From: Flavobacterium sp. N2820 | Lineage (GTDB): Bacteria; Bacteroidota; Bacteroidia; Flavobacteriales; Flavobacteriaceae | DNA length: 64,000 bases | NCBI RefSeq assembly: GCF_025947285.1 | Contig: NZ_CP110008.1 | Coordinates: 62,001-126,000, forward strand | Direction: 5' to 3' | Part shown: positions 1-64,000 of the stretch, in pieces | Layout: each line of letters begins with the position of its first letter | How positions within the stretch are numbered: position 1 is the stretch's first letter | Program-made: the position numbers and the translations under genes | Notes under the pieces: generated by a model | Database searches by the model: none | Told to the model about the DNA's origin: nothing | Seen by the model: only the letters and a program-made list of their open reading frames with translations

Positions 1-483
1 TATTCTTTTGATCTATTTTTGACCTATAGTATATCTATAAAATCACATTTTTAGACCTATATCTTTCAACTATTTTTTTGACCTATATTTATCTACTCTT
101 CGATAGATTATTTATCTATTTTACATTTATTTTCGAACTTAATTTTTCAATTATTTCTTTGATTTATTTTTGACCTATTCCTATCTACTTTTCGATAGAA
201 TAATTATCTATATTTCATTCACTTTCGAATCTACTTTTTCAATTATTCTTTTAATCTATTCTTATCTACTTTTCCATAGATTCATTATCTATTATACATT
301 TATTTTCTAATCTATATTTTCAATTATTTCTCTACGACCTATTCTTATCTATTTTTCGATAGATACTTTATCTATTTGTTAACCTATTTTGCATAGATTT
401 CCCGACCTATTTACTAATCTATAATTTCATCTGTTTATATCTATTTGTGACCTATAGCTTACCTATAAAGATTTGGTTTCTAT
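1..483. repeat. Dense array of CTAT boxes, four degenerate 81-92 bp repeats
   Basis: This non-coding stretch is packed with short CTAT boxes, usually as ACCTAT or ATCTAT. I count about 23 by eye on the plus strand, plus several CTAC variants and inverted ATAG copies. Neighbouring boxes are often 10-13 bp apart (for example starts at 13, 24, 35, 57, 70, 83 and 441, 452, 463), close to one helical turn. A longer unit starting TCAATTATT or TCAACTATT recurs at about 66, 147, 239 and 320. Each unit holds an inverted pair TATCTA...TAGA, and the clearest is TATCTAT-N6-ATAGATA at 347-366. I see no ORF here. It lies upstream of a MerR-like gene, so a protein-binding array is my inference. The left edge is outside the window. 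Confidence 0.7.
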
Positions 484-497
484 TGTTTTTCAGATTA

Positions 498-535
498 TTA
501 TATAAAAGTTTGTTTTATTACAAACTTTTATATAA
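498..535. promoter_or_regulatory. 15-bp perfect inverted repeat upstream of the MerR-like gene
   Basis: The arms at 498-512 and 521-535 are perfectly complementary (TTATATAAAAGTTTG and its reverse complement) around an 8-nt spacer. The repeat ends 27 bp before the ATG at 563. It could be an operator for autoregulation or a leader hairpin. No T-tract follows the right arm, so a terminator is unlikely. Confidence 0.6.
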
Positions 536-562
536 ATTCGTAGGGTCTTAAAAAATATTACT

Positions 563-1471
563 ATGATTAACGTTGCAGATTACTTTTTCGTTTTAGAGAA
601 AGCTCCTGATTTATTTGATAAAGTTCAGGAAAAGGTGTTTTTAAAAACAGAGATCGACATAGTTTATTCAGATATAAAAAATTGGGAAAGATCTAATTTG
701 CTTTCAGAATACAACGAAGCAGAAAAAGGAAACTGGAATAAAATTAGTTATTCTGAATATGTTTGGATAAAAATTGTAGAACAGTTAAAAGATTTTGGAT
801 GTAACAACGAAGATATAATAGTATTAAAAAAAGTACTTGTAAATAAATTCAAAGTAAATGATTACATCGCACTATTTGATGAGATAAAGAAAATTATAGG
901 AAATACAGAGTTTGAAATGTATTCTCAACTATATAAAGAGTTAAATGAATTAGATCCTCATAAAGAGTTTAATTTTAATCTTTTAGATATTTTTATTGTA
1001 AATATAATCTATACAGGTGAGCAACTTTCTTTATTTATAAGAAAAGATGAATCGCAATATTTTCTTCCTTTTTCTGATACAATGTTAAAAGAATATAGTA
1101 ACTCTAATGTTAGAAGTTTAGTTGATGATTTTCTGAATTTTCCGTTCTATAATATTCCAATAAGTAATTATGTTTCTAAATTTTTAAGTAATAGAAAAGA
1201 TATAAAAAATAATTTATTTACAATGATACTTACGGAACAAGAAAGTAAGTTATTAAAAATTATAAGAAAGAATTTTGAAAAAATTAAACAATTAAAAGTA
1301 AAATACAAGACAGGAAATATTGAATTAATTGAAGTTACTACAATAAAAAAAGTAGCTTTAGAAAGCAAAATAATCAATCACATTAAAAAGGCGGATTATA
1401 AAAAGATAACTATAGATATTGCTAACGGAAATATAGTAAACTTTGAAGATACCGAAAAAATAAAATTATGA
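563..1471 (+). CDS. MerR-like HTH DNA-binding protein of the mobile element
   Basis: This is a 302-aa protein of unknown specific role. Residues about 25-90 resemble a MerR-type winged helix: a sensor-like N-terminus, then YSDIKNWERSNLLS, a short wing region (GNWNKISYSEY), then VEQLKDFGCNNEDI, which matches the 'L...G.S..EI' helix of that fold. The rest is charged and matches no family I recognise; the region around residues 225-280 is lysine-rich. Codons are very A-rich and ATA is frequent, unlike the housekeeping genes further right. Its upstream region carries the CTAT array and a 15-bp inverted repeat, so it probably regulates itself or the element's recombination. The HTH assignment is moderately sure; the function is inference. 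Confidence 0.6.
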   Translation: MINVADYFFVLEKAPDLFDKVQEKVFLKTEIDIVYSDIKNWERSNLLSEYNEAEKGNWNKISYSEYVWIKIVEQLKDFGCNNEDIIVLKKVLVNKFKVNDYIALFDEIKKIIGNTEFEMYSQLYKELNELDPHKEFNFNLLDIFIVNIIYTGEQLSLFIRKDESQYFLPFSDTMLKEYSNSNVRSLVDDFLNFPFYNIPISNYVSKFLSNRKDIKNNLFTMILTEQESKLLKIIRKNFEKIKQLKVKYKTGNIELIEVTTIKKVALESKIINHIKKADYKKITIDIANGNIVNFEDTEKIKL

Positions 1472-1547
1472 TACTGAATAACTCAGATCTATAAATAAAT
1501 AGTAAGCTTATCGTAGAAAGCGAAAGTGATGCACATGTGTAATAAAC

Positions 1548-1721
1548 ATGGTTTCATTTAAAGAATGTAAAAAAATATTAAACAAAAAAGGAGTTAAATA
1601 TTCAGACGAGAATATTAGAGAAATTAAAGAGTTATTAGAGTTTTATGCAAAATTAACTGTTGAAGAATTTTATAAAAAAAATGATTATGAAAAGAGCAGT
1701 CATAATGTGTCGTGTAAGTAG
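1548..1721 (+). CDS. 57-aa small protein preceding the recombinase
   Basis: An ATG ORF of 57 residues begins MVSFKECKKILNKKG and ends with a TAG that lies inside the start of the recombinase gene (overlap about 35 bp, different frame). It is predicted to be mostly helical and rich in Lys and Glu, with no signal or membrane segment. I do not recognise a named family. Its position directly before the recombinase, with translational overlap, suggests co-expression. The overlap and A-rich leader support a real gene, but the evidence is limited to an open frame and context. Confidence 0.5.
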   Translation: MVSFKECKKILNKKGVKYSDENIREIKELLEFYAKLTVEEFYKKNDYEKSSHNVSCK

Positions 1722-3270
1722 TGATGAACAAGCTAAAGGATATAGTTTAGATATTCAATATGAACAATTGGTGAATTATTGTAAACGCAATAATATAGAA
1801 ATTGTAAAAGAATATAGAGAAGACCATTCAGCTAAAAATTTTAATAGACCAGAATATCAAAAATTTCTCAGTTTTTTAAAAAAGAATAAGAACAGTATTG
1901 ATTTATTGTTGATTACATCTTGGGATAGATTTTCCAGAAATTTAACAGACTCATTAATTATGATGAGAACTTTAGAAAAGTATGGGGTTGAGGTTCAGGC
2001 AATCGAACAACCAATTGACATGAGTATTCCTGAAAATAAGGCAATGTTAGCTATTTTTTTGGCCATTCCAGAGATTGATAATGATAGAAGGTCAATTAAA
2101 ATTAGAGGGGGAATTAGAGCTGCTTTAAAATCTGGAAGATGGTCAAGGATGGCTCCAATTGGATACAAAAATTCAAGAGATGAAAAGAATAAACCAATTG
2201 TAATTCTTAGTCACAATGCAACTTTAATTCACAATGCATTTAAAGATTTTAGTGAAGGAAAATTACAAAGTGATATAATTAAAGATTTAAGAAAAAAAGG
2301 AGTAATTATTAGTAGAAGTAATTTTTCAAAATTACTAAGAAATCCATTTTACATGGGTAAAATAATTGTTCCAAAATTTGAAAATGAACCTACACAAATT
2401 ATTGAAGGTATTCATGACGCAATTATTTCTGAAAATTTATACTACAATGTACAAGAAGTTTTAAGCGGTAAAAAATCAAATAAAAAAATAGGATATTCAT
2501 TTCAAAGAGAAGAATTTCCTTTAAGAGGAATATTGTTTTGTTCAAGCTGTGAAAGTAAGCTAACAGCAAGTAAATCAAAAAGTGCTACCGGCAGAAGATA
2601 TTCTTACTATCATTGTAATAATTGTCACAAAGAGCGTTTTTCAGCTGAAATTGTCAATTCAAACGTTGAATCAATACTTTCTGAATTTAAATTCACTCAA
2701 GAATCAAAAATTTTGTATGAATTAATGATAAAAAATATGCTTCAATCAAAATCAGAAGAAAGTAGTTTATCAAAAGAAAAATTATCAATTCAATTAAATG
2801 AGCAAAATAATCGCATTCAGAAATTACAAGATTTGTATGTTGATGGAAATATTGATAAAGAAAATTATATGCAAACCATGCAACGCTATGAAAATGTAAA
2901 AAGAGATTTAGTTGATAAAATAGATTCAATTCAAGTGACTAGTTTTGAGTATAATAATTGGTTGAAATCAGGAATACATTTTTTGAATAATCTTGAGAGT
3001 TTTTATATGAATGGAGGAGTTAAAGAGAAACAAGCTATACTAAGTTCGATATTTCCAGAAAAAATTTATTTTTTTAAAAACAAATGTCGAACTCAAAGAA
3101 TAAACGATATACTTAGATGTATGTTGTTGATTAATAGCGAATTGGGAAATAAAAAAAGTGGACAAAACTTCCAAAATTTGGAGTTGTCCACTTTAGTGGA
3201 GTCGGAGAGAATCGAACTCTCGTCCAAACAAGCAATCAAAAAGGTTTCTACACGCTTAGTTTCTTCTTAA
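1687..3270 (+). CDS. Large serine recombinase (site-specific integrase)
   Basis: It catalyses DNA strand exchange through a 5'-phosphoserine intermediate. The resolvase domain starts at once (MKRAVIMCRVSSDEQAKGYSL), with the catalytic Ser in the RVSSDEQ motif and the later DRFSRN and EIDNDRRS motifs. A recombinase domain and a zinc-ribbon follow (CSSC about 120 nt into the 2500s, then CNNC), then a coiled-coil around residues 360-420. I chose ATG 1687; an ATG at 1681 and a TTG at 1660 are alternatives. The last 24 or so codons (from VESERIELSSKQ) are read from the 3' end of ssrA on the opposite strand, and the codons before them cover the ssrA terminator. This suggests integration at ssrA by this enzyme, with the gene tail completed by the attachment site. 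Confidence 0.9.
   Translation: MKRAVIMCRVSSDEQAKGYSLDIQYEQLVNYCKRNNIEIVKEYREDHSAKNFNRPEYQKFLSFLKKNKNSIDLLLITSWDRFSRNLTDSLIMMRTLEKYGVEVQAIEQPIDMSIPENKAMLAIFLAIPEIDNDRRSIKIRGGIRAALKSGRWSRMAPIGYKNSRDEKNKPIVILSHNATLIHNAFKDFSEGKLQSDIIKDLRKKGVIISRSNFSKLLRNPFYMGKIIVPKFENEPTQIIEGIHDAIISENLYYNVQEVLSGKKSNKKIGYSFQREEFPLRGILFCSSCESKLTASKSKSATGRRYSYYHCNNCHKERFSAEIVNSNVESILSEFKFTQESKILYELMIKNMLQSKSEESSLSKEKLSIQLNEQNNRIQKLQDLYVDGNIDKENYMQTMQRYENVKRDLVDKIDSIQVTSFEYNNWLKSGIHFLNNLESFYMNGGVKEKQAILSSIFPEKIYFFKNKCRTQRINDILRCMLLINSELGNKKSGQNFQNLELSTLVESERIELSSKQAIKKVSTRLVSS
3151..3191 (-). terminator. Rho-independent terminator of ssrA
   Basis: On the minus strand, GTGGACAA (complement of 3184-3191) pairs with TTGTCCAC (complement of 3158-3165). 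Inner GGAGTT/AACTTCC pairing has a bulge, and a run of seven T residues follows (3157-3151). It lies immediately after the tmRNA 3' end and inside the recombinase reading frame. Confidence 0.8.
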
Positions 3271-3591
3271 ATTTTCGACCAAAAGCAAGGCTAGAAACCG
3301 CCACTTTTAGCTTAGCTTTATCAGTGTCAGAACGGATTTAAAGCATTACCATTCCTAGGTTTACTTTTACGGTTCTCCTAAACCAACCGCCATAAACCAA
3401 GGCTTTTGAGGAGAATCCAGCTTTCCTACCTAGTAGGAACATGGCAAATCTTACTATAATTCAGATTAAGCAGCTAAAGCGTAATTATTTTCGCCGTTTA
3501 TAGGTTTGTACATTTGGATTTACGAGCTAAATATACAACGCTCGACGTGCTTACTAATCAATTCCACTCGCTGTCAAAACCAGTCGACCCC
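3197..3591 (-). ncRNA. ssrA: tmRNA (transfer-messenger RNA), tag GENNYALAA
   Basis: The RNA rescues stalled ribosomes together with SmpB. The 5' end reads GGGGTCGACTGG (complement of 3591-3580). Its first seven bases pair with CGACTCC (complement of 3204-3198) to form the acceptor stem, including one G-U pair. The T-arm carries GTTCGATTC. The discriminator A is at 3197; the following encoded bases read CTA, so CCA appears not to be encoded. The tag frame occupies 3495-3466: GGC GAA AAT AAT TAC GCT TTA GCT GCT TAA, giving GENNYALAA. The 3' part is also the probable attachment site of the serine-recombinase element, yet the gene looks intact. Confidence 0.95.
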
Positions 3592-3675
3592 AATGTGAAA
3601 AAAATAGCTTTTTGAATTGTATATTCATCAAAAAGTGAGCCAAAAGTACTATCAATTTTTCAATAAAAAAAACTG

Positions 3676-3706
3676 TTGTGCAAACAAAGGTAAAAAGTTA
3701 TATTTG
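3676..3706 (+). promoter_or_regulatory. Bacteroidetes-type promoter of the dehydrogenase gene
   Basis: TTG at 3676-3678 and TATATTTG (a TAnnTTTG -7 box) at 3699-3706 are separated by 20 bp, and the ATG is 40 bp further on. The motif is seen directly; use as a promoter is inferred from the known consensus. Confidence 0.6.
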
Positions 3707-3745
3707 TAACATTAATCAAATGTTTGGTTACAAAATATTTTTAGA

Positions 3746-4948
3746 ATGAAGTTTGGTATTATAAAAGAAAGAAAAAATCCCCCTGATAGAAGAGTTGTTT
3801 TTACTCCAGAAGAATTGGTTCGATTACAATCGGAACATCCTGAGGCAGTTGTAAAAGTTGAAAGTTCAGATATACGCATTTTTTCGGATGAACAATACCA
3901 AAATTTAGGCATTAAAGTTGACACAGATGTAACCGATTGTGATGTTTTATTTGGTGTGAAAGAAGTGCCAGTTGATGCTTTAATTCCGAATAAAAAATAC
4001 TTTTTCTTTTCGCATACGATAAAAAAACAATCTTACAATCGAAAACTACTTCAAGCAATACTTGAAAAAAATATCGAATTGTATGATCATGAAACAATTG
4101 TTGATGCAAATAACAGAAGACTAATTGGTTTTGGAAGATATGCTGGAATTGTTGGTGCATACAATGGTTTTAGAGCTTTCGGAATTAAATATGACTTATT
4201 TACTTTGGCTAAAGCCGAAACGCTAAGTGGCAAAGATGAGTTGATTACCCGTTTAAAAAGACAAACCCTTCCAAATATAAAAATTGTGCTTACCGGACAC
4301 GGAAAAGTAGGAATGGGAGCTAAAGAAATTTTGGATGGTATGAAAATCAAACAGGTAGCAGTGGCTGATTTTTTAACAAAAAAATATTCTGAACCTGTTT
4401 ATGTCCAAATTGATGTTTTGGATTACAACAAAAGAATAGACGGACAAGTTTTAAATAACGAAGATTTTTATAAAAATCCACAAGATTATACTTCCGATTT
4501 TGGACGTTTTTCTAAAGTGGCAGATATTTTTATGGCGGGGCATTTTCATGGAAATGGTGCGCCCGACATTTTAACACGTGAAATGTTGCAAGCACCAGAT
4601 AATAAAATTCAAGTAGTGGCTGATATTTCTTGCGATGTAGATGGTCCAGTGGCTTGTACATTAAAGGCTTCAACTATTGCAGAACCATTTTTTGGATATT
4701 TACCAAGTGAACACAAAGAAGTTTCATACACGCATCCTGCTTCAATAATGGTAATGTCTGTTGATAATTTGCCTTGTGAATTACCAAAAGATGCGAGTGA
4801 AGGTTTTGGTGAAATGTTTATGAAACATGTAATTCCAGCTTTTTTTAACGGTGACAAAGACGGTATTTTAGAAAGAGCCAAAATGACCGAAAACGGAAAG
4901 TTGACACAACGTTTTGCCTATTTGCAAGACTATGTTGACGGTAAATAA
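3746..4948 (+). CDS. NAD-dependent dehydrogenase, alanine dehydrogenase/saccharopine dehydrogenase-like
   Basis: The 400-aa protein has the AlaDH/PNT two-domain layout. The N-terminal domain opens with GIIKERKNPPDRRVVFTPEEL, as in alanine dehydrogenase and lysine-forming saccharopine dehydrogenase. The Rossmann domain carries TGHGKVGMGA (GxGxxG) near residue 185. The later segments ADISCDVDGPVACTL and YTHPASIM are typical of the saccharopine-dehydrogenase-like branch seen in Bacteroidetes. The exact substrate cannot be fixed from sequence alone. It is a single gene with its own promoter and terminator, cytoplasmic, with no signal peptide. Confidence 0.8.
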   Translation: MKFGIIKERKNPPDRRVVFTPEELVRLQSEHPEAVVKVESSDIRIFSDEQYQNLGIKVDTDVTDCDVLFGVKEVPVDALIPNKKYFFFSHTIKKQSYNRKLLQAILEKNIELYDHETIVDANNRRLIGFGRYAGIVGAYNGFRAFGIKYDLFTLAKAETLSGKDELITRLKRQTLPNIKIVLTGHGKVGMGAKEILDGMKIKQVAVADFLTKKYSEPVYVQIDVLDYNKRIDGQVLNNEDFYKNPQDYTSDFGRFSKVADIFMAGHFHGNGAPDILTREMLQAPDNKIQVVADISCDVDGPVACTLKASTIAEPFFGYLPSEHKEVSYTHPASIMVMSVDNLPCELPKDASEGFGEMFMKHVIPAFFNGDKDGILERAKMTENGKLTQRFAYLQDYVDGK

Positions 4949-4965
4949 AAAAAGCAATGTAATAC

Positions 4966-4989
4966 ATCCCGATTTGTTCGGGATTTTTT
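4966..4989 (+). terminator. Rho-independent terminator after the dehydrogenase gene
   Basis: ATCCCGA (4966-4972) and TCGGGAT (4978-4984) form a 7-bp stem with a 5-nt loop, followed by a T-run. Confidence 0.85.
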
Positions 4990-5166
4990 ATTTTTAGCAA
5001 TCATCATTTAATGAATCGCAAACGTTTTCGTTAATAAAATTTCTCAATAGTTATAATTGAAAACATAATTGCATGTATATTTAGCAATTAATTCTATCTA
5101 TAATTACCGAATTGCTATTTTGTAGTTCTAAAGGATTTCATTTAAATTAGCACAAAACTAAAAACT

Positions 5167-6948
5167 ATGAGTACAAACCAAACTAAAACAAATTATCCAG
5201 CATTGTATACATTAATTACAGTGTTTTTCTTTTGGGGATTTATCGCCGCAGGGAATAGTATTTTTATTCCATTTTGTAAGAGTTATTTTTCATTAGATCA
5301 ATTTCAATCACAGTTGGTTGATTTTGCTTTTTATACCGCTTATTATGTTGGTGCATTATTGTTATTTGCTTTTGGTGATTTATCAGGCAAAGATATTGTA
5401 GGTAAATGGGGGTATAAAAAAAGTATTGTTTATGGATTATTATTTTCGGCTTTAGGTGCTGGGGCTATGATTATTGCTGTTGAAGCAAGTGTTTATGCCG
5501 GAATGTTAGTTGGATTGTTTATTGTAGCTTTAGGTTTTTCATTGCAACAAACCGCTGCCAATCCGTTTGCAATTTTATTGGGTGATCCAAAAACAGGAGC
5601 AAGTCGTGTAAATCTTGGAGGAGGAATCAACTCGTTTGGGACAACCATTGGACCAATTGTAGTGGCATTGGCTTTATTTGGTACTGCAAAATCAATTTCA
5701 GATGACCAAATTAAAGCATTAGAATTAAGTAAGGTTGTATTATTATATATTGGTGTTGGATTATTATTCGTTGCAGCTGCGGCTTTATTTTATTTTTCTA
5801 AAAAAGTACCAAGCGGAATTGCAAATGAACCTATGGAAAAAGCGAATAAAGCATTGAGAACTTTGGTAATCATGACAGTTTTATTAGGCGTAATGTTTAC
5901 ACCAGTATTTCAAAGTTATAAAAGTGCTGAAGCTAAAAAAATTGAAACGTTAGAATATGATTTGAATTATGCTAAATCCAAAAATGCCATCCAAAAAACA
6001 AAAGATTTTACGGGTGATGAATTAGCCATTTATAAAGAAACATTAGATAATAAAAACAGTCAATTAGTAGTTCTAAAGAAGGCAATTGAAAGAGAGAGAA
6101 TGCTTTGGCTTTCTGGGGCTTTATTGGTTGTTGTAGGTGGTTTGATGTTTTCTTATGCTTCAGCAAAAAAGAAATCTGAAGGATGGGGAGCTATGCAGTA
6201 TCCACAGTTGGTTTTAGGAATGTTGGCTATTTTTACCTATGTTGGGGTTGAGGTAGCAATTGGAAGTAATTTAGGAGAATTATTAAAATTAGAAGAATTT
6301 GGTAGCTTACAATCATCTGATATTGCGCCCTATATTTCTATGTATTGGGGAAGTTTGATGATTGGACGTTGGGCAGGAGCTATTAGCGTTTTCAATTTGC
6401 AAGGCACAAAAAAGACCATAGCATTAATTGTGGTTCCATTAATTGCTTTTGGAATTATTTTAGGTGTAAATATCCTTTCAGGAAAAGACATGAAACCTTT
6501 GTATTACTATATTTTCTGTGTTTTGATTCAAATTGGCGCTTTCTTCTTAAGTAAAGATAAACCCGCTAGAACGTTAACTATATTCGGAACATTTGGAGTT
6601 ATTGCCATGTTAATTGGTTTGTTTAGCACTGGAACAGTTGCCATTTATGCCTTTTTAGCAGGTGGTTTGGCTTGTAGTATTATGTGGCCATCCATTTTTA
6701 GTTTGTCTATAATTGGATTAGGAAAGTATACTTCTCAAGGTTCTGCGTTTTTAGTGATGATGATTTTAGGTGGAGGAATTATTCCTCCAATTCAAGGAAA
6801 ATTATCTGATATTATCGGAATTCATCAATCATATATAATTGCAGTTGTTTGTTTTGCTTATTTAACGCTTTTCGCAATTTTAGTAAAAGGCTTGTTGAAA
6901 AAACAAAACATTGATGTAGATGCAATTGAAGTGGAAGGAAGTCATTAA
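5167..6948 (+). CDS. Sugar MFS transporter (FucP/GluP-like)
   Basis: This inner-membrane permease is probably a proton symporter for a hexose or related sugar. It has about 12 membrane segments, starting with a [17 protein letters not shown] helix. The segment [16 protein letters not shown] matches the glucose/galactose and fucose permease branch of the MFS. At 593 aa it is much longer than the usual 400-440. The excess is a charged, partly helical insert around residues 250-315 between the two six-helix halves, and homologues with this insert occur in Bacteroidetes. No sugar-catabolic genes are adjacent, so the substrate is unknown. Confidence 0.85.
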
Positions 6949-6997
6949 TTAGTGTTCAGTAATCAGTGTTTAGTATACAGTGGTTAACTTTAAATAT

Positions 6998-7037
6998 AAA
7001 ACTCCGATTGAAAATAAATTTCTTTCGGAGTTTTGAT
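6998..7037. terminator. Hairpin terminator between the MFS gene and creD, possibly bidirectional
   Basis: AAAACTCCGA (6998-7007) pairs with TCGGAGTTTT (7025-7034) around a 17-nt loop, with T-rich flanks on both strands. It lies between convergent genes. Confidence 0.75.
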
Positions 7038-7144
7038 TTTTAATCAAATGATTGGCTTTTTAGCCCTGATTGAAGGAAATGCCGTGCATGACGAAAAGCA
7101 GGAAAATGAATTTCAAAAACGCCTAAGCCATTCGCTTCAAAAAA

Positions 7145-8440
7145 CTATTTATTCCACTCAATCTTTCTCGAGAAATACATCACAGCTGCCAATATCAAGA
7201 ACAATCCAATACTTCCTACTAACAATGCATAATCTTCTAATTGAATGATAACGAAGATAAATGTGTATAAAACAGTTAACGAAACACCAATAAATAGCGG
7301 AAACTTTTTGTCTTTTAAAATGGAAATAGAATACAATGAAATCAACGCTATTACTGAACTTGCAGCAACAATATAAGCAAACGAAAAGCTACTGTGTTCA
7401 GTAATGGAAATCAATAAGGTGTAAAACATGATTAGTGCAATGCCTATCATCGAATATTGAAAAATATGAATGTTGATTTTACTAATCGATTGAATTAAAA
7501 AGAAGATTAAAAAGGTCAATCCAATAACTAGAAAGCCATATTTTGAAGCGCGTTCGTTTTGTTGGTATTCATCTACTGGAGTAATAAAATCAACAGCAAA
7601 TGCATATTTTCCTAATTCGGGTAAAATATCGAAATACTGTTGTGCAAACGGACGATTAAAGTGCAGTATTTTCCAATTTGCAGCAAAACCTTTGTCTGTA
7701 ATTTCTCTTGAAATAGGAGAGAAGTTACCGTTGAAGTTCGGCGAATTCCAATTAGAAGTTATTTTGGCATCAGTTGTTTTTCCAATAGGAACCATTTTAA
7801 TTTGTTTGCTTCCGTTGAACGAAATATCAAAATTGAATTGGGTGTTGTTTTGAAGCGATTTATAATCAAAATAGTTGGTTTCCAGGCTCTCAATACTATC
7901 ATTTGTTGCATTGGCAACCGATTCAAAAGCTAAATCTTGATTGCCTATTTTCATTTTTACTTCGTCTTTTAAACTTTTTAAATTGGTAGTTCGAATCATG
8001 ATTTTGGCTCGATTCCAATAAATATTTTCAGCTGGAATTCCTTTAGAAGCAAAATTTGGTTGGCTATATTTTCCGTCAAATTGCATTTTTGTGGTAAACA
8101 CATTTGATTTATAAATGCTTCGTTCCAAAGGTTTTACCATTGTAACCTCTGATTTATTATTTAAATTTTCTGGAAAAAAGTAGGCGTAATTATTTATTCC
8201 AGTCATTGGATCTTTGTACGGAATTTTTAAAATTGGACCATAAAAATAAACCGAACTTCCCCATTTTGATGTGGTTTCTGAAATGACTTCTTTTTGTCGC
8301 ACACTTCGCTCAACTATTAATTCTTGCACTAAGGCTAGCGGAATTAATAACACTAAAGTTAAAATTCCCACCATAATCATTTTGGCGGTTGTGGTTTGAA
8401 AAAAAGATACTTTTGGCTCTTGTTGCATTTGTGTTTCCAT
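7145..8440 (-). CDS. creD: Cell envelope integrity protein CreD
   Basis: This is an inner-membrane protein of the CreD family, linked in other bacteria to envelope stress and beta-lactam tolerance, with an unknown biochemical role. The 431 residues show one N-terminal membrane segment (MIMVGILTLVLLIPLALVQ), a periplasmic region of about 250 residues with GPILKIPY and FNGSKQIKMVPIGK typical of the family, and five or six C-terminal membrane helices. It is the last gene of a minus-strand unit that starts at the Coq4-like gene under a palindromic operator. It follows the 105-aa gene after 10 bp. Confidence 0.9.
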   Translation of the reverse strand: METQMQQEPKVSFFQTTTAKMIMVGILTLVLLIPLALVQELIVERSVRQKEVISETTSKWGSSVYFYGPILKIPYKDPMTGINNYAYFFPENLNNKSEVTMVKPLERSIYKSNVFTTKMQFDGKYSQPNFASKGIPAENIYWNRAKIMIRTTNLKSLKDEVKMKIGNQDLAFESVANATNDSIESLETNYFDYKSLQNNTQFNFDISFNGSKQIKMVPIGKTTDAKITSNWNSPNFNGNFSPISREITDKGFAANWKILHFNRPFAQQYFDILPELGKYAFAVDFITPVDEYQQNERASKYGFLVIGLTFLIFFLIQSISKINIHIFQYSMIGIALIMFYTLLISITEHSSFSFAYIVAASSVIALISLYSISILKDKKFPLFIGVSLTVLYTFIFVIIQLEDYALLVGSIGLFLILAAVMYFSRKIEWNK

Positions 8441-8450
8441 GATTTTTAAT

Positions 8451-8768
8451 TTAAAAAGGTGAATTTGATGTGATTGAATAGATAATAATTGAAAAGTAAG
8501 TAAGTGAAATTGGAATATTTGTTACTACAATTGCAGTTTGAATGGCAATACTTTTTCTTTGAGAAGGTTCTGTAATAAAATTTATAAACAGATTGATTAC
8601 AACTATTATATTTACAAATAGAGCAGCCAAGACATACAATATTCCTACAAATAGTATATTATCCCATTTTGGAAATATGAAATAGCTTATAAATAAGATA
8701 GTACCAAATAAAAATGAAAGTATTGCTATTTGAATGGGGAAAGGAAGTTTTAAAATTTTATTTTCCAT
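8451..8768 (-). CDS. Small four-helix membrane protein
   Basis: The 105-aa protein is almost entirely hydrophobic, with about four membrane segments (QIAILSFLFGTILFISYFI; ILFVGILYVLAALFVNIIVVINLFI; IAIQTAIVVTNIPISLTYFSIII). No family is recognised. The start at 8768 gives MENKILKLPFPIQ. It lies 10 bp upstream of creD and about 100 bp downstream of the Coq4-like gene, so it is probably co-transcribed with both. A small accessory membrane protein for CreD is a possible but unproven role. Confidence 0.7.
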   Translation of the reverse strand: MENKILKLPFPIQIAILSFLFGTILFISYFIFPKWDNILFVGILYVLAALFVNIIVVINLFINFITEPSQRKSIAIQTAIVVTNIPISLTYFSIIIYSITSNSPF

Positions 8769-8868
8769 TGGCTAATGGTTTTAATTTATTAATGATATTT
8801 ATTGTGAATTATTTGGATGGAATAGGCTGATGAGCAATGTCATAATAATTGAAAATAATGTATTCATA

Positions 8869-9324
8869 TTATCGAATATTAAAGGTTTGTTGAATAGTTG
8901 AAAGAGGTACAGAAAGCATTTTAAAGAAGTCTAAGTCATAAAATTGATGTGCTTCTCTTCCTCTTTTAAAATTTTTGTAAAAGCTTTGATATTCAAAAGG
9001 GTAGAAGAGTATTCCAGTGCCAATTACAATAAATACAAACGGGCTTTTTTTTCCATTTCCTAATAAATAAAACTGCATGTCAATTTCATCTTTGACTGAA
9101 ATTCCTGTGTTTGTTATAACATGATACACATCGTGTTCTTCTAAACTTGCTTGAATATTGAAATTGTATTTTAACAAAAAACAACCATAATGAAATCCCA
9201 AACTGTCTTGGGGAAGTTTTAGAAAATCTTGTATGGTAATATCCCAAGCTTTAGTTTGTTTAAATAAAAATTGATAAGGTACTTTGATGATTCGGTATAA
9301 GGTTTCAATTATGATTTCTTTCAT
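8869..9324 (-). CDS. Coq4-like protein with HDxxH-x11-E motif
   Basis: The 151-aa protein carries H64-D65-x2-H68-x11-E80 (EEHDVYHVITNTGISVKDE), the metal-binding signature of the Coq4 family. Coq4 acts in ubiquinone biosynthesis on the head-group of the precursor. The length is shorter than mitochondrial Coq4. The ATG at 9324 (MKEIIIETLYRII) was chosen because the longer frame would start at a TTG inside the operator palindrome. The window carries menaquinone genes (menB, menA, menC), so a classical ubiquinone role looks doubtful. It heads a unit with the 105-aa protein and creD. Family membership is fairly sure; the substrate is unknown. Confidence 0.75.
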   Translation of the reverse strand: MKEIIIETLYRIIKVPYQFLFKQTKAWDITIQDFLKLPQDSLGFHYGCFLLKYNFNIQASLEEHDVYHVITNTGISVKDEIDMQFYLLGNGKKSPFVFIVIGTGILFYPFEYQSFYKNFKRGREAHQFYDLDFFKMLSVPLSTIQQTFNIR

Positions 9325-9342
9325 TTTTATTAAATTTAAAAG

Positions 9343-9361
9343 TACTTTGAAATTCAAAGTA
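9343..9361. promoter_or_regulatory. Operator TACTTTG-N5-CAAAGTA before the Coq4-like gene
   Basis: A 19-bp palindrome: TACTTTG at 9343-9349, AAATT, CAAAGTA at 9355-9361. It lies 18 bp upstream of the Coq4-like ATG and 19 bp past the regulator's stop codon. The same half-sites recur at 10700-10718. The half-site resembles the TAnnTTTG -7 box, so a bound protein would cover the promoter. Confidence 0.75.
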
Positions 9362-9380
9362 TATAGATAAAAAAATAGAT

Positions 9381-9677
9381 TTAACTTTTCTTAATTAATT
9401 TTTCAAGCGCTTCAATATGTGAAGTAAAGGCAATTCTCCCTTCTTTTGTTGCACTATATTTTGTATTTGGTTTTTTTCCAATGAACTGTTTTTCAATTTG
9501 AATATAATTTTCTAATTCTAATGCTTTTGTGTGTGAAGCTAAGTTACCATCAGTTACGCCTAACAGCTCCTTTAACATATTAAAATCGGCACTTTCATTC
9601 ACCATCAATACCGACATAATCCCCAAACGAATTCGGTGATCAAAGGCTTTGTTGATATTTTGGATGATGTTTAGCAT
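9381..9677 (-). CDS. Winged-helix transcriptional regulator (HTH_34 type)
   Basis: The 98-aa cytoplasmic DNA-binding protein is made of little more than one winged helix. It shows DHRIRLGIMSVLMV (helix 1), FNMLKELLGVTDGNLASHTKAL (helix-turn-helix) and the wing IEKQFIGKKPNTKYSATKEG. Such MarR/ArsR-like mini-regulators bind short palindromes as dimers. It is the third gene of the unit beginning at 10692, whose start carries a TACTTTG-N5-CAAAGTA palindrome; the same palindrome lies directly downstream of this gene. I infer that it controls its own operon and the Coq4-like/creD unit. Confidence 0.85.
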   Translation of the reverse strand: MLNIIQNINKAFDHRIRLGIMSVLMVNESADFNMLKELLGVTDGNLASHTKALELENYIQIEKQFIGKKPNTKYSATKEGRIAFTSHIEALEKLIKKS

Positions 9678-9679
9678 GA

Positions 9680-9726
9680 GTTTGTTTAAAGGTTTAAAGT
9701 TTGAGGTTTAAAAGGTTAAAAGTTTT
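9680..9726. repeat. Intergenic low-complexity GTTTAAA word repeat
   Basis: The words GTTTAAAGG, GTTTAAAG, GGTTTAAAAGG and GGTTAAAAG follow one another between the regulator start and the end of the 119-aa gene. Similar words in inverted sense occur at 40252-40300 and 63572-63606. Confidence 0.5.
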
Positions 9727-10067
9727 GTTACGATGTAAAAAAATAAAACAATGATAATTGAGTAAACTAAACAAAAAGGATAGCCAAAAATATAAAATTG
9801 GTTTGTTCCATTGTCTTGAATTATTTCCTCTTCTAATTGTTCGTATTCATATTTGTATTCATTTCCGTCAATTTTACCATTATTATTTAACTCAATTTTT
9901 CTTAATTCTTGTCTATCAATAAAATCAAAATATTGTAACGACAAAATGGATATTAGATAAAAACTGATTGATGATGTTGCAATTATTTTAAAATAGCTTA
10001 TTTTTTTCTTTCTTAACCAAAAAATGCACAAAAGGAAGAGTAAACTAAAACCAATTAAAAAATGCAT
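9708..10067 (-). CDS. Small membrane protein with an EF-hand-like loop
   Basis: The 119-aa protein has an N-terminal hydrophobic helix, a second one after a KKK turn (SYFKIIATSSISFYLISILSL), a charged central region and a C-terminal helix (FCLVYSIIIVLFFYIVTKLL). The central ELNNNGKIDGNE fits the EF-hand loop spacing (positions 3, 5, G6, I8, E12) with Glu in place of Asp at position 1, so calcium binding is possible but uncertain. No family is recognised. Its ATG is 1 bp past the stop of the 207-aa gene, which indicates tight co-transcription. Confidence 0.6.
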   Translation of the reverse strand: MHFLIGFSLLFLLCIFWLRKKKISYFKIIATSSISFYLISILSLQYFDFIDRQELRKIELNNNGKIDGNEYKYEYEQLEEEIIQDNGTNQFYIFGYPFCLVYSIIIVLFFYIVTKLLTF

Positions 10068-10068
10068 A

Positions 10069-10692
10069 TTACTTTCTCTCGTATTTAAAATACATTAAAC
10101 TTCCGTATAAAATGTGGCAACCGCCAAAACCTAATGCCCAAAATAATAATCCATAACCTAAAAACCAAGTTGATAATAATCCCAAGGCAATCATCGTAAT
10201 TCCTAAATAACGAACGTCTCCCAAAGTATATTTGCTAGCATTTACACAAGCTAATCCGTAAAAAATTAAAGTCAAAGGAGCAACAAGTCCAAATATGTTT
10301 TTTTCGATTAAAAAGATAATGAAAAATCCACCTGTCGCTAGTGGAATCATGAAATTGATAACCAATCTTTTAGATGCGGTATTCCAAACATTTTCATGAC
10401 TTTTTCTAGCTTTGCTGATGCTTAGCACAATTCCAGTTGTAATAGATAATACTAAAACAGAAGTTGCAATAACAAGTAATCGAATTACAGCCGCTTCAGA
10501 AATGATTAAATCACGATAAGCGCCCAGTGTAGAGGTGTCAAAATAAATGGTTTTATAAGCAAACCAAGCGCCAACTAAAGCATAAACGCCTGCCAAAATT
10601 CCCGATAAACCACTCAAGGAAATAAAACGCGATGATTTGTTCATCAAATTTTTGATTTCTGTGATGTCGTTAAGATATTTCTCGTTTTCCAT
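10069..10692 (-). CDS. Six-helix membrane protein heading the regulator operon
   Basis: The 207-aa integral membrane protein has a short acidic cytoplasmic N-terminus (MENEKYLNDITEIKNLMNK) and six hydrophobic segments, including FISLSGLSGILAGVYALVGAWFAY cut by glycines and the final LLFWALGFGGCHILYGSLMYF. I do not recognise a functional family, although it is a common Bacteroidetes neighbour of such mini-regulators. The ATG at 10692 lies only 7 bp from the palindrome at 10700-10718, so repressor binding would directly block expression. It is the first gene of a three-gene unit ending with the winged-helix regulator. Confidence 0.75.
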   Translation of the reverse strand: MENEKYLNDITEIKNLMNKSSRFISLSGLSGILAGVYALVGAWFAYKTIYFDTSTLGAYRDLIISEAAVIRLLVIATSVLVLSITTGIVLSISKARKSHENVWNTASKRLVINFMIPLATGGFFIIFLIEKNIFGLVAPLTLIFYGLACVNASKYTLGDVRYLGITMIALGLLSTWFLGYGLLFWALGFGGCHILYGSLMYFKYERK

Positions 10693-10699
10693 TTTAAAG

Positions 10700-10718
10700 T
10701 ACTTTGAATTACAAAGTA
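10700..10718. promoter_or_regulatory. Operator TACTTTG-N5-CAAAGTA before the membrane-protein/regulator operon
   Basis: TACTTTG at 10700-10706, AATTA, CAAAGTA at 10712-10718. It is the second copy of the palindrome at 9343-9361, with identical half-sites and a different spacer. Confidence 0.75.
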
Positions 10719-10776
10719 AATAATAAATTATTTGCTGACCAAATGTTTTTAGATTATTTTTGAAAAAAAAATTGAA

Positions 10777-11034
10777 ATGAAGTTTTTAGGCTATTTTTTA
10801 AAAGGAGTTAGTATATTTATTTTAATAGGTTTAGTATTTAGTACTATTTCTGCCATAAAAAGGATTGGCAACCATACAGATGAAGATGCTGCGTTTATAT
10901 CAGGTTATATTTTTGGTATTGTTTTAGGAGTTTTAGGAATGGGTTGGGCGACATTTAGTTTATTTAAGTACGGTAATAAGCTAATAGCAAAAGCTAATCT
11001 TAAGCGTGAAATTTCAACTATCGGTAAAGAATAA
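10777..11034 (+). CDS. Small two-helix membrane protein
   Basis: The 85-aa protein has two hydrophobic segments (FLKGVSIFILIGLVFSTISA and FISGYIFGIVLGVLGMGWATFSLF) and a basic C-terminus. No family is recognised. TATTTTTG at 10755-10762 fits a -7 box 15 bp before the ATG. Its stop overlaps the start of the next gene by one base (TAATG), which suggests translational coupling. Confidence 0.7.
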   Translation: MKFLGYFLKGVSIFILIGLVFSTISAIKRIGNHTDEDAAFISGYIFGIVLGVLGMGWATFSLFKYGNKLIAKANLKREISTIGKE

Positions 11035-11384
11035 TGAAACCCACTGAAGCTTACATACTTCGTCAGCCAGCACAATATCAAGTTATGATGTTGCATGTTT
11101 TATCAGTGGTTGAGCAAGAGCTTTCAGTATCTGAATTACTTTTTAAATGGGGAATTCCATATGTGTATTATAAGAAAAAACCATTTTGTTATTTGGCACC
11201 AAATCGAAAAAAAGGGTTTTTAGATGTTGGGTTTGCTAAGGGATTTCAGTTGAAAAGAAATCAAGATGCCTTAGTTGACGAAAATAGGAATACGGTTAAA
11301 TCTTTACGCTATTTTTCGATTGAAACAATTGATAATACTGTTTTAATCGATGTTATTTCAGAATCAAAATTACTTTATAAATAA
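11034..11384 (+). CDS. DUF1801 domain protein
   Basis: The 116-aa cytoplasmic protein is of the DUF1801 type (YdhG-like, a fold resembling frataxin-related iron chaperones). Visible features are the N-terminal helix with LRQPAQYQVMMLHVLSVVEQEL, the central WGIPYVYYKKKPFCYLAPNRKKGFLDVGF strand region and the C-terminal helix. The molecular function is not established for the family. It is coupled to the preceding membrane-protein gene by a one-base overlap and ends at a strong hairpin. Confidence 0.75.
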   Translation: MKPTEAYILRQPAQYQVMMLHVLSVVEQELSVSELLFKWGIPYVYYKKKPFCYLAPNRKKGFLDVGFAKGFQLKRNQDALVDENRNTVKSLRYFSIETIDNTVLIDVISESKLLYK

Positions 11385-11419
11385 AAAGTCACGAATTCTT
11401 TTAGAACGCGTGACTTTTT
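11383..11419. terminator. Bidirectional terminator between convergent genes
   Basis: AAAAAGTCACG (11383-11393) is the exact reverse complement of CGTGACTTTTT (11409-11419), loop 15 nt, with A and T tracts serving both directions. Confidence 0.9.
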
Positions 11420-11437
11420 ATAATATTTTATAAAAAA

Positions 11438-12283
11438 CTATATTCTAAATATTCCTCCAATTGCAATAACGCGTTGGAAAAACCAAAAATTTTGTTCCGC
11501 AGAATCTGCTGAACTTTTTGTAGTTCTAATATTATTCATGTCGATGTAGCCCCCTTTTAATTCCGTTTGAATAAAGAAATGTTTGAAAAAAGTAAAATTC
11601 AAACCTACTTTTGCAGACAATCCATAACCAGCCACATTAAATTCGTCGTATCTGTCTTTTCCTAAAAGTGTGGTGTTTGTTTTTGGATATAACAGTCCAG
11701 CGCCCAATCCTTCTGTAATGTTAATTTGGAATTTATCAGTATTGGGTAATTTAAACAAAGAAGAAATATCATCCACACGAGAAATTTCAGTGTTTACATA
11801 ATTCAGTCCGTCGGTGTGTTCAAAAGTAAGAAAATCTTCATCTAAAGTCAACTGACCATCGATTGGATTCTCATTATAGTTTCCAGGATTTGGGTAATAA
11901 CCTGTATAATTTACTCTTCGGTCATTATACATAACATATTTCATATGATCAACCCCAATTGAAATATTGTAATGATCATTTATAAAATAGCCTATTCTAA
12001 AATTTGTCTGAGGAATAGTCATACGAGCCGGATTGACATAATCGCAATGCCATCCTTTTGGTTTGTCATGTGCAGAAACATTGTGAATTGTGAAATCATA
12101 ATCTGCTCCCTTAAAACGAATGTCAGATTTTGAATATGATTCACGATTTCCGCCCCAATAAATATAAAATTTACCTTTGTTTTTACTCGTGTATTTTTCA
12201 GGATTTTCAACTGTTTCTTGTGAAAAGGTGTACTGTGAAAAAACACAAAAAGTTAGTACAGCCATTAAAAATGGTTGCTTCAT
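11438..12283 (-). CDS. Predicted outer-membrane beta-barrel protein
   Basis: The 281-aa protein has a clear signal peptide (MKQPFLMAVLTFCVFSQYTFSQ) and alternating aromatic strands such as GKFYIYWGGNRESY, TNFRIGYFINDHYNISIGVDHMKYVM, GLSAKVGLNFTFFKHFFIQTELKGGYIDM and the terminal FFQRVIAIGGIFRI. A barrel of 8-12 strands is likely. No ligand or specific family is apparent. It starts 19 bp after kdsA and is probably in its transcription unit, but a functional link with Kdo synthesis is not shown. Confidence 0.75.
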   Translation of the reverse strand: MKQPFLMAVLTFCVFSQYTFSQETVENPEKYTSKNKGKFYIYWGGNRESYSKSDIRFKGADYDFTIHNVSAHDKPKGWHCDYVNPARMTIPQTNFRIGYFINDHYNISIGVDHMKYVMYNDRRVNYTGYYPNPGNYNENPIDGQLTLDEDFLTFEHTDGLNYVNTEISRVDDISSLFKLPNTDKFQINITEGLGAGLLYPKTNTTLLGKDRYDEFNVAGYGLSAKVGLNFTFFKHFFIQTELKGGYIDMNNIRTTKSSADSAEQNFWFFQRVIAIGGIFRI

Positions 12284-12302
12284 TTGAAGTTATAAAAAAA
12301 AA

Positions 12303-13121
12303 TTAAAATTGATTTACGGTTTTACGAATCGCTACTAATTTGGTCATTAAACCTTCGAAATAATCCAAATGTAGCATGTTTGCACCATCACTTTTTGCAT
12401 TGGATGGGTCAAAATGTGTTTCGATGAAAATTCCGTCTACACCTACAGCAATTCCAGCTTTGGCAATTGTTTCTATCATATCTGGTCGACCACCAGTAAC
12501 TCCTGTCATTTGATTGGGTTGTTGAAGTGAATGGGTCACATCCAGTACAGTGGTTGCAAAATTTTGCATGGTAGGAATTCCTCTGAAATCAACAATCATA
12601 TCTTGATAACCAAACATTGTTCCTCTATCAGTTACCATAATATTCTCGTTTTGGCAATCTAATACTTTTTGAACAGCGTGTTTCATGCTTTCAGGGCTCA
12701 TAAATTGTCCTTTTTTCAAATTCACCGTTTTTCCTGTTTTTGCAGCAGCTACTACTAAATCTGTTTGACGAACTAAAAAAGCTGGAATTTGTAATACATC
12801 TACATATTCAGCGGCCATGGCAGCGTCTTCGTTTGTGTGTATGTCTGTAACGGTTGGTACGCCAAATTCTTTAGAAACTTTTTGTAAAATTTTCAACGCT
12901 TTTTCGTCTCCAATTCCAGAAAAACTATCAATTCTTGAACGATTAGCTTTTTTAAAAGATCCTTTAAAAACGTAAGGAATTTGTAATTTATCAGTAACAG
13001 AAACTAATTTTTCAGCAATTCGCATAGCCATTTCTTCACCTTCAATAGCACAAGGTCCAGCTAATAAGAAAAAGTTGCCACTCTCAGTATGTTTTATTTG
13101 AGGTATGTTTTGTAAATTCAT
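12303..13121 (-). CDS. kdsA: 3-deoxy-8-phosphooctulonate (KDO8P) synthase, metal-dependent type
   Basis: It condenses phosphoenolpyruvate and arabinose 5-phosphate to KDO 8-phosphate for lipopolysaccharide core synthesis. The 272 residues align throughout with the family: GPCAIEGEEMAMRI, KGSFKKANRSRIDSFSG, PAFLVRQTDLV, VTDRGTMFGYQ, FIETHFDPSNAKSDG. Cys24 in AGPCAIE stands where the E. coli enzyme has Asn. With the His of DVTHSL, the Glu of FIETH and the Asp of AKSDG it completes the four ligands of the metal-dependent class. A TATCTTTG -7 box lies upstream at 13142-13149. Confidence 0.95.
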   Translation of the reverse strand: MNLQNIPQIKHTESGNFFLLAGPCAIEGEEMAMRIAEKLVSVTDKLQIPYVFKGSFKKANRSRIDSFSGIGDEKALKILQKVSKEFGVPTVTDIHTNEDAAMAAEYVDVLQIPAFLVRQTDLVVAAAKTGKTVNLKKGQFMSPESMKHAVQKVLDCQNENIMVTDRGTMFGYQDMIVDFRGIPTMQNFATTVLDVTHSLQQPNQMTGVTGGRPDMIETIAKAGIAVGVDGIFIETHFDPSNAKSDGANMLHLDYFEGLMTKLVAIRKTVNQF

Positions 13122-13141
13122 TTGTGTTGATTTTGAAGTTG

Positions 13142-13149
13142 CAAAGATA
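13142..13149 (-). promoter_or_regulatory. -7 box of kdsA
   Basis: The complement reads TATCTTTG (TAnnTTTG), 20 bp before the kdsA ATG, directly after the terminator of the preceding gene. Confidence 0.6.
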
Positions 13150-13185
13150 AAAATAAAAACCTTCTAAACAGCAGTTTAAAAGGTT
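13150..13185 (-). terminator. Terminator of the lipoprotein gene
   Basis: On the minus strand, AACCTTTTAAAC and GTTTAGAAGGTT form a 12-bp stem with one mismatch and a 4-nt loop (13158-13185), followed by a T-rich stretch. Confidence 0.7.
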
Positions 13186-13213
13186 ACTTATGTTACACTT
13201 TATTTATTTTTTA

Positions 13214-13675
13214 TTATTTATCACGTGTTGGGAATTTTTTTAATGATAATCCTTTCGGACAAAGTATTTTTCCTTTTTCAAAAGTATTAAAATACATCGT
13301 TAGTTTTTTTGTTGTTCCTTCTAAAGTTACCTCATAAATCCCAATAGTTCCAGCGCCCATGGTATTGTTTTTGGTAGGAAATGGGCAACAAGTGTCAACT
13401 TTTTTGAAACTGATTTTCTCACCATTTGGACCTTCCAAGGCATTGAAATAATAAGTTATATTTATGGTTTCTTGCTTGTCATGAATAAATCCAATATTTA
13501 CTGGATAATCAGGATCAAATCCATATTTACTGTCTTGTGCATATTCTGTTAAAATGTATCTGCCATCAGTAAATGAAGGTCTTTTAGCAGTATTGTCTAC
13601 GTTTTTTAAGGTAGATTCTGTGCTCACACAACCGGTTAATAATAGGGCGGTAATTATTGAAAAAAAATACTTCAT
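13214..13675 (-). CDS. Small lipoprotein of unknown function
   Basis: The 153-aa protein has a lipoprotein signal peptide with lipobox LTGC (MKYFFSIITALLLTGCVSTES). The mature part appears beta-rich, with a VDTCCPFPTKN segment holding two adjacent cysteines and a third at ILCPKG. No catalytic motif is seen. It is likely anchored to the outer membrane on the periplasmic side. The start is 1 bp past the stop of the DUF4199 gene, so the two form a unit; a terminator follows. Confidence 0.8.
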   Translation of the reverse strand: MKYFFSIITALLLTGCVSTESTLKNVDNTAKRPSFTDGRYILTEYAQDSKYGFDPDYPVNIGFIHDKQETINITYYFNALEGPNGEKISFKKVDTCCPFPTKNNTMGAGTIGIYEVTLEGTTKKLTMYFNTFEKGKILCPKGLSLKKFPTRDK

Positions 13676-13676
13676 T

Positions 13677-14180
13677 TTATTTTAATTTACTAGTTGAATC
13701 AGGTGTTTTTGTTTTTAAAATGTATGCAACAATCGCGCCAATAACTACTCCAAAAGATAATCCGCCCGAAATACTTTGCCAAATATATGCTGTTAAATTA
13801 AAATAACTTTTCGCTTCTTCTAATGTTAATCTTTTGCTTTCTACTGAGAGCGCAATCAGTTTGTCAAAATAGTTTGGGGTAATGAATTCATGAGTAATAA
13901 ATTGTGTAATCGGGCTAAAAATTACAACAACAAATGAAATGACAACACCCGAAATAAATCCCTGTCTCCAATTCATATCTCCCATATAAAAGTTTTCCTT
14001 TTTATCTTTCAAAGCCAAATAATACAATATAAAATTTGGAAAAATGATAAGCATCGTAAAAAACATTTGCCATTTTATTTTTTCATCATGAAATCCCAAT
14101 TGTTTTTCTAATGTCATCCAAGCCAAAAAGATAATTAACATGATAACAGCCCATTTGATTTCTATTTTAAACTTTTTCAT
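13677..14180 (-). CDS. DUF4199 family membrane protein
   Basis: The 167-aa inner-membrane protein has four hydrophobic segments: WAVIMLIIFLAWMTLEK, MFFTMLIIFPNFILYYLAL, QGFISGVVISFVVVIFSPITQF and LSFGVVIGAIVAYILK. These, with the central amphipathic region, fit DUF4199, a Bacteroidetes family of unknown function. I chose ATG 14180 (MKKFKIEIKWA) because the 14228 start would precede the likely promoter (TAATTTTG, complement of 14205-14212). It is divergent from the YeeE/YedE pair. Confidence 0.8.
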   Translation of the reverse strand: MKKFKIEIKWAVIMLIIFLAWMTLEKQLGFHDEKIKWQMFFTMLIIFPNFILYYLALKDKKENFYMGDMNWRQGFISGVVISFVVVIFSPITQFITHEFITPNYFDKLIALSVESKRLTLEEAKSYFNLTAYIWQSISGGLSFGVVIGAIVAYILKTKTPDSTSKLK

Positions 14181-14204
14181 TTTTTTAATAGTATTTTGTT
14201 GCTT

Positions 14205-14262
14205 CAAAATTAGCCAAATTTGTAACATTTGTTACCAAAACCAATCTTAATTTCTATTTTTG
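14205..14262. promoter_or_regulatory. Divergent promoters with a small palindrome between them
   Basis: TAATTTTG on the minus strand (14205-14212) faces the DUF4199 gene and TATTTTTG on the plus strand (14255-14262) faces the YeeE/YedE gene. Between them lies GTAAC-ATTT-GTTAC (14222-14235), possibly an operator. Confidence 0.5.
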
Positions 14263-14282
14263 TACAAAATTGCAAAAAAAAT

Positions 14283-14849
14283 ATGGAATATATCTATGGA
14301 ACGTGGCATTGGGCAGTTTCTGGTTTTTTAATCGGAGTTACAATGCTTATTTTAACTTATTTTGGAAAAACATTTGGCATGTCGTCTAATTTGCGAACCT
14401 TGTGTTCTATGGCAGGAGCTGGAAAATTTACCGATTTTTTTAAATTAGATTGGCGCGAACAAAAATGGAGTTTAGCTGTTGTTTTAGGAGCAATTGTTGG
14501 TGGATTTATAGCGTATCATTTTTTGTCAAATGGAACAGGGGTTTCTTTAAATCCTGATACAATTACTCAATTACAAGCAATCGGAATTGAAGCACCTAAC
14601 GGAAAGTTATTGCCAGATGCAATTTTTAGCATTGAAACATTACAAACACCAAAAGGATTCGCGATTTTATTGATGGGAGGATTATTAATTGGTTTTGGAA
14701 CACGTTATGCTGGCGGTTGTACATCAGGTCATGCTATTTCTGGATTAAGTAATTTGCAATTGCCTTCTTTGGTAGCGGTCATTGGATTTTTTATTGGAGG
14801 TTTGTTGATGGCGCATTTGATTTTGCCTTTAATTTTTAAAACAACATAA
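14283..14849 (+). CDS. YeeE/YedE family sulfur transporter, first half
   Basis: The 188-aa inner-membrane protein belongs to the YeeE/YedE (sulfur transport) family, whose members import thiosulfate or related sulfur species. It holds about five membrane segments and the conserved cysteine motif RYAGGCTSGHAISG near residues 142-155. The ATG at 14283 (MEYIYGTWHW) was chosen; the longer frame lacks an upstream promoter. The stop is 4 bp before the next gene, which carries the other half, so a functional heteromer is likely. Confidence 0.85.
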   Translation: MEYIYGTWHWAVSGFLIGVTMLILTYFGKTFGMSSNLRTLCSMAGAGKFTDFFKLDWREQKWSLAVVLGAIVGGFIAYHFLSNGTGVSLNPDTITQLQAIGIEAPNGKLLPDAIFSIETLQTPKGFAILLMGGLLIGFGTRYAGGCTSGHAISGLSNLQLPSLVAVIGFFIGGLLMAHLILPLIFKTT

Positions 14850-14853
14850 ATTT

Positions 14854-15267
14854 ATGAAGCTAGCACGTTTTTTTCTAACAGGAGTTTTATTCGGAATTGT
14901 TTTAACTAAGGCAGAAGCTGTTTCTTGGTATCGAATTTATGAAATGTTTCATTTTCAATCGTTTCATATGTTCGGAATTATAGGCACAGCTCTTTTTACA
15001 GGAATTGTTGGATTACAATTCATAAAAAAGAAAAAATTAAAAGATTTTAATGGACTTCCAATCAAGATTATTGAAAAAGAAAGAGGTTTTTGGAGGTATG
15101 TAATTGGCGGAACAATTTTTGGATTAGGATGGGCATTGGTTGGTAGTTGCCCTGGACCAATTTTTATTTTATTGGGAACAGGTACTTATGCAATTGCTGT
15201 AGTTTTAATCGGTGCATTACTAGGAACTTATATCTATGGTTTGTTAAAAGATAGATTGCCTCATTAA
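14854..15267 (+). CDS. YeeE/YedE family sulfur transporter, second half
   Basis: The 137-aa membrane protein has four helices and the conserved GSCPGPIFILLGTG motif, whose cysteine corresponds to the second conserved Cys site of full-length YeeE. With the preceding gene it makes a two-subunit version of a transporter that is a single polypeptide in E. coli. Such pairs are common in Bacteroidetes, often next to sulfur or metallo-beta-lactamase genes, none of which is present here. Confidence 0.85.
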   Translation: MKLARFFLTGVLFGIVLTKAEAVSWYRIYEMFHFQSFHMFGIIGTALFTGIVGLQFIKKKKLKDFNGLPIKIIEKERGFWRYVIGGTIFGLGWALVGSCPGPIFILLGTGTYAIAVVLIGALLGTYIYGLLKDRLPH

Positions 15268-15343
15268 AATTAAGTTAAAGTAATAAAAGAGATATTATAT
15301 TGGTTGTAGATTTTGTAAATTTGTTATAGATAAATGAATAATT

Positions 15344-15610
15344 ATGAAAACTACCTTATATATTCAAAATTTAAAATGTGGCGGTTGTGCCAATACAATT
15401 ACTAAAAATATTTCTCTGATAGATGCAGTAAAAGAGGTAAATGTAAATGTTGAAGAGAGTTCAGTTTCTTTCGATTATCCAACAGAAGAAAAACTTAGAG
15501 CAGTAAAAGAAAAATTAAAAACATTAGGTTATCCAGAAGATGGAGCGCTTAATAGTTTAGGTTCAAAAGCCAAATCTTATGTGAGTTGTGCGATTGGAAA
15601 AATGAGTTAA
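15344..15610 (+). CDS. Heavy-metal-associated (HMA) domain protein
   Basis: The 88-aa cytoplasmic protein has an HMA fold in residues 1-66, with the metal-binding loop LKCGGCANTI (CxxC). This is the arrangement of copper chaperones and of metal-transport ATPase N-termini. A short tail has one more cysteine (SYVSCAIG). It lies 76 bp after the YeeE/YedE pair with a terminator after it, so it could be read from the same transcript or its own. The metal (probably Cu) is inferred from the family. Confidence 0.85.
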   Translation: MKTTLYIQNLKCGGCANTITKNISLIDAVKEVNVNVEESSVSFDYPTEEKLRAVKEKLKTLGYPEDGALNSLGSKAKSYVSCAIGKMS

Positions 15611-15614
15611 TCAA

Positions 15615-15650
15615 AAAAACCTTCAAAATATTTATGTTTTGAAGGTTTTT
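15615..15650. terminator. Bidirectional terminator between the HMA gene and the NifU-like gene
   Basis: AAAAACCTTCAAAA (15615-15628) is the exact reverse complement of TTTTGAAGGTTTTT (15637-15650), loop 8 nt, between convergent genes. Confidence 0.9.
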
Positions 15651-15671
15651 GAATTTTGTAAATTGATTATT

Positions 15672-16571
15672 TTATCCGTTAATTGCCTCAACTTTGATGT
15701 CGTTGTCTTTTAGCATGTCTTTTAACATGTTTTCAATGCCATTTTTTAATGTAAAAGTAGAAGAAGGACATCCACTGCAAGCGCCTTGTAAAACTACTTT
15801 AACACGTTTTTCAGAAGCGTCAAATGATTCAAACATAATGTTTCCACCATCGCTTTGAACAGCTGGCTTTACATATTCTTCAATAATATTAATAATTTGT
15901 TGTGAAGTAACGTCTAAAGTGTCAAAATAAGCTTCTTGTTGTTTTTGGTGAATCTCGGTTTTTACAATCGCTGTTTCATCAATAACAACTTTGCCATTCT
16001 CAATATATTCTTTTATAAATGTTCTTAGTTCTAACGTAATTTCATCCCACTCTGTTATAGCAAATTTTGTAATAGAAATATAATTTTCATCAATAAAAAC
16101 TTCCTTAACGAATGGAAATTTGAATAATTCTTTTGCAAGTGGCGAAGCTAAAGTTTCATCAATGTTTTTGCATTCCAAAGCTGTTTTGGTTAACAATTTA
16201 TTGCATACAAATTTTAATACGGATGGGTTAGGAGTGGTTTCTGCATAAATAGTGATTGGCTGTTTTTTGTTCTGATTTTCCTCAATTTTTAAAACCTCTC
16301 CACCATTGGCAATAAAATCATTAATTTGACTAACAACATCATCCTGAACATCTTCCCATTCTACAATTGAAAATTTTTCAATAGCAATAAAATTACCTGA
16401 TATGTAAACCGTTTTTACAAAAGGCAGGAAAAATAATTGTTTGGCTAATGGAGATTGTTTTGTTTCATCAATGTTTTTAAACTCAAAGTTTTCACTTTTG
16501 ACAATGAATTCATCTAGTTCAAATTTAACAATCGAAGGGTTATTTGTTATTTTTATCGAAATTACACGCAT
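15672..16571 (-). CDS. NifU-like Fe-S scaffold with duplicated Nfu N-terminal domain
   Basis: It probably carries and hands over Fe-S clusters. The 299 residues contain two Nfu_N domains in tandem (first with NNPSIVKFELDEF and SPLAKQLFFLPFV, second with PNPSVLKFVCNKL and SPLAKELFKFPFV) and a C-terminal NifU domain with the cluster-binding CSGCPSS motif in LQGACSGCPSSTFTLKNGIE. I chose ATG 16571 (MRVISIKITNNPS); a TATCTTTG -7 box sits just upstream at 16588-16595, which excludes the longer TTG frame. The duplication is the odd point; most family members have one N domain. Confidence 0.9.
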   Translation of the reverse strand: MRVISIKITNNPSIVKFELDEFIVKSENFEFKNIDETKQSPLAKQLFFLPFVKTVYISGNFIAIEKFSIVEWEDVQDDVVSQINDFIANGGEVLKIEENQNKKQPITIYAETTPNPSVLKFVCNKLLTKTALECKNIDETLASPLAKELFKFPFVKEVFIDENYISITKFAITEWDEITLELRTFIKEYIENGKVVIDETAIVKTEIHQKQQEAYFDTLDVTSQQIINIIEEYVKPAVQSDGGNIMFESFDASEKRVKVVLQGACSGCPSSTFTLKNGIENMLKDMLKDNDIKVEAING

Positions 16572-16587
16572 TTTATGATAGTTTTCG

Positions 16588-16595
16588 CAAAGATA
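16588..16595 (-). promoter_or_regulatory. -7 box of the NifU-like gene
   Basis: The complement reads TATCTTTG, 16 bp before the ATG at 16571. Confidence 0.6.
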
Positions 16596-16632
16596 AGAAC
16601 AAAATATTTTCAAATGTTTATATTTGTCTTTT

Positions 16633-16656
16633 TAATCTAAATTTAACTTTAGATTA
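16633..16656. promoter_or_regulatory. 24-bp palindrome upstream of the giant surface protein
   Basis: TAATCTAAA (16633-16641), a 6-nt spacer and TTTAGATTA (16648-16656) form a perfect inverted repeat 23 bp before the ATG. It could be an operator or a leader hairpin; no T-tract follows. Confidence 0.55.
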
Positions 16657-16679
16657 ACGAACAACAAACTACAACCAAT

Positions 16680-19600
16680 ATGAAAAAAATTTACTTTTAT
16701 TTACTTTTATTAACATCATTTTTTGGTGTTTCTCAAACAGTTACAGTTAATACAACAACTTATACTGTCCCTCAATTAATAGAAGATATTTTAATTGATT
16801 CGCCATGTGCTTTGGTGTCAAATTTCACTTCTTCACCATCTTGTGGAATTGGATATTTCCAATATGCTGGAACAAATTTTGGTTTTTCATCTGGAGTTAT
16901 TCTTAGAAACGGACTCGCTGTTAATTCAGCTGGAAGTTACACGGGAAACAATATGAGTAGTACTTGCTCAACTTCGGGAGATGTTCAATTACAAGCTATT
17001 TCAAATGCCAATGGAAATACGGGATCTATTAATGATGTTACCTATGTTCAATTTGATTTCACACCTTTAACCGATAGATTTAGTTTCAATTATATATTTT
17101 CATCTAATGAATATGGAACGTTTCAATGTGGTTTCTCAGATGTATTTGCCTTTATCTTAACGGATTTAGTTACTGGAGTTACTACGAATTTAGCAGTGGT
17201 TCCTTCAACGACAACGCCAGTATCTGTTACTACAATTAGAAACAATGCACACAATGCAACATGTGCTTCGGTTAATCCTTTATTGTTTGATGTTTATAAC
17301 GTTGGAGCTCCTACATCTGTAATGAATATGAGAGGGTATACAGTTCCTTTAACGGCTTTTGCGGACGTAATTCCAAATAGAAATTATAGAATTAAATTAG
17401 CTATTGGAGATTATAATGATTCTGCATTTGATTCTGCGGTTTTTATTGAAGCAGGAAGTTTTAATGTAGGGGTTGCTGATTTAACATATCCTGTTGGTAT
17501 TGGTTTTGAGACCGATGACATGACAGAAGTTAATGGATTAGCTATGTGTCCTGGTGATATTAGAGTTTTGGATTCAAATTTAGATCCAGCAGATTATAAT
17601 TTTGTTTGGACTTTAGATTCAAATGTTTTAGTTGGAGAAACTGGTTCTACTTTAACTGTATCAGCTCCTGGAACTTATTGTTTAGCGGCAAGTAATATTT
17701 CGGGTGCTTCTTGTACTCAAACAGATTGTATTGTAGTGGAGTATTTACCAGGAATTACAGTTAATCAAAACCCACCAGATTTATACAGTTGTTCTTATAA
17801 TTTTAATTTAGCAGATAATAATTTGGAAGTTTTAGGGACATTAGATCCTATGGAATATGATGTTCTATTTTACCTAACCGCTCAAGATGCTATTGATAAT
17901 ACAAATCAAATTTCGGCAAATTTTCTAGCAACGCTGCCTGTAACACCAATTTTTGTTAGAGTTGAAAATTTTGCAATACCATGTCCGGCCTTTACACAAT
18001 TTGATGCAATAGTTAATTCGGCTTCACCAACGGTATCAATTTCTGGAACAACTACTATTCCTTCGGGGACTAGTACAACAATTACTTTTACAGGAACACC
18101 TAATGCAGTAGTTACTTACAATATAGATGGAGGTCCTCAACTAACAATAACATTAGATGCTACAGGTGTTGCTACTATCACAACTCCTAATCTTACAGCT
18201 GATACAACATATAACTTAGTTAGTGTTTTTAGTGGATGTTTAGTAAACGTTACAGGTAGTGCTATAATTACTATAGCTACTGGTCCTACAGCTTCAGTTA
18301 GTGCCAATACGATATGTTCAGGAACAACAGGTACTGTTACTTTTACGGGTACTCCAAATGCTGTAGTTACCTATACAGTTGACGGTTCACCAAATCAGAC
18401 GATAACTTTAGACGCTACGGGTCAATTTGTATTGACTACACCAGTTTTAACAGCAGATTCGGTTTACACTTTGGTAGAAGTTTCTGACGGAACGATAACT
18501 ACACCATTAACAGGTGTTACGGCTACGGTTACCGTTATTGCTTTACCAACAGCTACTATTTCTGGTACAACAGCTATTTGTTCAGGAAGTGCTACAGATT
18601 TAACCTTCACAGGAACAGCAGATGCGATTGTTACCTATACAGATGGTACAAGTAATTTTACCACCACATTAACAGGAGGAACATCAACAGTGAGTGTTTC
18701 ACCAACTACTACAACGACCTATAGTTTGGTAAGTGTTGCATCTAATACGACACCAGTTTGTACAGCTACTCCAACAGGTAGTGTTGTGATTACAGTTTCA
18801 CAGCAAGTAGCAGGAAGTTTAAGCTACACGCCATCAGATTTTTGTACGATTGATTTTGGTACATATGCGCCTACGGTTGTAATTTCTGGAGCGGGTACAG
18901 GCACATGTGCTTCAACTACACCAGTTTATACAGCAACACCAGCAGGTTTAACCATAGATGCAACAACAGGAGTTATTACGCCAAGTACAAGTGTAGTAGG
19001 TACATATACCATTACGCTTACTTATCCAGCTTGTGGCGGATGTGGAGTTGCAAATTTCACAACAACAGTAACCGTTTCTTCACCAGGGTCTGCTAGCGTT
19101 AGTTATACGACACCATTGTGTACAAATGACACAGCTACGTATGCGCCAACTTTAACAGGAGCAGGTTCAGCAACAAATTATACTGCTACTCCAGCAGGAT
19201 TATCAATAGATTTAATTACAGGAGTAATTAACCCAAGTGCAAGTACAGCGGGAACTTATACAATAAATTATACGCCAGCATCAGTAGGTGCTTGTGTTAT
19301 AGTTGGAACTCCAACAACAGTTACCATCACAGCAGCTCCAACAGCAGCTATAAGCTATGCGGGAACACCTTATTGTGATGATATTGCTACAGCACAAGCA
19401 GTTACTTTAACAGGAACGAATGCATATACAGGCGGAAGTTTCAGTGCTTCTCCAGCAGGTTTACTAATAGATGCTTCAACAGGAGCTATTACTCCAACTG
19501 GAAGTACAGCAGGAACATATACGGTAACGTACACCATTCCAGCGAGTGCAGGATGTGCAAGTAGTGATGTAACAACAACAGTTACCATAACAGGTTTACC

Positions 19601-22600
19601 AACAGCAGCTATCAGCTATGCGGGAACACCTTATTGTGATAACTTAGCTACGGCACAAGCAATTACCTTGACAGGAACGAATGCCTATACAGGCGGAAGT
19701 TTCAGTGCTACACCAGCAGGTTTACTTTTAGATGTAATAACAGGAGCGATTACCCCAACTGGAAGTACAGCAGGAACATATACGGTAACGTACACTATTC
19801 CAGCGAGTGCAGGATGTGCGAGTAGTGATGTAACTACTACAGTTACCATCACAGCAGCGCCAACAGCAGCTATCAGTTATGCGGCAACACCTTATTGTGA
19901 TGATATTGCTACGGCACAAGCTGTTACTTTAACAGGAACGAATGCCTATACAGGCGGAAGTTTCAGTGCTTCTCCAGCAGGTTTACTAATAGATGCTTCA
20001 ACAGGAGCGATTACTCCAACTGGAAGTACAGCAGGAACATATACGGTAACATACACTATTCCAGCGAGTGCAGGATGTGCAAGTAGTGATGTAGCAACAA
20101 CAGTAACCATAACAGGTTTACCAACAGCAGCTATTAGCTATGCAGGAACACCTTATTGTGATAACTTAGCTACGGCACAAGCAATTACCTTGACAGGAAC
20201 GAATGCATATACAGGCGGAAGTTTCAGTGCTACACCAGCAGGTTTACTTTTAGATGCTTCAACAGGAGCTATTACTCCAACTGGAAGTACAGCAGGAACA
20301 TATACTGTAACGTACACTATTCCAGCGAGTGCAGGATGTGCGAGTAGTGATGTAACTACTACAGTTACCATCACAGCAGCTCCAACAGCAGCTATCAGCT
20401 ATGCGGCAACACCTTATTGTGATGATATTGCTACAGCACAAGCAATTACCTTAACAGGAACGAATGCATATACAGGCGGAAGTTTTAGTGCTTCTCCAGC
20501 AGGTTTACTAATAGATACTTCAACAGGAGCGATTACTCCAAACGGAAGTACAGCAGGAACATATACGGTAACGTACACTATTCCAGCGAGTGCAGGATGT
20601 GCAAGTAGTGATGTAACAACAACAGTAACCATAACAGGTTTACCAACAGCAGCTATCAGCTATGCAGGAACACCTTATTGTGATAACTTAGCTACGGCAC
20701 AAGCAATTACCTTGACAGGAACGAATGCATATACAGGCGGAAGTTTCAGTGCTACACCAGCAGGTTTACTTTTAGATGCAATAACAGGAGCGATTACTCC
20801 AACAGGAAGTACAGCAGGAACATATACGGTAACGTACACTATTCCAGCGAGTGCAGGATGTGCGAGTAGTGATGTAACTACTACAGTTACCATCACAGCA
20901 GCGCCAACAGCAGCTATCAGTTATGCAGCAACACCTTATTGTGATGATATTGCTACGGCACAAGCAGTTACTTTAACAGGAACGAATGCGTATACAGGCG
21001 GAAGTTTTAGTGCTTCTCCAGCAGGTTTACTAATAGATGCTTCAACAGGAGCGATTACTCCAACTGGAAGTACAGCAGGAACATATACGGTAACGTACAC
21101 TATTCCAGCGAGTGCAGGATGTGCAAGTAGTGATGTAACAACAACAGTAACCATAACAGGTTTACCAACAGCAGCTATCAGCTATGCGGGAACACCTTAT
21201 TGTGATAACTTAGCTACGGCACAAGCAATTACCTTGACAGGAACGAATGCCTATACAGGAGGAAGTTTCAGTGCTACTCCAGCAGGTTTACTTTTAGATG
21301 CTTCAACAGGAGCGATTACTCCAACTGGAAGTACAGCAGGAACATATACGGTAACGTACACTATTCCAGCGAGTGCAGGATGTGCGAGTAGTGATGTAAC
21401 TACTACAGTTACCATCACAGCAGCTCCAACAGCAGCTATCAGTTATGCGGGAACCCCTTATTGTGATGATATTGCTACAGGACAAGCCGTTACTTTAACA
21501 GGAACGAATGCATATACAGGCGGAAGTTTCAGTGCTTCTCCAACAGGTTTACTAATAGATGCTTCAACAGGGGCGATCACTCCAAACGGAAGTACAGCAG
21601 GAACATATACGGTAACGTACACTATTCCAGCGAGTGCAGGATGTGCAAGTAGTACGGTAAGTACAACGCTAACAATTATTGCTGTTCCACAAATTACACT
21701 TACTTCAAGTGTTGCATCTACAAATCAAACCATTTGTGTTAATACAGCAATAGGTAATATTACTTATACTTTTGGAGGAAGTGCAACAGGAGTTAATGTG
21801 GTAGGTTTACCAGCAGGTGTAACAGCTTCGACTTCTGGAAATGTAGTTACTATAAGTGGTACGCCAACATCAGCAACAGCTGCGACTTTTAATTATACAA
21901 TTACGGCTACAGGAAGTATTTGTGGTACACCGAGTTTATCGGGCAGTATTACTCTTACAAACGGAATTGCACCAATTTTCACGCAAGCAAATGCGGTTTG
22001 TGATGGAGTAACAATAAATTTACCAACTACATCAACCAATGGTATTACAGGTGCATGGCAACTTATAAGTTCTACACCAACCGATGCAACATATGAGTTT
22101 ACACCCGATGCAGGACAATGTGCATTGAATACACAAATGACCGTTCAAATATATCCACGCCCGGTGGTAACAGCTACTGTTTTACCAAGTACAGGTGTTC
22201 TTTGTTCAGGAGATGTTGTAGATATTCAATTGAGCAGTAATGTTCCTGGGGCTATTTTTTCATGGACCTCTAGTAGTGCAACAGTTACAGGTCATTCATC
22301 ATCAGTAGTTGGTTCTACCGATACGTTTATCAACCAGACTTTGGTTTTAAATTCAGGAATTACAGGAACAGGAGAGGTTGTTTATGGAATAGTTGCAGAG
22401 GCCAATGGATGTGTTGGGGAAACAGTTTTCGTTACGATTTCAGTAAATCCTATACCCGATGTTACGGTAACCGGTGATGGCCAAACGATTTGTTCTGGCG
22501 AGACGACAAATATTTCTTTTGAGGGCACAGTAAACAATACCGTTTTCACATGGGTTGTTCAAAGTAGCACAGGAGTTTCAGGCGCATCAAATGGATCAGG

Positions 22601-23750
22601 AAGCTCAATTGCACAAGTATTGGAAACAACAGGATTATCTCAAGGCGTTGTTGTGTATCAAGTAACACCAAGTTTAAATGGTTGTGTAGGTGCATCTGCG
22701 ACAATTACAGTATATGTTAATCCAATTCCGGAGTTATTTGGAAGTCCAAACCATCCAGAATTATGTAGTGGTGTGGGTAGCACGTTTATCAATTTCTCTA
22801 CCTTTAATGCCAACACCATATTTACATGGACCGTGAATCAAGTAGGAGTAACAGGGGCAACCGCTGATACAAGTACAGGATCTACATTATTAATAGAGCA
22901 AGTATTAGAAACAACAGGTAACACACAAGGTTATGTTGATTATGTAATTACGCCAACATTAAATGGATGTTCAGGTACCTCAGTTACGGTTCGAGTTTAT
23001 GTAAATCCTTTACCGCAGCCTGTTTTAGCAGATGGAACAATATGTGTTGATGCAGCAGGAGTTACCTTCCAGACGTATTTATTAGACACAGGTTTAGATG
23101 CAAGTATGTATGATTTTGTTTGGTATATTGATGGAGTTGCTCAAGCAAATTCAGATGCAGCCACATTTACAGCCTCAGTTGTGGGTGTTTATAGTGTTAT
23201 AGCAACCAATTCGGTTACGAATTGTGTTTCAGAAGAAGAGTTTGCAGCAGTTACTGCTACTACACCAGCAGATTCGTTTACCACATTGGTAACCGATGCA
23301 TTTTCAGACAATGCAACAATCACAGTAACCGTTTCAGGTGGTTCAGGTACTTTGTTGTATCAATTAGATGAGGGTTCTTTCCAATCATCAAATATTTTTA
23401 CAGGAGTAAGCGCAGGAGAGCACACAGTTACAGTAATAGATAGTGAAGGTTGTACATTTATAACACAAAACGTAACAGTGATTGATTACCCAAAATACTT
23501 TACACCAAATGGCGATGGTCACAACGACACGTGGAATATAGTAGGAATGAATCAAGCAGATGCGAAGTTGTATATTTTTGATAGATACGGAAAGTTAATC
23601 AAACAATTAAGTGCAACGGACACAAGTAACGGATGGGATGGAACCTATAACGGACAACAATTACCATCTACAGATTACTGGTTTACACTAGACTACACTG
23701 AAAATGGAGCTGCAAAACAATTTAAAGCACATTTTTCAATGAAAAGATAA
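16680..23750 (+). CDS. Giant repeat-containing surface protein, T9SS type-B substrate
   Basis: The 2356-aa secreted protein is probably an adhesin. The signal peptide is MKKIYFYLLLLTSFFGVSQ. Residues about 30-270 form a choice-of-anchor L-like domain (GIGYFQYAGTNFGFSSGVILRNG, SSNEYGTFQCGFSDVFAFIL). Ig-like and Thr/Ser-rich stretches follow. Nine 87-residue repeats at residues 885-1667 each have two cysteines (PYCD, AGCAS). Further Ig-like modules and a C-terminal gliding-motility type-B sorting domain (PKYFTPNGDGHNDTWNI...IFDRYGKLI) complete it. It would cross the outer membrane through the type IX system, and the next gene encodes its likely SprF-type partner. The repeats are nearly identical in DNA, so copy number may vary between strains. 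Confidence 0.9.
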   Translation: MKKIYFYLLLLTSFFGVSQTVTVNTTTYTVPQLIEDILIDSPCALVSNFTSSPSCGIGYFQYAGTNFGFSSGVILRNGLAVNSAGSYTGNNMSSTCSTSGDVQLQAISNANGNTGSINDVTYVQFDFTPLTDRFSFNYIFSSNEYGTFQCGFSDVFAFILTDLVTGVTTNLAVVPSTTTPVSVTTIRNNAHNATCASVNPLLFDVYNVGAPTSVMNMRGYTVPLTAFADVIPNRNYRIKLAIGDYNDSAFDSAVFIEAGSFNVGVADLTYPVGIGFETDDMTEVNGLAMCPGDIRVLDSNLDPADYNFVWTLDSNVLVGETGSTLTVSAPGTYCLAASNISGASCTQTDCIVVEYLPGITVNQNPPDLYSCSYNFNLADNNLEVLGTLDPMEYDVLFYLTAQDAIDNTNQISANFLATLPVTPIFVRVENFAIPCPAFTQFDAIVNSASPTVSISGTTTIPSGTSTTITFTGTPNAVVTYNIDGGPQLTITLDATGVATITTPNLTADTTYNLVSVFSGCLVNVTGSAIITIATGPTASVSANTICSGTTGTVTFTGTPNAVVTYTVDGSPNQTITLDATGQFVLTTPVLTADSVYTLVEVSDGTITTPLTGVTATVTVIALPTATISGTTAICSGSATDLTFTGTADAIVTYTDGTSNFTTTLTGGTSTVSVSPTTTTTYSLVSVASNTTPVCTATPTGSVVITVSQQVAGSLSYTPSDFCTIDFGTYAPTVVISGAGTGTCASTTPVYTATPAGLTIDATTGVITPSTSVVGTYTITLTYPACGGCGVANFTTTVTVSSPGSASVSYTTPLCTNDTATYAPTLTGAGSATNYTATPAGLSIDLITGVINPSASTAGTYTINYTPASVGACVIVGTPTTVTITAAPTAAISYAGTPYCDDIATAQAVTLTGTNAYTGGSFSASPAGLLIDASTGAITPTGSTAGTYTVTYTIPASAGCASSDVTTTVTITGLPTAAISYAGTPYCDNLATAQAITLTGTNAYTGGSFSATPAGLLLDVITGAITPTGSTAGTYTVTYTIPASAGCASSDVTTTVTITAAPTAAISYAATPYCDDIATAQAVTLTGTNAYTGGSFSASPAGLLIDASTGAITPTGSTAGTYTVTYTIPASAGCASSDVATTVTITGLPTAAISYAGTPYCDNLATAQAITLTGTNAYTGGSFSATPAGLLLDASTGAITPTGSTAGTYTVTYTIPASAGCASSDVTTTVTITAAPTAAISYAATPYCDDIATAQAITLTGTNAYTGGSFSASPAGLLIDTSTGAITPNGSTAGTYTVTYTIPASAGCASSDVTTTVTITGLPTAAISYAGTPYCDNLATAQAITLTGTNAYTGGSFSATPAGLLLDAITGAITPTGSTAGTYTVTYTIPASAGCASSDVTTTVTITAAPTAAISYAATPYCDDIATAQAVTLTGTNAYTGGSFSASPAGLLIDASTGAITPTGSTAGTYTVTYTIPASAGCASSDVTTTVTITGLPTAAISYAGTPYCDNLATAQAITLTGTNAYTGGSFSATPAGLLLDASTGAITPTGSTAGTYTVTYTIPASAGCASSDVTTTVTITAAPTAAISYAGTPYCDDIATGQAVTLTGTNAYTGGSFSASPTGLLIDASTGAITPNGSTAGTYTVTYTIPASAGCASSTVSTTLTIIAVPQITLTSSVASTNQTICVNTAIGNITYTFGGSATGVNVVGLPAGVTASTSGNVVTISGTPTSATAATFNYTITATGSICGTPSLSGSITLTNGIAPIFTQANAVCDGVTINLPTTSTNGITGAWQLISSTPTDATYEFTPDAGQCALNTQMTVQIYPRPVVTATVLPSTGVLCSGDVVDIQLSSNVPGAIFSWTSSSATVTGHSSSVVGSTDTFINQTLVLNSGITGTGEVVYGIVAEANGCVGETVFVTISVNPIPDVTVTGDGQTICSGETTNISFEGTVNNTVFTWVVQSSTGVSGASNGSGSSIAQVLETTGLSQGVVVYQVTPSLNGCVGASATITVYVNPIPELFGSPNHPELCSGVGSTFINFSTFNANTIFTWTVNQVGVTGATADTSTGSTLLIEQVLETTGNTQGYVDYVITPTLNGCSGTSVTVRVYVNPLPQPVLADGTICVDAAGVTFQTYLLDTGLDASMYDFVWYIDGVAQANSDAATFTASVVGVYSVIATNSVTNCVSEEEFAAVTATTPADSFTTLVTDAFSDNATITVTVSGGSGTLLYQLDEGSFQSSNIFTGVSAGEHTVTVIDSEGCTFITQNVTVIDYPKYFTPNGDGHNDTWNIVGMNQADAKLYIFDRYGKLIKQLSATDTSNGWDGTYNGQQLPSTDYWFTLDYTENGAAKQFKAHFSMKR
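19332..21680 (+). repeat. Nine tandem 261-bp repeats in an alternating A/B pattern
   Basis: Units start at 19332, 19593, 19854, 20115, 20376, 20637, 20898, 21159 and 21420. Odd units (A) start AAPTAAISY and carry PYCDDIAT and SPAGLLID. Even units (B) start GLPTAAISY and carry PYCDNLAT and TPAGLLLD. A-A and B-B resemblance exceeds A-B, so the unit of duplication is the 522-bp dimer. The last A copy has diverged slightly (IATGQ, SPTGLL, ends STVSTTL). Confidence 0.95.
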
Positions 23751-23791
23751 GAGAAAATAAAAATAAAGATGTAAATAGACTGAAAAATTTA

Positions 23792-23799
23792 TATCTTTG
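23792..23799 (+). promoter_or_regulatory. -7 box of the PorP/SprF-like gene
   Basis: TATCTTTG fits TAnnTTTG. It lies about 124 bp before the ATG, so the transcript would have a long leader that includes the hairpin at 23813-23852. Confidence 0.5.
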
Positions 23800-23812
23800 G
23801 CCGATAAGGTAT

Positions 23813-23852
23813 CATAACGAATAATGATTTTTAAAGTTCATTATTCGTTATG
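23813..23852 (+). promoter_or_regulatory. 15-bp perfect hairpin in the leader of the PorP/SprF-like gene
   Basis: CATAACGAATAATGA (23813-23827) is the exact reverse complement of TCATTATTCGTTATG (23838-23852), loop 10 nt. There is no clear T-run, so it may be a weak terminator of the adhesin gene, a leader structure or a remnant repeat. Confidence 0.55.
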
Positions 23853-23922
23853 TTCTTAAAAACTATAAAGACAACTAAAGAAGATTTTAAATCGCATTTT
23901 TTTATTAAAACGATAACCTACG

Positions 23923-24924
23923 ATGAATTTTAAAAAGAGTTATTTTATTTTAGCATTTTTAGTAGCACAATTTACTTACTCACAAGAAGGTGTTGCAGTG
24001 TATTCTGATTATTTATCAGACAATTATTATCTAATTCATCCATCTATGGCTGGAGCCGCAAATTGTGGAAAAATTAGACTTACAGGTCGTCAACAATGGT
24101 TTGGGCAAGATGATGCTCCAGCTTTGCAGACCATAAGTTTTAATACTTCTATTGATGAAGATGGAAAGTCTGGTATCGGGATGATTCTTTTTAATGACAA
24201 AAATGGTTATCATTCGCAAAGAGGAGCTAAGTTAACTTATGCACATCATTTAAGATTTTCTAGAGGAACTGTAGATTTAAATCAATTATCTTTTGGATTA
24301 AGCACAGCATTTGTACAAAGTACTTTGGATGGTTCTGAATTTACTGGTTTTGATCCAGTTATTGTTCCAGGGGTAATTCAAAAAGATTCATATTTTAATA
24401 TTGATTTAGGTGTTTCTTATCATTATATGGATTTCTTTACTCACTTTACAATCAAAAACTTTTTAGCAAGTCAAAGAAGAGAGTTATATTCAGAAGGATT
24501 TGAATCTGATAACTTAAGTAAATATTTATGGAGTGCAGGAGCTGTTTTTGGAGATGATAGTAATTTATTATTTGAACCATCATTCATGTTTCAATATACT
24601 TCAGAAACTAAAGAAAAAGCAATTGATTTAAACTTAAAAGTTTATAAAGAATTAGAATTTGGAAAACTTTGGGGTGGTTTATCATACAGAAGAAGTTTTG
24701 ATGGTGCTCAGTATGTAAGTGGAAGTGGAATTCAAGAACAAAAATTGCAATGGATAACACCAATTATTGGTTTGAATTATGATAAATTCATGTTCTCATA
24801 TACCTATTCTCATATTATGGGCGATGTTAAGTTTGATGATGGTGGTTTTCACCAAATCACTTTAGGTATCAATGTATTCTGTAAAGATAAAGAGTGGGAT
24901 TGTAATTGTCCTGCTGTAAACTAA
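23923..24924 (+). CDS. PorP/SprF family type IX secretion membrane protein
   Basis: The 333-aa outer-membrane barrel has a signal peptide (MNFKKSYFILAFLVAQFTYSQ). Family features are the N-terminal YSDYLSDNYYLIHPSMAGAANCGKIRLTGRQQWFG block, then repeated amphipathic strands ending in QITLGINVFCK. PorP/SprF proteins are paired with large type-B T9SS substrates and help their secretion or surface attachment. This gene follows directly after such a substrate, as sprF follows sprB in Flavobacterium. The leader is long and contains a perfect hairpin. Confidence 0.9.
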   Translation: MNFKKSYFILAFLVAQFTYSQEGVAVYSDYLSDNYYLIHPSMAGAANCGKIRLTGRQQWFGQDDAPALQTISFNTSIDEDGKSGIGMILFNDKNGYHSQRGAKLTYAHHLRFSRGTVDLNQLSFGLSTAFVQSTLDGSEFTGFDPVIVPGVIQKDSYFNIDLGVSYHYMDFFTHFTIKNFLASQRRELYSEGFESDNLSKYLWSAGAVFGDDSNLLFEPSFMFQYTSETKEKAIDLNLKVYKELEFGKLWGGLSYRRSFDGAQYVSGSGIQEQKLQWITPIIGLNYDKFMFSYTYSHIMGDVKFDDGGFHQITLGINVFCKDKEWDCNCPAVN

Positions 24925-24940
24925 GTTTATAAAATAGTAT

Positions 24941-24974
24941 TATATTTGTCCCGATTTATCGGGACATTTTTTTT
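24941..24974 (+). terminator. Terminator hairpin overlapping a -7 box
   Basis: TGTCCCGA (24947-24954) and TCGGGACA (24959-24966) form an 8-bp stem with loop TTTA and a following T-run. TATATTTG at 24941-24948 fits a -7 box for the next gene and overlaps the left arm by two bases. Confidence 0.8.
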
Positions 24975-24985
24975 AAAAATAAATT

Positions 24986-25498
24986 ATGTTAATAAAAGAA
25001 GTAAACGGAAAGTTTCCGCAAATTCCAGAAGATTGTTATGTAGCCGAAAATGCTACTATTGTTGGCGATGTGACTTTAGGTACTAATTGTAGTGTTTGGT
25101 TTAATGCTGTAATTCGTGGCGATGTTAATTCAATTTTTATAGGTAATAAAGTAAATATTCAAGATGGTGCTGTTGTTCATTGTACCTATTTAAAGCATCC
25201 TACAATTATTGGAAACAATGTATCTATAGGTCATAATGCAATTGTTCATGGTTGTACAATTAAAGATAATGTCTTAATAGGAATGGGAGCTATTGTGATG
25301 GATAATTGTGTAATTGAAAGTAATTCTATTGTTGCAGCAGGTTCTGTTATTACTCAAAATACGGTTGTAGAATCAGGTTCTATTTATGCAGGAGTTCCTG
25401 CTAAGAAAGTAAAAGAAATTGACCAAAGTGACTTTGCTGGAGAAATTGAGCGAATTTCTAATAATTATGTAATGTATTCAGGTTGGTTTAAGGAATAA
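24986..25498 (+). CDS. Gamma-carbonic anhydrase-like left-handed beta-helix protein
   Basis: The 170-aa cytoplasmic trimeric protein of hexapeptide repeats spans residues about 15-140. It shows NCSVWFNAVIRGDVNSIFIG, QDGAVVHCT, HPTIIGNNVSIGHNAIVHGCTI and GMGAIVMD, the family pattern in which three histidines (VVHC, SIGHNAIVHG) bind metal. Catalytic activity as carbonic anhydrase is not assured for this branch (YrdA/PaaY-like). The stop codon is 1 bp from the end of murI on the other strand. Confidence 0.9.
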   Translation: MLIKEVNGKFPQIPEDCYVAENATIVGDVTLGTNCSVWFNAVIRGDVNSIFIGNKVNIQDGAVVHCTYLKHPTIIGNNVSIGHNAIVHGCTIKDNVLIGMGAIVMDNCVIESNSIVAAGSVITQNTVVESGSIYAGVPAKKVKEIDQSDFAGEIERISNNYVMYSGWFKE

Positions 25499-25499
25499 A

Positions 25500-26279
25500 T
25501 TAAAAATTTTTATAAATCACTTTTTCTTTGTGTTCTAAAATATTTTCTAAAACTTCTGGATTACTATTGCTATAAAATACTTTTGTAGCATCTTCATTTG
25601 AAGTATTTAATATGTTATTTTGAGTTAGTATATTTTTAGTTTGTTTAGCAACTGCTTCACCTGAATCGATTATTTTTATGTTTGATGGTATTATTTTCTT
25701 TATTTGTGGAATTAGATAAGGATAGTGACTGCATCCCAAAACTAAATAATCAATATTTTTTTCAACCATCGGTTGTAGATAGCTTTCTAATAATTCAATC
25801 ATTTCAGGTGAATTTATATCACCATTTTCAATGAGTTGAACTAGCCCATGTCCGATTTGTTCAACAATTTTGACTTCAGGATGATTTCTGACACTGATGT
25901 GAAATAAATCACTGTTCAGTGTTCCTTTTGTTGCAAGTATTCCTATACAATTTGTCTTGCTTTGTGTTGCAGCAGGTTTGATGGCTGGCTCAATTCCAAT
26001 AAAAGGCACATCATATTTTGTTCTTAATTCTTTTATCGCATTTGTAGTTGCTGTATTACAGGCAACGACAATTATTTTACAATTTTCATTTAATAAGAAC
26101 TCTGTGTTTTTACAACTTAAAGCAATTATCTCTTCCTTTGATTTTAAGCCATAGGGAGCATTCTTGCTATCTGCAAGATAAATTGTGTTTTCATTGGGTA
26201 GTAGTGCATTTACTTCTTTCCAAATAGAAGTACCACCTATACCTGAATCAAATAAACCAATTGGATTTCTATGTTTCAT
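25500..26279 (-). CDS. murI: Glutamate racemase
   Basis: It converts L- to D-glutamate for peptidoglycan. The 259 residues contain the N-terminal GLFDSGIGGTSIWKEV with catalytic Asp/Ser, the first catalytic Cys in VVACNTATT and the second in LVLGCSHYPYL, plus NAPYG and GIEPAIKPA segments. It is cytoplasmic. It is encoded alone, with a terminator-like hairpin between it and the ompH-like genes upstream. Confidence 0.95.
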   Translation of the reverse strand: MKHRNPIGLFDSGIGGTSIWKEVNALLPNENTIYLADSKNAPYGLKSKEEIIALSCKNTEFLLNENCKIIVVACNTATTNAIKELRTKYDVPFIGIEPAIKPAATQSKTNCIGILATKGTLNSDLFHISVRNHPEVKIVEQIGHGLVQLIENGDINSPEMIELLESYLQPMVEKNIDYLVLGCSHYPYLIPQIKKIIPSNIKIIDSGEAVAKQTKNILTQNNILNTSNEDATKVFYSNSNPEVLENILEHKEKVIYKNF

Positions 26280-26294
26280 TAAAACAAAAATAAA

Positions 26295-26332
26295 AAAAAC
26301 TGCTCAATCTATTGTAAGATTAAGCAGTTTTT
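26295..26332. terminator. Hairpin terminator between the ompH-like gene and murI
   Basis: AAAAACTGCT (26295-26304) pairs with AGCAGTTTTT (26323-26332), with further inner AATCT/AGATT pairing. T-tracts follow on both strands; on the minus strand it ends the bamA-ompH unit. Confidence 0.85.
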
Positions 26333-26352
26333 AAATATTTATTATTGATTTA

Positions 26353-26856
26353 TTAGAAACCTAATTCTTTTTTTACAGCTGGTAATAAATCTTCACCATC
26401 AGCAACAATAACACCACTACCAGTAGTAGCATCTAATACATAAGTAATTCCTTTTGCTTTTGCTACTTTTTTAATAGCTGCTTGTGCTTTTTCCATGATT
26501 GGCTTAATTAAGTCCATTTCTTTTTGACCTAATTCTTTTTGAGCATCTTGTTGAAACTTTTGAATACGAGCTCCCATGTCTTGCATTTCTTTAGAGCGAG
26601 TTTCGTTTAAAGCATCACCAGCAGTTGCTGATTCTTGCTCATATTTTTGTAATTTCGTTTGATATTCAGTAGCCATAGCTTTGAAATCTTTATCATACGT
26701 TTCTTGGATTTTTTTCATTTGATCCTGAGCGGTTTTCATATCTGGCATAGTAGTCATTAAGGCTTGTAAGTCAATATGTGCTACTTTAGTTTGTGCTGAT
26801 ACTTGTGTTCCAATAAAAAGTATAACTGCGATTACTAACGTTTTGAATTGTTTCAT
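26353..26856 (-). CDS. OmpH/Skp-family periplasmic chaperone
   Basis: It is a holdase for outer-membrane proteins in transit. The 167 residues show a signal peptide (MKQFKTLVIAVILFIGTQVSAQ), a core strand KVAHIDLQALMTTMP, a long charged coiled-coil (residues about 40-120) and the C-terminal KAKGITYVLDATTGSGVIVADG strand pair of the Skp fold. It is the last gene of the porG-uppS-bamA-ompH-ompH row, 25 bp after the longer paralogue. Confidence 0.9.
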   Translation of the reverse strand: MKQFKTLVIAVILFIGTQVSAQTKVAHIDLQALMTTMPDMKTAQDQMKKIQETYDKDFKAMATEYQTKLQKYEQESATAGDALNETRSKEMQDMGARIQKFQQDAQKELGQKEMDLIKPIMEKAQAAIKKVAKAKGITYVLDATTGSGVIVADGEDLLPAVKKELGF

Positions 26857-26881
26857 TTTTTTAATTTTAATTTAGTGTTTA

Positions 26882-27898
26882 TTAATCTTTTTTCTCTGTT
26901 TCTGTTTTTTGTTCTTTTGCTTTGATAGCTGCTTCTTTATCTGCTGCTATTTTTTTCTTCTTTTCTTCTAAAGCTTTTTTACGTTCTTCTATTTTTTTGT
27001 TTCTGTCGTCAATTGCTTTTTGTCTAATTTCTTCAGGAGTTAATTTTTTCTCACCACTAATTTCTTCTGTAACCTTTTCATCAGTTTCGTTCACTTGTGG
27101 TTGTTTTTTATTGTCATCTCCTGTTGAATCCTTTTCAATTACTGTGCCATTTTTTTTAGCGTCTCTTTCCTCAATTAATTTCTTACGTTTTTCTGCGGCA
27201 GCAGCTTTTTTATCTTCTATTGCTTTTTGACGTTCTTCAAGAAGTTTTTCTCTAGCAGCTTTTTTCTCATCTAAGATTCTTTGGCGCTCTTCTAGTGCTG
27301 GATTATCTGCTACTGATTCTTCAAGAGCTTCCTTAGCTTCTAATGCTTTTAATTGTTTTTTACTCATTTCTTCTCTTTTTTGAGCAGAAGTAAGTTTTCT
27401 TACGACAAAATCGCTAATATTATGTTTTTTATCCGCAAAAAGCATGGTTAAATCAGATGCTCTATCAAAAACAAAATCATATTTTCTTTGTTCAGCTACA
27501 TCTTGAATAATCGTAAAAATTTGATCTTGAATAGGTTTTACCAAGACACTTTTTTGAATAATTAAATCGCCCTTTGGTCCAAATCGTTTTTCTTGATAGT
27601 CCAAAAGTTCTTTATCTAAATAAGCAATTTCTTCTTCACGTTCTTCTATTAATTCTTTTGTTAATAGAACACGCTCTGTTTTAAGATTATCTTTTAGAAT
27701 TGTAATCTCATTTCTTTTGGTATCAATTTCTTGCTTCCATTTTTGTGCTTTCTGTTCCAGTTGGTTCATCGCATCAGCATAATCAGGAACTTTTTCTAAA
27801 ATATATTCCATGTCGATATAACCAATTTTTACACCTCTTGCGGTTTGAGCATTAGCTATAATCGAAATAAACGATAAGAATAAGAATAATTTTTTCAT
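26882..27898 (-). CDS. Long OmpH/Skp-family protein with a charged coiled-coil tail
   Basis: The 338-aa protein has a signal peptide (MKKLFLFLSFISIIANAQ). The OmpH/Skp core is at residues about 20-180 (KIGYIDMEYILEKVPDYADAM ... YDFVFDRASDLTMLFADKKHNISDFV). A tail of about 150 residues is almost only Glu, Lys, Arg, Ala and Asp (EERQRILDEKKAAREKLLEER...), predicted to be a long helix. The tail roughly doubles the normal Skp length. ATG 27898 and 27904 are both possible. It lies between bamA and the short ompH, so a joint role in barrel assembly is likely. Confidence 0.9.
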   Translation of the reverse strand: MKKLFLFLSFISIIANAQTARGVKIGYIDMEYILEKVPDYADAMNQLEQKAQKWKQEIDTKRNEITILKDNLKTERVLLTKELIEEREEEIAYLDKELLDYQEKRFGPKGDLIIQKSVLVKPIQDQIFTIIQDVAEQRKYDFVFDRASDLTMLFADKKHNISDFVVRKLTSAQKREEMSKKQLKALEAKEALEESVADNPALEERQRILDEKKAAREKLLEERQKAIEDKKAAAAEKRKKLIEERDAKKNGTVIEKDSTGDDNKKQPQVNETDEKVTEEISGEKKLTPEEIRQKAIDDRNKKIEERKKALEEKKKKIAADKEAAIKAKEQKTETEKKD

Positions 27899-28010
27899 GT
27901 ACATTAAGTTTTTTTTTGCGAGTAAGACTCAAAATAAAATATGGATACCTTACAAACGTAACAAATATCAAAATATTTTTACGAATTTAACAAAAAACTA
28001 TTAACTATCT

Positions 28011-30665
28011 TTAAAATTGTTGTCCAATAATAAAGTGTGTTTGCCATCCGCTCTTAACAGTTTCTCCTGGAATTGCATCAAACCCATGTGCAAAATCTAT
28101 ACCTAATAATCCGAAAGCAGGCATGAATACACGTAAACCAACACCCGCAGAACGTTGCAATGTAAATGGATTATAATCTTTAAAATCATCAAAAGCTGCT
28201 CCAGCTTCTAAGAAACTCAATGCGTAAATTGAAGCAGATTGATTAAGCGTAATTGGGTATCTTAATTCTAATGAAAATTTGTTATATATTGTTCCTCCAT
28301 CAGTTGATGATAATGAGTTGTTTGGATAACCTCTTAACTGAATTACTTCTCTTCCGTCTAATGCAAAATTTGCCAATCCATCTCCACCAAGGAAAAAGCG
28401 TTCAAAAGGTACTAATCCTCTGTCAGGATTATAAGCTCCCATAAAACCAAATTCACCTACCGAACGTAAAACAAGCTTTTCATATACACGTGTATACCAA
28501 TCTGCTTTGAATTTAATTTTGTAATACTCTAACCAGTTGAATCTTTTTTGATCCACTTTTGATTGGTTGGCAGATGCAGATTGCCAATCAGTACCTACTG
28601 TTTCATATACTCCAGAACCTTCTGAAGTTTCTTGAATATAATCGCCTTCAATAGGAACTTGACCATTTTCATTGGCTTGAACATTAATTCCTGCTCCTGT
28701 AGTATATTTTAATTTGTATGCTTTTTGATTTTTTAAATCTGCATAGTCAATGCCATTGAATAAAGAGTAAGGAAGCGTAAATTTACCTGAAATACTAAAT
28801 TCAGATCCATAAGTTGGATAAATTGGATTTACTCCTTTACTATTTCTTGATAAGCCAACAGTATAGGCTAAATTTCTAGATGCACCATCACCAAAAGTAA
28901 ACAATCCAGTGTTATAATTATTTAAATCATAATATTGAAATGACACAGCTTGTGATAACACAAAATAGTCATCTGGAACTGTTAAACGTTTTGCAATACC
29001 TACAGAAAGTGACGTAATATTAAAACTTTGACTTCTATTAACGTCTCTAGAACGGAAATTGTATAAAAATTGTTTACTGTGTGATAATGAAGTAGAAAAA
29101 CTTACCGGTTTTTTTCCACCAAACCAAGGTTCTGAGAATGACAAACTATACGTTTGGAAATAAGAACTTCCTTGTAAACGTAACGACATTTTTTGTCCAT
29201 CTCCCATTGGTAATGGTTTGTAAGCTTCTTTATTAAAGATGTTTCTTGCAGAAAAGTTATTAAATGATAGCCCTAAAGTACCAATGAAACCTCCACCGCC
29301 ATAACCTCCTTGTAATTCAATTTGACTTGAGCCTTTTTCAACAACATTGTATTCAATATCTACTGTTCCGGCTTGTGGGTCAACATTTTTAAAGTCTGGT
29401 TTAATCGCTTCCGGATCAAAGAATCCTAATTGTCCAATTTCACGAATAGAACGAATTAAATCTTCTTTACTGTATTTTTGACCTGGTTTAGTTCTTAATT
29501 CTCTATAAATTACGTGATCATTTGTTTTGTCGTTTCCTACAACTGTAATTTTATTGAAATAAGCAATTGGACCTTCAGTAATTCTGATTTCAAAATCAAT
29601 CGTATCATTTACAGTTCTAACTTCAACCGGATTAATATTTGAAAATAAATAACCATTATTTTGATATAAGTTAGTAATATCTTCTCCATCCGGTTTTGAT
29701 TGATCTGCGATTCTTTTCTCAAGAATTGTTCCGTTGTAAACATCTCCTTTTTTAATTCCTAAAAGGGCGTTTAATTGACGATCAGTGTAAACAGTATTTC
29801 CTAAATAACGAATATCACCAAAATAGTATTTTCTACCTTCTTCTAAATTTACTTTTATAGCGATGGTGTTACTTTTTTTGTCATAAGTTACAGAATCAGA
29901 AATTATCCGTGCATCTCTAAAACCTTTTTCTTTGTAAGCACTAATAACACTTGCTAAATCTTCTTTATATTTTTCTTTAATATATTTTGATTTTTTAAGT
30001 ATTCTTAGAGGATTTTTCTGTTTTGTATTTTTAAAACTCTTTTTTAGTTTAGCATCAGACATTAAAGAATTTCCTTCAAAATCAATACTTTTAACTTTTA
30101 CTTTATCTCCTTTATCAATATTGATGACCATTTTTACGTCAGCCAATGCAGAATCTTGAACAGTGTTGATAACTACTTTTGAATTATAAAAACCATCTTT
30201 TTTGTATTTGTTTTCAAAATAGTTTTTAGTGGTTGTTAATAGATTTTCATTAACAATTTTTCCTTTTTTAAGGTCAGCTTCTTTGATTAGTTCTTCAGCT
30301 TTTCCTTTTTTTACACCTTGAATTTTTACATCACCAAGTTTTGGTAATTCGTTTAATTCAAGTTCAAGGTATATACTATCACCTTCGATTTTATTTACAT
30401 AGAAATTTACATCAGAGAATAATCCTAATTTCCACAATTTTTTAATAGCAATACTAATGTCCTCTCCGGGAACCATAATAGATTGTCCTTTTTCTAAACT
30501 GGTAAAAGTTGTTACAGTTTGAGCATTGTAACTAATTTTTCCCGAAACCGCAATATCGGCTAAGATGTACTCTTTTCCATTTTCAAGTTTTGTTTCTTGA
30601 GCAAATGTGGTTGCGCTGTTAAGTACTATAAATATTGAAAGTAATTGTAATCCTTTTTTAAACAT
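28011..30665 (-). CDS. bamA: Outer-membrane protein assembly factor BamA
   Basis: This is the central barrel of the BAM complex, inserting beta-barrel proteins into the outer membrane. The 884 residues show a signal peptide (MFKKGLQLLSIFIVLNSATTFAQ), about five POTRA domains up to residue 430 and a C-terminal 16-strand barrel ending in HFIIGQQF with the usual terminal Phe. Recognisable segments are ERFFLGGDGLANFALDGREVIQLRGY and GVGLRVFMPAFGLLGIDFAHGFD. I used ATG 30665 because the longer frame would run into uppS; the uppS stop is 4 bp upstream. Confidence 0.95.
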   Translation of the reverse strand: MFKKGLQLLSIFIVLNSATTFAQETKLENGKEYILADIAVSGKISYNAQTVTTFTSLEKGQSIMVPGEDISIAIKKLWKLGLFSDVNFYVNKIEGDSIYLELELNELPKLGDVKIQGVKKGKAEELIKEADLKKGKIVNENLLTTTKNYFENKYKKDGFYNSKVVINTVQDSALADVKMVINIDKGDKVKVKSIDFEGNSLMSDAKLKKSFKNTKQKNPLRILKKSKYIKEKYKEDLASVISAYKEKGFRDARIISDSVTYDKKSNTIAIKVNLEEGRKYYFGDIRYLGNTVYTDRQLNALLGIKKGDVYNGTILEKRIADQSKPDGEDITNLYQNNGYLFSNINPVEVRTVNDTIDFEIRITEGPIAYFNKITVVGNDKTNDHVIYRELRTKPGQKYSKEDLIRSIREIGQLGFFDPEAIKPDFKNVDPQAGTVDIEYNVVEKGSSQIELQGGYGGGGFIGTLGLSFNNFSARNIFNKEAYKPLPMGDGQKMSLRLQGSSYFQTYSLSFSEPWFGGKKPVSFSTSLSHSKQFLYNFRSRDVNRSQSFNITSLSVGIAKRLTVPDDYFVLSQAVSFQYYDLNNYNTGLFTFGDGASRNLAYTVGLSRNSKGVNPIYPTYGSEFSISGKFTLPYSLFNGIDYADLKNQKAYKLKYTTGAGINVQANENGQVPIEGDYIQETSEGSGVYETVGTDWQSASANQSKVDQKRFNWLEYYKIKFKADWYTRVYEKLVLRSVGEFGFMGAYNPDRGLVPFERFFLGGDGLANFALDGREVIQLRGYPNNSLSSTDGGTIYNKFSLELRYPITLNQSASIYALSFLEAGAAFDDFKDYNPFTLQRSAGVGLRVFMPAFGLLGIDFAHGFDAIPGETVKSGWQTHFIIGQQF

Positions 30666-30669
30666 TTTT

Positions 30670-31413
30670 TTAAGGTATAATTTGTTCGCTGGTTTTACCA
30701 AAACGGCGTTCTCTTTTTTGATAACTAATAATTGCTTCATATAAATGGTCTTCTGAAAAATCTGGCCAAAGCACATCTGTAAAATAAAACTCGGCGTAAG
30801 CGATTTGCCATAAAAGGAAATTACTTATTCTATGTTCGCCACTTGTTCTAATTACTAAATCTACATCTGGTAAATTGTGTGTGTAAAGATGCTGATTAAT
30901 AATTGATTCGTCAATAGCCTCTTCAGAAATTATATTATTTTTAACTTTGTTGGTGATTTTTTTAACAGCTTGTACTAGCTCTTCTCTTGCTCCATAACTA
31001 AGTGCTAAAGTGAGTGTCATTCTAGTGTTTTCGGCAGTTTTTTCAATTACTTCTTGTAATTCTTTTTGTACACTTGATGGTAAATTTGTTAAATTTCCAA
31101 TGGCGTTCAATTTGATGTTATTTGATTGTAAAGTCTTAATTTCTTTCTTTAACGAAGATATTAAAAGCTTCATTAGTGTATCAACTTCTAGTTTTGGACG
31201 GTTCCAATTTTCAGTTGAGAAAGCATATAATGTTAGATTTTTCACCCCAAGCTTAGCACACGATTCTACAGTTGTTCTTACTGATTTAGTGCCACTTTCA
31301 TGACCTAAAGCACGTAAAAGACCTTTTTGTTTTGCCCATCTTCCATTTCCATCCATAATAATGGCTAGATGTTGAGGCAAAGCTTCTGTATTTATTTGTT
31401 GTACTAATTCCAT
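30670..31413 (-). CDS. uppS: Isoprenyl transferase (undecaprenyl diphosphate synthase)
   Basis: It makes the C55 lipid carrier for peptidoglycan and other envelope polymers by cis-prenyl chain elongation. The 247 residues show HLAIIMDGNGRWAKQKG with the catalytic Asp, RALGHESG, YAFSTENWNRP, and the C-terminal DLVIRTSGEHRISNFLLWQIAYAEFYF. The ATG at 31413 (MELVQQIN) lies 1 bp after the porG stop. It is in an operon with porG and bamA. Confidence 0.95.
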   Translation of the reverse strand: MELVQQINTEALPQHLAIIMDGNGRWAKQKGLLRALGHESGTKSVRTTVESCAKLGVKNLTLYAFSTENWNRPKLEVDTLMKLLISSLKKEIKTLQSNNIKLNAIGNLTNLPSSVQKELQEVIEKTAENTRMTLTLALSYGAREELVQAVKKITNKVKNNIISEEAIDESIINQHLYTHNLPDVDLVIRTSGEHRISNFLLWQIAYAEFYFTDVLWPDFSEDHLYEAIISYQKRERRFGKTSEQIIP

Positions 31414-31414
31414 C

Positions 31415-32098
31415 TTATTCTGCACAAAAACAAGGGTTTTGACCAAAAGTGTAGGTTAGTGTTAAACCTGTAAACACATACCAGTCGTTACTATTTAAAT
31501 TTCCAAAACGCAAGGTTTCAAAATTATCGTTCTCAGGATTACTTCCGTCTAAATTATCTGTAAAGGTGTAACGAGCACCAATTTCTGCTCCCAAAATAAA
31601 ATTGTCAAATAGTCGTGCTTTAACTCCTACAATCATAGGAATAGCAAAAGTGCTACTTTGATAATCTTTTTCACTTTCGTTGTTCAAAATGTAAATTTCT
31701 TCATAAATGAAATAATTTACTCCTGTAAAAACATAGGGAGATATTTTTTTTCTACCATCGTGTAAGTCAAAATCTAAAAAATTGAATTCCATTCCAGCCG
31801 AAAATTCTTTAATGCTATTTTCAAAAGAATAGCCTCGTAAATTCCTACTAGGAACTTCGCTATCTATGTCTTTAGATTTTAAACTGCCTTGATAATATGA
31901 AAATCGCCATGCATGTCGCGCACTACGATTCCATTTATATAGGACGCCAAATGCAGGCTCGTTTGGTGCAATATAATCTGTAGGACCAACATCTCCAATA
32001 TAGTTAATGCCACCCACAAAAACACCAAGTTCATTAATTTGAGCAGATGCGTTAAGTGTGCAGAATATCAGGCTTATATATAAAAAAAAGCTTTTCAT
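31415..32098 (-). CDS. porG: PorG-like outer-membrane protein (DUF6089)
   Basis: The 227-aa barrel protein has a signal peptide (MKSFFLYISLIFCTLNASAQ). The N-terminal ELGVFVGGINYIGDVGPTDYIAPNEPAFGVLYKWN block is typical of PorG, a component of the type IX secretion system that interacts with the PorK/PorN ring in Porphyromonas. The strand GRKKISPYVFTGVNYFIYEE and the C-terminal VFTGLTLTYTFG follow. It heads the uppS-bamA-ompH row, as in most Bacteroidetes. The assignment rests on motif memory and gene order, so specific function is fairly but not fully sure. Confidence 0.8.
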   Translation of the reverse strand: MKSFFLYISLIFCTLNASAQINELGVFVGGINYIGDVGPTDYIAPNEPAFGVLYKWNRSARHAWRFSYYQGSLKSKDIDSEVPSRNLRGYSFENSIKEFSAGMEFNFLDFDLHDGRKKISPYVFTGVNYFIYEEIYILNNESEKDYQSSTFAIPMIVGVKARLFDNFILGAEIGARYTFTDNLDGSNPENDNFETLRFGNLNSNDWYVFTGLTLTYTFGQNPCFCAE

Positions 32099-32219
32099 TT
32101 TTTAAAATAGTTTGCAAATATAACAATATTGACTTCTTAACCCTATTTTAAAGGATTTTTTTGTTACATTTAGTTGTGCATTAAAAACGTAATTTTTTAA
32201 AAAATGATATGTGTTGTTG

Positions 32220-33107
32220 TTAATTTCTTTTGTCTGCACCCCAAAGTAGTTTTTTTCTAATCGTATTTAAAAAAGATTCCTCTTTAAATTCTATAATTGA
32301 AATAGTGAATGGTGTTTTTTTAATCTTCACTACAGTGTCTTTTGAAACTGCTGCAATTCTGGAATCTAATGAAATTAAAAATTGTTCTTCCCGACCAGAA
32401 ACTCTTAATTCAATTTCGGTATCATCTGTGATTACTAAAGGTCTTGCATTCAAATTATGAGGAGCCATTGGTGTAATTACAAAACTACTTACATTTGGAG
32501 TTAAAACAGGCCCGCCACAACTTAATGAATAACCAGTTGAGCCTGTTGGAGTTGAAACAATTAAACCATCAGCCCAATATGAAGTTAAATACTCCCCATC
32601 TAAAAAGGTTTCAATTGTTATCATCGAAGTAGTGTCTTTTCGAGCAACGGTAACTTCGTTAAGTGCAAAATCTAAATCTGCAAAATTTTCATATTCGGGA
32701 GTTGTTGTAATACTTAGCAGACTTCTTTTTGAAATAAAATAATCCTTAACCAAGACTTTTTGTAATAAGCTCTCAATATTTTCAAATTGTACTGTTGCTA
32801 AGAAACCTAATCTCCCTGCATTAATTCCAATAATTGGAATGTTTTTGTCTCTAATAAAAGTGGCAGCTTTTAAAATAGTACCATCACCACCTATGCTAAT
32901 TAGTGCTTCAAAATCAGATGATAATTCATTATAATTTGAATAAGTGGGAAATGATTTATTTACAATATTCTTTTCCTGAACAATTTTTAAGAAAGCCGTT
33001 TCGAAATAAATTGTAACATTATTTGCGCTTAAAAAATCAACAACTTTGGCTACAATTTCAGCGGTATTGTTTTGATAATATTGTCCAAAAATGGCTATTT
33101 TCATCAT
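32220..33107 (-). CDS. nadK: NAD kinase
   Basis: It phosphorylates NAD to NADP. The 295 residues contain the hallmark LISIGGDGTILKAA near residue 75, NAGRLGFLATV, the NEVTVAR segment and the substrate loop DGLIVSTPTGSTGYSLSCGGPVL, with PMAPHNLNARPLV after it. It is cytoplasmic. The start at 33107 (MMKIAIFG) has a second Met at 33104; the CBS gene stops 1 bp upstream, so both genes form one unit. Confidence 0.95.
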   Translation of the reverse strand: MMKIAIFGQYYQNNTAEIVAKVVDFLSANNVTIYFETAFLKIVQEKNIVNKSFPTYSNYNELSSDFEALISIGGDGTILKAATFIRDKNIPIIGINAGRLGFLATVQFENIESLLQKVLVKDYFISKRSLLSITTTPEYENFADLDFALNEVTVARKDTTSMITIETFLDGEYLTSYWADGLIVSTPTGSTGYSLSCGGPVLTPNVSSFVITPMAPHNLNARPLVITDDTEIELRVSGREEQFLISLDSRIAAVSKDTVVKIKKTPFTISIIEFKEESFLNTIRKKLLWGADKRN

Positions 33108-33108
33108 C

Positions 33109-33768
33109 TTAAATATTAAGGTATTTGTCTAAATAATCGGAGCGTTCCTTTAAACTGTTTAAGTAGGAATCTTCTTGGTGCTCCGAAATAATTTCATATT
33201 CATATCTTCTAAACGTTTGAATAATATCATTCAATCCGCTTTGACTAATTTTTACAGTAATTTCTACTTTCCCATTGGCAATGTTGGAAATAAATAATCC
33301 CAAAATTTTTGCGTTATTGCTCTCAACAATTTGTGCCACTTGGCTCATTGAAAATTTATCTACTTCTTTTTCTACGATAATTATACCTCCTTCTTCTTTT
33401 AAAAATGGAGTTTCATGTAAAAAACGGATTACATCTTCTAGTTCATAATAACCTAAATAGTTGTTTTTATCGTCTAAAACAGGTAATAAATTGGCTTCGT
33501 TCTTTGCGAAAACTTCTAAAACATCAAGCCAAATCATGGTTGAACGTACAAAAAAACGCTCAAAATTAAATCGACTATCGTTTACTTTTGCATCGGTATT
33601 CAAAAACTCAACAGCATCTTTACTCACGCATCCAATATAAACACCATCTTCGGTAACAGGAAAATGCGAATATGGAAAATCTATAAAAACATCTTGTGCT
33701 TCTGCAATAGAATCGGTGTGTTTTATAGGTTTTATCTCGTTATTAATGTAGCTAACTAAACTGTTCAT
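33109..33768 (-). CDS. CBS-domain protein
   Basis: The 219-aa cytoplasmic protein has a tandem CBS pair in residues about 8-130 (AQDVFIDFPYSHFPVTEDGVYIGCVS and LLPVLDDKNNYLGYYELEDVIRFL). The remaining 80 residues resemble an ACT-like regulatory fold (GGIIIVEKEVDKFSMSQVAQIVESNNAKILGLFIS). CBS pairs bind adenosyl ligands such as AMP or ATP. I chose ATG 33768 (MNSLVSYIN); the 33870 frame overlaps pdxJ on the other strand. It is coupled to nadK, which suggests a link to nucleotide level sensing. Confidence 0.85.
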   Translation of the reverse strand: MNSLVSYINNEIKPIKHTDSIAEAQDVFIDFPYSHFPVTEDGVYIGCVSKDAVEFLNTDAKVNDSRFNFERFFVRSTMIWLDVLEVFAKNEANLLPVLDDKNNYLGYYELEDVIRFLHETPFLKEEGGIIIVEKEVDKFSMSQVAQIVESNNAKILGLFISNIANGKVEITVKISQSGLNDIIQTFRRYEYEIISEHQEDSYLNSLKERSDYLDKYLNI

Positions 33769-33863
33769 TTTGTTTGGTGTATTATTAAACCGCAAAATAA
33801 TCAAAAAATACCATATGTTACCTAATTTATACTTTGTATTTTTGCTAAAATAAAATAAAACAC

Positions 33864-34577
33864 ATGACAAAATTATCGGTAAATATTAATAAAATAGCAA
33901 CATTACGTAATTCAAGAGGTGGAAATGTGCCAGATTTACTAAAGGTTGCCAAAGATATTCAACAGTTTGGAGCACAAGGAATCACCATTCATCCAAGACC
34001 CGATGAACGTCATATTCGTTATCAAGACGCACGTGACTTAAAATCGGTCGTGTATACCGAATATAATATTGAAGGAAATCCACAACATAATTTTATTGAT
34101 TTAGTTTTAGAGTGTAAACCTACACAAGTTACTTTGGTGCCTGATGCTATTGGTGCTTTAACCTCAAATGCGGGTTGGGATACTATTAAACATCAATCGT
34201 ATTTAACAGAAGTAATTCAGGAATTTCAACGGAACGGAATTCGAACTTCTATTTTTGTAGATGCCGATGAAAAAATGATTGAAGGAGCAAAAGCAACGGG
34301 TACAGAACGCATCGAATTATACACTGAATCATTTGCTCATGAGTATGGTTTAGGAAATAAAAATGGGATCGAACCTTTTATAAAAGCAGCTATTAAAGCA
34401 AATGAGTTGAATATTGGTATCAATGCTGGTCACGATTTAAGTTTAGATAATATCAAATTTTTTAAAGAAAATATACCTAATTTATTAGAAGTATCTATTG
34501 GTCATGCACTCATTTCAGAGTCTTTATATTTAGGTTTAGAAAATGTGGTAAACATGTATCTTCAAAAATTAAAATAA
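33864..34577 (+). CDS. pdxJ: Pyridoxine 5'-phosphate synthase
   Basis: It joins 1-deoxyxylulose 5-phosphate and 3-amino-2-oxopropyl phosphate to pyridoxine 5'-phosphate (vitamin B6). The 237 residues are a complete TIM barrel: LSVNINKIATLRNSRGG, GITIHPRPDERHIRYQD, CKPTQVTLVPDA, RIELYTESFA and the C-terminal NAGHDLSLDNI plus SIGHALISESL. It starts a two-gene plus-strand unit with the following hydrolase (3-bp gap), divergent from the CBS gene. Confidence 0.95.
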   Translation: MTKLSVNINKIATLRNSRGGNVPDLLKVAKDIQQFGAQGITIHPRPDERHIRYQDARDLKSVVYTEYNIEGNPQHNFIDLVLECKPTQVTLVPDAIGALTSNAGWDTIKHQSYLTEVIQEFQRNGIRTSIFVDADEKMIEGAKATGTERIELYTESFAHEYGLGNKNGIEPFIKAAIKANELNIGINAGHDLSLDNIKFFKENIPNLLEVSIGHALISESLYLGLENVVNMYLQKLK

Positions 34578-34580
34578 GAA

Positions 34581-35342
34581 ATGTTACATTCACGAATAGA
34601 AGGAGAAGGAAAGCCATTACTCATAATCCATGGTTTTTTAGGGATGTCTGATAATTGGAAATCTCTAGCAACGCAATTTGCAGCTCAAGGTTTTCAAACA
34701 CATGCTTTAGATTTACGAAATCATGGTAAAAGTTTTCATTCTGATGATTTTAGTTATGAAGTCATGGTTGAAGATGTGAAGCAATATTGTAATTTTCATC
34801 AATTAACAACTATTGATGTACTTGGACATTCAATGGGAGGAAAAGTAGCCATGTTATTGGCAACTACTTATCCTGAATTGGTTTCAAAGCTAATTGTGGC
34901 AGATATTGGTCCAAAATATTATGCACCACATCATCAAACTATTTTAGAAGGTTTAAACGCTATTGATTTTGCAAAAAAACCAAGCCGAAGTGAAGTCGAA
35001 GAAGAACTTTCTAAATATATTAGAGATTTTGGAACACGTCAGTTTTTACTAAAAAGCTTGTATTGGAAAACTCCAGAACAATTAGCCTTTCGATTTAATC
35101 TAGCTGTTTTTAATCAAAAAATTGAGACCATCGGAACAGCTTTACCATTTGAAAATACATTTTCTAAACCTACTTTGTTTTTGCGTGGCGATAAATCAGA
35201 TTACATCACAGATGCTGATTATGAAACAATTTTGCACCATTTTCCTTCATCAAGAGTAGAAACTGTAAAAAACGCAGGACACTGGTTGCATGCTGAAAAT
35301 CCAACCGATTTTTTTGAGTTAGTTATTGCATTTTTGCAATGA
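34581..35342 (+). CDS. Alpha/beta-fold hydrolase (YbfF-like esterase)
   Basis: The 253-aa cytoplasmic hydrolase has the oxyanion strand LLIIHGFLGMSDNWKSL, the nucleophile elbow GHSMGG (Ser near residue 82), an acid region around LRGDKSDYI and the catalytic His in NAGHWLH. The closest familiar group is the YbfF-type acyl esterases. The natural substrate is unknown. It lies 3 bp after pdxJ and ends at a strong hairpin terminator. Confidence 0.85.
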   Translation: MLHSRIEGEGKPLLIIHGFLGMSDNWKSLATQFAAQGFQTHALDLRNHGKSFHSDDFSYEVMVEDVKQYCNFHQLTTIDVLGHSMGGKVAMLLATTYPELVSKLIVADIGPKYYAPHHQTILEGLNAIDFAKKPSRSEVEEELSKYIRDFGTRQFLLKSLYWKTPEQLAFRFNLAVFNQKIETIGTALPFENTFSKPTLFLRGDKSDYITDADYETILHHFPSSRVETVKNAGHWLHAENPTDFFELVIAFLQ

Positions 35343-35350
35343 AAAGACAA

Positions 35351-35376
35351 AAAAAATTATGCACGCATAATTTTTT
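35351..35376. terminator. Terminator after the hydrolase gene
   Basis: AAAAAATTATGC (35351-35362) and GCATAATTTTTT (35365-35376) are perfect reverse complements with a 2-nt centre. It works as an ATTATG-CACG-CATAAT hairpin with a T-run. Confidence 0.8.
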
Positions 35377-35409
35377 AGTTAAAAAAATTGTAAAATTCAT
35401 ATTTTGTTA

Positions 35410-35417
35410 TAATTTTG
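35410..35417 (+). promoter_or_regulatory. -7 box of the FadL-like gene
   Basis: TAATTTTG fits TAnnTTTG, 48 bp before the ATG at 35466, with a TTG about 20 bp upstream. Confidence 0.5.
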
Positions 35418-35465
35418 AACTATTGATTTTTATAAATTCAGAAAAAAACTAACACTTATTACATT

Positions 35466-36692
35466 ATGAGAAAATTACTTTCTTTAACATTATTGGCTTT
35501 GGCTGGCTCAACTGCTTTTGCAGGAGGATATCGAGTTAGTATTCAAGGGCAAAAACAATTGGCTATGGGACACACAGGTGTAGCTGTAGTAAATAGTGCA
35601 GAGGTTGCATTTTTCAACCCAGCTGGTATGGCCTATTTAGATAAAAAATTCAATTTATCTGTAGGAGGTAATGCTTTGTTTGCAAAAACTAAATTCCAAA
35701 ATTCGCAATACAACTGGGAAGCTTCAACAGAAAACATGGGAACACCTTTTAGTCTGTATGCTACCTACAAAATCAACGATTGGTTTACAGCAGGTTTAGC
35801 TGTTTATACACCTTATGGAAGTTCTGTAGAATGGGATCAAGATTGGCAAGGAGCACATTTAGTAAATAATATCGATTTACAAGCTATTTTTATTCAGCCT
35901 TCTATTTCAGTTAGAGTTGGAGAACATTTTAGTGTAGGTGGTGGACCAATTTTCGCTACAGGTTCTGTTAATTTTAATAGAAATGTAGACAGATCTACTG
36001 TAAATATAGATAATGAAAGAACAGATTTAACTATTGAGTCAAAAGGTATTACCGCATGGGGTTATACAGCTGGTTTTATGTTTAATCCAACCAAAAAATT
36101 ACGTATAGGAATGAACTATCGTTCTGAAATTATCATGGAAGCAAGAGATGGAGATGCTACTTTTAATGACTATCCCGGAACAGCTCCAGAAACAAAATTT
36201 AATGCAGATTTACCATTACCTGCAGAATTAACAGTGGGATTGTCCTATAAAGTTACTGAGAGACTATTAATGGCTTTTGACTATAATAGAGCAATGTGGA
36301 GTGTTTATGAAAACTTAAATGTTGATTTTACAAATCCAGCGCTTCCAGATTCAAATAACCCAAGAAATTACAAAAATTCTAGTACTTACAGAGTAGGTAT
36401 GCAGTATGCTGCAAATGATAAATTTACATTCAGAGCGGGGTGGTATTTTGACGAAAGTCCAGTACAAGATGGATATTTTGCTCCAGAAACACCAAGAAAT
36501 GATTCTATGGGATACACAGGAGGTTTAACTTATCAAGTAAATAGTAAATTAGGCGTTGATGTGTCTTTCTTATATTTACATTTTGACGAAGTTGATAATT
36601 CTTATGATTATGTAAGTGATGGTAGTAGTTTTGGAGGAACTTATAAATCAGTTGTATTTTCACCAGGTATAGGTATTACTTATGGTTTCTAA
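35466..36692 (+). CDS. OmpP1/FadL-family outer-membrane transporter
   Basis: The 408-aa outer-membrane barrel takes up hydrophobic compounds. The signal peptide is MRKLLSLTLLALAGSTAFAGG, after which the mature N-terminal hatch begins GYRVSIQGQKQLAMGHTGVAVVNSAEVAFFNPAGMAY, with the conserved NPAG. The remaining strands end in SPGIGITYGF. A GDSL-type lipoprotein gene follows after 18 bp, so the channel and an envelope esterase are probably co-expressed, suggesting uptake and hydrolysis of a lipid-like substrate. Confidence 0.9.
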   Translation: MRKLLSLTLLALAGSTAFAGGYRVSIQGQKQLAMGHTGVAVVNSAEVAFFNPAGMAYLDKKFNLSVGGNALFAKTKFQNSQYNWEASTENMGTPFSLYATYKINDWFTAGLAVYTPYGSSVEWDQDWQGAHLVNNIDLQAIFIQPSISVRVGEHFSVGGGPIFATGSVNFNRNVDRSTVNIDNERTDLTIESKGITAWGYTAGFMFNPTKKLRIGMNYRSEIIMEARDGDATFNDYPGTAPETKFNADLPLPAELTVGLSYKVTERLLMAFDYNRAMWSVYENLNVDFTNPALPDSNNPRNYKNSSTYRVGMQYAANDKFTFRAGWYFDESPVQDGYFAPETPRNDSMGYTGGLTYQVNSKLGVDVSFLYLHFDEVDNSYDYVSDGSSFGGTYKSVVFSPGIGITYGF

Positions 36693-36710
36693 TTTTTAAT
36701 AAACAGAAAA

Positions 36711-38288
36711 ATGAAAAATAAATTTATATATTTAGCTATTATAGCAGCTGGTTTTGCTTCATGTGAACCAGAATTTGAAAATGAAGTTGGTGCAAATTAT
36801 ACTTCTGGTGATGCAGATTTTACAAGTTATGTTGCTGTGGGTAATTCATTAACTGCAGGTTATATGGATGGTACAGTTTCTAAAGGCGGTCAAATGTACT
36901 CATATCCTAACTTATTAGCACAACAATTTGCATTAGTAGGCGGTGGAGCATTTACACAACCTTCTTATGAAGATGATGTTAATAATTTAGGTGGATTAAT
37001 GTTAGGAGGTATTCCAATTGGAAATACAAGATTAGTAATTGACGCTTCTCAAGGTCGTCCAGAAAACTTAGCAGGAACTTCAACAATTGAGGTTTCTAAT
37101 TTGCAAGCAACAGCATACAACAATATGGGTGTTCCTGGTGCAAAATCATTTCATTTATTAGCTTCTGGTTATGGGAATGTTGCTGGTGTTGCTTTAGGAC
37201 AATCAAATCCTTACTTTGTAAGACACGCAACTTCTCCAACAGCTACCGTTTTAGGAGATGCGATGTCTAAAAATCCAACTTTCTTTACAAACTGGATTGG
37301 AGCTAACGATGTTTTAGCTTATGCAACTAATGGTGGTGCGCAATCAGATGGTAATACACCAGCAGCAGACCATAATGTGACTGGAAATATGAATCCTGCT
37401 ACTTATGGCGGTAATGACATTACTAATTCTGGTGTTTTTGCAAGCGTATATTCTACATTGATTAGCACATTAACTTCTGGTGGTGCAAAAGGAGTTGTGG
37501 CTACCGTTCCAAGTGTAACGGCTATTCCTTATTTCACAACTGTTCCTTATAATCCGCTATCTCCAACTGCTTTGGGTGGTTCAGCAAATATAAATGCATT
37601 GAATGCTCAATTATATGGTCCATTAAATCAAATTTTTACTGCTTTTGGGGAACCAAACAGAGTAAAGTTGTTATCAGCAACTAGTGCTAATCCTATATTA
37701 ATTTTTGATGCTGATGCTGTAGATCGTTCGGCTCAAATTACGGCTGTATTAACACCTACTTTAGGTGCGCCAACAGCTACTGCATTCGGAATGGTTTTTG
37801 GAAAAGCTCGTCAAGCTACTGCAGCAGATTTAGTAGTTTTACCTGCTTCTTCTGTAATTGGTACGCCAAATGCATCTTCTCCTTCGACATTAATTAATAT
37901 CAATGGAGTTTCATATCCAATGGCTAATAGATGGGTATTAACTGCTAATGAAAAAGCTAAAGTAGCAAATGCAACAGCAGCTTACAACAGTGCAATTGTT
38001 TCTATTGCAAGTTCAAATAATTTAGCAGTGGCAGATATGAATCAAATCATGAATCAATTGGTTGGTGGTTTAAGAGTTGAAGATGGAACATTTTATACAG
38101 CAAATTATTTTTCTTCTGCAACTGCAACAACTGTATTGTTTTCTTTAGATGGCGTGCATCCTAACGCTAGAGGTTACGCAGTAATTACAAATGAAATCAT
38201 TAAAGTTATAAATAGTCATTATAATGCTAATTTACCTTTACATTCTGCAGCTAATTTCCCAGGGGCTACAATTGTAGGTTCAAACTAA
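36711..38288 (+). CDS. SGNH/GDSL-type hydrolase lipoprotein
   Basis: The 525-aa lipoprotein has lipobox ASCE (MKNKFIYLAIIAAGFASCEP). SGNH blocks are visible: GNSLTAGYMDG with the nucleophile Ser (block I, residues about 45-55), WIGANDVLAY with the Asn (block III) and DGVHPNARGYAVITN with the catalytic Asp and His (block V). The protein is longer than simple GDSL esterases because of a large insert between blocks III and V, low in charge and rich in Ala/Thr. It is probably an esterase held at the outer membrane. It forms an operon with the FadL-like gene. Confidence 0.9.
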   Translation: MKNKFIYLAIIAAGFASCEPEFENEVGANYTSGDADFTSYVAVGNSLTAGYMDGTVSKGGQMYSYPNLLAQQFALVGGGAFTQPSYEDDVNNLGGLMLGGIPIGNTRLVIDASQGRPENLAGTSTIEVSNLQATAYNNMGVPGAKSFHLLASGYGNVAGVALGQSNPYFVRHATSPTATVLGDAMSKNPTFFTNWIGANDVLAYATNGGAQSDGNTPAADHNVTGNMNPATYGGNDITNSGVFASVYSTLISTLTSGGAKGVVATVPSVTAIPYFTTVPYNPLSPTALGGSANINALNAQLYGPLNQIFTAFGEPNRVKLLSATSANPILIFDADAVDRSAQITAVLTPTLGAPTATAFGMVFGKARQATAADLVVLPASSVIGTPNASSPSTLININGVSYPMANRWVLTANEKAKVANATAAYNSAIVSIASSNNLAVADMNQIMNQLVGGLRVEDGTFYTANYFSSATATTVLFSLDGVHPNARGYAVITNEIIKVINSHYNANLPLHSAANFPGATIVGSN

Positions 38289-38312
38289 ATAAGATTTTTA
38301 TCAAATAAATAT

Positions 38313-38341
38313 AAAAGGCATCATTTTTGGTGCCTTTTTTT
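38313..38341 (+). terminator. Terminator after the GDSL lipoprotein gene
   Basis: AAAAGGCATCA (38313-38323) pairs with TGGTGCCTTTT (38328-38338) with one G-U pair, followed by T residues. Confidence 0.85.
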
Positions 38342-38366
38342 GTAATTTTAAAAAAAATCAAAATAT

Positions 38367-38711
38367 ATGAATTTTATTATCAAACTTTTAATTAGTACTA
38401 TTATAGTATTTACGTTAGCGTATTTTTTACCTGGTGTTCATGTAGATAATTTAACGGCGGCATTATTGGTTGCAGTAGTTTTAGGATTGTTGAATACTTT
38501 TTTGAAGCCTATTTTAATTTTTCTGACTATTCCCGTAACCTTAATTACTTTGGGTTTGTTTTTATTAGTAATTAATGCAGGTATTATTTTAATTTGCGAC
38601 TATTTTATTACAGAATTTCATGTTGATGGTTTTTTAACAGCCTTAATTTTCAGCATATTATTATCAATAAGTCAATCAATATTGAACAAAATATTTGTTA
38701 GTGAAGATTAA
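38367..38711 (+). CDS. Phage-holin-like four-helix membrane protein
   Basis: The 114-aa inner-membrane protein of the 'phage holin family' (4-TMS type) is a widespread chromosomal family despite the name. Four hydrophobic segments cover nearly all of it (FIIKLLISTIIVFTLAYFL; ALLVAVVLGLLNTFLKPILIFLTI; ITLGLFLLVINAGIILI; FLTALIFSILLSISQSIL). There is no phage gene nearby, so a lysis role is unlikely. It stands alone between the GDSL lipoprotein and trigger factor. Confidence 0.8.
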   Translation: MNFIIKLLISTIIVFTLAYFLPGVHVDNLTAALLVAVVLGLLNTFLKPILIFLTIPVTLITLGLFLLVINAGIILICDYFITEFHVDGFLTALIFSILLSISQSILNKIFVSED

Positions 38712-38750
38712 TTTTTAGCGAATTGAATTTCAGTAAATTAAAAACTTGTT

Positions 38751-38781
38751 TGGGTTGTAAAAATTCTATAATTTTGCAACC
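38751..38781 (+). promoter_or_regulatory. Promoter of tig inside an inverted repeat
   Basis: TAATTTTG at 38768-38775 fits a -7 box and TTG at 38745-38747 a -33 box. GGGTTG (38751-38756) and CAACCC (38776-38781) bracket the -7 box as an inverted repeat, with additional A/T pairing inside. Confidence 0.5.
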
Positions 38782-38812
38782 CAATTTTTATGGTACTTAA
38801 ATAAACAGATAA

Positions 38813-40138
38813 ATGAACATTACAAAAACGCAAGTTGATGCATTAAATGCTATTGTAACAGTAGCAATCGCTAAAGAAGATTATGCTGATAAGGTAAATA
38901 AAGTATTAGCTGATTACAAAAAAAACGCTGCTATTTCTGGATTTAGAAAAGGAGCTGTTCCAATGAGTTTGATTCAAAAACAATATGGTAAAGCAGTTTT
39001 ATTAGAAGAAGTGAATAAAGTATTACAAACTTCGCTTAATAATTATTTAACTACTGAAAAATTAGATATTCTTGGAAATCCACTTCCAAAGTTAACAGAA
39101 AGTATCGATTGGGATGCGGAAAATTTTTCTTTTGACTTCGAATTAGGATTAGCACCTCAGTTTTCAGTTGATTTATCTGCTAAAAACAATGTTACTAAAT
39201 TCAAAGTTATTGCTGATGACAAAATGTTGAACGATCAAGTAGATCGCATCGCAAAGCAATATGGAAAATTAATTTCTCAAGATAAAGTAGAAGAAGGTTT
39301 TGATGTTGTTGGAACATTTACAAACGAAGAAAAAGGAATTAATGCTCCTGCAAATTTTGCTTTAGATATTTTTGCAGATAAAAAAGTAGCAAAATCATTC
39401 ATTGGTAAAAAAGTAGGTGATGTAGTTGCTATCGGAACAAAAGGCTTATTCGATGATGATCACAAATTAATGGATTACTTAAAAGTAGGTCATGATGATG
39501 TACACGGATTAGATATCACAGTTCATTTCACAATTGAAGAAATTAATGCAACTGAAAGAGCTGAATTAAATCAAGAATTGTTTGATAAATTATTTGGAGC
39601 TGGAGTCGTTTCTTCTGTTGAAGACGTAAAAGCAAAAATTAAAGAGGATGCTGAAGCGCAATTTGCACAACAAGCAGATCAAAAATTCTTAAACGACGTG
39701 ACTGATTTCTTAATCGAAAACACAAAATTTGATTTACCAGCTGAGTTCTTAAAAAAATGGATTAAAACCATGGGTGAAACTCCACTTTCTGATGAGCAAG
39801 CTGAAGAAGAATATGCAAAAGCAGAAAAAGGATTACGTTTTCAATTAATCGAAGGAAAAGTAATGGCTGAAAATAATTTACAAATTACGTTTGAAGATTT
39901 AAAAGCACATACTGCCGAATTAATCAAGAAACAAATGGCTCAATTTGGTCAATTAAATCCATCGGATGATGAAATTAACGGAATTGTTGCTCGTGTGATG
40001 TCAAATCAAGACGAAGTAAAACGTTTGTCTGAGCAAGTAATGAGCGAAAAAATGTTAGGTCTTTACAAAGAAAAAGTATCGGCTAAAACAAAAGAAGTTA
40101 ATTACGAGCAATTCATCAAAGAAATGTACGGAGAATAA
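38813..40138 (+). CDS. tig: Trigger factor
   Basis: This is a ribosome-bound chaperone for nascent chains. The 441 residues have the N-terminal ribosome-binding domain with KNAAISGFRKGAVPMSLIQKQYGKAVLLEEV, matching the GFRxGKxP signature. The middle PPIase-like domain is degenerate (DKVEEGFDVVGTFTNEEKGI), and the long helical C-terminal arms follow. It lies upstream of clpP and clpX, the same order as in many bacteria, but with an intervening hairpin. Confidence 0.95.
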   Translation: MNITKTQVDALNAIVTVAIAKEDYADKVNKVLADYKKNAAISGFRKGAVPMSLIQKQYGKAVLLEEVNKVLQTSLNNYLTTEKLDILGNPLPKLTESIDWDAENFSFDFELGLAPQFSVDLSAKNNVTKFKVIADDKMLNDQVDRIAKQYGKLISQDKVEEGFDVVGTFTNEEKGINAPANFALDIFADKKVAKSFIGKKVGDVVAIGTKGLFDDDHKLMDYLKVGHDDVHGLDITVHFTIEEINATERAELNQELFDKLFGAGVVSSVEDVKAKIKEDAEAQFAQQADQKFLNDVTDFLIENTKFDLPAEFLKKWIKTMGETPLSDEQAEEEYAKAEKGLRFQLIEGKVMAENNLQITFEDLKAHTAELIKKQMAQFGQLNPSDDEINGIVARVMSNQDEVKRLSEQVMSEKMLGLYKEKVSAKTKEVNYEQFIKEMYGE

Positions 40139-40164
40139 TTTCTCACAAAAAATAATTATCTTTG

Positions 40165-40191
40165 AGCGTCAGACTAGTTTTGGCGCTTTTT
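40165..40191 (+). terminator. Probable terminator after tig
   Basis: AGCGTCA (40165-40171) pairs with TGGCGCT (40181-40187), one G-U pair, then a short T-run. TATCTTTG just before it (40157-40164) resembles a -7 box and may be coincidental. Confidence 0.5.
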
Positions 40192-40251
40192 GTTTCAAGA
40201 CAATTTGTCACAAAAAGTAATAGGCACGAACTTTGCAAAATATTAATGGTT

Positions 40252-40300
40252 TAAGTTTAATCCCTTTTAAACTTTTAAACACATAAACTTTTAAACTTAA
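40252..40300. repeat. Intergenic TTTAAAC word repeat before clpP
   Basis: The words TTTTAAACTTTTAAAC and AAACTTTTAAACTTAA follow one another right before the clpP ATG. They are similar to stretches at 63572-63606 and, inverted, at 9680-9726. Confidence 0.5.
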
Positions 40301-40303
40301 TTT

Positions 40304-40960
40304 ATGAATTACGGAAAAGAATTTAAAAAATATGCTACTAAGCATCACGGAGTAAACAGTTTATATTACGATAAAATTGTTGGAAGTATGACGCCTTATA
40401 TTATTGAAGAACGCCAATTAAACGTAGCTTCAATGGATGTTTTTTCTCGTTTAATGATGGATAGAATTATCTTCATGGGAACAGGAGTTGATGATTATGT
40501 GGCAAATATTATTCAAGCGCAATTATTGTTTTTAGAAAGTGTTGACGCTTCTAAAGACATTAGTATTTATATTAATTCTCCTGGTGGAAGTGTCTATGCT
40601 GGATTAGGAATTTATGATACAATGCAATTTGTAAAACCAGACGTTGCTACAATTTGTACAGGAATGGCGGCTTCAATGGGAGCGGTTTTATTATGTGCTG
40701 GAGCAGAAGGAAAGCGTTCGGCATTACCACACTCAAGAGTTATGATTCACCAACCATCAGGAGGAGCACAAGGTGTAGCAACTGATATGGAAATCAACTT
40801 GAAAGAAATGTTGAAATTAAAAGATGAATTATATGAAATCATTTCTAAACATTCTGGACAATCGTTCGAAAAAGTGCACAAAGATTCTGAGCGCGATTAT
40901 TGGATGATTGCTGCTGAAGCAAAAGAATACGGAATGATTGATGAGGTTTTAACAAGATAA
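40304..40960 (+). CDS. clpP: ATP-dependent Clp protease proteolytic subunit
   Basis: This is the serine protease barrel that works with ClpX and ClpA/ClpC. The 218 residues show SPGGSVYAGLGIYDTMQ, the catalytic Ser in GMAASMGAVLL, the catalytic His in RVMIHQPSGG and the third triad residue in the KDSERDYWM region. The N-terminal extension MNYGKEFKKYATKHHG is about 20 residues before the usual start of the mature chain. clpX follows after 81 bp, which include a strong inverted repeat. Confidence 0.95.
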   Translation: MNYGKEFKKYATKHHGVNSLYYDKIVGSMTPYIIEERQLNVASMDVFSRLMMDRIIFMGTGVDDYVANIIQAQLLFLESVDASKDISIYINSPGGSVYAGLGIYDTMQFVKPDVATICTGMAASMGAVLLCAGAEGKRSALPHSRVMIHQPSGGAQGVATDMEINLKEMLKLKDELYEIISKHSGQSFEKVHKDSERDYWMIAAEAKEYGMIDEVLTR

Positions 40961-40973
40961 ATAAATATAGTTT

Positions 40974-41027
40974 TCAGTTTTCAGTCACAGTTTTCAGCGA
41001 TATAACTGTGACTGTATACTGTGACTG
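40974..41027. repeat. CAGT-rich inverted and direct repeat between clpP and clpX
   Basis: CAGTCACAGTT (40982-40992) is the exact reverse complement of AACTGTGACTG (41004-41014), and ACTGTGACTG recurs at 41018-41027. The stretch also has CAGTTTTCAGT words. A similar CAGT-rich stretch lies at 6952-6983. Confidence 0.7.
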
Positions 41028-41041
41028 CTAACTTAAAAAGG

Positions 41042-42274
41042 ATGGCTAAAGAAGTATTAGAATGTTCATTCTGCGGAAGGAAAAAGCCTGAAACCAATTT
41101 ATTAATTGCAGGAATTAATGCGCATATTTGCGACAAATGTATCGAACAAGCTCACGGAATTGTATTAGAAGAATTAAAACAATCGGGTAATTCCAATTTG
41201 GTTGCTGATTTGATTCTGTTGAAACCAAAAGAAATTCGTGCGTTTTTAGATGATTATGTTATTGGACAAGATCAGACTAAAAAAGTAATGAGTGTGGCGG
41301 TTTATAATCACTACAAACGTTTGATGCAAATTCAATTGGAAGACGAAGTTGAGATTGAAAAAAGTAACATATTAATGGTAGGACAAACCGGAACAGGTAA
41401 AACATTAGTAGCAAAAACAATTGCAAAAATGTTGAATGTTCCATTGGCTATTGTTGATGCAACTGTTTTAACCGAAGCAGGTTATGTAGGTGAAGATGTG
41501 GAAAGTATCTTAACTCGTTTGTTACAAGCAGCTGATTATGATGTAGCAAAAGCCGAAAGAGGTATTGTATTTATTGACGAAATAGATAAAATTGCACGTA
41601 AAAGTGATAATCCATCAATTACGCGTGATGTTTCGGGTGAAGGTGTGCAACAAGCTTTGTTGAAATTATTAGAAGGAACGGTTGTAAATGTGCCACCAAA
41701 AGGAGGTAGAAAACATCCAGACCAAAAATTTGTTGAGGTAAACACTCAAAATATCTTATTTATTGCAGGTGGTGCTTTCGATGGTATAGAGCGTATTATT
41801 TCAAAACGTTTAAATAGACAAGCTGTTGGTTATAGTTCTTCAATTGGAACAGACCATATTGATAAGGATAATTTGTTGCAGTATTTAATCCCAAAAGATG
41901 TAAAAGATTTTGGATTAATTCCAGAAATTATTGGTCGTTTGCCAGTTTTAACTCATATGGATCCCTTGGATGCAGAAACGTTAAGAGCAATTTTAACCGA
42001 ACCTAAAAATGCCTTAGTAAAGCAATACAAAAAGTTGTTTGAAATGGATGAGGTAACTTTGGAAATTGAAGAAGAAGCTTTAAATTATATTGTCTCTAAA
42101 GCCTTAGAATATAAATTAGGTGCCAGAGGTTTACGTTCGTTATGTGAAGCTATTTTAACTGATGCTATGTATGAATTGCCTAGTTCTGAAGATAAACATT
42201 TGCAAGTAACTAAAGAATATGCGGAAAATAGTTTGAGTAAAAACTTATTACAACGATTGAAAGCAGTTTCTTAA
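41042..42274 (+). CDS. clpX: ATP-dependent Clp protease ATPase subunit ClpX
   Basis: This AAA+ unfoldase feeds substrates, including tmRNA-tagged proteins, to ClpP. The 410 residues begin with a C4 zinc finger ([10 protein letters not shown] ... HICDKC). Then come Walker A ([13 protein letters not shown]), Walker B ([14 protein letters not shown]), the pore loop GYVGEDVES, the ClpP-contact IGF-equivalent region and sensor 2 ([13 protein letters not shown]). I chose ATG 41042 ([12 protein letters not shown]) over 41021, which lies in the upstream repeat. Confidence 0.95.
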
Positions 42275-42293
42275 TTTGGAATATTATATATTT

Positions 42294-42324
42294 AAAAAGG
42301 GTCGCCATTTGGCGACCCTTTTTT
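42294..42324 (+). terminator. Strong terminator after clpX
   Basis: AAAAAGGGTCGCC (42294-42306) and GGCGACCC (42311-42318) form an 8-bp GC-rich stem with loop ATTT and T-run 42319-42324. Confidence 0.95.
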
Positions 42325-42329
42325 ATAGA

Positions 42330-42464
42330 TTAAGCATTTTTCTTTTGCTCTATTTTTTTTGCTTGTTTTGCATTGCAATAGCTAGATTTACAGCTCCATC
42401 CACTAGAACATGAGGTTAATAAAAGTACTGTTGCAATTGCGAAAGTTAGAGTGATTTTTTTCAT
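42330..42464 (-). CDS. 44-aa cysteine-containing lipoprotein
   Basis: A short ORF starts at ATG 42464 with MKKITLTFAIATVLLLTSC, a complete lipoprotein signal with lipobox LTSC. The mature part is only 26 residues: SSGWSCKSSYCNAKQAKK and a basic end. Beyond the lipidated Cys it has two more cysteines. It is 10 bp after the OmpA/PD40 gene on the same strand, so probably co-transcribed, and ends just before the clpX terminator. No family name is known to me. Confidence 0.65.
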   Translation of the reverse strand: MKKITLTFAIATVLLLTSCSSGWSCKSSYCNAKQAKKIEQKKNA

Positions 42465-42474
42465 TTTTAGGGTT

Positions 42475-44061
42475 TTATAATTGTGTTGAAATGTTATTAT
42501 TTTTATTAATTTTAAATTCGACTCTTCTGTTGGTCTGATCTTGTTCAGGTGTACATTTGTCGCATTTGTTTAATAGTTGGCTTTCTCCATATCCTTTATA
42601 TGATAATCTTGAAGCAGCAATTCCTTTGTCAATTAGATATTGGTAAGTAGATTTTGCTCTTCTTCCAGAAAGTTTTTGATTATAATCTGCGGAACCTTTA
42701 TTGTCTGTATGTGCATTAATAGCAATAGACATTTCAGGGTTATTATTTAATACTTCTACAATTTTATTTAAAGATAAAGTAGATTCTTGTTTGATTGTTG
42801 CTTTGTCAAAATCAAAATAGATATTTTCGATAACAATAGCATCTTCAGTTATAATCGCTTTTTCTTGAGTTAATTTTAAATTTTTATTTGAATCTCCAGA
42901 AGATAAAGAAGTGATTTTTGTTTCATATCCATCTTTGCTAATTGTAGCTGTATATTGTGTTAAAGGATCTAATTCTAATCTAATTTTTCCTTTTTCATCT
43001 GATTTTATTTTTGAAATAATTTCTCCAAATTCATTAGTTACAACAACTTCTGCATTAGGGAGTACAATACTTGATTGTTCTTCAACTACAGTATAGGTTT
43101 GGGTCAAATTTTCTTGTTTTTTGATTTCAAATTTTAAAATATCAAAATTACCAGATTGTTGTTTATCTGTAGATATGTAACCTTTAGAAGGAGAGGTCAT
43201 TACAAAAGCAATATCATCTCTTTTAGAATTTAGGTCAGTTCCTAAGTTCAAAGCTTTTACATAATTGTTCTCTACAACTGAAGATCTAAATACATCATAA
43301 CCGCCCATGTTAGCATGACCTTTTGAAGAAAAGAATAAATATTTACTGTCTAAAGACATAAATGGATATTTCTCATCAAGAGAAGTGTTTACATTTGGCC
43401 CAAGATTAACTAATTTTCCAATTGTTCCATCTGATAAAACGGGTGCTTCATAAATGTCAAAACCACCAAATCCTCCAGGGATGTTTGCCGCTAAAAATAT
43501 TTTTTTACCATCAGGTGATAAACTTGGTGTTTCCACAGAATATTCAGAAGGTACAACTTGAAGATTAGTAATATTTACCCATTTTTTTGGGTCATTTTCG
43601 TTTAAATCAGCCTTGTGAAGTGTAAAAATTTGATTGTTATTTGGACTTTCTTGTGTAAAGTAAATCGTACGTTGATCTGCTGAAAAACTGATAGAACCCT
43701 CATTTTTTTCAGAATCTAATGCTTGGGAGAAAAGCAATGGAAAAGATAAATTTCCATCATCTTTAATATCCACACAGTATAAATTATTATTAGGTTCATT
43801 TGTAACTGGATTCACTGTTACTTCTGCGTGTCTTCTCTTTTTATTAGATAAAATTATGTATTTATTTTTAAAAAAAGAAGTTCCAACTTCGTTCAATTCT
43901 GAGTTAATGCCAGTATCACTAATTAAGTAATTAATACCTTTTGTAGATTTATTTATTGTATTTAAAATGGAATCTAAAGATTCTGATCGTTTTGGTTCTT
44001 GAGAAAAACAAAAAAAAGTTCCAAAAAGGAAAATTAGAATTAGTAATTTGGGGTAATTCAT
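42475..44061 (-). CDS. OmpA-family protein with PD40 propeller (PorE-like layout)
   Basis: The 528-aa envelope protein has a signal peptide (MNYPKLLILIFLFGTFFCFS). PD40/WD40-like beta-propeller repeats cover residues about 80-310 (SVETPSLSPDGKKIFLAANIPGG, KYPFMSLDSKYLFFSSKGH). A carboxypeptidase-regulatory-like domain follows (VVVTNEFGEIISKIKSDEKGKIRLEL), then a C-terminal OmpA peptidoglycan-binding domain (IYFDFDKATIKQES, NAHTDNKGSADYNQKLSGRRA). This order matches T9SS protein PorE of Porphyromonas except for the missing TPR part. Linking the OM to peptidoglycan is likely; a T9SS role is inference. TAATTTTG (complement of 44112-44119) fits its -7 box. Confidence 0.85.
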   Translation of the reverse strand: MNYPKLLILIFLFGTFFCFSQEPKRSESLDSILNTINKSTKGINYLISDTGINSELNEVGTSFFKNKYIILSNKKRRHAEVTVNPVTNEPNNNLYCVDIKDDGNLSFPLLFSQALDSEKNEGSISFSADQRTIYFTQESPNNNQIFTLHKADLNENDPKKWVNITNLQVVPSEYSVETPSLSPDGKKIFLAANIPGGFGGFDIYEAPVLSDGTIGKLVNLGPNVNTSLDEKYPFMSLDSKYLFFSSKGHANMGGYDVFRSSVVENNYVKALNLGTDLNSKRDDIAFVMTSPSKGYISTDKQQSGNFDILKFEIKKQENLTQTYTVVEEQSSIVLPNAEVVVTNEFGEIISKIKSDEKGKIRLELDPLTQYTATISKDGYETKITSLSSGDSNKNLKLTQEKAIITEDAIVIENIYFDFDKATIKQESTLSLNKIVEVLNNNPEMSIAINAHTDNKGSADYNQKLSGRRAKSTYQYLIDKGIAASRLSYKGYGESQLLNKCDKCTPEQDQTNRRVEFKINKNNNISTQL

Positions 44062-44245
44062 AATGTTAAACGCTTAATTTATAGTGGGGTAATAAAAAAT
44101 TAAATCAAGCGCAAAATTAATACTAAATTTTACATAAAAAATCTTTTATAAAACATTTATGATAAAACTCGACGAACTGCAAAAAAAATCGATTTCAGGT
44201 AAAATTATTCGAATTAAATTTCGGTTATTTTTTTGTTAAATATAT

Positions 44246-44410
44246 TTATGACAGTTTAATTTTGTCAATTTCTATATTTTTCTTGGGATTTATTACATTT
44301 TCTTTTATTTCACATCTTCTATATGGACCACACTTATAACGTCTTGGTCCACAAGAAAATGATGAAATAATAATGCTCAAGAGTACTAAAAATGAAGCTA
44401 TTTTTTTCAT
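44246..44410 (-). CDS. 54-aa cysteine-containing lipoprotein
   Basis: An ORF from ATG 44410 encodes MKKIASFLVLLSIIISSFSC with lipobox FSC, then a motif CGPRRYKCGPYRRC with three cysteines (counting the lipidated one) in a GPRRYKCGPYRRC near-repeat, and a lysine/isoleucine tail. It starts 9 bp after the GH3 gene on the same strand. The rest of 44062-44245 shows only the upstream region of the OmpA gene. The near-duplicate CGPxRxxC pattern is suggestive of a metal- or redox-active loop, which is speculation. Confidence 0.65.
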   Translation of the reverse strand: MKKIASFLVLLSIIISSFSCGPRRYKCGPYRRCEIKENVINPKKNIEIDKIKLS

Positions 44411-44419
44411 GTGATTTTA

Positions 44420-45928
44420 TTATAATTGTAATAAACTTTCTAAATAATTTCGATCATTAGAAAGCCTCGGAATTTTGTGTTGCCCTCCTAATTTATCATT
44501 TTGTTTTAACCAATCATAAAACAAGTTTTTTCGGGCCACATTTAATACTAACGGGTTTAATGTCATATTGTTATATCGCTTGGCTTCATAATCTGAATTT
44601 AAAGACTGAATAGTATCGTCTAAAGCAAAACGGAATTTTTCAATGTCTTCAGGCGGATGCTTAAATTCAATAATCCATTCATGTGAACCTTTTTGCGCCT
44701 CGCTCATAAAAACTGGAGCTACAGTATAATCAACTATTTCGCAGTCAAATAGAGCGCATGTTTTTGCTATAGCCGCATCAGTATTTTCAACCATTAGTTC
44801 TTCTCCAAAAACATTTATGTGATGTTTTGTTCTTCCTGTAACTTTAATTCGATATGGGTTTAAAGAAGTAAATCGAATCGTATCACCAATTAAATAGCGC
44901 CATAAGCCTGAATTTGTTGTAATTACTAAGGCATAATTCTTATTTAATTCTACTTGATTAAGACGAATAACACGCTGGTTTAATGTTCCAAAAGTATCCA
45001 TCGGGATAAATTCGTAGAAAATTCCATAATCTAACATCAATAATAATTCGTTAGAATCATTTTGGTCTTGAATTGCAAAAAAACCTTCTGATGCATTGTA
45101 AATTTCATAATATTTGAAGTCGTCTTTTGGGAATAATTTTTTATATTGTTCTCTATACGGATCAAAATTTACGCCTCCATGAAAGTATACTTCTGCATTT
45201 GGCCAAAGCTCTAATAAATTAGATTTTCCGGTGGTTTCTAATGCTTTTTGAAGTAAAACCAACATCCAACTGGGAACACCAGCCAAACTTGTTACATTTT
45301 CGTTGATGGTTTCATTAATAATGGCAGGAAGTTTCGTCTCCCAATCTCCCATTAACGATATTTTACTGCTAGGTGTAGAGCTAAATTCGGCCCAAATGGG
45401 CATATTATCAATCAAAATTGCCGATAAATCCCCAAAAAAAGTATTGTTGTCTTCATACAATTGCTTGCTTCCGCCTAAGCGAAGGCTTTTTCCAGTAAAA
45501 AGTTGCGAATCTTCATTATTATTTAAAAATAAACACAATAAATCTTTACTCGCTTTGTAATGACAATTTTCTAAAGCTTCTGAACTTACAGGTATAAATT
45601 TACTTTTTGCATTAGTAGTTCCACTTGATTTTGCAAACCATTTAATGTTAGAGTGCCAAAATACATTTTGATCGCCTTTACGTGTAAGCTCTATTAAAGG
45701 TTCTAAATCTTCATAAGTAGAAACAGGAATTCGTTCTGAAAAAGTAGTATAGCTTTTCATGGAAGAAAAATCATATTTCTTACCAAGTTGCGTGTTTTCA
45801 GACGTTTTAATTAGATTAAAAAGTAATTCATCTTGCACTTCATGCGGATATTTTAAAAACAATTCCATTTGATGAATTCGCTTTTTTAAAATCCAAGTGG
45901 CAAAAGAATTTATTATTTGTAATGGCAT
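44420..45928 (-). CDS. GH3-family acyl-adenylate/amide synthetase
   Basis: The 502-aa cytoplasmic enzyme is of the GH3 type, known in plants for joining amino acids to hormones by adenylation. Bacterial members have unknown substrates. Family features are WFAKSSGTTNAKSKFIPVS (the phosphate-binding SSGTT motif), EIYNASEGFFAIQD, GLWRYLIGDTIRFTS and TGRTKHHINVFGEELMVEN. It is followed by the 54-aa lipoprotein on the same strand; the upstream region is shared with the divergent DUF2797 gene. Confidence 0.9.
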   Translation of the reverse strand: MPLQIINSFATWILKKRIHQMELFLKYPHEVQDELLFNLIKTSENTQLGKKYDFSSMKSYTTFSERIPVSTYEDLEPLIELTRKGDQNVFWHSNIKWFAKSSGTTNAKSKFIPVSSEALENCHYKASKDLLCLFLNNNEDSQLFTGKSLRLGGSKQLYEDNNTFFGDLSAILIDNMPIWAEFSSTPSSKISLMGDWETKLPAIINETINENVTSLAGVPSWMLVLLQKALETTGKSNLLELWPNAEVYFHGGVNFDPYREQYKKLFPKDDFKYYEIYNASEGFFAIQDQNDSNELLLMLDYGIFYEFIPMDTFGTLNQRVIRLNQVELNKNYALVITTNSGLWRYLIGDTIRFTSLNPYRIKVTGRTKHHINVFGEELMVENTDAAIAKTCALFDCEIVDYTVAPVFMSEAQKGSHEWIIEFKHPPEDIEKFRFALDDTIQSLNSDYEAKRYNNMTLNPLVLNVARKNLFYDWLKQNDKLGGQHKIPRLSNDRNYLESLLQL

Positions 45929-46029
45929 TTACCTATTGCTAATTTTGAATTATTAATTTGGAATAATAACTTTACCAAAAATAGCATTTTTTTCAAATAA
46001 TTGAACAAAAAAGAAAATCTTTACACGAA

Positions 46030-46821
46030 ATGATATATCAAGGCACACTTTCAAAAATGCAAACCGAATTTAGTTTCCCAATCCAATATTATTTGGTTTT
46101 TGAAAATAGTTTTTTAAACATCAACCAACTTATAGGAAAGGAGATAGAAATAGCGTTTCAAGGCTATCAATGTTTAAATTGCGGAAAAGCTAAGAAAATC
46201 TTTCGTCAAGGATTTTGTTACGATTGTTTTATGAGTAGTCCTGCTGTTGGAGATTGGATTATGAAACCCGAATTAAGTACTGCACATTTAGATATTGAAG
46301 ATAGAGATTTAGCTTATGAAAAGCGCGTGCAATTGCAACCTCATGTAGTTTATTTGGCATTATCGAGTGAGGTGAAAGTAGGAGTAACCCGAAAAACACA
46401 AGTGCCAACACGATGGATAGATCAAGGCGCTGTGCAAGCGATTCCAATTGTAGAAGTTCCCAATAGATATTTAGCTGGTATTACTGAGGTTGCTTTGAAA
46501 AATCATTTTGCCGATAAAACGAATTGGCAAAAAATGCTAAAAAACGAAGTGCCTAATATGGATTTAATTGCTGAGCGAAACAAGGTATTTGATTGGTTGC
46601 CTAATGAAGTAAAAGATTATTTTCCAAAGGAAGAAAAAATCATTCAAATGGATTTTCCTGTTTTGCAATATCCTAAAAAAGTTAGCAGTTTAAATTTAGA
46701 TAAAACGCCAAATTTCTCAGGAAAATTAGCAGGAATAAAAGGACAATACCTACTTTTTGAAGACGGAACCGTCTTTAACGTTAGAACATATGAAGGTTAT
46801 GTAGTAAAAATGAGTTTGTAA
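46030..46821 (+). CDS. DUF2797 zinc-ribbon protein
   Basis: The 263-aa cytoplasmic protein has a four-cysteine cluster CLNCGKAKKIFRQGFCYDC near residues 52-70. A central part follows (HVVYLALSSEVKVGVTRKTQVPTRWIDQGA, then VPNRYLAGITEVALKNHF) that has the look of a GIY-YIG-related fold. The family function is unknown. It stands alone between the divergent GH3 gene and the convergent AsmA-like gene. Confidence 0.8.
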   Translation: MIYQGTLSKMQTEFSFPIQYYLVFENSFLNINQLIGKEIEIAFQGYQCLNCGKAKKIFRQGFCYDCFMSSPAVGDWIMKPELSTAHLDIEDRDLAYEKRVQLQPHVVYLALSSEVKVGVTRKTQVPTRWIDQGAVQAIPIVEVPNRYLAGITEVALKNHFADKTNWQKMLKNEVPNMDLIAERNKVFDWLPNEVKDYFPKEEKIIQMDFPVLQYPKKVSSLNLDKTPNFSGKLAGIKGQYLLFEDGTVFNVRTYEGYVVKMSL

Positions 46822-46826
46822 AAAAT

Positions 46827-46865
46827 AAACCCTTTCAAATTTACAGTTGAAAGGGTTTGTTTTTG
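46827..46865. terminator. Terminator between the DUF2797 gene and the AsmA-like gene
   Basis: AAACCCTTTCAA (46827-46838) is the exact reverse complement of TTGAAAGGGTTT (46847-46858), loop 8 nt, followed by T-rich sequence. It lies between convergent genes. Confidence 0.85.
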
Positions 46866-46882
46866 CATTTAAAACAGTGTGT

Positions 46883-49486
46883 TTATTCTTTTTTCTTCTT
46901 TTTAAGCCAACCATTTAATGCATCCGTTGCTTTGGTTTTGAGTTCTTCTTTAGGAGTTGCCTTAGGTTTTGTTGTGTCTGTTGCTGTAGTAGTTCCAGAA
47001 GTGTTGCCTTTAGTACCCCCAAGCAAATTTCCTAATGCTGATGTTCCTTGATTGATGTATTTGTCTTTTTGCATTTTTACCAATTGTGAAGCCAAATTGG
47101 TAGTAGCTTGTTTCATGTCGGTTGTGATTTTTGGTTGTTTAAAGTTTCCGCCAAGCACAGCATTTACAGGAATGTTTTGAATTTTATTTTGATCTGCAGG
47201 TGTAAGCTTTGTTAATAAATTAGTTACTTCTTTACCTAAATATTTTGCAGGTACATCAAATTTTAAGTTGTAATTCATATTTTGATCAAAACCATGTGTT
47301 CCGCCCACATTTACAGTGATGTCTTGATATTTGATATCAAATGGTTTTACATTTACTTTTCCGTCTTTGAACGATAATGCCGCTTTTACATCATTTAAGT
47401 TGACTTTACTCATGTCAATGAACTTTACATTCGAACTTAAAGCCGTTAATAAAGTTGAGTTTTTTTCATTAATTGTAGTAGATAGCAATTGACCTAATAA
47501 ATCCCCAGAAATGGTTTTTAAATTTGGTGTCATATCTTGTTGTAAATCACCCGACAATTTTATTGTAGAGTTTAATTTACCATTAATTACCCCAGCAATC
47601 GGAGCAATCGATTTTAGCATGTCTAATTGTGTGAAAGATTCGGCAATATTAACTTTATCTAAGCCTAAATTCATATTAAACGTTGGCGTTTTCCCTTTAG
47701 TTGAAACTGTACCGGTTAAACCGATATTTCCGCCAAAAATGCTCATTTTTAAATTGTTTAAGCTTACCGCTTCATCTCTAATTACCATATTTCCCGAAAC
47801 ATCTTGCAAATTCAAATTGTCATAAACAACAGTTTTTGCTTTTGCAGTTATACTACAATCTAAAAACGAAGGAATTTTGACCGCTTCAGTAGATTTTTTA
47901 CCTTCATCATTAGTGGTAGTAGTTGGAGCCATAAAATCTGAAACTACTAGTTTTGTTGAATTCATGTTGAAATTTCCTTTCAGAATTTGGTTTTTGAATA
48001 CAAATCCATAAAAGTTATCTAACGTTCCTGTAACTTGTAAATCGGAAGTTCCCGTTTTTGCATCAAATTGATTTAAACGAATTTGGCTTGGATTAAATGC
48101 CACTGACGCTTGGTTAATTTTGAACGGTTTTGCCATTTCTGGCCCTTCGTAATTGAATCCAGTCAAACTTGCAATTCCCGAATTTTGAATGTTTTGGTAT
48201 TGAGAAGTTTCAACAGATTTCATGTCAAATTTTGTCTTAACATCAGCTTTTAAAATTCCGGTTAACGGTTTGTCTAATTTTACGGGATAAGCCTTAGTAA
48301 CATTTGCTAAATTGATTGTTCCCTTTAATTCGGCATCAACTAATGCATTTGTTGCTATGTTTCTAATATTGGCTTTTGCATTAAACACATCTTGGTCAAT
48401 TGAAAATGCAAGTTTGTTCAAATTCACATACGTATCGTTCATTAAACCGGTTTCGTTGATAATATGTGTGTCAATGACGATATTCTTAACCGATTTTGGT
48501 AAATCTGGATATTGAAAAGACGCATTATTAGAAGCAATTTTTACATCAAAAGCAGGAATCGTAGTTTCGGTTAAATTTCCTTTTACTTTTCCGTCTACTG
48601 AAAATTGTCCAGTTGTTTTTACTTTGTTAATATCACCTGAATAAGCAGCTGGAATTAATCCCAAGAAGTTTTTAAAATCAGATGTTGGCGTTTTGAATGT
48701 TAAGTCATACGTTTGACCCGCTTCCACCATTTGAATAAATCCATTGAATTCTAATGGCAACTGATTGATTAATGCTTTGTTGTCTTTGAATTCATATTTA
48801 CTTTTTTCTAAATCAATTCCTAAAATGGCATCTAATGAAATAGCTACATTGTTCATGTAGTTCATTTTGTCCATATCAAAAGATAGTTTTGCAGTAGTTT
48901 TAGTTTCTAAATCTAATTTTTGAGCAGCAAAATTCCCTTTTCCTTCGTGATTAATGCTGTCTAAAACCATTTTTATTTTTGAACCTTCGTCGGTATAAGT
49001 GAATTTTAAATTTTCTACTTCATAATCCTGAATATTTAAGGCAAAAGGTTTGCTGTCAGAAGGTTTTTTATCGGCTTCTTCTTTTAATGCAATATCAAAA
49101 TTCCCTAAGCCATCTTTATTAAAAATGATGTTTACAATTCCGTCAACCACACTAAAACTTTCTAAATTCATAGCTTCTCCTTCGCCTTTAAAGAGTTCTT
49201 TTACACTCATGGTTACGTTGGTTTCACCCGAATATAAAAGTGTATCGTTTTCAAATGGCGCTTTAGTAATAATGCTTAATTTTTCAATCGTAACATTAGC
49301 TTGCGGAAAACTTTTGAATAAACTCAAATCCACATCTTCAAACGCAATGTTTGCATTTACATTTTCATTCAACGTTTTGGCAATCATTTCCTTGATTTTG
49401 TCTTTGAACAAAAATGGAGCCGCTGCCAATGCGATAATGATTACCAATAGGGAAATTCCAATTCCTTTTAAGATTTTTTTCAACAT
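46883..49486 (-). CDS. AsmA-like envelope protein
   Basis: The 867-aa protein has one N-terminal membrane anchor (ILKGIGISLLVIIIALAAAPFLF) and then a long periplasmic beta-rich part of the AsmA/YhdP type, characterised by DVDLSLFKSFPQANVTIEKLSI near the start and the C-terminal AsmA domain (ISGDLLGQLLSTTINEKNSTLLTALSSNVKFIDMSKVNLNDVKAALSFKDG). Members are thought to bridge inner and outer membrane and move lipids. The C-terminal tail is Thr/Lys-rich, ending in KKKKE. It is probably monocistronic. Confidence 0.85.
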   Translation of the reverse strand: MLKKILKGIGISLLVIIIALAAAPFLFKDKIKEMIAKTLNENVNANIAFEDVDLSLFKSFPQANVTIEKLSIITKAPFENDTLLYSGETNVTMSVKELFKGEGEAMNLESFSVVDGIVNIIFNKDGLGNFDIALKEEADKKPSDSKPFALNIQDYEVENLKFTYTDEGSKIKMVLDSINHEGKGNFAAQKLDLETKTTAKLSFDMDKMNYMNNVAISLDAILGIDLEKSKYEFKDNKALINQLPLEFNGFIQMVEAGQTYDLTFKTPTSDFKNFLGLIPAAYSGDINKVKTTGQFSVDGKVKGNLTETTIPAFDVKIASNNASFQYPDLPKSVKNIVIDTHIINETGLMNDTYVNLNKLAFSIDQDVFNAKANIRNIATNALVDAELKGTINLANVTKAYPVKLDKPLTGILKADVKTKFDMKSVETSQYQNIQNSGIASLTGFNYEGPEMAKPFKINQASVAFNPSQIRLNQFDAKTGTSDLQVTGTLDNFYGFVFKNQILKGNFNMNSTKLVVSDFMAPTTTTNDEGKKSTEAVKIPSFLDCSITAKAKTVVYDNLNLQDVSGNMVIRDEAVSLNNLKMSIFGGNIGLTGTVSTKGKTPTFNMNLGLDKVNIAESFTQLDMLKSIAPIAGVINGKLNSTIKLSGDLQQDMTPNLKTISGDLLGQLLSTTINEKNSTLLTALSSNVKFIDMSKVNLNDVKAALSFKDGKVNVKPFDIKYQDITVNVGGTHGFDQNMNYNLKFDVPAKYLGKEVTNLLTKLTPADQNKIQNIPVNAVLGGNFKQPKITTDMKQATTNLASQLVKMQKDKYINQGTSALGNLLGGTKGNTSGTTTATDTTKPKATPKEELKTKATDALNGWLKKKKKE

Positions 49487-49602
49487 AATTATATATTATT
49501 TGTGAAGCGAATGGTTTATAAGCTACTTGACTATTTCTATTGTAACAAAATTAGTACCAAAATAATAAGTTAGCATTAAAATGAAGTTAAACTTATAAAA
49601 AA

Positions 49603-49623
49603 AATCCCGAAATAATCGGGATT
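49603..49623 (-). terminator. Terminator of clpS
   Basis: AATCCCGA and TCGGGATT (49603-49610, 49616-49623) form an 8-bp stem with loop of 5; on the minus strand it is followed by a T-run (49602-49595). Confidence 0.9.
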
Positions 49624-49626
49624 CTT

Positions 49627-49902
49627 TTATATAATTTCTGCGCTTAATCCAGCATCTAAAAGTGCTGAGCATTGGGGTTTTAATTCGTCTAATGCGCCCG
49701 TTTTTACAGTACATTTTCCTTTGTAATGCACTAATAGGGCACATTGTTCAGCTTGTAAATCATCATGATTACAAACTCTTACAAGTGTATCAATAACGTG
49801 ATCGAAAGTATTTATATCATCATTATGTAACACAATTTCGTTATTGTAACCTATGGCTTCTTCTACTAAAAATTTTTCCTGTAATTTTTCTATCGTGCTC
49901 AT
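49627..49902 (-). CDS. clpS: ATP-dependent Clp protease adaptor ClpS
   Basis: It delivers N-degron substrates to a Clp ATPase. The 91 residues contain the core YNNEIVLHNDDINTFDHVIDTLVRV (the NDD.NT binding-pocket motif), AEQCALLVHYKGKCTVKTG and the final helix LKPQCSALLDAGLSAEI. The stop is followed by its terminator. The gene is about 75 bp downstream of prmA on the same strand, with no clpA/clpC gene adjacent. Confidence 0.95.
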   Translation of the reverse strand: MSTIEKLQEKFLVEEAIGYNNEIVLHNDDINTFDHVIDTLVRVCNHDDLQAEQCALLVHYKGKCTVKTGALDELKPQCSALLDAGLSAEII

Positions 49903-49978
49903 TTCCTTTTAGTTTGAATGTTCTACACAAATTTAAAAAAATTATTTAAACCAACAAATTCTAATTATTCTTCTTTTG

Positions 49979-50815
49979 TTATTGCTTCTTAAATCGTAAT
50001 GCTACCCAATTATTTTTTTCAAATTGTTTTTCATAAGTAAGCCCTTTAGCAATACAACTTTCAGAAATTACGGGAATATCTTCGGTATAAAAACCACTTA
50101 AAAATAAAATTCCGTTTTCATTTAAACAATTTACATAATGTTGCATGTCGTTTAAAAGAATATTACGGTTGATGTTTGCAATAATTATGTCGTATTTTTT
50201 ATCAACTAATAAAGAGGCATCACCTTCGTAAACTGAAATATGGTTGCAATTATTGCGTTCTGCATTTTCAATGGAGTTTAGATAGCACCAATTGTCAATA
50301 TCAATAGCATCGATTGGTTGAGCACCTTTCATTTCAGCTAAAATGGCTAAAATGGCTGTTCCGCAACCCATGTCTAAGGTTTTTTTATTTGTAAAGTCTG
50401 TTTCAAGTATGTGTTGAATCATCATGTGAGTGGTTTCATGATGACCTGTTCCAAAACTCATTTTTGGTTCAATTACAATATCATATTCGGCATTAGTTTT
50501 TTCGTGAAAAGGAGCTCTTACATGACATTTTCCGTCTACTTCGATTGCTTCAAAGTTTTTTTCCCATTCTTCATTCCAATTTACTTGCTCAATTTCCTCA
50601 AAAGTATAATTGATTTTAAATTCTGGATTATCTAAGATCTGAATATCTTCTAAAATAGTTTCGCTCCACAAATCTTTTTGAACATAGGCAGAAATTCCTG
50701 TTTCGGTTTCAATAAAGCTTTCAAAAGCTTTTTCTCCTAATTCAGCAATTAAAATTTCGCTACCTAATTCAATAGGTTCTATTGTAAAGTGATATCCAAT
50801 GTATATATTTGACAT
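49979..50815 (-). CDS. prmA: Ribosomal protein L11 methyltransferase
   Basis: It trimethylates ribosomal protein L11 using S-adenosylmethionine. The 278 residues have a substrate-recognition N-terminus and a Rossmann-like domain with MSFGTGHHETTHMM, the SAM motif LDMGCGTAILAILAEMKGA and ANINRNILL (the NPPY-equivalent). I chose ATG 50815 (MSNIYIGYHFTIE). TACCTTTG (complement of 50831-50838) fits its -7 box, and the gene is divergent from the porin. Confidence 0.95.
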   Translation of the reverse strand: MSNIYIGYHFTIEPIELGSEILIAELGEKAFESFIETETGISAYVQKDLWSETILEDIQILDNPEFKINYTFEEIEQVNWNEEWEKNFEAIEVDGKCHVRAPFHEKTNAEYDIVIEPKMSFGTGHHETTHMMIQHILETDFTNKKTLDMGCGTAILAILAEMKGAQPIDAIDIDNWCYLNSIENAERNNCNHISVYEGDASLLVDKKYDIIIANINRNILLNDMQHYVNCLNENGILFLSGFYTEDIPVISESCIAKGLTYEKQFEKNNWVALRFKKQ

Positions 50816-50844
50816 AACATTAATTTTTTGCAAAGGTAATATTT

Positions 50845-50878
50845 ACTTAACATACTTAACATTGATTTGATGTTAAGT
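50845..50878. promoter_or_regulatory. Triple 9-mer ACTTAACAT upstream of the porin gene
   Basis: ACTTAACAT occurs at 50845-50853 and directly again at 50854-50862, and its reverse complement ATGTTAAGT at 50870-50878. The last two form an inverted repeat with a 7-nt spacer. The site lies between the divergent prmA and porin starts. Confidence 0.65.
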
Positions 50879-50906
50879 TTGCACAAAATATACAACAACA
50901 TAACAA

Positions 50907-52124
50907 ATGAAAAAATTAGTAACTTTTTTATTGCTTGTAACTACTGCAATTACAGTAGCTCAAGACATAAAAGTAACCACAAAAGACAACGATTTAAAGT
51001 TGGCTGCCCTTCCATATTATAGTTATGGAAAAGGATTAGGAATAACATCGCCAGATAGTTTATTTCAATTAAATATTCGTTTTAGAATGCAAAATCGTGT
51101 TACATTTATTCAAAATGAGGATGAAGATGCTGCTTATTCAGGAGAAATTAGACGTTTACGTTTGCGTTTTGATGGATATGTAGGTAATCCACACTTTTTA
51201 TATGTAATTCAATTGTCGTTTGCACCAGGTGATGTGGGTGAAATTCAAGATGGAGAAAATATAAATATTATCAGAGATGCTGCGGTTTTTTATCGACCAA
51301 ATAAACATTGGAGTTTTCTTTTTGGACAAACCAAATTGCCAGGAAATCGTCAGCGTGTGAATTCATCAGGAGCATTACAATTAACAGATAGAAGTATTAA
51401 TAATGCTCGTTTCACCATTGATAGAGATTTTGGTTTTCAAGCGTATTATCTGAATGAAAATAAAGATAAATTTTCATACAATGTAAAAACGGCTGTTTCA
51501 ACAGGAGAAGGAAGAAACTGGACAAAATCAGCCGACGACGGAGTAGCTTTAACTGGAAAATTAGAGTTGATGCCTTTCGGTTCATTTAAAAATGATGGAA
51601 CTAATTTTGAAGGAGATGTCGCAAGAGAAAAAACACCAAAATTATTATTATCAGGTGCTTTTCATCAAAATAATTTGGCAAGAAGAACGCAAGGCCAGCT
51701 TGGAGGAGACTTGTTTGAACAAAAAACAATGAAATCAGTTTTATTAGATGCCATGTTAAAATATAACGGTTGGAGTTTAATGTCGTCTTACATGTCACGT
51801 TCAGCAAAAGATCCAATTGCTTTTAATCCAGATGATATTACGGAGTTTAATTATGTTCCAGTTGGAAGTGGAATGGATTATCAATTGAGTTATGTGTTTC
51901 CAACAAATTATGAAATTATTGGTCGTTTTTCTACTCAAAAAATGCACGAAGATATTCAGGCTTTGACTCCTGATTCGAAACAATATTCGTTAGGTATTAC
52001 TAAATATTTATGGGAGCATGCTTTTAAATTACAAGGAGAAGTTACATTATCCGATTTAGATTATTTTGACGGAACTAACAAACAAAATTGGTATGTTCGA
52101 TTACAACTTGAAATCGGAATCTAA
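50907..52124 (+). CDS. Phosphate-selective porin O/P-like outer-membrane porin
   Basis: The 405-aa outer-membrane barrel has signal peptide MKKLVTFLLLVTTAITVAQ. The layout of OprO/OprP-type porins is visible: LNIRFRMQNRVTFIQNED, GEIRRLRLRFDGYVGNPHFLYVIQLSFAPGD, then NKHWSFLFGQTKLPGNRQRVNSSGALQLTDRS, and a final strand NWYVRLQLEIGI. Specificity for phosphate is not certain; family members in Bacteroidetes occur with polyphosphate or phosphate-stress genes. No phosphate genes are adjacent. Three 9-mer sites upstream suggest regulation. Confidence 0.85.
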   Translation: MKKLVTFLLLVTTAITVAQDIKVTTKDNDLKLAALPYYSYGKGLGITSPDSLFQLNIRFRMQNRVTFIQNEDEDAAYSGEIRRLRLRFDGYVGNPHFLYVIQLSFAPGDVGEIQDGENINIIRDAAVFYRPNKHWSFLFGQTKLPGNRQRVNSSGALQLTDRSINNARFTIDRDFGFQAYYLNENKDKFSYNVKTAVSTGEGRNWTKSADDGVALTGKLELMPFGSFKNDGTNFEGDVAREKTPKLLLSGAFHQNNLARRTQGQLGGDLFEQKTMKSVLLDAMLKYNGWSLMSSYMSRSAKDPIAFNPDDITEFNYVPVGSGMDYQLSYVFPTNYEIIGRFSTQKMHEDIQALTPDSKQYSLGITKYLWEHAFKLQGEVTLSDLDYFDGTNKQNWYVRLQLEIGI

Positions 52125-52143
52125 GTTTTAGAAAATATCGCAT

Positions 52144-52180
52144 AAAACCACAATTCAGTAATTGATTTGTGGTTTTTTTT
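52144..52180 (+). terminator. Terminator after the porin gene
   Basis: AAAACCACAA (52144-52153) pairs with TTGTGGTTTT (52167-52176), loop 13 nt, followed by T residues. Confidence 0.85.
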
Positions 52181-52251
52181 ATTTTCTGTATTTCGGATTT
52201 TAAACTTCTAATTTTTAAAATGCTTACCTTTGCACTTTATTTATTTTTATT

Positions 52252-53088
52252 ATGTTACAAATAGGGGAGTTTAATACGTTGAAAATTCTTAGAGATACTA
52301 AGGTTGGTTTATTTTTAGGAAGCGAAGAAACACAGGAAGATGATGTTTTGTTGCCTAATAAATATGTTCCAAAAGAATTTTCTATTGGAGATGATTTAAC
52401 AGTATTTATATATTTAGATCATGAAGAACGTCCTGTTGCAACAACGCTTAAGCCTTATGTTAAACTGAATGAATTTGCACATTTAAAAGTAAATTACATG
52501 AATCAGTTTGGTGCTTTTTTAGATTGGGGATTAGAGAAAGATTTATTTGTTCCGTTTAAAGAGCAAGCCCGACCGATGGAAGTTGGAAAACGTTATTTGG
52601 TTTACATGCATTTGGATGAAAAAACCAATCGTTTGGTGGCTTCAAGTAGAACCAATAAATATTTGACGAATGAAAATGTTGATTTGGAACCTAACGAAGA
52701 AGTAAATATCTTAATTTCTCATATTACAGATGGCGGAATTAACGTTATTATTAATCAAAAGTATAAAGGTTTAGCTTATAAAAATGAAGTGTATACAGAT
52801 GTAAAACCAGGGATGAAAACCGTTGGTTACATCAAAAATATTCGCCCTGACGGAAAAATTGATGTGATGCTTCGCAAAGTTGGAGTAGAAGCAATTGAAC
52901 CTTCATCGCAAATTATTTTAGACGAATTAAAAGCCAATCGTGGTTTCTTGCGATTGACAGATAATTCGCATCCAGAAGACATCAAAACGGTGTTGAAAAT
53001 GAGTAAAAAGAATTTCAAAAAAGCCGTAGGAAATTTATACAAACAAAAGTTAATCGAAATCAAAGAAGACGGAATTTATTTGGTTTAA
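52252..53088 (+). CDS. CvfB-type S1 RNA-binding protein
   Basis: The 278-aa cytoplasmic protein has several S1-like OB folds followed by a winged helix. Visible are the first S1-like domain (FNTLKILRDTKVGLFLGS ... LLPNKYVP), a central S1 domain (AHLKVNYMNQFGAFLDWGLEKDLFVPFKEQ), another (GLAYKNEVYTDVKPGMKTVGYIKNIRPDGKIDVMLRKVG) and the C-terminal winged helix (TDNSHPEDIKTVLKMSKKNFKKAVGNLYKQKLI). This is the CvfB architecture; CvfB affects virulence gene expression in Staphylococcus. The next gene begins 1 bp after the stop. Confidence 0.85.
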   Translation: MLQIGEFNTLKILRDTKVGLFLGSEETQEDDVLLPNKYVPKEFSIGDDLTVFIYLDHEERPVATTLKPYVKLNEFAHLKVNYMNQFGAFLDWGLEKDLFVPFKEQARPMEVGKRYLVYMHLDEKTNRLVASSRTNKYLTNENVDLEPNEEVNILISHITDGGINVIINQKYKGLAYKNEVYTDVKPGMKTVGYIKNIRPDGKIDVMLRKVGVEAIEPSSQIILDELKANRGFLRLTDNSHPEDIKTVLKMSKKNFKKAVGNLYKQKLIEIKEDGIYLV

Positions 53089-53089
53089 A

Positions 53090-53374
53090 ATGACAACAAA
53101 GAATAAAATATATTTTTCACTTAGCGTTTTAGTTTTGTTACTAACGTTTGTTGCCATTTTTCAAAATTTTGAAACTTTTTATTTTATTGGATTTGAAACT
53201 GAAATCATTTGGATACCAATTTGGGCAGCTGTTGTGATTTTACCACTTTTAAATTTATATGAAATTGCTGTAAATACGGATGATTATAATAAGTATTATT
53301 GGTTAGCTCTTGTAATTAATTTAATTTCTATTTTCTTCATTTTGAGATATTTCAAAATAGAATTTCTCTCATAA
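53090..53374 (+). CDS. Small three-helix membrane protein
   Basis: The 94-aa protein has three hydrophobic segments (IYFSLSVLVLLLTFVAIF; EIIWIPIWAAVVILPLLNLYEIA; YYWLALVINLISIFFILRYF). No family is recognised. It starts 1 bp after the S1-domain gene stop, so both are probably on one transcript. Confidence 0.65.
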   Translation: MTTKNKIYFSLSVLVLLLTFVAIFQNFETFYFIGFETEIIWIPIWAAVVILPLLNLYEIAVNTDDYNKYYWLALVINLISIFFILRYFKIEFLS

Positions 53375-53440
53375 TTTTTTCCTAATAAGTATTTCAGACT
53401 AATTTTTTATCATTAAATTTGTATATACAAATATTAGTTT

Positions 53441-54319
53441 ATGAATCGCAAGAATTTCATAACATTACTTTCAGGAGGAATCGCTATGGCAAGTATACAA
53501 CCGTTTTATAATTGGACAAAAGGATTAGTAGAAGAAGAGGAGAAGATGCCCGTTTTGTTTATTGGACATGGTTCGCCTATGAATGCTATTGAAGATAATG
53601 AGTTTTCAAAACGTTGGCAACTGATGGGTAAGGAAATTCCAACACCCAAAGCAGTTGTGGTAATTTCAGCACATTGGTTAACAAAAGGGACATTAGTTAC
53701 CGCAATGCCAAATCCAAAAACGATTCACGATTTTGGAGGTTTCCCACAAGTATTGTTTGATGTGCAATATCCAGCGCCTGGAAATCCTGAATTAGCTTCA
53801 GAAATTCAAAAACTAATTACGAATCCAGCAGTAGAATTAGACCACGATTGGGGATTAGACCACGGCACTTGGTCGGTAGTAAAACACATGTGTCCTGATG
53901 CTGATATTCCGGTTTTACAATTAAGTATCGATTATTATAAACCAGCGGCTTATCATTATGAATTAGCAAAACAGTTACTTTCACTTCGCAAAAAAGGAAT
54001 TTTAATTATCGGAAGCGGTAATATGGTGCATAATTTACGAATGGTAGCTTGGGATAAATTAAACGAATCCGAATACGGATTTGATTGGGCTTTAGAAATG
54101 AATGATATCTTCAAAAATAAAATTTCAAATGGTTTTCATAAAGAATTAATTCAATATGAAAAATTACATAAAGCCGCAACATTAGCTATTCCTTCACCCG
54201 ACCATTATTATCCATTGCTGTACATTTTAGCATTACAAACCGATAATGATAAAGTAGAATTCTTCAACGATAAAGCCGTTGGAGGTTCGTTAACGATGAC
54301 TTCTGTGAAAATTGGTTAA
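53441..54319 (+). CDS. ygiD: 4,5-DOPA extradiol dioxygenase-like protein, YgiD type
   Basis: The 292-aa member of the LigB/class III extradiol dioxygenase superfamily has metal-ligand histidines at LFIGHGSPMNAIED and ISAHWL, and the conserved GSGNMVHNLRM and PSPDHYYPLLYIL blocks. E. coli YgiD has weak DOPA dioxygenase activity. This copy has an N-terminal extension MNRKNFITLLSGGIAMAS before the catalytic domain, which looks like a signal or anchor sequence and suggests a non-cytoplasmic version. Its stop abuts the stop of the convergent serine hydrolase. Confidence 0.85.
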   Translation: MNRKNFITLLSGGIAMASIQPFYNWTKGLVEEEEKMPVLFIGHGSPMNAIEDNEFSKRWQLMGKEIPTPKAVVVISAHWLTKGTLVTAMPNPKTIHDFGGFPQVLFDVQYPAPGNPELASEIQKLITNPAVELDHDWGLDHGTWSVVKHMCPDADIPVLQLSIDYYKPAAYHYELAKQLLSLRKKGILIIGSGNMVHNLRMVAWDKLNESEYGFDWALEMNDIFKNKISNGFHKELIQYEKLHKAATLAIPSPDHYYPLLYILALQTDNDKVEFFNDKAVGGSLTMTSVKIG

Positions 54320-55501
54320 TTATTCGCCTTCTTCATCATTAAATTTAAAAGGATAATCACCAAATTTTGGAGCCAATCTCTTGGTTTGATACGGTTTTCT
54401 GGAGAATTTATTTGAAATTGCAATAATAGTAACCGAATCTTTTACCAGTGTAACATATGATGATGTATTTCCATGCCACCAGCCGTTGTGAAAGAAGTAT
54501 TTTTGACCCGTTTCAAATTCTAACATACGAACTCCTAATCCATAATTTCTAGTTCCTTTACGTTCATAACTATATCCTTTGAACATTTCTTCTTTCATTG
54601 CTGCACTCAAAAATTTATCAGAATATAAAGCCAAATCAAATTGTAGTAAATCGCGAGGTGTAGAATAAATATTTTTATCGCCATACACTTGATCTAAATA
54701 TTCAAAAGCCAATCGTAAATAGTTGTTTTTATAGGATTGACTAACGTTGTCTTGTTTTGTTAAATCATTAAAAACAAAAGTGTTTTTCATGCCTAATGGA
54801 TCAAAAATTAATTCTTGAAGCACTTGAGGATAGGTTTTTTTTGATACTTTTTCAATGATTAAAGCCAGTAATGCATAATTAGTGTTACAATAACCAAAAC
54901 GGGTTCCTGGAGTGGATTCTAAGCCAATATTTTTTGTAGCTAAAAGGGTTAAAATATCTTGATTTGTTAGCGTTTTCTTTTTATCCCAAACGCCTTTATC
55001 ATCAGTAAAATAAGCATAATTACGTAAGCCACTTCTGTGATTCAATAACATTCTTATTGTTGTTTTTTCGTGTGGAAATTCTGGCAAAATGGAAGTTACT
55101 AAGTCGTCTAATTTTAGTTTTTTAGCATCAACTAATTTCAAAATTGTTACAGCAGTTATTACTTTACTCACAGAAGCAATGTGCAAAGGTGTGTTTTGTT
55201 TTATTGAATCACCTTTTTCTTTATAGGCAAATCCACTATAGTTTTCATAAAGAATTTCACCGTTCTTAGCTACTAAGAAAGAACCACTGTAATCTTTACT
55301 ATTAAATTTTTTTTCATAAAAAGCTTCCACTTCATTTCCCATTCTGTTTTTGTAAATGGTGGTGAGCGGAGCGAAATTTACAGCATATTCTGATACATTA
55401 CCTTCTTTATCTTTAATTGTAGATTCTTTGTTTTCGTCGGGTTTGTTTTGGCAATTAACAAGTAATAAGCTTAGAAGTATGAGGAGTGTTTTATTCAACA
55501 T
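54320..55501 (-). CDS. Beta-lactamase-family serine hydrolase, lipoprotein
   Basis: The 393-aa lipoprotein (MLNKTLLILLSLLLVNCQNK, lipobox VNC) has a class-C beta-lactamase/esterase domain. The active-site SxxK is in IASVSKVITAV, the YxN motif is YCN in FGYCNTNYALL and the third motif HNG is in FFHNGWWHG. Family members are D-aminopeptidases, esterases or PBP-like enzymes. The start overlaps the end of the PH-domain gene by 11 bp. It is the last gene of the peptidase/PH/hydrolase unit. Confidence 0.9.
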   Translation of the reverse strand: MLNKTLLILLSLLLVNCQNKPDENKESTIKDKEGNVSEYAVNFAPLTTIYKNRMGNEVEAFYEKKFNSKDYSGSFLVAKNGEILYENYSGFAYKEKGDSIKQNTPLHIASVSKVITAVTILKLVDAKKLKLDDLVTSILPEFPHEKTTIRMLLNHRSGLRNYAYFTDDKGVWDKKKTLTNQDILTLLATKNIGLESTPGTRFGYCNTNYALLALIIEKVSKKTYPQVLQELIFDPLGMKNTFVFNDLTKQDNVSQSYKNNYLRLAFEYLDQVYGDKNIYSTPRDLLQFDLALYSDKFLSAAMKEEMFKGYSYERKGTRNYGLGVRMLEFETGQKYFFHNGWWHGNTSSYVTLVKDSVTIIAISNKFSRKPYQTKRLAPKFGDYPFKFNDEEGE

Positions 55502-55937
55502 GAGTAGTATTCTTAATCTCGATATTAGGATTTGTTTTTAATAAAAGGGTGATAAATTCTTTGCTTTTTTCTGGAGAAATATATATGTCATCATATTTGT
55601 TGTATGTAATGATTAAACCAATATGGCTCAATGCGGGTTTCCAAATGGTTGGCACCACAATTCCTTTATGGTGTTCAATTTTATTGATGTTTTTTATTTC
55701 AATTGTTCCGTTAAATGGACCAGATTTCCATAGTAAGCTGTCGTTTTTTATAATATAAAATGTTGTTTTGTAAGTCCAAAGTAAAAATAGAAAAATAACT
55801 AAATTAATTGCTAAAATAACTATAAAAGGTTCGATTGTGTCGTCAAACAACGCCGGAACTGTCATTCCAAACATAAATACAATTACCCCTATTAAAATGT
55901 ATAAGTTTATTTTACTTGTTGCAGATTTAAAAATCAC
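55491..55937 (-). CDS. PH-domain membrane protein
   Basis: The 148-aa protein begins with two membrane helices (INLYILIGVIVFMFGMTVPALF and PFIVILAINLVIFLFLLWTY), followed by a bacterial PH-like domain (KNDSLLWKSGPFNGTIEIKNINKIEHHKG ... LIITYNKYDDIYISPEKSKEFITLLLKTNP). Function unknown. The end overlaps the serine hydrolase start and the start directly abuts the peptidase stop, which supports one transcript for all three. Confidence 0.8.
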   Translation of the reverse strand: MIFKSATSKINLYILIGVIVFMFGMTVPALFDDTIEPFIVILAINLVIFLFLLWTYKTTFYIIKNDSLLWKSGPFNGTIEIKNINKIEHHKGIVVPTIWKPALSHIGLIITYNKYDDIYISPEKSKEFITLLLKTNPNIEIKNTTHVE

Positions 55938-57056
55938 TTACAAAGCTAATTTTTTTTTCGTTTCTTTTTGAATTCCATCTTTGTGCAGTAGAACAGAAAT
56001 TGCTTTTAATTTCATATAAGGTATACTCATATATACGTAACCTCCATTAGCTACTTTCTTTTCATCACTTCCCCAAGAGTTTTTTACTTTATAATAGATA
56101 TTGCCTTTTTGATCTTTTACTTTTCCAACAATATGCATTAAGTGGTCGTCAGTAGTTGAAATATTTTCAAATTCTTGTTGACGGTATTCAGGTGTGATAT
56201 TTTTTTCGGTAATAATTTCTGCTAAACCAGTTTTAGTATCTTCTTCTTTTTCCGGAATAAAAGCAATACCATATTTTCCTGAAAATGTTGGTTCAGAAAC
56301 ATCACAATCTAATGAAAGTGAATAACCTTTTGCTAATGCATGGTCTATGTTAGCAATGAATTCATCTAAAGGTAAGTTAAACATGCTTCCGTTTGAAAAA
56401 TTATCAGGAATATTCAAAATAAACGGTTTGTAATTTGCTTCGTGCGTAAACGAAGTCAGTGTAACATAATTTTCAGGCTTAATTTTAGTAAATTCAGCAA
56501 ATGATTTTGGTGTGTAATTTTTGCCTTCGTATTCGAATTTTGTTGGAATACTTCCTAAATAAATGTCTAAAACTGCATTAATGGCTTGTTTCCAATTAGG
56601 AGATAATTTCTTCCCTGGATTTTCAACATATGTTTTCAACATGGCTTCTAAAACGGCCACCATTTCAGCATGATTATGCTTCAATTCACCATCGTTTAAA
56701 CCATCAAAAACGCTATTCGGAACCAAACCATTTTTAACAACACTATTTAATACATCGTGTGCTAAAGCACCTTCACTAAAATTAGCTTTTCCTTGACGCA
56801 TTATGTAGTTTTCTGCTTTAGCCAAATAAGTGGTCCTCGCTTGAAACATCTCCGAAAGGTCGATTTTTTTTCCCGTCAAGCGAATAATTTCGGATTCTAA
56901 AAATGAGGAAGTAGAGAAACTCCAACATGTTCCAGTGATATCTTGTGAGATCACAGGTAAGCGTTCAACATCAATAACATCTTGAAATTCATAGTTTTGA
57001 GCCGAAGCTGTAAATAGCCCAGATGCAAACAGCAATCCGATATATAGGTTTTTCAT
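55938..57056 (-). CDS. Secreted C1-family cysteine peptidase (bleomycin hydrolase/PepC-like)
   Basis: The 372-aa papain-fold peptidase has signal peptide MKNLYIGLLFASGLFTASAQ. The catalytic Cys is in ISQDITGTCWSFSTSSFLESE, the His in DDHLMHIVGKVKD and the Asn in YKVKNSWGSDE, the order and spacing of PepC/bleomycin hydrolase. That family is mostly cytosolic, whereas this copy carries a signal peptide and so acts in the envelope. I chose ATG 57056 over the longer frame. It heads the unit with the PH protein and serine hydrolase, divergent from menB. Confidence 0.9.
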   Translation of the reverse strand: MKNLYIGLLFASGLFTASAQNYEFQDVIDVERLPVISQDITGTCWSFSTSSFLESEIIRLTGKKIDLSEMFQARTTYLAKAENYIMRQGKANFSEGALAHDVLNSVVKNGLVPNSVFDGLNDGELKHNHAEMVAVLEAMLKTYVENPGKKLSPNWKQAINAVLDIYLGSIPTKFEYEGKNYTPKSFAEFTKIKPENYVTLTSFTHEANYKPFILNIPDNFSNGSMFNLPLDEFIANIDHALAKGYSLSLDCDVSEPTFSGKYGIAFIPEKEEDTKTGLAEIITEKNITPEYRQQEFENISTTDDHLMHIVGKVKDQKGNIYYKVKNSWGSDEKKVANGGYVYMSIPYMKLKAISVLLHKDGIQKETKKKLAL

Positions 57057-57162
57057 AAATCTAATTGTTTTGAACTTGCAATATAATGCAAAAAATGAAT
57101 TATTTTTACTGAAATTTAGTTTTAACAAAATTAAAGTATTTGAAATTTTAAATCAATTGTTT

Positions 57163-58002
57163 ATGAGCACAATCAACTGGAAAACGGTAAAAGAATTTGA
57201 AGATATAACTTACAAAAAATGCGATGGTGTTGCCCGAATTGCTTTTAATAGACCTGATGTCCGTAATGCTTTTCGTCCTAAAACAACTAAAGAATTAATC
57301 GAAGCTTTTTATGATGCGCAAGAAGATACATCAATTGGTGTAGTGTTGCTTTCTGCTGAAGGACCAAGTTCAAAAGACGGCATTTGGAGTTTTTGCAGTG
57401 GTGGCGACCAAAAAGCTCGTGGTCATCAAGGTTACGTAGGCGAAGACGGTTACCACAGATTGAACATTTTAGAAGTACAACGTATGATTCGTTTTATGCC
57501 AAAAGCTGTGATTTGTGTAGTTCCGGGTTGGGCTGTTGGTGGCGGACATTCGCTTCATGTGGTGTGTGATTTGACGTTAGCAAGTAAAGAACACGCTATT
57601 TTTAAACAAACCGATGCGGATGTTACCAGTTTTGATGGTGGTTATGGTTCGGCTTATTTAGCTAAAATGGTAGGGCAAAAGAAAGCTAGAGAAATTTTCT
57701 TTTTAGGTAGAAATTACTCCGCGCAAGATGCTTTTGAAATGGGAATGGTAAATGCTGTAATTCCTCATGCTGAATTAGAAGACACAGCTTTTGAATGGGC
57801 ACAAGAAATTCTAGCAAAATCACCAACGTCTATTAAAATGCTAAAATTTGCTATGAATTTAACCGATGACGGCATGGTAGGACAACAAGTTTTTGCAGGT
57901 GAAGCTACACGTTTAGCGTATATGACAGACGAAGCAAAAGAAGGAAGAGATGCGTTTTTAGAAAAACGTAAACCAAATTTTGAAAAGAAATATTTACCTT
58001 AA
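57163..58002 (+). CDS. menB: 1,4-Dihydroxy-2-naphthoyl-CoA synthase
   Basis: It closes the second ring in menaquinone synthesis from o-succinylbenzoyl-CoA. The 279 residues are of crotonase fold: RIAFNRPDVRNAFRPKTTKEL, the oxyanion region FCSGGDQKARGHQGYVG, PGWAVGGGHSLHVVCDLTLAS and the MenB-typical DADVTSFDGGYGSAYLAKMVGQKKAREIFFLGRNYSA. I chose ATG 57163 (MSTINWKTVKEF). It is followed by two bPH2 proteins, menA and, further on, menC. Confidence 0.95.
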   Translation: MSTINWKTVKEFEDITYKKCDGVARIAFNRPDVRNAFRPKTTKELIEAFYDAQEDTSIGVVLLSAEGPSSKDGIWSFCSGGDQKARGHQGYVGEDGYHRLNILEVQRMIRFMPKAVICVVPGWAVGGGHSLHVVCDLTLASKEHAIFKQTDADVTSFDGGYGSAYLAKMVGQKKAREIFFLGRNYSAQDAFEMGMVNAVIPHAELEDTAFEWAQEILAKSPTSIKMLKFAMNLTDDGMVGQQVFAGEATRLAYMTDEAKEGRDAFLEKRKPNFEKKYLP

Positions 58003-58044
58003 TACTTGAAGTCAGAATTTAGAATTTAGAAAAAAAGAAAAAGT

Positions 58045-58626
58045 ATGTCAAAATTCACCAATGAAGCGATAGAAATCAATGAATTACCCAAGTTTGAGGA
58101 AGTTCAGTTAAAACCCTTACAATCAAAATATTTTACTGTTATTGTTATCAATAGAAGTATTTTTAATTTGGTTTTGTTGATTGCTTTTTCTGCATTTTCG
58201 TATTTTAAAACCGAGCTTTTTTCAAACAGAGTTTGGTTAATTATGGGTGCAGTTATCGCTTGTATGATTATATTTTCGTATGTACTTGCAAAACTTAGTT
58301 TCAATAAAAAAGGGTTTGCATTTAGAACCCACGATGCTATTTATAAAGAGGGATTAATTTCAGAAACAACCACAATAATTCCGTTTAATCGTGTACAGCA
58401 TGTGGCTTTACATCAAGGTTTTATTGCCCGAAAATTAGGTTTAGCTTCTATCGAATTGTTCACAGCTGGAGGAAGTAGTTCCGATTTAGAAATCCCAGGT
58501 TTGTTATTGGAAGAAGCGCAACAAATAAAAAATATGGTTTCGCAAAAAATCAATCCTTCAACTGAAATAACAGATACTTCATCTCCAGAAAATATAATTC
58601 TTGCCGAAAATGAAACCAATGACTAA
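58045..58626 (+). CDS. bPH2-domain membrane protein (YdbS-like)
   Basis: The 193-aa protein has two membrane helices (SIFNLVLLIAFSAFSYF; VWLIMGAVIACMIIFSYVLA) followed by one bPH2 domain (FRTHDAIYKEGLISETTTIIPFNRVQHVALHQGFIARKLGLASIELFTAGGSSSDLEIPGL), which matches YdbS. YdbS and YdbT are paired in Bacillus, where they affect sensitivity to certain antimicrobials. The next gene encodes the larger partner and overlaps this one by 17 bp. Confidence 0.9.
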   Translation: MSKFTNEAIEINELPKFEEVQLKPLQSKYFTVIVINRSIFNLVLLIAFSAFSYFKTELFSNRVWLIMGAVIACMIIFSYVLAKLSFNKKGFAFRTHDAIYKEGLISETTTIIPFNRVQHVALHQGFIARKLGLASIELFTAGGSSSDLEIPGLLLEEAQQIKNMVSQKINPSTEITDTSSPENIILAENETND

Positions 58627-60112
58627 TTTTTCGCAACCTCAAAAACAATCGCTTTTAGGCGTGGTGGTCATGTTTGCCAATACGTTACAAAAATCGGTTC
58701 GTGCTTTTTGGCCAGTTTTATTGATTTGGTTGGTAAAATTTGAGTCACTAAATAAAGTAATGGTTTTTGGCGGAATTGCAGCGGTTATTGTCATAATTGC
58801 AATCATTTCTTATTTGCAATATCATTTTTTTACGTTTCATATTGACGAAGAAACCAATGAATTTATTATTCAAAAAGGCGTTTTAAATCGCACAAAAATC
58901 GCTATTCAATTGCATAAAATTCAACAAGTTAACATCAATCAAAGTTTAATTCAACGATTGGTTGGCGTGCATAAATTAGAAATTGACACCGCTGGAAGCG
59001 ATAAAAAAGAAGCTTCAATTAGCGCCATTTCTCATGAATTAGCAACTATTTTGAAAGAACGATTAATCAATCATTCTGCAGTAGTAAACACCATTTCTCA
59101 GGAAAATGCAACAGAAGAAACGCCAACTTCGTTATTAAAAATTAGTTTAATCAGTTTAATTAAAATAGGTTTTACTTCAAATTACATAAAGAGTTTTGCG
59201 CTTTTGTTTGTGTTTTTTACAACTATCATGGAGAATTTGAGACAATTGCCAGATAATGATGTGATTAGTGAAGATAAGGTTGCCAATTATTTTGATAAAT
59301 TTTCACTGTATTCTTCAATTGGGTTGGGTATTGCAATTGTCATTGCTTTGGTTTTGATTGTTAATTTGGTTCGAACTATTATAAAATATTTTGATTTTAC
59401 GATTCAAAAAAACAAGCAATCTATTTTACTTTCTTACGGATTATTGGCAACAAAAAATACATTACTGAATCCGAACAAAGTTCAAAAAATTACCATTACT
59501 CAAAATTTCTTTCAGAAAAAACTTGATATTATCACTATTGGTGTGCATCAAGCTTCAAGTGATGCCGAAAAAGTGAAAGAAAAAGATAAAATTGAAGTGC
59601 CAGGTTGTACTCAATTAGAAAGTAATGAAATACTAAAATTACTGTTTGACAAACTTCCTCAAAAAGGAGCATTATTCTTGCCAAATTGGAGAAAATTAGC
59701 TGTAAATTTGTTTTTTTTACTCCTGCTTCCAATTGTTATTTCGTTATTGGTAAAGTTAAATACCGATTTTTTTACTTGGAACGAATGGTTTATTTATAGT
59801 ACAATTTTTACCGTTTTTTCTGGAGTTCTGATATGGTTTTCCTATAAAAACTACAAGCTTTTTGTTTCCAACGATTTTATCATTAAACAAAATGGCGCTT
59901 GGGATATTAATAATGCAATTATTGAACCTTTTAAAATTCAAGCTATTGAAACCCAACAATTTTTCTGGCAAAAAAGCACAAATATTGGTTCGGTTACTTT
60001 GTCAACTGCTGGTGGAACGATTCGTTTTTCAACAGGAAATTATACCGAAATTAAAAATTTAGTCAATTATTGGTTGTATCAAATAGAAACTTCGAATAAG
60101 AATTGGATGTAA
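58610..60112 (+). CDS. Multi-bPH2-domain membrane protein (YdbT-like)
   Basis: The 500-aa protein has three bPH2 units separated by pairs of membrane helices (the first: EFIIQKGVLNRTKIAIQLHKIQQVNINQSLIQRLVGVHKLEIDTAGSDKKEASIS). Helix pairs occur at residues about 25-65, 190-270 and 360-410. ATG 58610 or 58619 is the start; TTG 58601 is less likely. The start overlaps the YdbS-like gene, so the two probably form a complex. Biochemical role unknown. Confidence 0.9.
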   Translation: MKPMTNFSQPQKQSLLGVVVMFANTLQKSVRAFWPVLLIWLVKFESLNKVMVFGGIAAVIVIIAIISYLQYHFFTFHIDEETNEFIIQKGVLNRTKIAIQLHKIQQVNINQSLIQRLVGVHKLEIDTAGSDKKEASISAISHELATILKERLINHSAVVNTISQENATEETPTSLLKISLISLIKIGFTSNYIKSFALLFVFFTTIMENLRQLPDNDVISEDKVANYFDKFSLYSSIGLGIAIVIALVLIVNLVRTIIKYFDFTIQKNKQSILLSYGLLATKNTLLNPNKVQKITITQNFFQKKLDIITIGVHQASSDAEKVKEKDKIEVPGCTQLESNEILKLLFDKLPQKGALFLPNWRKLAVNLFFLLLLPIVISLLVKLNTDFFTWNEWFIYSTIFTVFSGVLIWFSYKNYKLFVSNDFIIKQNGAWDINNAIIEPFKIQAIETQQFFWQKSTNIGSVTLSTAGGTIRFSTGNYTEIKNLVNYWLYQIETSNKNWM

Positions 60113-60173
60113 ATGATTGAAGGTTGATGGGTGTTTGATGATTGAAGAAAATAAAATGAGAAAAATAGAATTT

Positions 60174-61076
60174 ATGAACATAAAACCATGGATACAAGCC
60201 GCACGATTACGAACCTTACCACTTTCTGTTTCTGGAATAATTGTGGGTAGCGCTTATGCTTATTATCAAGGATTCTCTGATTGGAGAATCGTGGTTTTGG
60301 CATTGTTAACTACGTTAGGTTTACAAGTGTTGTCCAATTATGCAAACGATTATGGAGATGGCATAAAAGGAACTGATGCTAACAGAATTGGCGAAAAACG
60401 TTTAGTCGCAGCAGGAATAATCACAGCAGAGCAAATGAAAAAAGCCGTAATAATCACCGCAATTTTGACTTTTATTATAGCGTTATTGTTAATTTACGTT
60501 GCATTCGGAAAAGAAAATTTCGCACTAAGTTTGATTTATATCTTGCTAGGAATGGGTTCAATTGGTGCAGCTATTAAATACACAGTTGGAAAAAGCGCCT
60601 ATGGTTACAGTGGTTTTGGCGATTTGTTTGTGTTTATTTTCTTTGGGTTGGTTTCAGTTATTGGTTCTAATTTTTTATTTACAAAGGAATTAGACGGTAT
60701 CCTTTTCTTACCCGCATTTGCCATTGGGTGTCTTAGTGTTGCCGTTCTAAATTTAAACAATATGCGCGATATTGAAAACGATAAAATCGCAGGAAAAAAT
60801 ACGTTAGTTGTGAAATTAGGTTCAGAAAACGCAAAAGTATATCAGTATGGATTGATAATTTCTGCTTTGCTCTTATTGATTCTTTTTGGAAATCAATTAT
60901 TATTTTCATTCCCACAATACAGTTTTGCTTTGGTTTTTATTATTTTGTTCAATCATTTAAAAACAGTAAATAAAAACAAGATTCCTAAAGAACTTGATTC
61001 TGAATTGAAAAAAGTAGCCTTGAGTACTTTTTTAGTTAGTATACTTTTAGCTGTAAGTTTAGTATTTTTGTCTTAA
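60174..61076 (+). CDS. menA: 1,4-Dihydroxy-2-naphthoate polyprenyltransferase
   Basis: It attaches the isoprenoid tail to DHNA in menaquinone synthesis; membrane-bound UbiA family. The 300 residues have about nine helices and two Asp-rich motifs, NYANDYGDGIKGTDANR and NNMRDIENDKIAGKNTL. I chose ATG 60174 (MNIKPWIQAARLRT), as the first part of the longer frame is the low-complexity intergenic stretch 60113-60170. It is followed by the MBL hydrolase after 27 bp. Confidence 0.95.
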   Translation: MNIKPWIQAARLRTLPLSVSGIIVGSAYAYYQGFSDWRIVVLALLTTLGLQVLSNYANDYGDGIKGTDANRIGEKRLVAAGIITAEQMKKAVIITAILTFIIALLLIYVAFGKENFALSLIYILLGMGSIGAAIKYTVGKSAYGYSGFGDLFVFIFFGLVSVIGSNFLFTKELDGILFLPAFAIGCLSVAVLNLNNMRDIENDKIAGKNTLVVKLGSENAKVYQYGLIISALLLLILFGNQLLFSFPQYSFALVFIILFNHLKTVNKNKIPKELDSELKKVALSTFLVSILLAVSLVFLS

Positions 61077-61103
61077 TTAAGTTTTAATTTAATATGTAAT
61101 GCT

Positions 61104-61781
61104 ATGAAAATCACATTTTACGGACACGCTTGTATTGGAATTACCATAAATGATGTTCACATTTTAGTTGATCCATTTATTTCGGGAAACCCAAAAGCGT
61201 CTCATATCGATATTAATACACTGGAAGCTGATTTTATATTACTCACGCACGCGCATCAAGACCATATTTTAGACGTAGAAGCAATCGCAAAACGAACTGA
61301 CGCTGTAGTTGTATCAAATTACGAAATTGCTTCTTATTTTGGAAATAAAGGCTTTAATTTTCATCCAATGAACCACGGAGGAAGTTGGGATTTTGAGTTC
61401 GGAACCGTAAAATATGTAATCGCACATCACACTTCGTCTTTTCCTGATGGAAGTTATGGCGGTCAACCAGGTGGATTTGTTATCGAAGGTGAACACAAAA
61501 ATATCTACATAGCAGGTGATACTGCTTTAACAATGGATATGAAATTAATTCCTATGCGAACCAAATTAGATTTAGCGATTTTACCTATTGGAAGTAATTT
61601 TACAATGGATGTGGAAGATGCGATTATTGCTTCCGATTTTGTACAATGCGATAAAGTTTTAGGGTATCATTTTGATACATTTGGTTACATTGAAATCAAT
61701 CATGAAGAAGCTAAACGTAAATTTTTCGACAAAGGAAAAGATTTGATGTTATTAGAAATTGGCCAAAGTATTGAATTGTAA
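61104..61781 (+). CDS. UPF0173-type metal-dependent hydrolase (MBL fold)
   Basis: The 225-aa cytoplasmic MBL-fold protein has the metal-binding HAHQDH motif at LLTHAHQDHILD, further ligands at NHGG, the Asp in IAGDTALTMDM, and the final GYHFDTFGYIEIN. The family (YtkL/UPF0173) has no established substrate. It lies between menA and the TPR gene on the same strand. Confidence 0.9.
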   Translation: MKITFYGHACIGITINDVHILVDPFISGNPKASHIDINTLEADFILLTHAHQDHILDVEAIAKRTDAVVVSNYEIASYFGNKGFNFHPMNHGGSWDFEFGTVKYVIAHHTSSFPDGSYGGQPGGFVIEGEHKNIYIAGDTALTMDMKLIPMRTKLDLAILPIGSNFTMDVEDAIIASDFVQCDKVLGYHFDTFGYIEINHEEAKRKFFDKGKDLMLLEIGQSIEL

Positions 61782-61822
61782 TTCTTTGGCACCCAAATTG
61801 TATTTACCTATTAAAAATTAAA

Positions 61823-63019
61823 ATGAACAAACTATTATATTTCGTATTCGCCTTCTTCTTTTCCACTTCGTTTTTTGCTCAAAAAGATGGTTTTTGGGAT
61901 AAAGAACGGGCAACTACAAAAGAAATTAGCCTTTCAGCAGGAAAACGAACACTAATTAAAGCAGAAGATTTACCCGTTGGAACAACCGAATTTGTATATA
62001 GAATTACCGTTTTAGACGAAAATCAAAAATTAACTTCGAGTTTGGTTTCGGTGTTAAAAGCCATTCCTGATCCAACTGGAATTAGCCAAGGAACAGCTGG
62101 AGCGATTCATTTAACATCTGCCATTTCGGGCGATGATAAATGTACCTATGCTTTGTTTCAAGAAGCAAATGCAGCTAATTCATTTTTGAAAGAAGGAAAA
62201 ACGGATAGAGCTTGTTGGGAACAAAAAGAAAAAGTAAACAAAGAAGCAAAGTTGATTTCGTCATCTTCATTATGTTTGACCAATTTACCTAATTTATGGT
62301 TTGGATTTGAAAGTCAAAATTGGGTTATGAACCAAAAAATCGTCTTGGAAGTCGTGCCTTGGGTTGATTATAAAGCAAGTAGAGGTTGGGATAAAACCGC
62401 TAAAAATGAGGTTGTAACAATTGGTAAAAAATTAGAATGGTATAAAGTCTCACCAAATAAAGAATTGTTTTTAGCTCAATTTATCGAAAGTTTTACTGAA
62501 AAGTATAAATATTCAGAATTTAAACAATTGTTATCAATTGAAAAGAATAAAACTATTTTAGAAATACAAGAAATTGCTATAAAAAAAACGAATCAATTCG
62601 ATTTTTATTTGGATAAAATTAGAGCAGAATCCATTCTTTTAAATAGAAATGGCAAAGTTGAAGAAGCTGTTTTAAAAATTCAAAACGAAATAATCGCCAA
62701 AAAATATGCTAAAGATGTAGATTATGGTTTGTTAGGGGATATTTATTTATTTTCAAAACAATATGCTAAGGCTGAAGAAAGTATTGAAAAAGCTATAAAA
62801 ATGAATCCATCCGAATTGAGATATCATTTAATTTTAGCACATGTTTATTTATTTACCGATAGAGTTTCGGAAGCAAAGGATATTCATAAAATGTATAAAG
62901 ATCAAAATATTTCATCTAAAGAAACTTGGATTAAACAAACCAATTACGATTTTGTAGAATTTGGATTAAAAGGATTTCCAACCGACAATTTCAAGAAAAT
63001 ATCACGAATTCTAGAATAA
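61823..63019 (+). CDS. Secreted TPR-containing protein
   Basis: The 398-aa protein has a signal peptide (MNKLLYFVFAFFFSTSFFAQ). The N-terminal 180 residues are beta-rich and resemble no named domain; cysteines occur at DDKCTYAL, RACWEQ and SSLCLTNL. A helical C-terminal part holds TPR-like pairs, best in YGLLGDIYLFSKQYAKAEESIEKAIKMNPSELRYHLILAHVYL (residues about 305-350). It is probably periplasmic. The next gene starts 7 bp after the stop, suggesting joint function with the TPM protein. Confidence 0.75.
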   Translation: MNKLLYFVFAFFFSTSFFAQKDGFWDKERATTKEISLSAGKRTLIKAEDLPVGTTEFVYRITVLDENQKLTSSLVSVLKAIPDPTGISQGTAGAIHLTSAISGDDKCTYALFQEANAANSFLKEGKTDRACWEQKEKVNKEAKLISSSSLCLTNLPNLWFGFESQNWVMNQKIVLEVVPWVDYKASRGWDKTAKNEVVTIGKKLEWYKVSPNKELFLAQFIESFTEKYKYSEFKQLLSIEKNKTILEIQEIAIKKTNQFDFYLDKIRAESILLNRNGKVEEAVLKIQNEIIAKKYAKDVDYGLLGDIYLFSKQYAKAEESIEKAIKMNPSELRYHLILAHVYLFTDRVSEAKDIHKMYKDQNISSKETWIKQTNYDFVEFGLKGFPTDNFKKISRILE

Positions 63020-63026
63020 TTTGCCA

Positions 63027-63569
63027 ATGTCGAATTCAAATGTAAAATTAATTTTTCAGATTTTAATTTTGTTTTTAGCTTTTTCAACGAAAGCTCAAGA
63101 CTCTACTTATACAGCTAAAGTTGATAGACAAACATTTTGGGATAATTTACCTAAACCGCTCAATTGGACAAACGATTACGAAAATATTTTTTCTGACGAT
63201 GAAGAAGCTAAATTGAATCAAATTATAGCTGATTTTGAAAAAGAAACTACAGTTGAAATAGCGATAGTTACGATTGATACGTTCAAGGTATCTAGAGAAA
63301 AAATTAATGATTTATCGCTACATATTGCCAGAACTTGGGGTGTTGGAAAAAAAGAAAAATCGAATGGTATTTTAATCGCAATTTCTAAAGGATATAGGCA
63401 ACTAAGAATTCAAAATGGTGATGGAATTACCCTTGTTTTATCGGATGATGAAACAGCGAAAATTATTCGAAATCAAATTATTCCATACTTTAAAAAAGAA
63501 GAATATTTTGAAGGAACCCAAGCAGGTTTATTTGAAATAATAAAATTATTGAAAGTTCGATTAAAATAA
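63027..63569 (+). CDS. TPM-domain protein
   Basis: The 180-aa protein has a signal peptide (MSNSNVKLIFQILILFLAFSTKAQ) and a TPM domain: YENIFSDDEEAKLNQIIADFEKETTVEIAIVTIDTF, SLHIARTWGVGKKEKSNGILIAISKGYRQLRIQNGDGITLVLSDDE and the final helix. There is no C-terminal membrane or Gly-rich segment as in longer relatives, so it is probably a soluble periplasmic version. TPM domains have been linked to acid phosphatase activity and to photosystem repair; the role here is unknown. ATG 63027 is preferred over TTG 63021. Confidence 0.85.
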   Translation: MSNSNVKLIFQILILFLAFSTKAQDSTYTAKVDRQTFWDNLPKPLNWTNDYENIFSDDEEAKLNQIIADFEKETTVEIAIVTIDTFKVSREKINDLSLHIARTWGVGKKEKSNGILIAISKGYRQLRIQNGDGITLVLSDDETAKIIRNQIIPYFKKEEYFEGTQAGLFEIIKLLKVRLK

Positions 63570-63571
63570 AA

Positions 63572-63606
63572 CCTTTAAACGAATAAATACCTAAACTCTT
63601 AAACTA
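63572..63606. repeat. Intergenic TTTAAAC-type word repeat before menC
   Basis: The words CCTTTAAAC, CCTAAACTC and CTTAAACT occur in the 35-bp stretch between the TPM gene and menC. It is similar to the stretch before clpP. Confidence 0.4.
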
Positions 63607-63609
63607 AAA

Positions 63610-64000
63610 TTGAAAGCAACCTACAAAAAATATGTTCTTAATTTCAAGCGACCTAGTGGCACTTCTCGTGGTGTAATGTCGGAGAAAGAAACTTGGTTTT
63701 TATTTCTGGAAGAAAACGGAAAAATAGGAATTGGTGAGTGTGGAATTTTGCGATCACTTTCTATTGATGACCGACCAGATTATGAAGAAAAATTAAAATG
63801 GGTTTGTCATAATATTCATTTGGGAAAAGATCAACTGTGGCAAGAATTAATGGAATTCCCATCGATTCAATTTGGTGTGGAAATGGCATTTTTATCGTTG
63901 CAATCCAAAACTCCTTTCGAGTTATTTCCATCAGAATTTATTGAAGGTACAAAAAATATGTTGATAAATGGTTTGGTTTGGATGGGAGAGGAGCTCTTCA
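63610..64000 (+). CDS. menC: o-Succinylbenzoate synthase, 5' part (cut by the window end)
   Basis: The first 130 codons of an enolase-superfamily enzyme that dehydrates SHCHC to o-succinylbenzoate in menaquinone synthesis. The frame reads (TTG) KATYKKYVLNFKRPSGTSRGVMSEKETWFLFLEENGKIGIGECGILRSLSIDDR, which is the N-terminal capping domain with the GECG segment. No ATG precedes it in frame; the next in-frame ATG (63676) would remove the first 22 residues, so a TTG start at 63610 is preferred. The catalytic barrel lies beyond the window. Together with menB and menA it supports menaquinone synthesis. Confidence 0.8.
   Translation, partial: MKATYKKYVLNFKRPSGTSRGVMSEKETWFLFLEENGKIGIGECGILRSLSIDDRPDYEEKLKWVCHNIHLGKDQLWQELMEFPSIQFGVEMAFLSLQSKTPFELFPSEFIEGTKNMLINGLVWMGEELF

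Follow-up and report, generated by a model that had tools for sequence, protein, structure and literature searches.

Defence islands inserted at ssrA (tmRNA) or tRNA genes by serine recombinases are a known kind of element, and the directionality factors of large serine recombinases are both hard to recognise and useful. Phased direct repeats are familiar from iteron plasmids, in which AT-rich repeats of this type lie beside an initiator gene with a palindrome at its promoter, and from the ParR/parC centromere, in which direct repeats of ~11 bp are paired with a ribbon-helix-helix protein. Among winged helix-turn-helix (wHTH) proteins, BldC of Streptomyces, a MerR-like protein made of the wHTH domain only, coats AT-rich direct repeats of 9 bp in variable repeat number (PMC5859096), and RdfS, a wHTH directionality factor, forms filaments on DNA without a clear motif (PMC11963761). 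A paper on a Riemerella integrase concerns an Arg-tRNA island and has no bearing on the array described here (PMC6764341).

Here we describe an array of ~800 bases at the control end of a mobile gene-insertion module, built from short boxes that recur at intervals of 11 to 12 bases. The window analysed is a stretch of 64,000 nucleotides (C1:62001-126000) of a single-contig genome of 3.06 Mb, which its named relatives F. cheniae, F. aquaticum and F. celericrescens place in Flavobacterium. Most likely the array is a landing strip for a DNA-coating protein that controls the module, and the gene beside it encodes a candidate binder, the 302-residue protein p302 (Table 1). The module shares with known ssrA defence islands a recombinase at one end, a tmRNA target and exchangeable defence cargo, whereas a regular MerR-like partner with a phased array is not described there, as judged by titles and abstract openings; the same literature search, which left most subscription journals outside its scope, found nothing describing the module or the array. 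With BldC the locus shares a putative MerR-like class and AT-rich direct repeats, on which head-to-tail cooperative binding would tolerate degenerate boxes, while p302 is far longer than a wHTH domain, the repeat measures 11.55 bp rather than 9 bp, and array binding is putative here. Like RdfS and lambda Xis, p302 would be a wHTH protein encoded with an integrase, but those factors are described with tyrosine recombinases, whereas here p302 accompanies a large serine recombinase, and ~2.7 kb lie between the array and the tmRNA end. The ~11-bp direct repeats, and ribbon-helix-helix-like proteins in relatives, recall ParR/parC, but no partition NTPase was seen by eye and the window genome gave no ribbon-helix-helix-like match at E 0.001 in a search of limited reach.

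Table 1. Features of the module in left-to-right order, the tmRNA gene being on the opposite strand; window position 1 is C1:62001.
Feature	Window position	Strand	Description
Phased box array, right-hand part	1..470		Boxes like NAYCTATTTTN on an 11.55-bp lattice; higher-order units of 81-92 bp
Palindrome at the p302 promoter	498..535 (38 bp)		TTATATAAAAGTTTGT, 6 bases, ACAAACTTTTATATAA; candidate operator
p302 (302 residues)	563..1471	+	Divergent MerR-like family member; regular recombinase partner
57-aa open frame	1548..1721	+	Overlaps the recombinase start
Large serine recombinase	1687..3270	+	Resolvase, Recombinase and zinc ribbon domains; frame listed as 1660-3270
tmRNA gene (ssrA), integration target	3196..3591	-	3' end overlaps the recombinase frame

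The setting is that of an ssrA island: the large serine recombinase lies at the tmRNA 3' end, its own 3' end running antisense within the tmRNA gene, and relatives carry other DNA at this place. In three genomes with tmRNA regions 85-88% identical (L119, L120, L122), this tmRNA end is directly flanked by a different sequence that looks terminator-like by eye, and we therefore take the module to be inserted there. Self-comparison of window 1-600 gave no match elsewhere in the genome and one palindromic self-match. In C1:60001-66500 the tmRNA alone reached the Rfam gathering score, with no other known structured RNA; C1:61450-62700 held 6 sigma-70 promoter-like sites versus 8.8 in shuffles and no terminator-like sites in the scan; and the 57-aa frame had no Pfam match above the cut-off. 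A hairpin with a T-run lies left of the array in all four species (by eye). In another genome (G356), the last 121 tmRNA bases recur at C1:3321919-3322039, ~9.4 kb from the gene; this second copy, 79% identical to the tmRNA of the window genome, might be what another island at the same site leaves behind.

The initial annotation had counted about 23 CTAT boxes by eye with inverted copies, and the exact count in window 1-483 is 23 CTAT and 7 ATAG. Dinucleotide shuffles of this stretch gave 8.5 ± 2.4 CTAT (maximum 16 in 500 shuffles) and 1.6 ± 1.1 ATAG (maximum 5 in 500), so that chance supplies more than the 'few' CTAT first estimated, although the excess is clear. The degenerate long units also stood up, Tandem Repeats Finder returning periods of 81 bp (3.7 copies) and 92 bp (1.9 copies). 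The window edge cuts the array, whose start lies ~335 bp further left at ~C1:61665 (by eye); a 150-bp period in 2.1 copies starts at C1:61863, four ATAG lie within C1:61701-61800, and C1:61841-62470 holds 31 CTAT versus 11.3 in shuffles. The boxes are directional AT-rich direct repeats, with CTAYTTT on a single strand and a GC content of 22-23%.

A spacing of mostly 10-13 bp, as first proposed, applies to only 9 of the 22 CTAT intervals in window 1-483; nine of the other 13 are near multiples of 11.5 bp (22, 22, 23, 23, 23, 33, 33, 48 and 59) and four are not (6, 17, 27 and 27). Over a scan of 9.5-13 bp, YTAY boxes peaked at 11.55 bp with none of 300 shuffles as strong, and T-runs in the array peaked at 11.55 bp too (0/300). 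CTAT periodicity was matched in none of 1000 uniform placements and was marginal against a bootstrap of its own spacings (P 0.06-0.09; 0.28 in F. cheniae), because locally regular spacing alone yields much of the signal. Plain autocorrelation did not single out the arrays of this clade (z 3.7-4.2, with the controls' 95th percentile at 5.0), and the claim is therefore borne by the lattice test. Together, the box counts above shuffles and the lattice confirm that the array is non-random. The proposal that a protein winds along one face of the helix failed, since the best period is 11.55-11.6 bp and power at 10.5 bp is at most 1.1, outside the class of operators helically phased at 10.5 bp. At 10.5 bp per turn, boxes 11.55 bp apart step by ~36 degrees each, and thus wind round the helix instead of lying on one side.

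We then compared the array among sister species, in which p302 is 99-100% (F. cheniae), 84% (F. celericrescens) and 82% (F. aquaticum) identical to that of the window. F. cheniae has a shorter array that likewise shows an 11.55-bp YTAY lattice (0/300 shuffles), and the expectation that the same array would stand near homologues held for this species, while no other relative examined has the same CTAT array. In the alignment to F. cheniae, the left flank is 90% and the array 92% identical where aligned, with 192 gap columns in the 700-bp array and substitutions of 8% in the array and 10% in the left flank; the p302-recombinase gap is 100% identical and the recombinase only 72-83%. These uneven identities indicate that the module is a mosaic and that the array alters by gain or loss of units. 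From window 1684 onward, at the recombinase start, identity to F. cheniae breaks sharply from 100% to 83%, which suggests recombination between modules. The p302-recombinase gap (window 1472-1683), 93-100% identical to the three sister species, is the most conserved DNA of the module apart from the tmRNA.

In F. celericrescens and F. aquaticum, the corresponding position is taken by T-rich stretches that are unalignable with the window array (63% and 58% identity over 40-45% of the array). In F. celericrescens, YTAY boxes fall on a lattice of 11.55 bp (1/300 shuffles) and T-runs on one of 11.40 bp (1/300), whereas CTAY boxes were not periodic against uniform placement (P 0.67); the 11.5-bp lattice thus holds in two of three tests and depends on the box definition. 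F. aquaticum showed no significant lattice (YTAY 59/300 shuffles; T-runs 170/300). CTAYTTT is in excess on the plus strand of all four species (12, 10, 4 and 5 for the window genome, F. cheniae and then the other two sister species, versus 1.6, 1.4, 0.4 and 1.6 in shuffles) and never occurs on their minus strand; the broader YTAYYT box showed no excess in F. celericrescens (11 versus 12.7). Curvature, predicted with general wedge parameters and checked on A4T4 and T4A4 tracts, gave z values over shuffles of 3.4 for the window array, 4.7 for F. cheniae, 2.3 for F. celericrescens and 1.5 for F. aquaticum, while in 250 control windows the 95th and 99th percentiles were 1.88 and 3.08 and the highest value was 5.52; the right half of the window array reached 1.6.

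To place p302, we collected 31 loci (the window, L009-L011, L051-L058, L082-L086 and L103-L116; in L113-L115 the match is a C-terminal piece of ~100 residues only). In 28 of them a same-strand recombinase follows p302 on its 3' side, within 300 bp in 27 and at 1.7 kb in L114; contig ends truncate L055 and L106 there, none is present near p302 in L086, and the recombinase of L110 is in two frames. The recombinase frame overlaps a tmRNA or tRNA gene (Met, Leu, Val, Glu, Arg) antisense in 24 of the 28, and the remaining four comprise L084 with tRNA-Gln 158 bp off, L103, which is cut, and L111 and L116, in which none was found. p302 is thus a regular partner of a large serine recombinase that runs antisense into a tmRNA or tRNA gene. 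Genomes with a p302 match at E 0.001 numbered 3/299 in the family and 9/398 in the genus (single-sequence search, the window's own counted), and 8/395 in the phylum and 16/395 in the order (12-row profile); these counts include some weak matches, and the hits in G026 (L007), G946 and G1028 were weak. No relatives in viral contigs were confirmed. The label 'MerR-like' has weak support: p302 alone gave no MerR match and no confident Pfam or PHROG match, but a relative 20% identical (L056) passes the PF13411 (MerR_1) cut-off (32.7 versus 21.6 bits), and the family profile matched MerR regulators in the PDB at E 0.022-0.026. Structure prediction from four near-identical sequences reached a pLDDT of 38, too low for a usable fold model. 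At L058 (G268 C1), a reverse-transcriptase-like frame (YVDD motif by eye) adjoins the p302 module; positions 15789-17214 contain a second recombinase homologue.

Across a scan of 26 loci, a GTTTGT..ACAAAC palindrome was found at the p302 promoter of the window genome, L009, L010, L011, L051, L052 and L055, and by eye also of L053, giving eight Flavobacterium loci; it is absent in L054. Its inverted-repeat score exceeded all 40 shuffles in the window genome, L009, L010 and L011, and was reached by 1/40 (L051), 2/40 (L055) and 12/40 (L052) shuffles; in L052 it is backed only by the common words. L084, L085, L112 and L116 have other palindromes above all shuffles, and many distant loci of the scan have none. 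The palindrome half-site bears no resemblance to the array boxes, and we regard the palindrome as a better candidate than the array for a conserved p302 operator. The adjacent MerR-like protein had been named as the obvious array binder; that claim is weakened, because the palindrome is conserved with p302, as the CTAT boxes are not, and because the repeats of relatives adjoin a second gene.

This second gene encodes a ribbon-helix-helix-like coiled-coil protein divergent from p302 in L052, L054, L055, L057, L103, L104 and L105 (by eye), with a C-terminal hydrophobic stretch where complete (by eye; the L105 copy is cut by a contig end), and it is on the same strand as p302 in L058; L051, L053 and L083 have in its place a CxxC protein and a small membrane protein. 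Three of four ribbon-helix-helix-like proteins tested gave weak matches, below the cut-off, to the mobilisation protein NikA. A search with the L052 protein at E 0.001 matched 7 of 13 genomes and none of the window genome, three sister species, G570 and G479, and its reach is limited, since the copy in L055 went unmatched.

Short repeats sit just beyond or before the second gene, with direct-repeat lags of 11 (L054, L055), 22 (L052), 10 (L051, L053) and 20 (L083) and z of 4.3-7.3, against 90th and 95th percentiles of 4.3 and 5.0 in 200 control windows. In all five of L051-L055 (same genus, p302 37-41% identical), the local repeat signal is highest at lag 10, 11 or 22; z values of at least 4.3 paired with a lag of 10-12 or 21-23 occurred in 4% of the 200 control windows; L051 and L053 are below the controls' 95th percentile. 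L107 (lag 21, z 4.4) passes the 90th percentile and the remaining loci do not. In a separate test with 113 other controls and helical lags only, 4 of 24 full-length upstream regions exceeded the 95th percentile (L051, L052, L053, L055), L054 (z 7.7) being outside that count since its upstream stretch is short. About five 11-bp boxes were seen by eye in L104 and L105, and some such boxes in L103-L105. Phased direct repeats near homologues were thus seen at L051-L055 and L083, that is, at five more loci in the genus and one outside it, and phasing near p302 recurs while the repeat sequence does not. Across these six loci only, the period may follow the partner gene, with 11/22 for the ribbon-helix-helix-like gene and 10/20 for the CxxC pair. 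A box matrix built from L052, L103 and L104 was not significantly found in the window array (32/200 shuffles; plus-strand values of 3 in F. cheniae, 13 in F. aquaticum and 156 in F. celericrescens).

We tentatively favour the reading that a p302-type protein coats the array, which would serve as a binding array in the control region of a tmRNA-targeting serine-recombinase island. This reading builds on the array, its lattice and position, the p302-recombinase-t(m)RNA module, the recurring phased repeats and the moderate predicted curvature; from these we infer a protein bound to the array, its identity as p302 and an effect on excision. A DNA-binding protein would assemble along boxes ~1.1 helical turns (11.55 bp) apart, and the bound protein would bend the T-rich DNA, set the activity of the p302-recombinase promoter and so direct excision or integration. 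The binder would most likely be a protein of the element that reads direct repeats partly through T-tract shape. As the sole linked candidate in the window lineage, p302 could act like BldC, lambda Xis or RdfS, forming head-to-tail wHTH filaments, and the palindrome would then be a strong start site for the filament. Counting for this reading are the place of the array in a mobile element next to its own recombinase, the recombinase 3' of p302 at 28/31 loci, the box excess and one-strand bias, the lattice, the recurrence, the curvature, and the precedent of BldC and RdfS; counting against it are the failures of CTAY and YTAYYT in F. celericrescens, the lack of a lattice in F. aquaticum, the unremarkable plain autocorrelation of this clade, the 32/200 result of the box matrix, the conservation of the palindrome rather than the array with p302, the second gene beside the repeats of relatives and the low-quality structure model. 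Since p302 is the only linked candidate, but sequence ties p302 to the palindrome and the repeats of relatives to the second gene, our confidence is spread over this reading and the two that follow.

Somewhat unlikely, and ranking next, is a neutral satellite, T-rich DNA without function that slippage and unequal exchange amplified beside the element. The fast turnover fits it, with 192 gap columns against F. cheniae where p302 is 99-100% identical, array substitutions (8%) about as frequent as those of the left flank (10%), no lattice in F. aquaticum and an F. celericrescens lattice that hinges on the box definition. Yet a neutral satellite sits poorly with a YTAY and T-run lattice of 11.4-11.55 bp kept in F. 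celericrescens despite unalignable sequence, with one-strand box bias in 4/4 species, and with phased repeats near p302 in other genomes. We consider it unlikely, in third place, that the array is the site of another phased DNA-binding protein, the gene for which was lost, diverged or became unlinked in the window lineage. The ribbon-helix-helix-like, coiled-coil, membrane-anchored protein of relatives would be one such binder and the CxxC protein with its small membrane protein another, either of which would tether, partition or mobilise the element after excision, or regulate itself. The second gene beside p302 at the eight ribbon-helix-helix-like and three two-gene loci, the repeats adjoining it at lags of 11/22 or 10/20, the boxes seen in L104 and L105 and the weak NikA-like matches speak for it; set against them are the 0/4 result of the L052 protein in the window genome and sister species, within the limited reach of that search, the absence by eye of a relaxase or partition NTPase from the open reading frame lists near the array, and the 32/200 result of the matrix linking the boxes.

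The other two readings are far less probable. It is very improbable that the array is curved T-tract DNA on which a host nucleoid protein is recruited and silences the island: curvature exceeded shuffles in three of four arrays (z 3.4, 4.7, 2.3), but F. aquaticum (z 1.5) and the right half of the window array (z 1.6) fall short, planar bending would be better served by a phase other than 11.55 bp, and the CTAY boxes would go unexplained. Least probable of all is an iteron-type replication origin that serves the excised circle, p302 being its initiator, a layout suggested by AT-rich phased direct repeats beside a gene of ~300 residues with a promoter palindrome; here neither Pfam (p302 and five relatives) nor PHROGs (p302 and four) gave a replication-initiator family, and the palindrome half-site is unlike the array boxes.

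A bolder extension of control by a p302 coat, which we think doubtful, is that p302 founds a MerR-like family of directionality factors for the large serine recombinases that target tRNA and tmRNA genes in Bacteroidota, and that it coats an 11.55-bp array that evolves fast under selection for phase, not sequence. If so, the excision switch of the element would read DNA geometry, and an array that retains its spacing through sequence turnover would illustrate such reading cleanly. As a regular recombinase partner, p302 is a readily testable candidate for a directionality factor, and such a switch bears on the movement of defence genes, as the module adjoins exchangeable anti-phage cargo.

The genes left of the array differ among the four species and end at or near a common boundary, AACAGC.GTTTGCTTCAAT (by eye). 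They include Hachiman HamA and HamB in the window genome, SIR2-HerA in F. cheniae, and a CBASS-type cyclase with a one-TM effector in F. celericrescens; the F. aquaticum cargo protein, one of nine proteins tested, gave no match. We read the island as a recombinase module with swappable defence cargo. HamB is split into two frames by an in-frame stop (L003 14268-16577; C1:58268-60577). Words resembling the attC consensus bound the defence cargo (C1:57345-61520); their positions are C1:57345 (one mismatch), 60576 and 61506. Elsewhere in the genome, C1:1182800-1199623 contains ten exact AACAGCGGTTTGC words, spaced 0.5-4 kb. A tyrosine recombinase at 1179806-1180621 adjoins these ten words and was the best match to an integron-integrase profile, below the cut-off; 14 of 14 control genomes gave sub-cut-off matches too, hence its identity as IntI is not supported. 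An integron may have delivered cassettes to the tmRNA island. Further into the window, nine tandem 261-bp repeats with 88% matches occupy 19312-21653.
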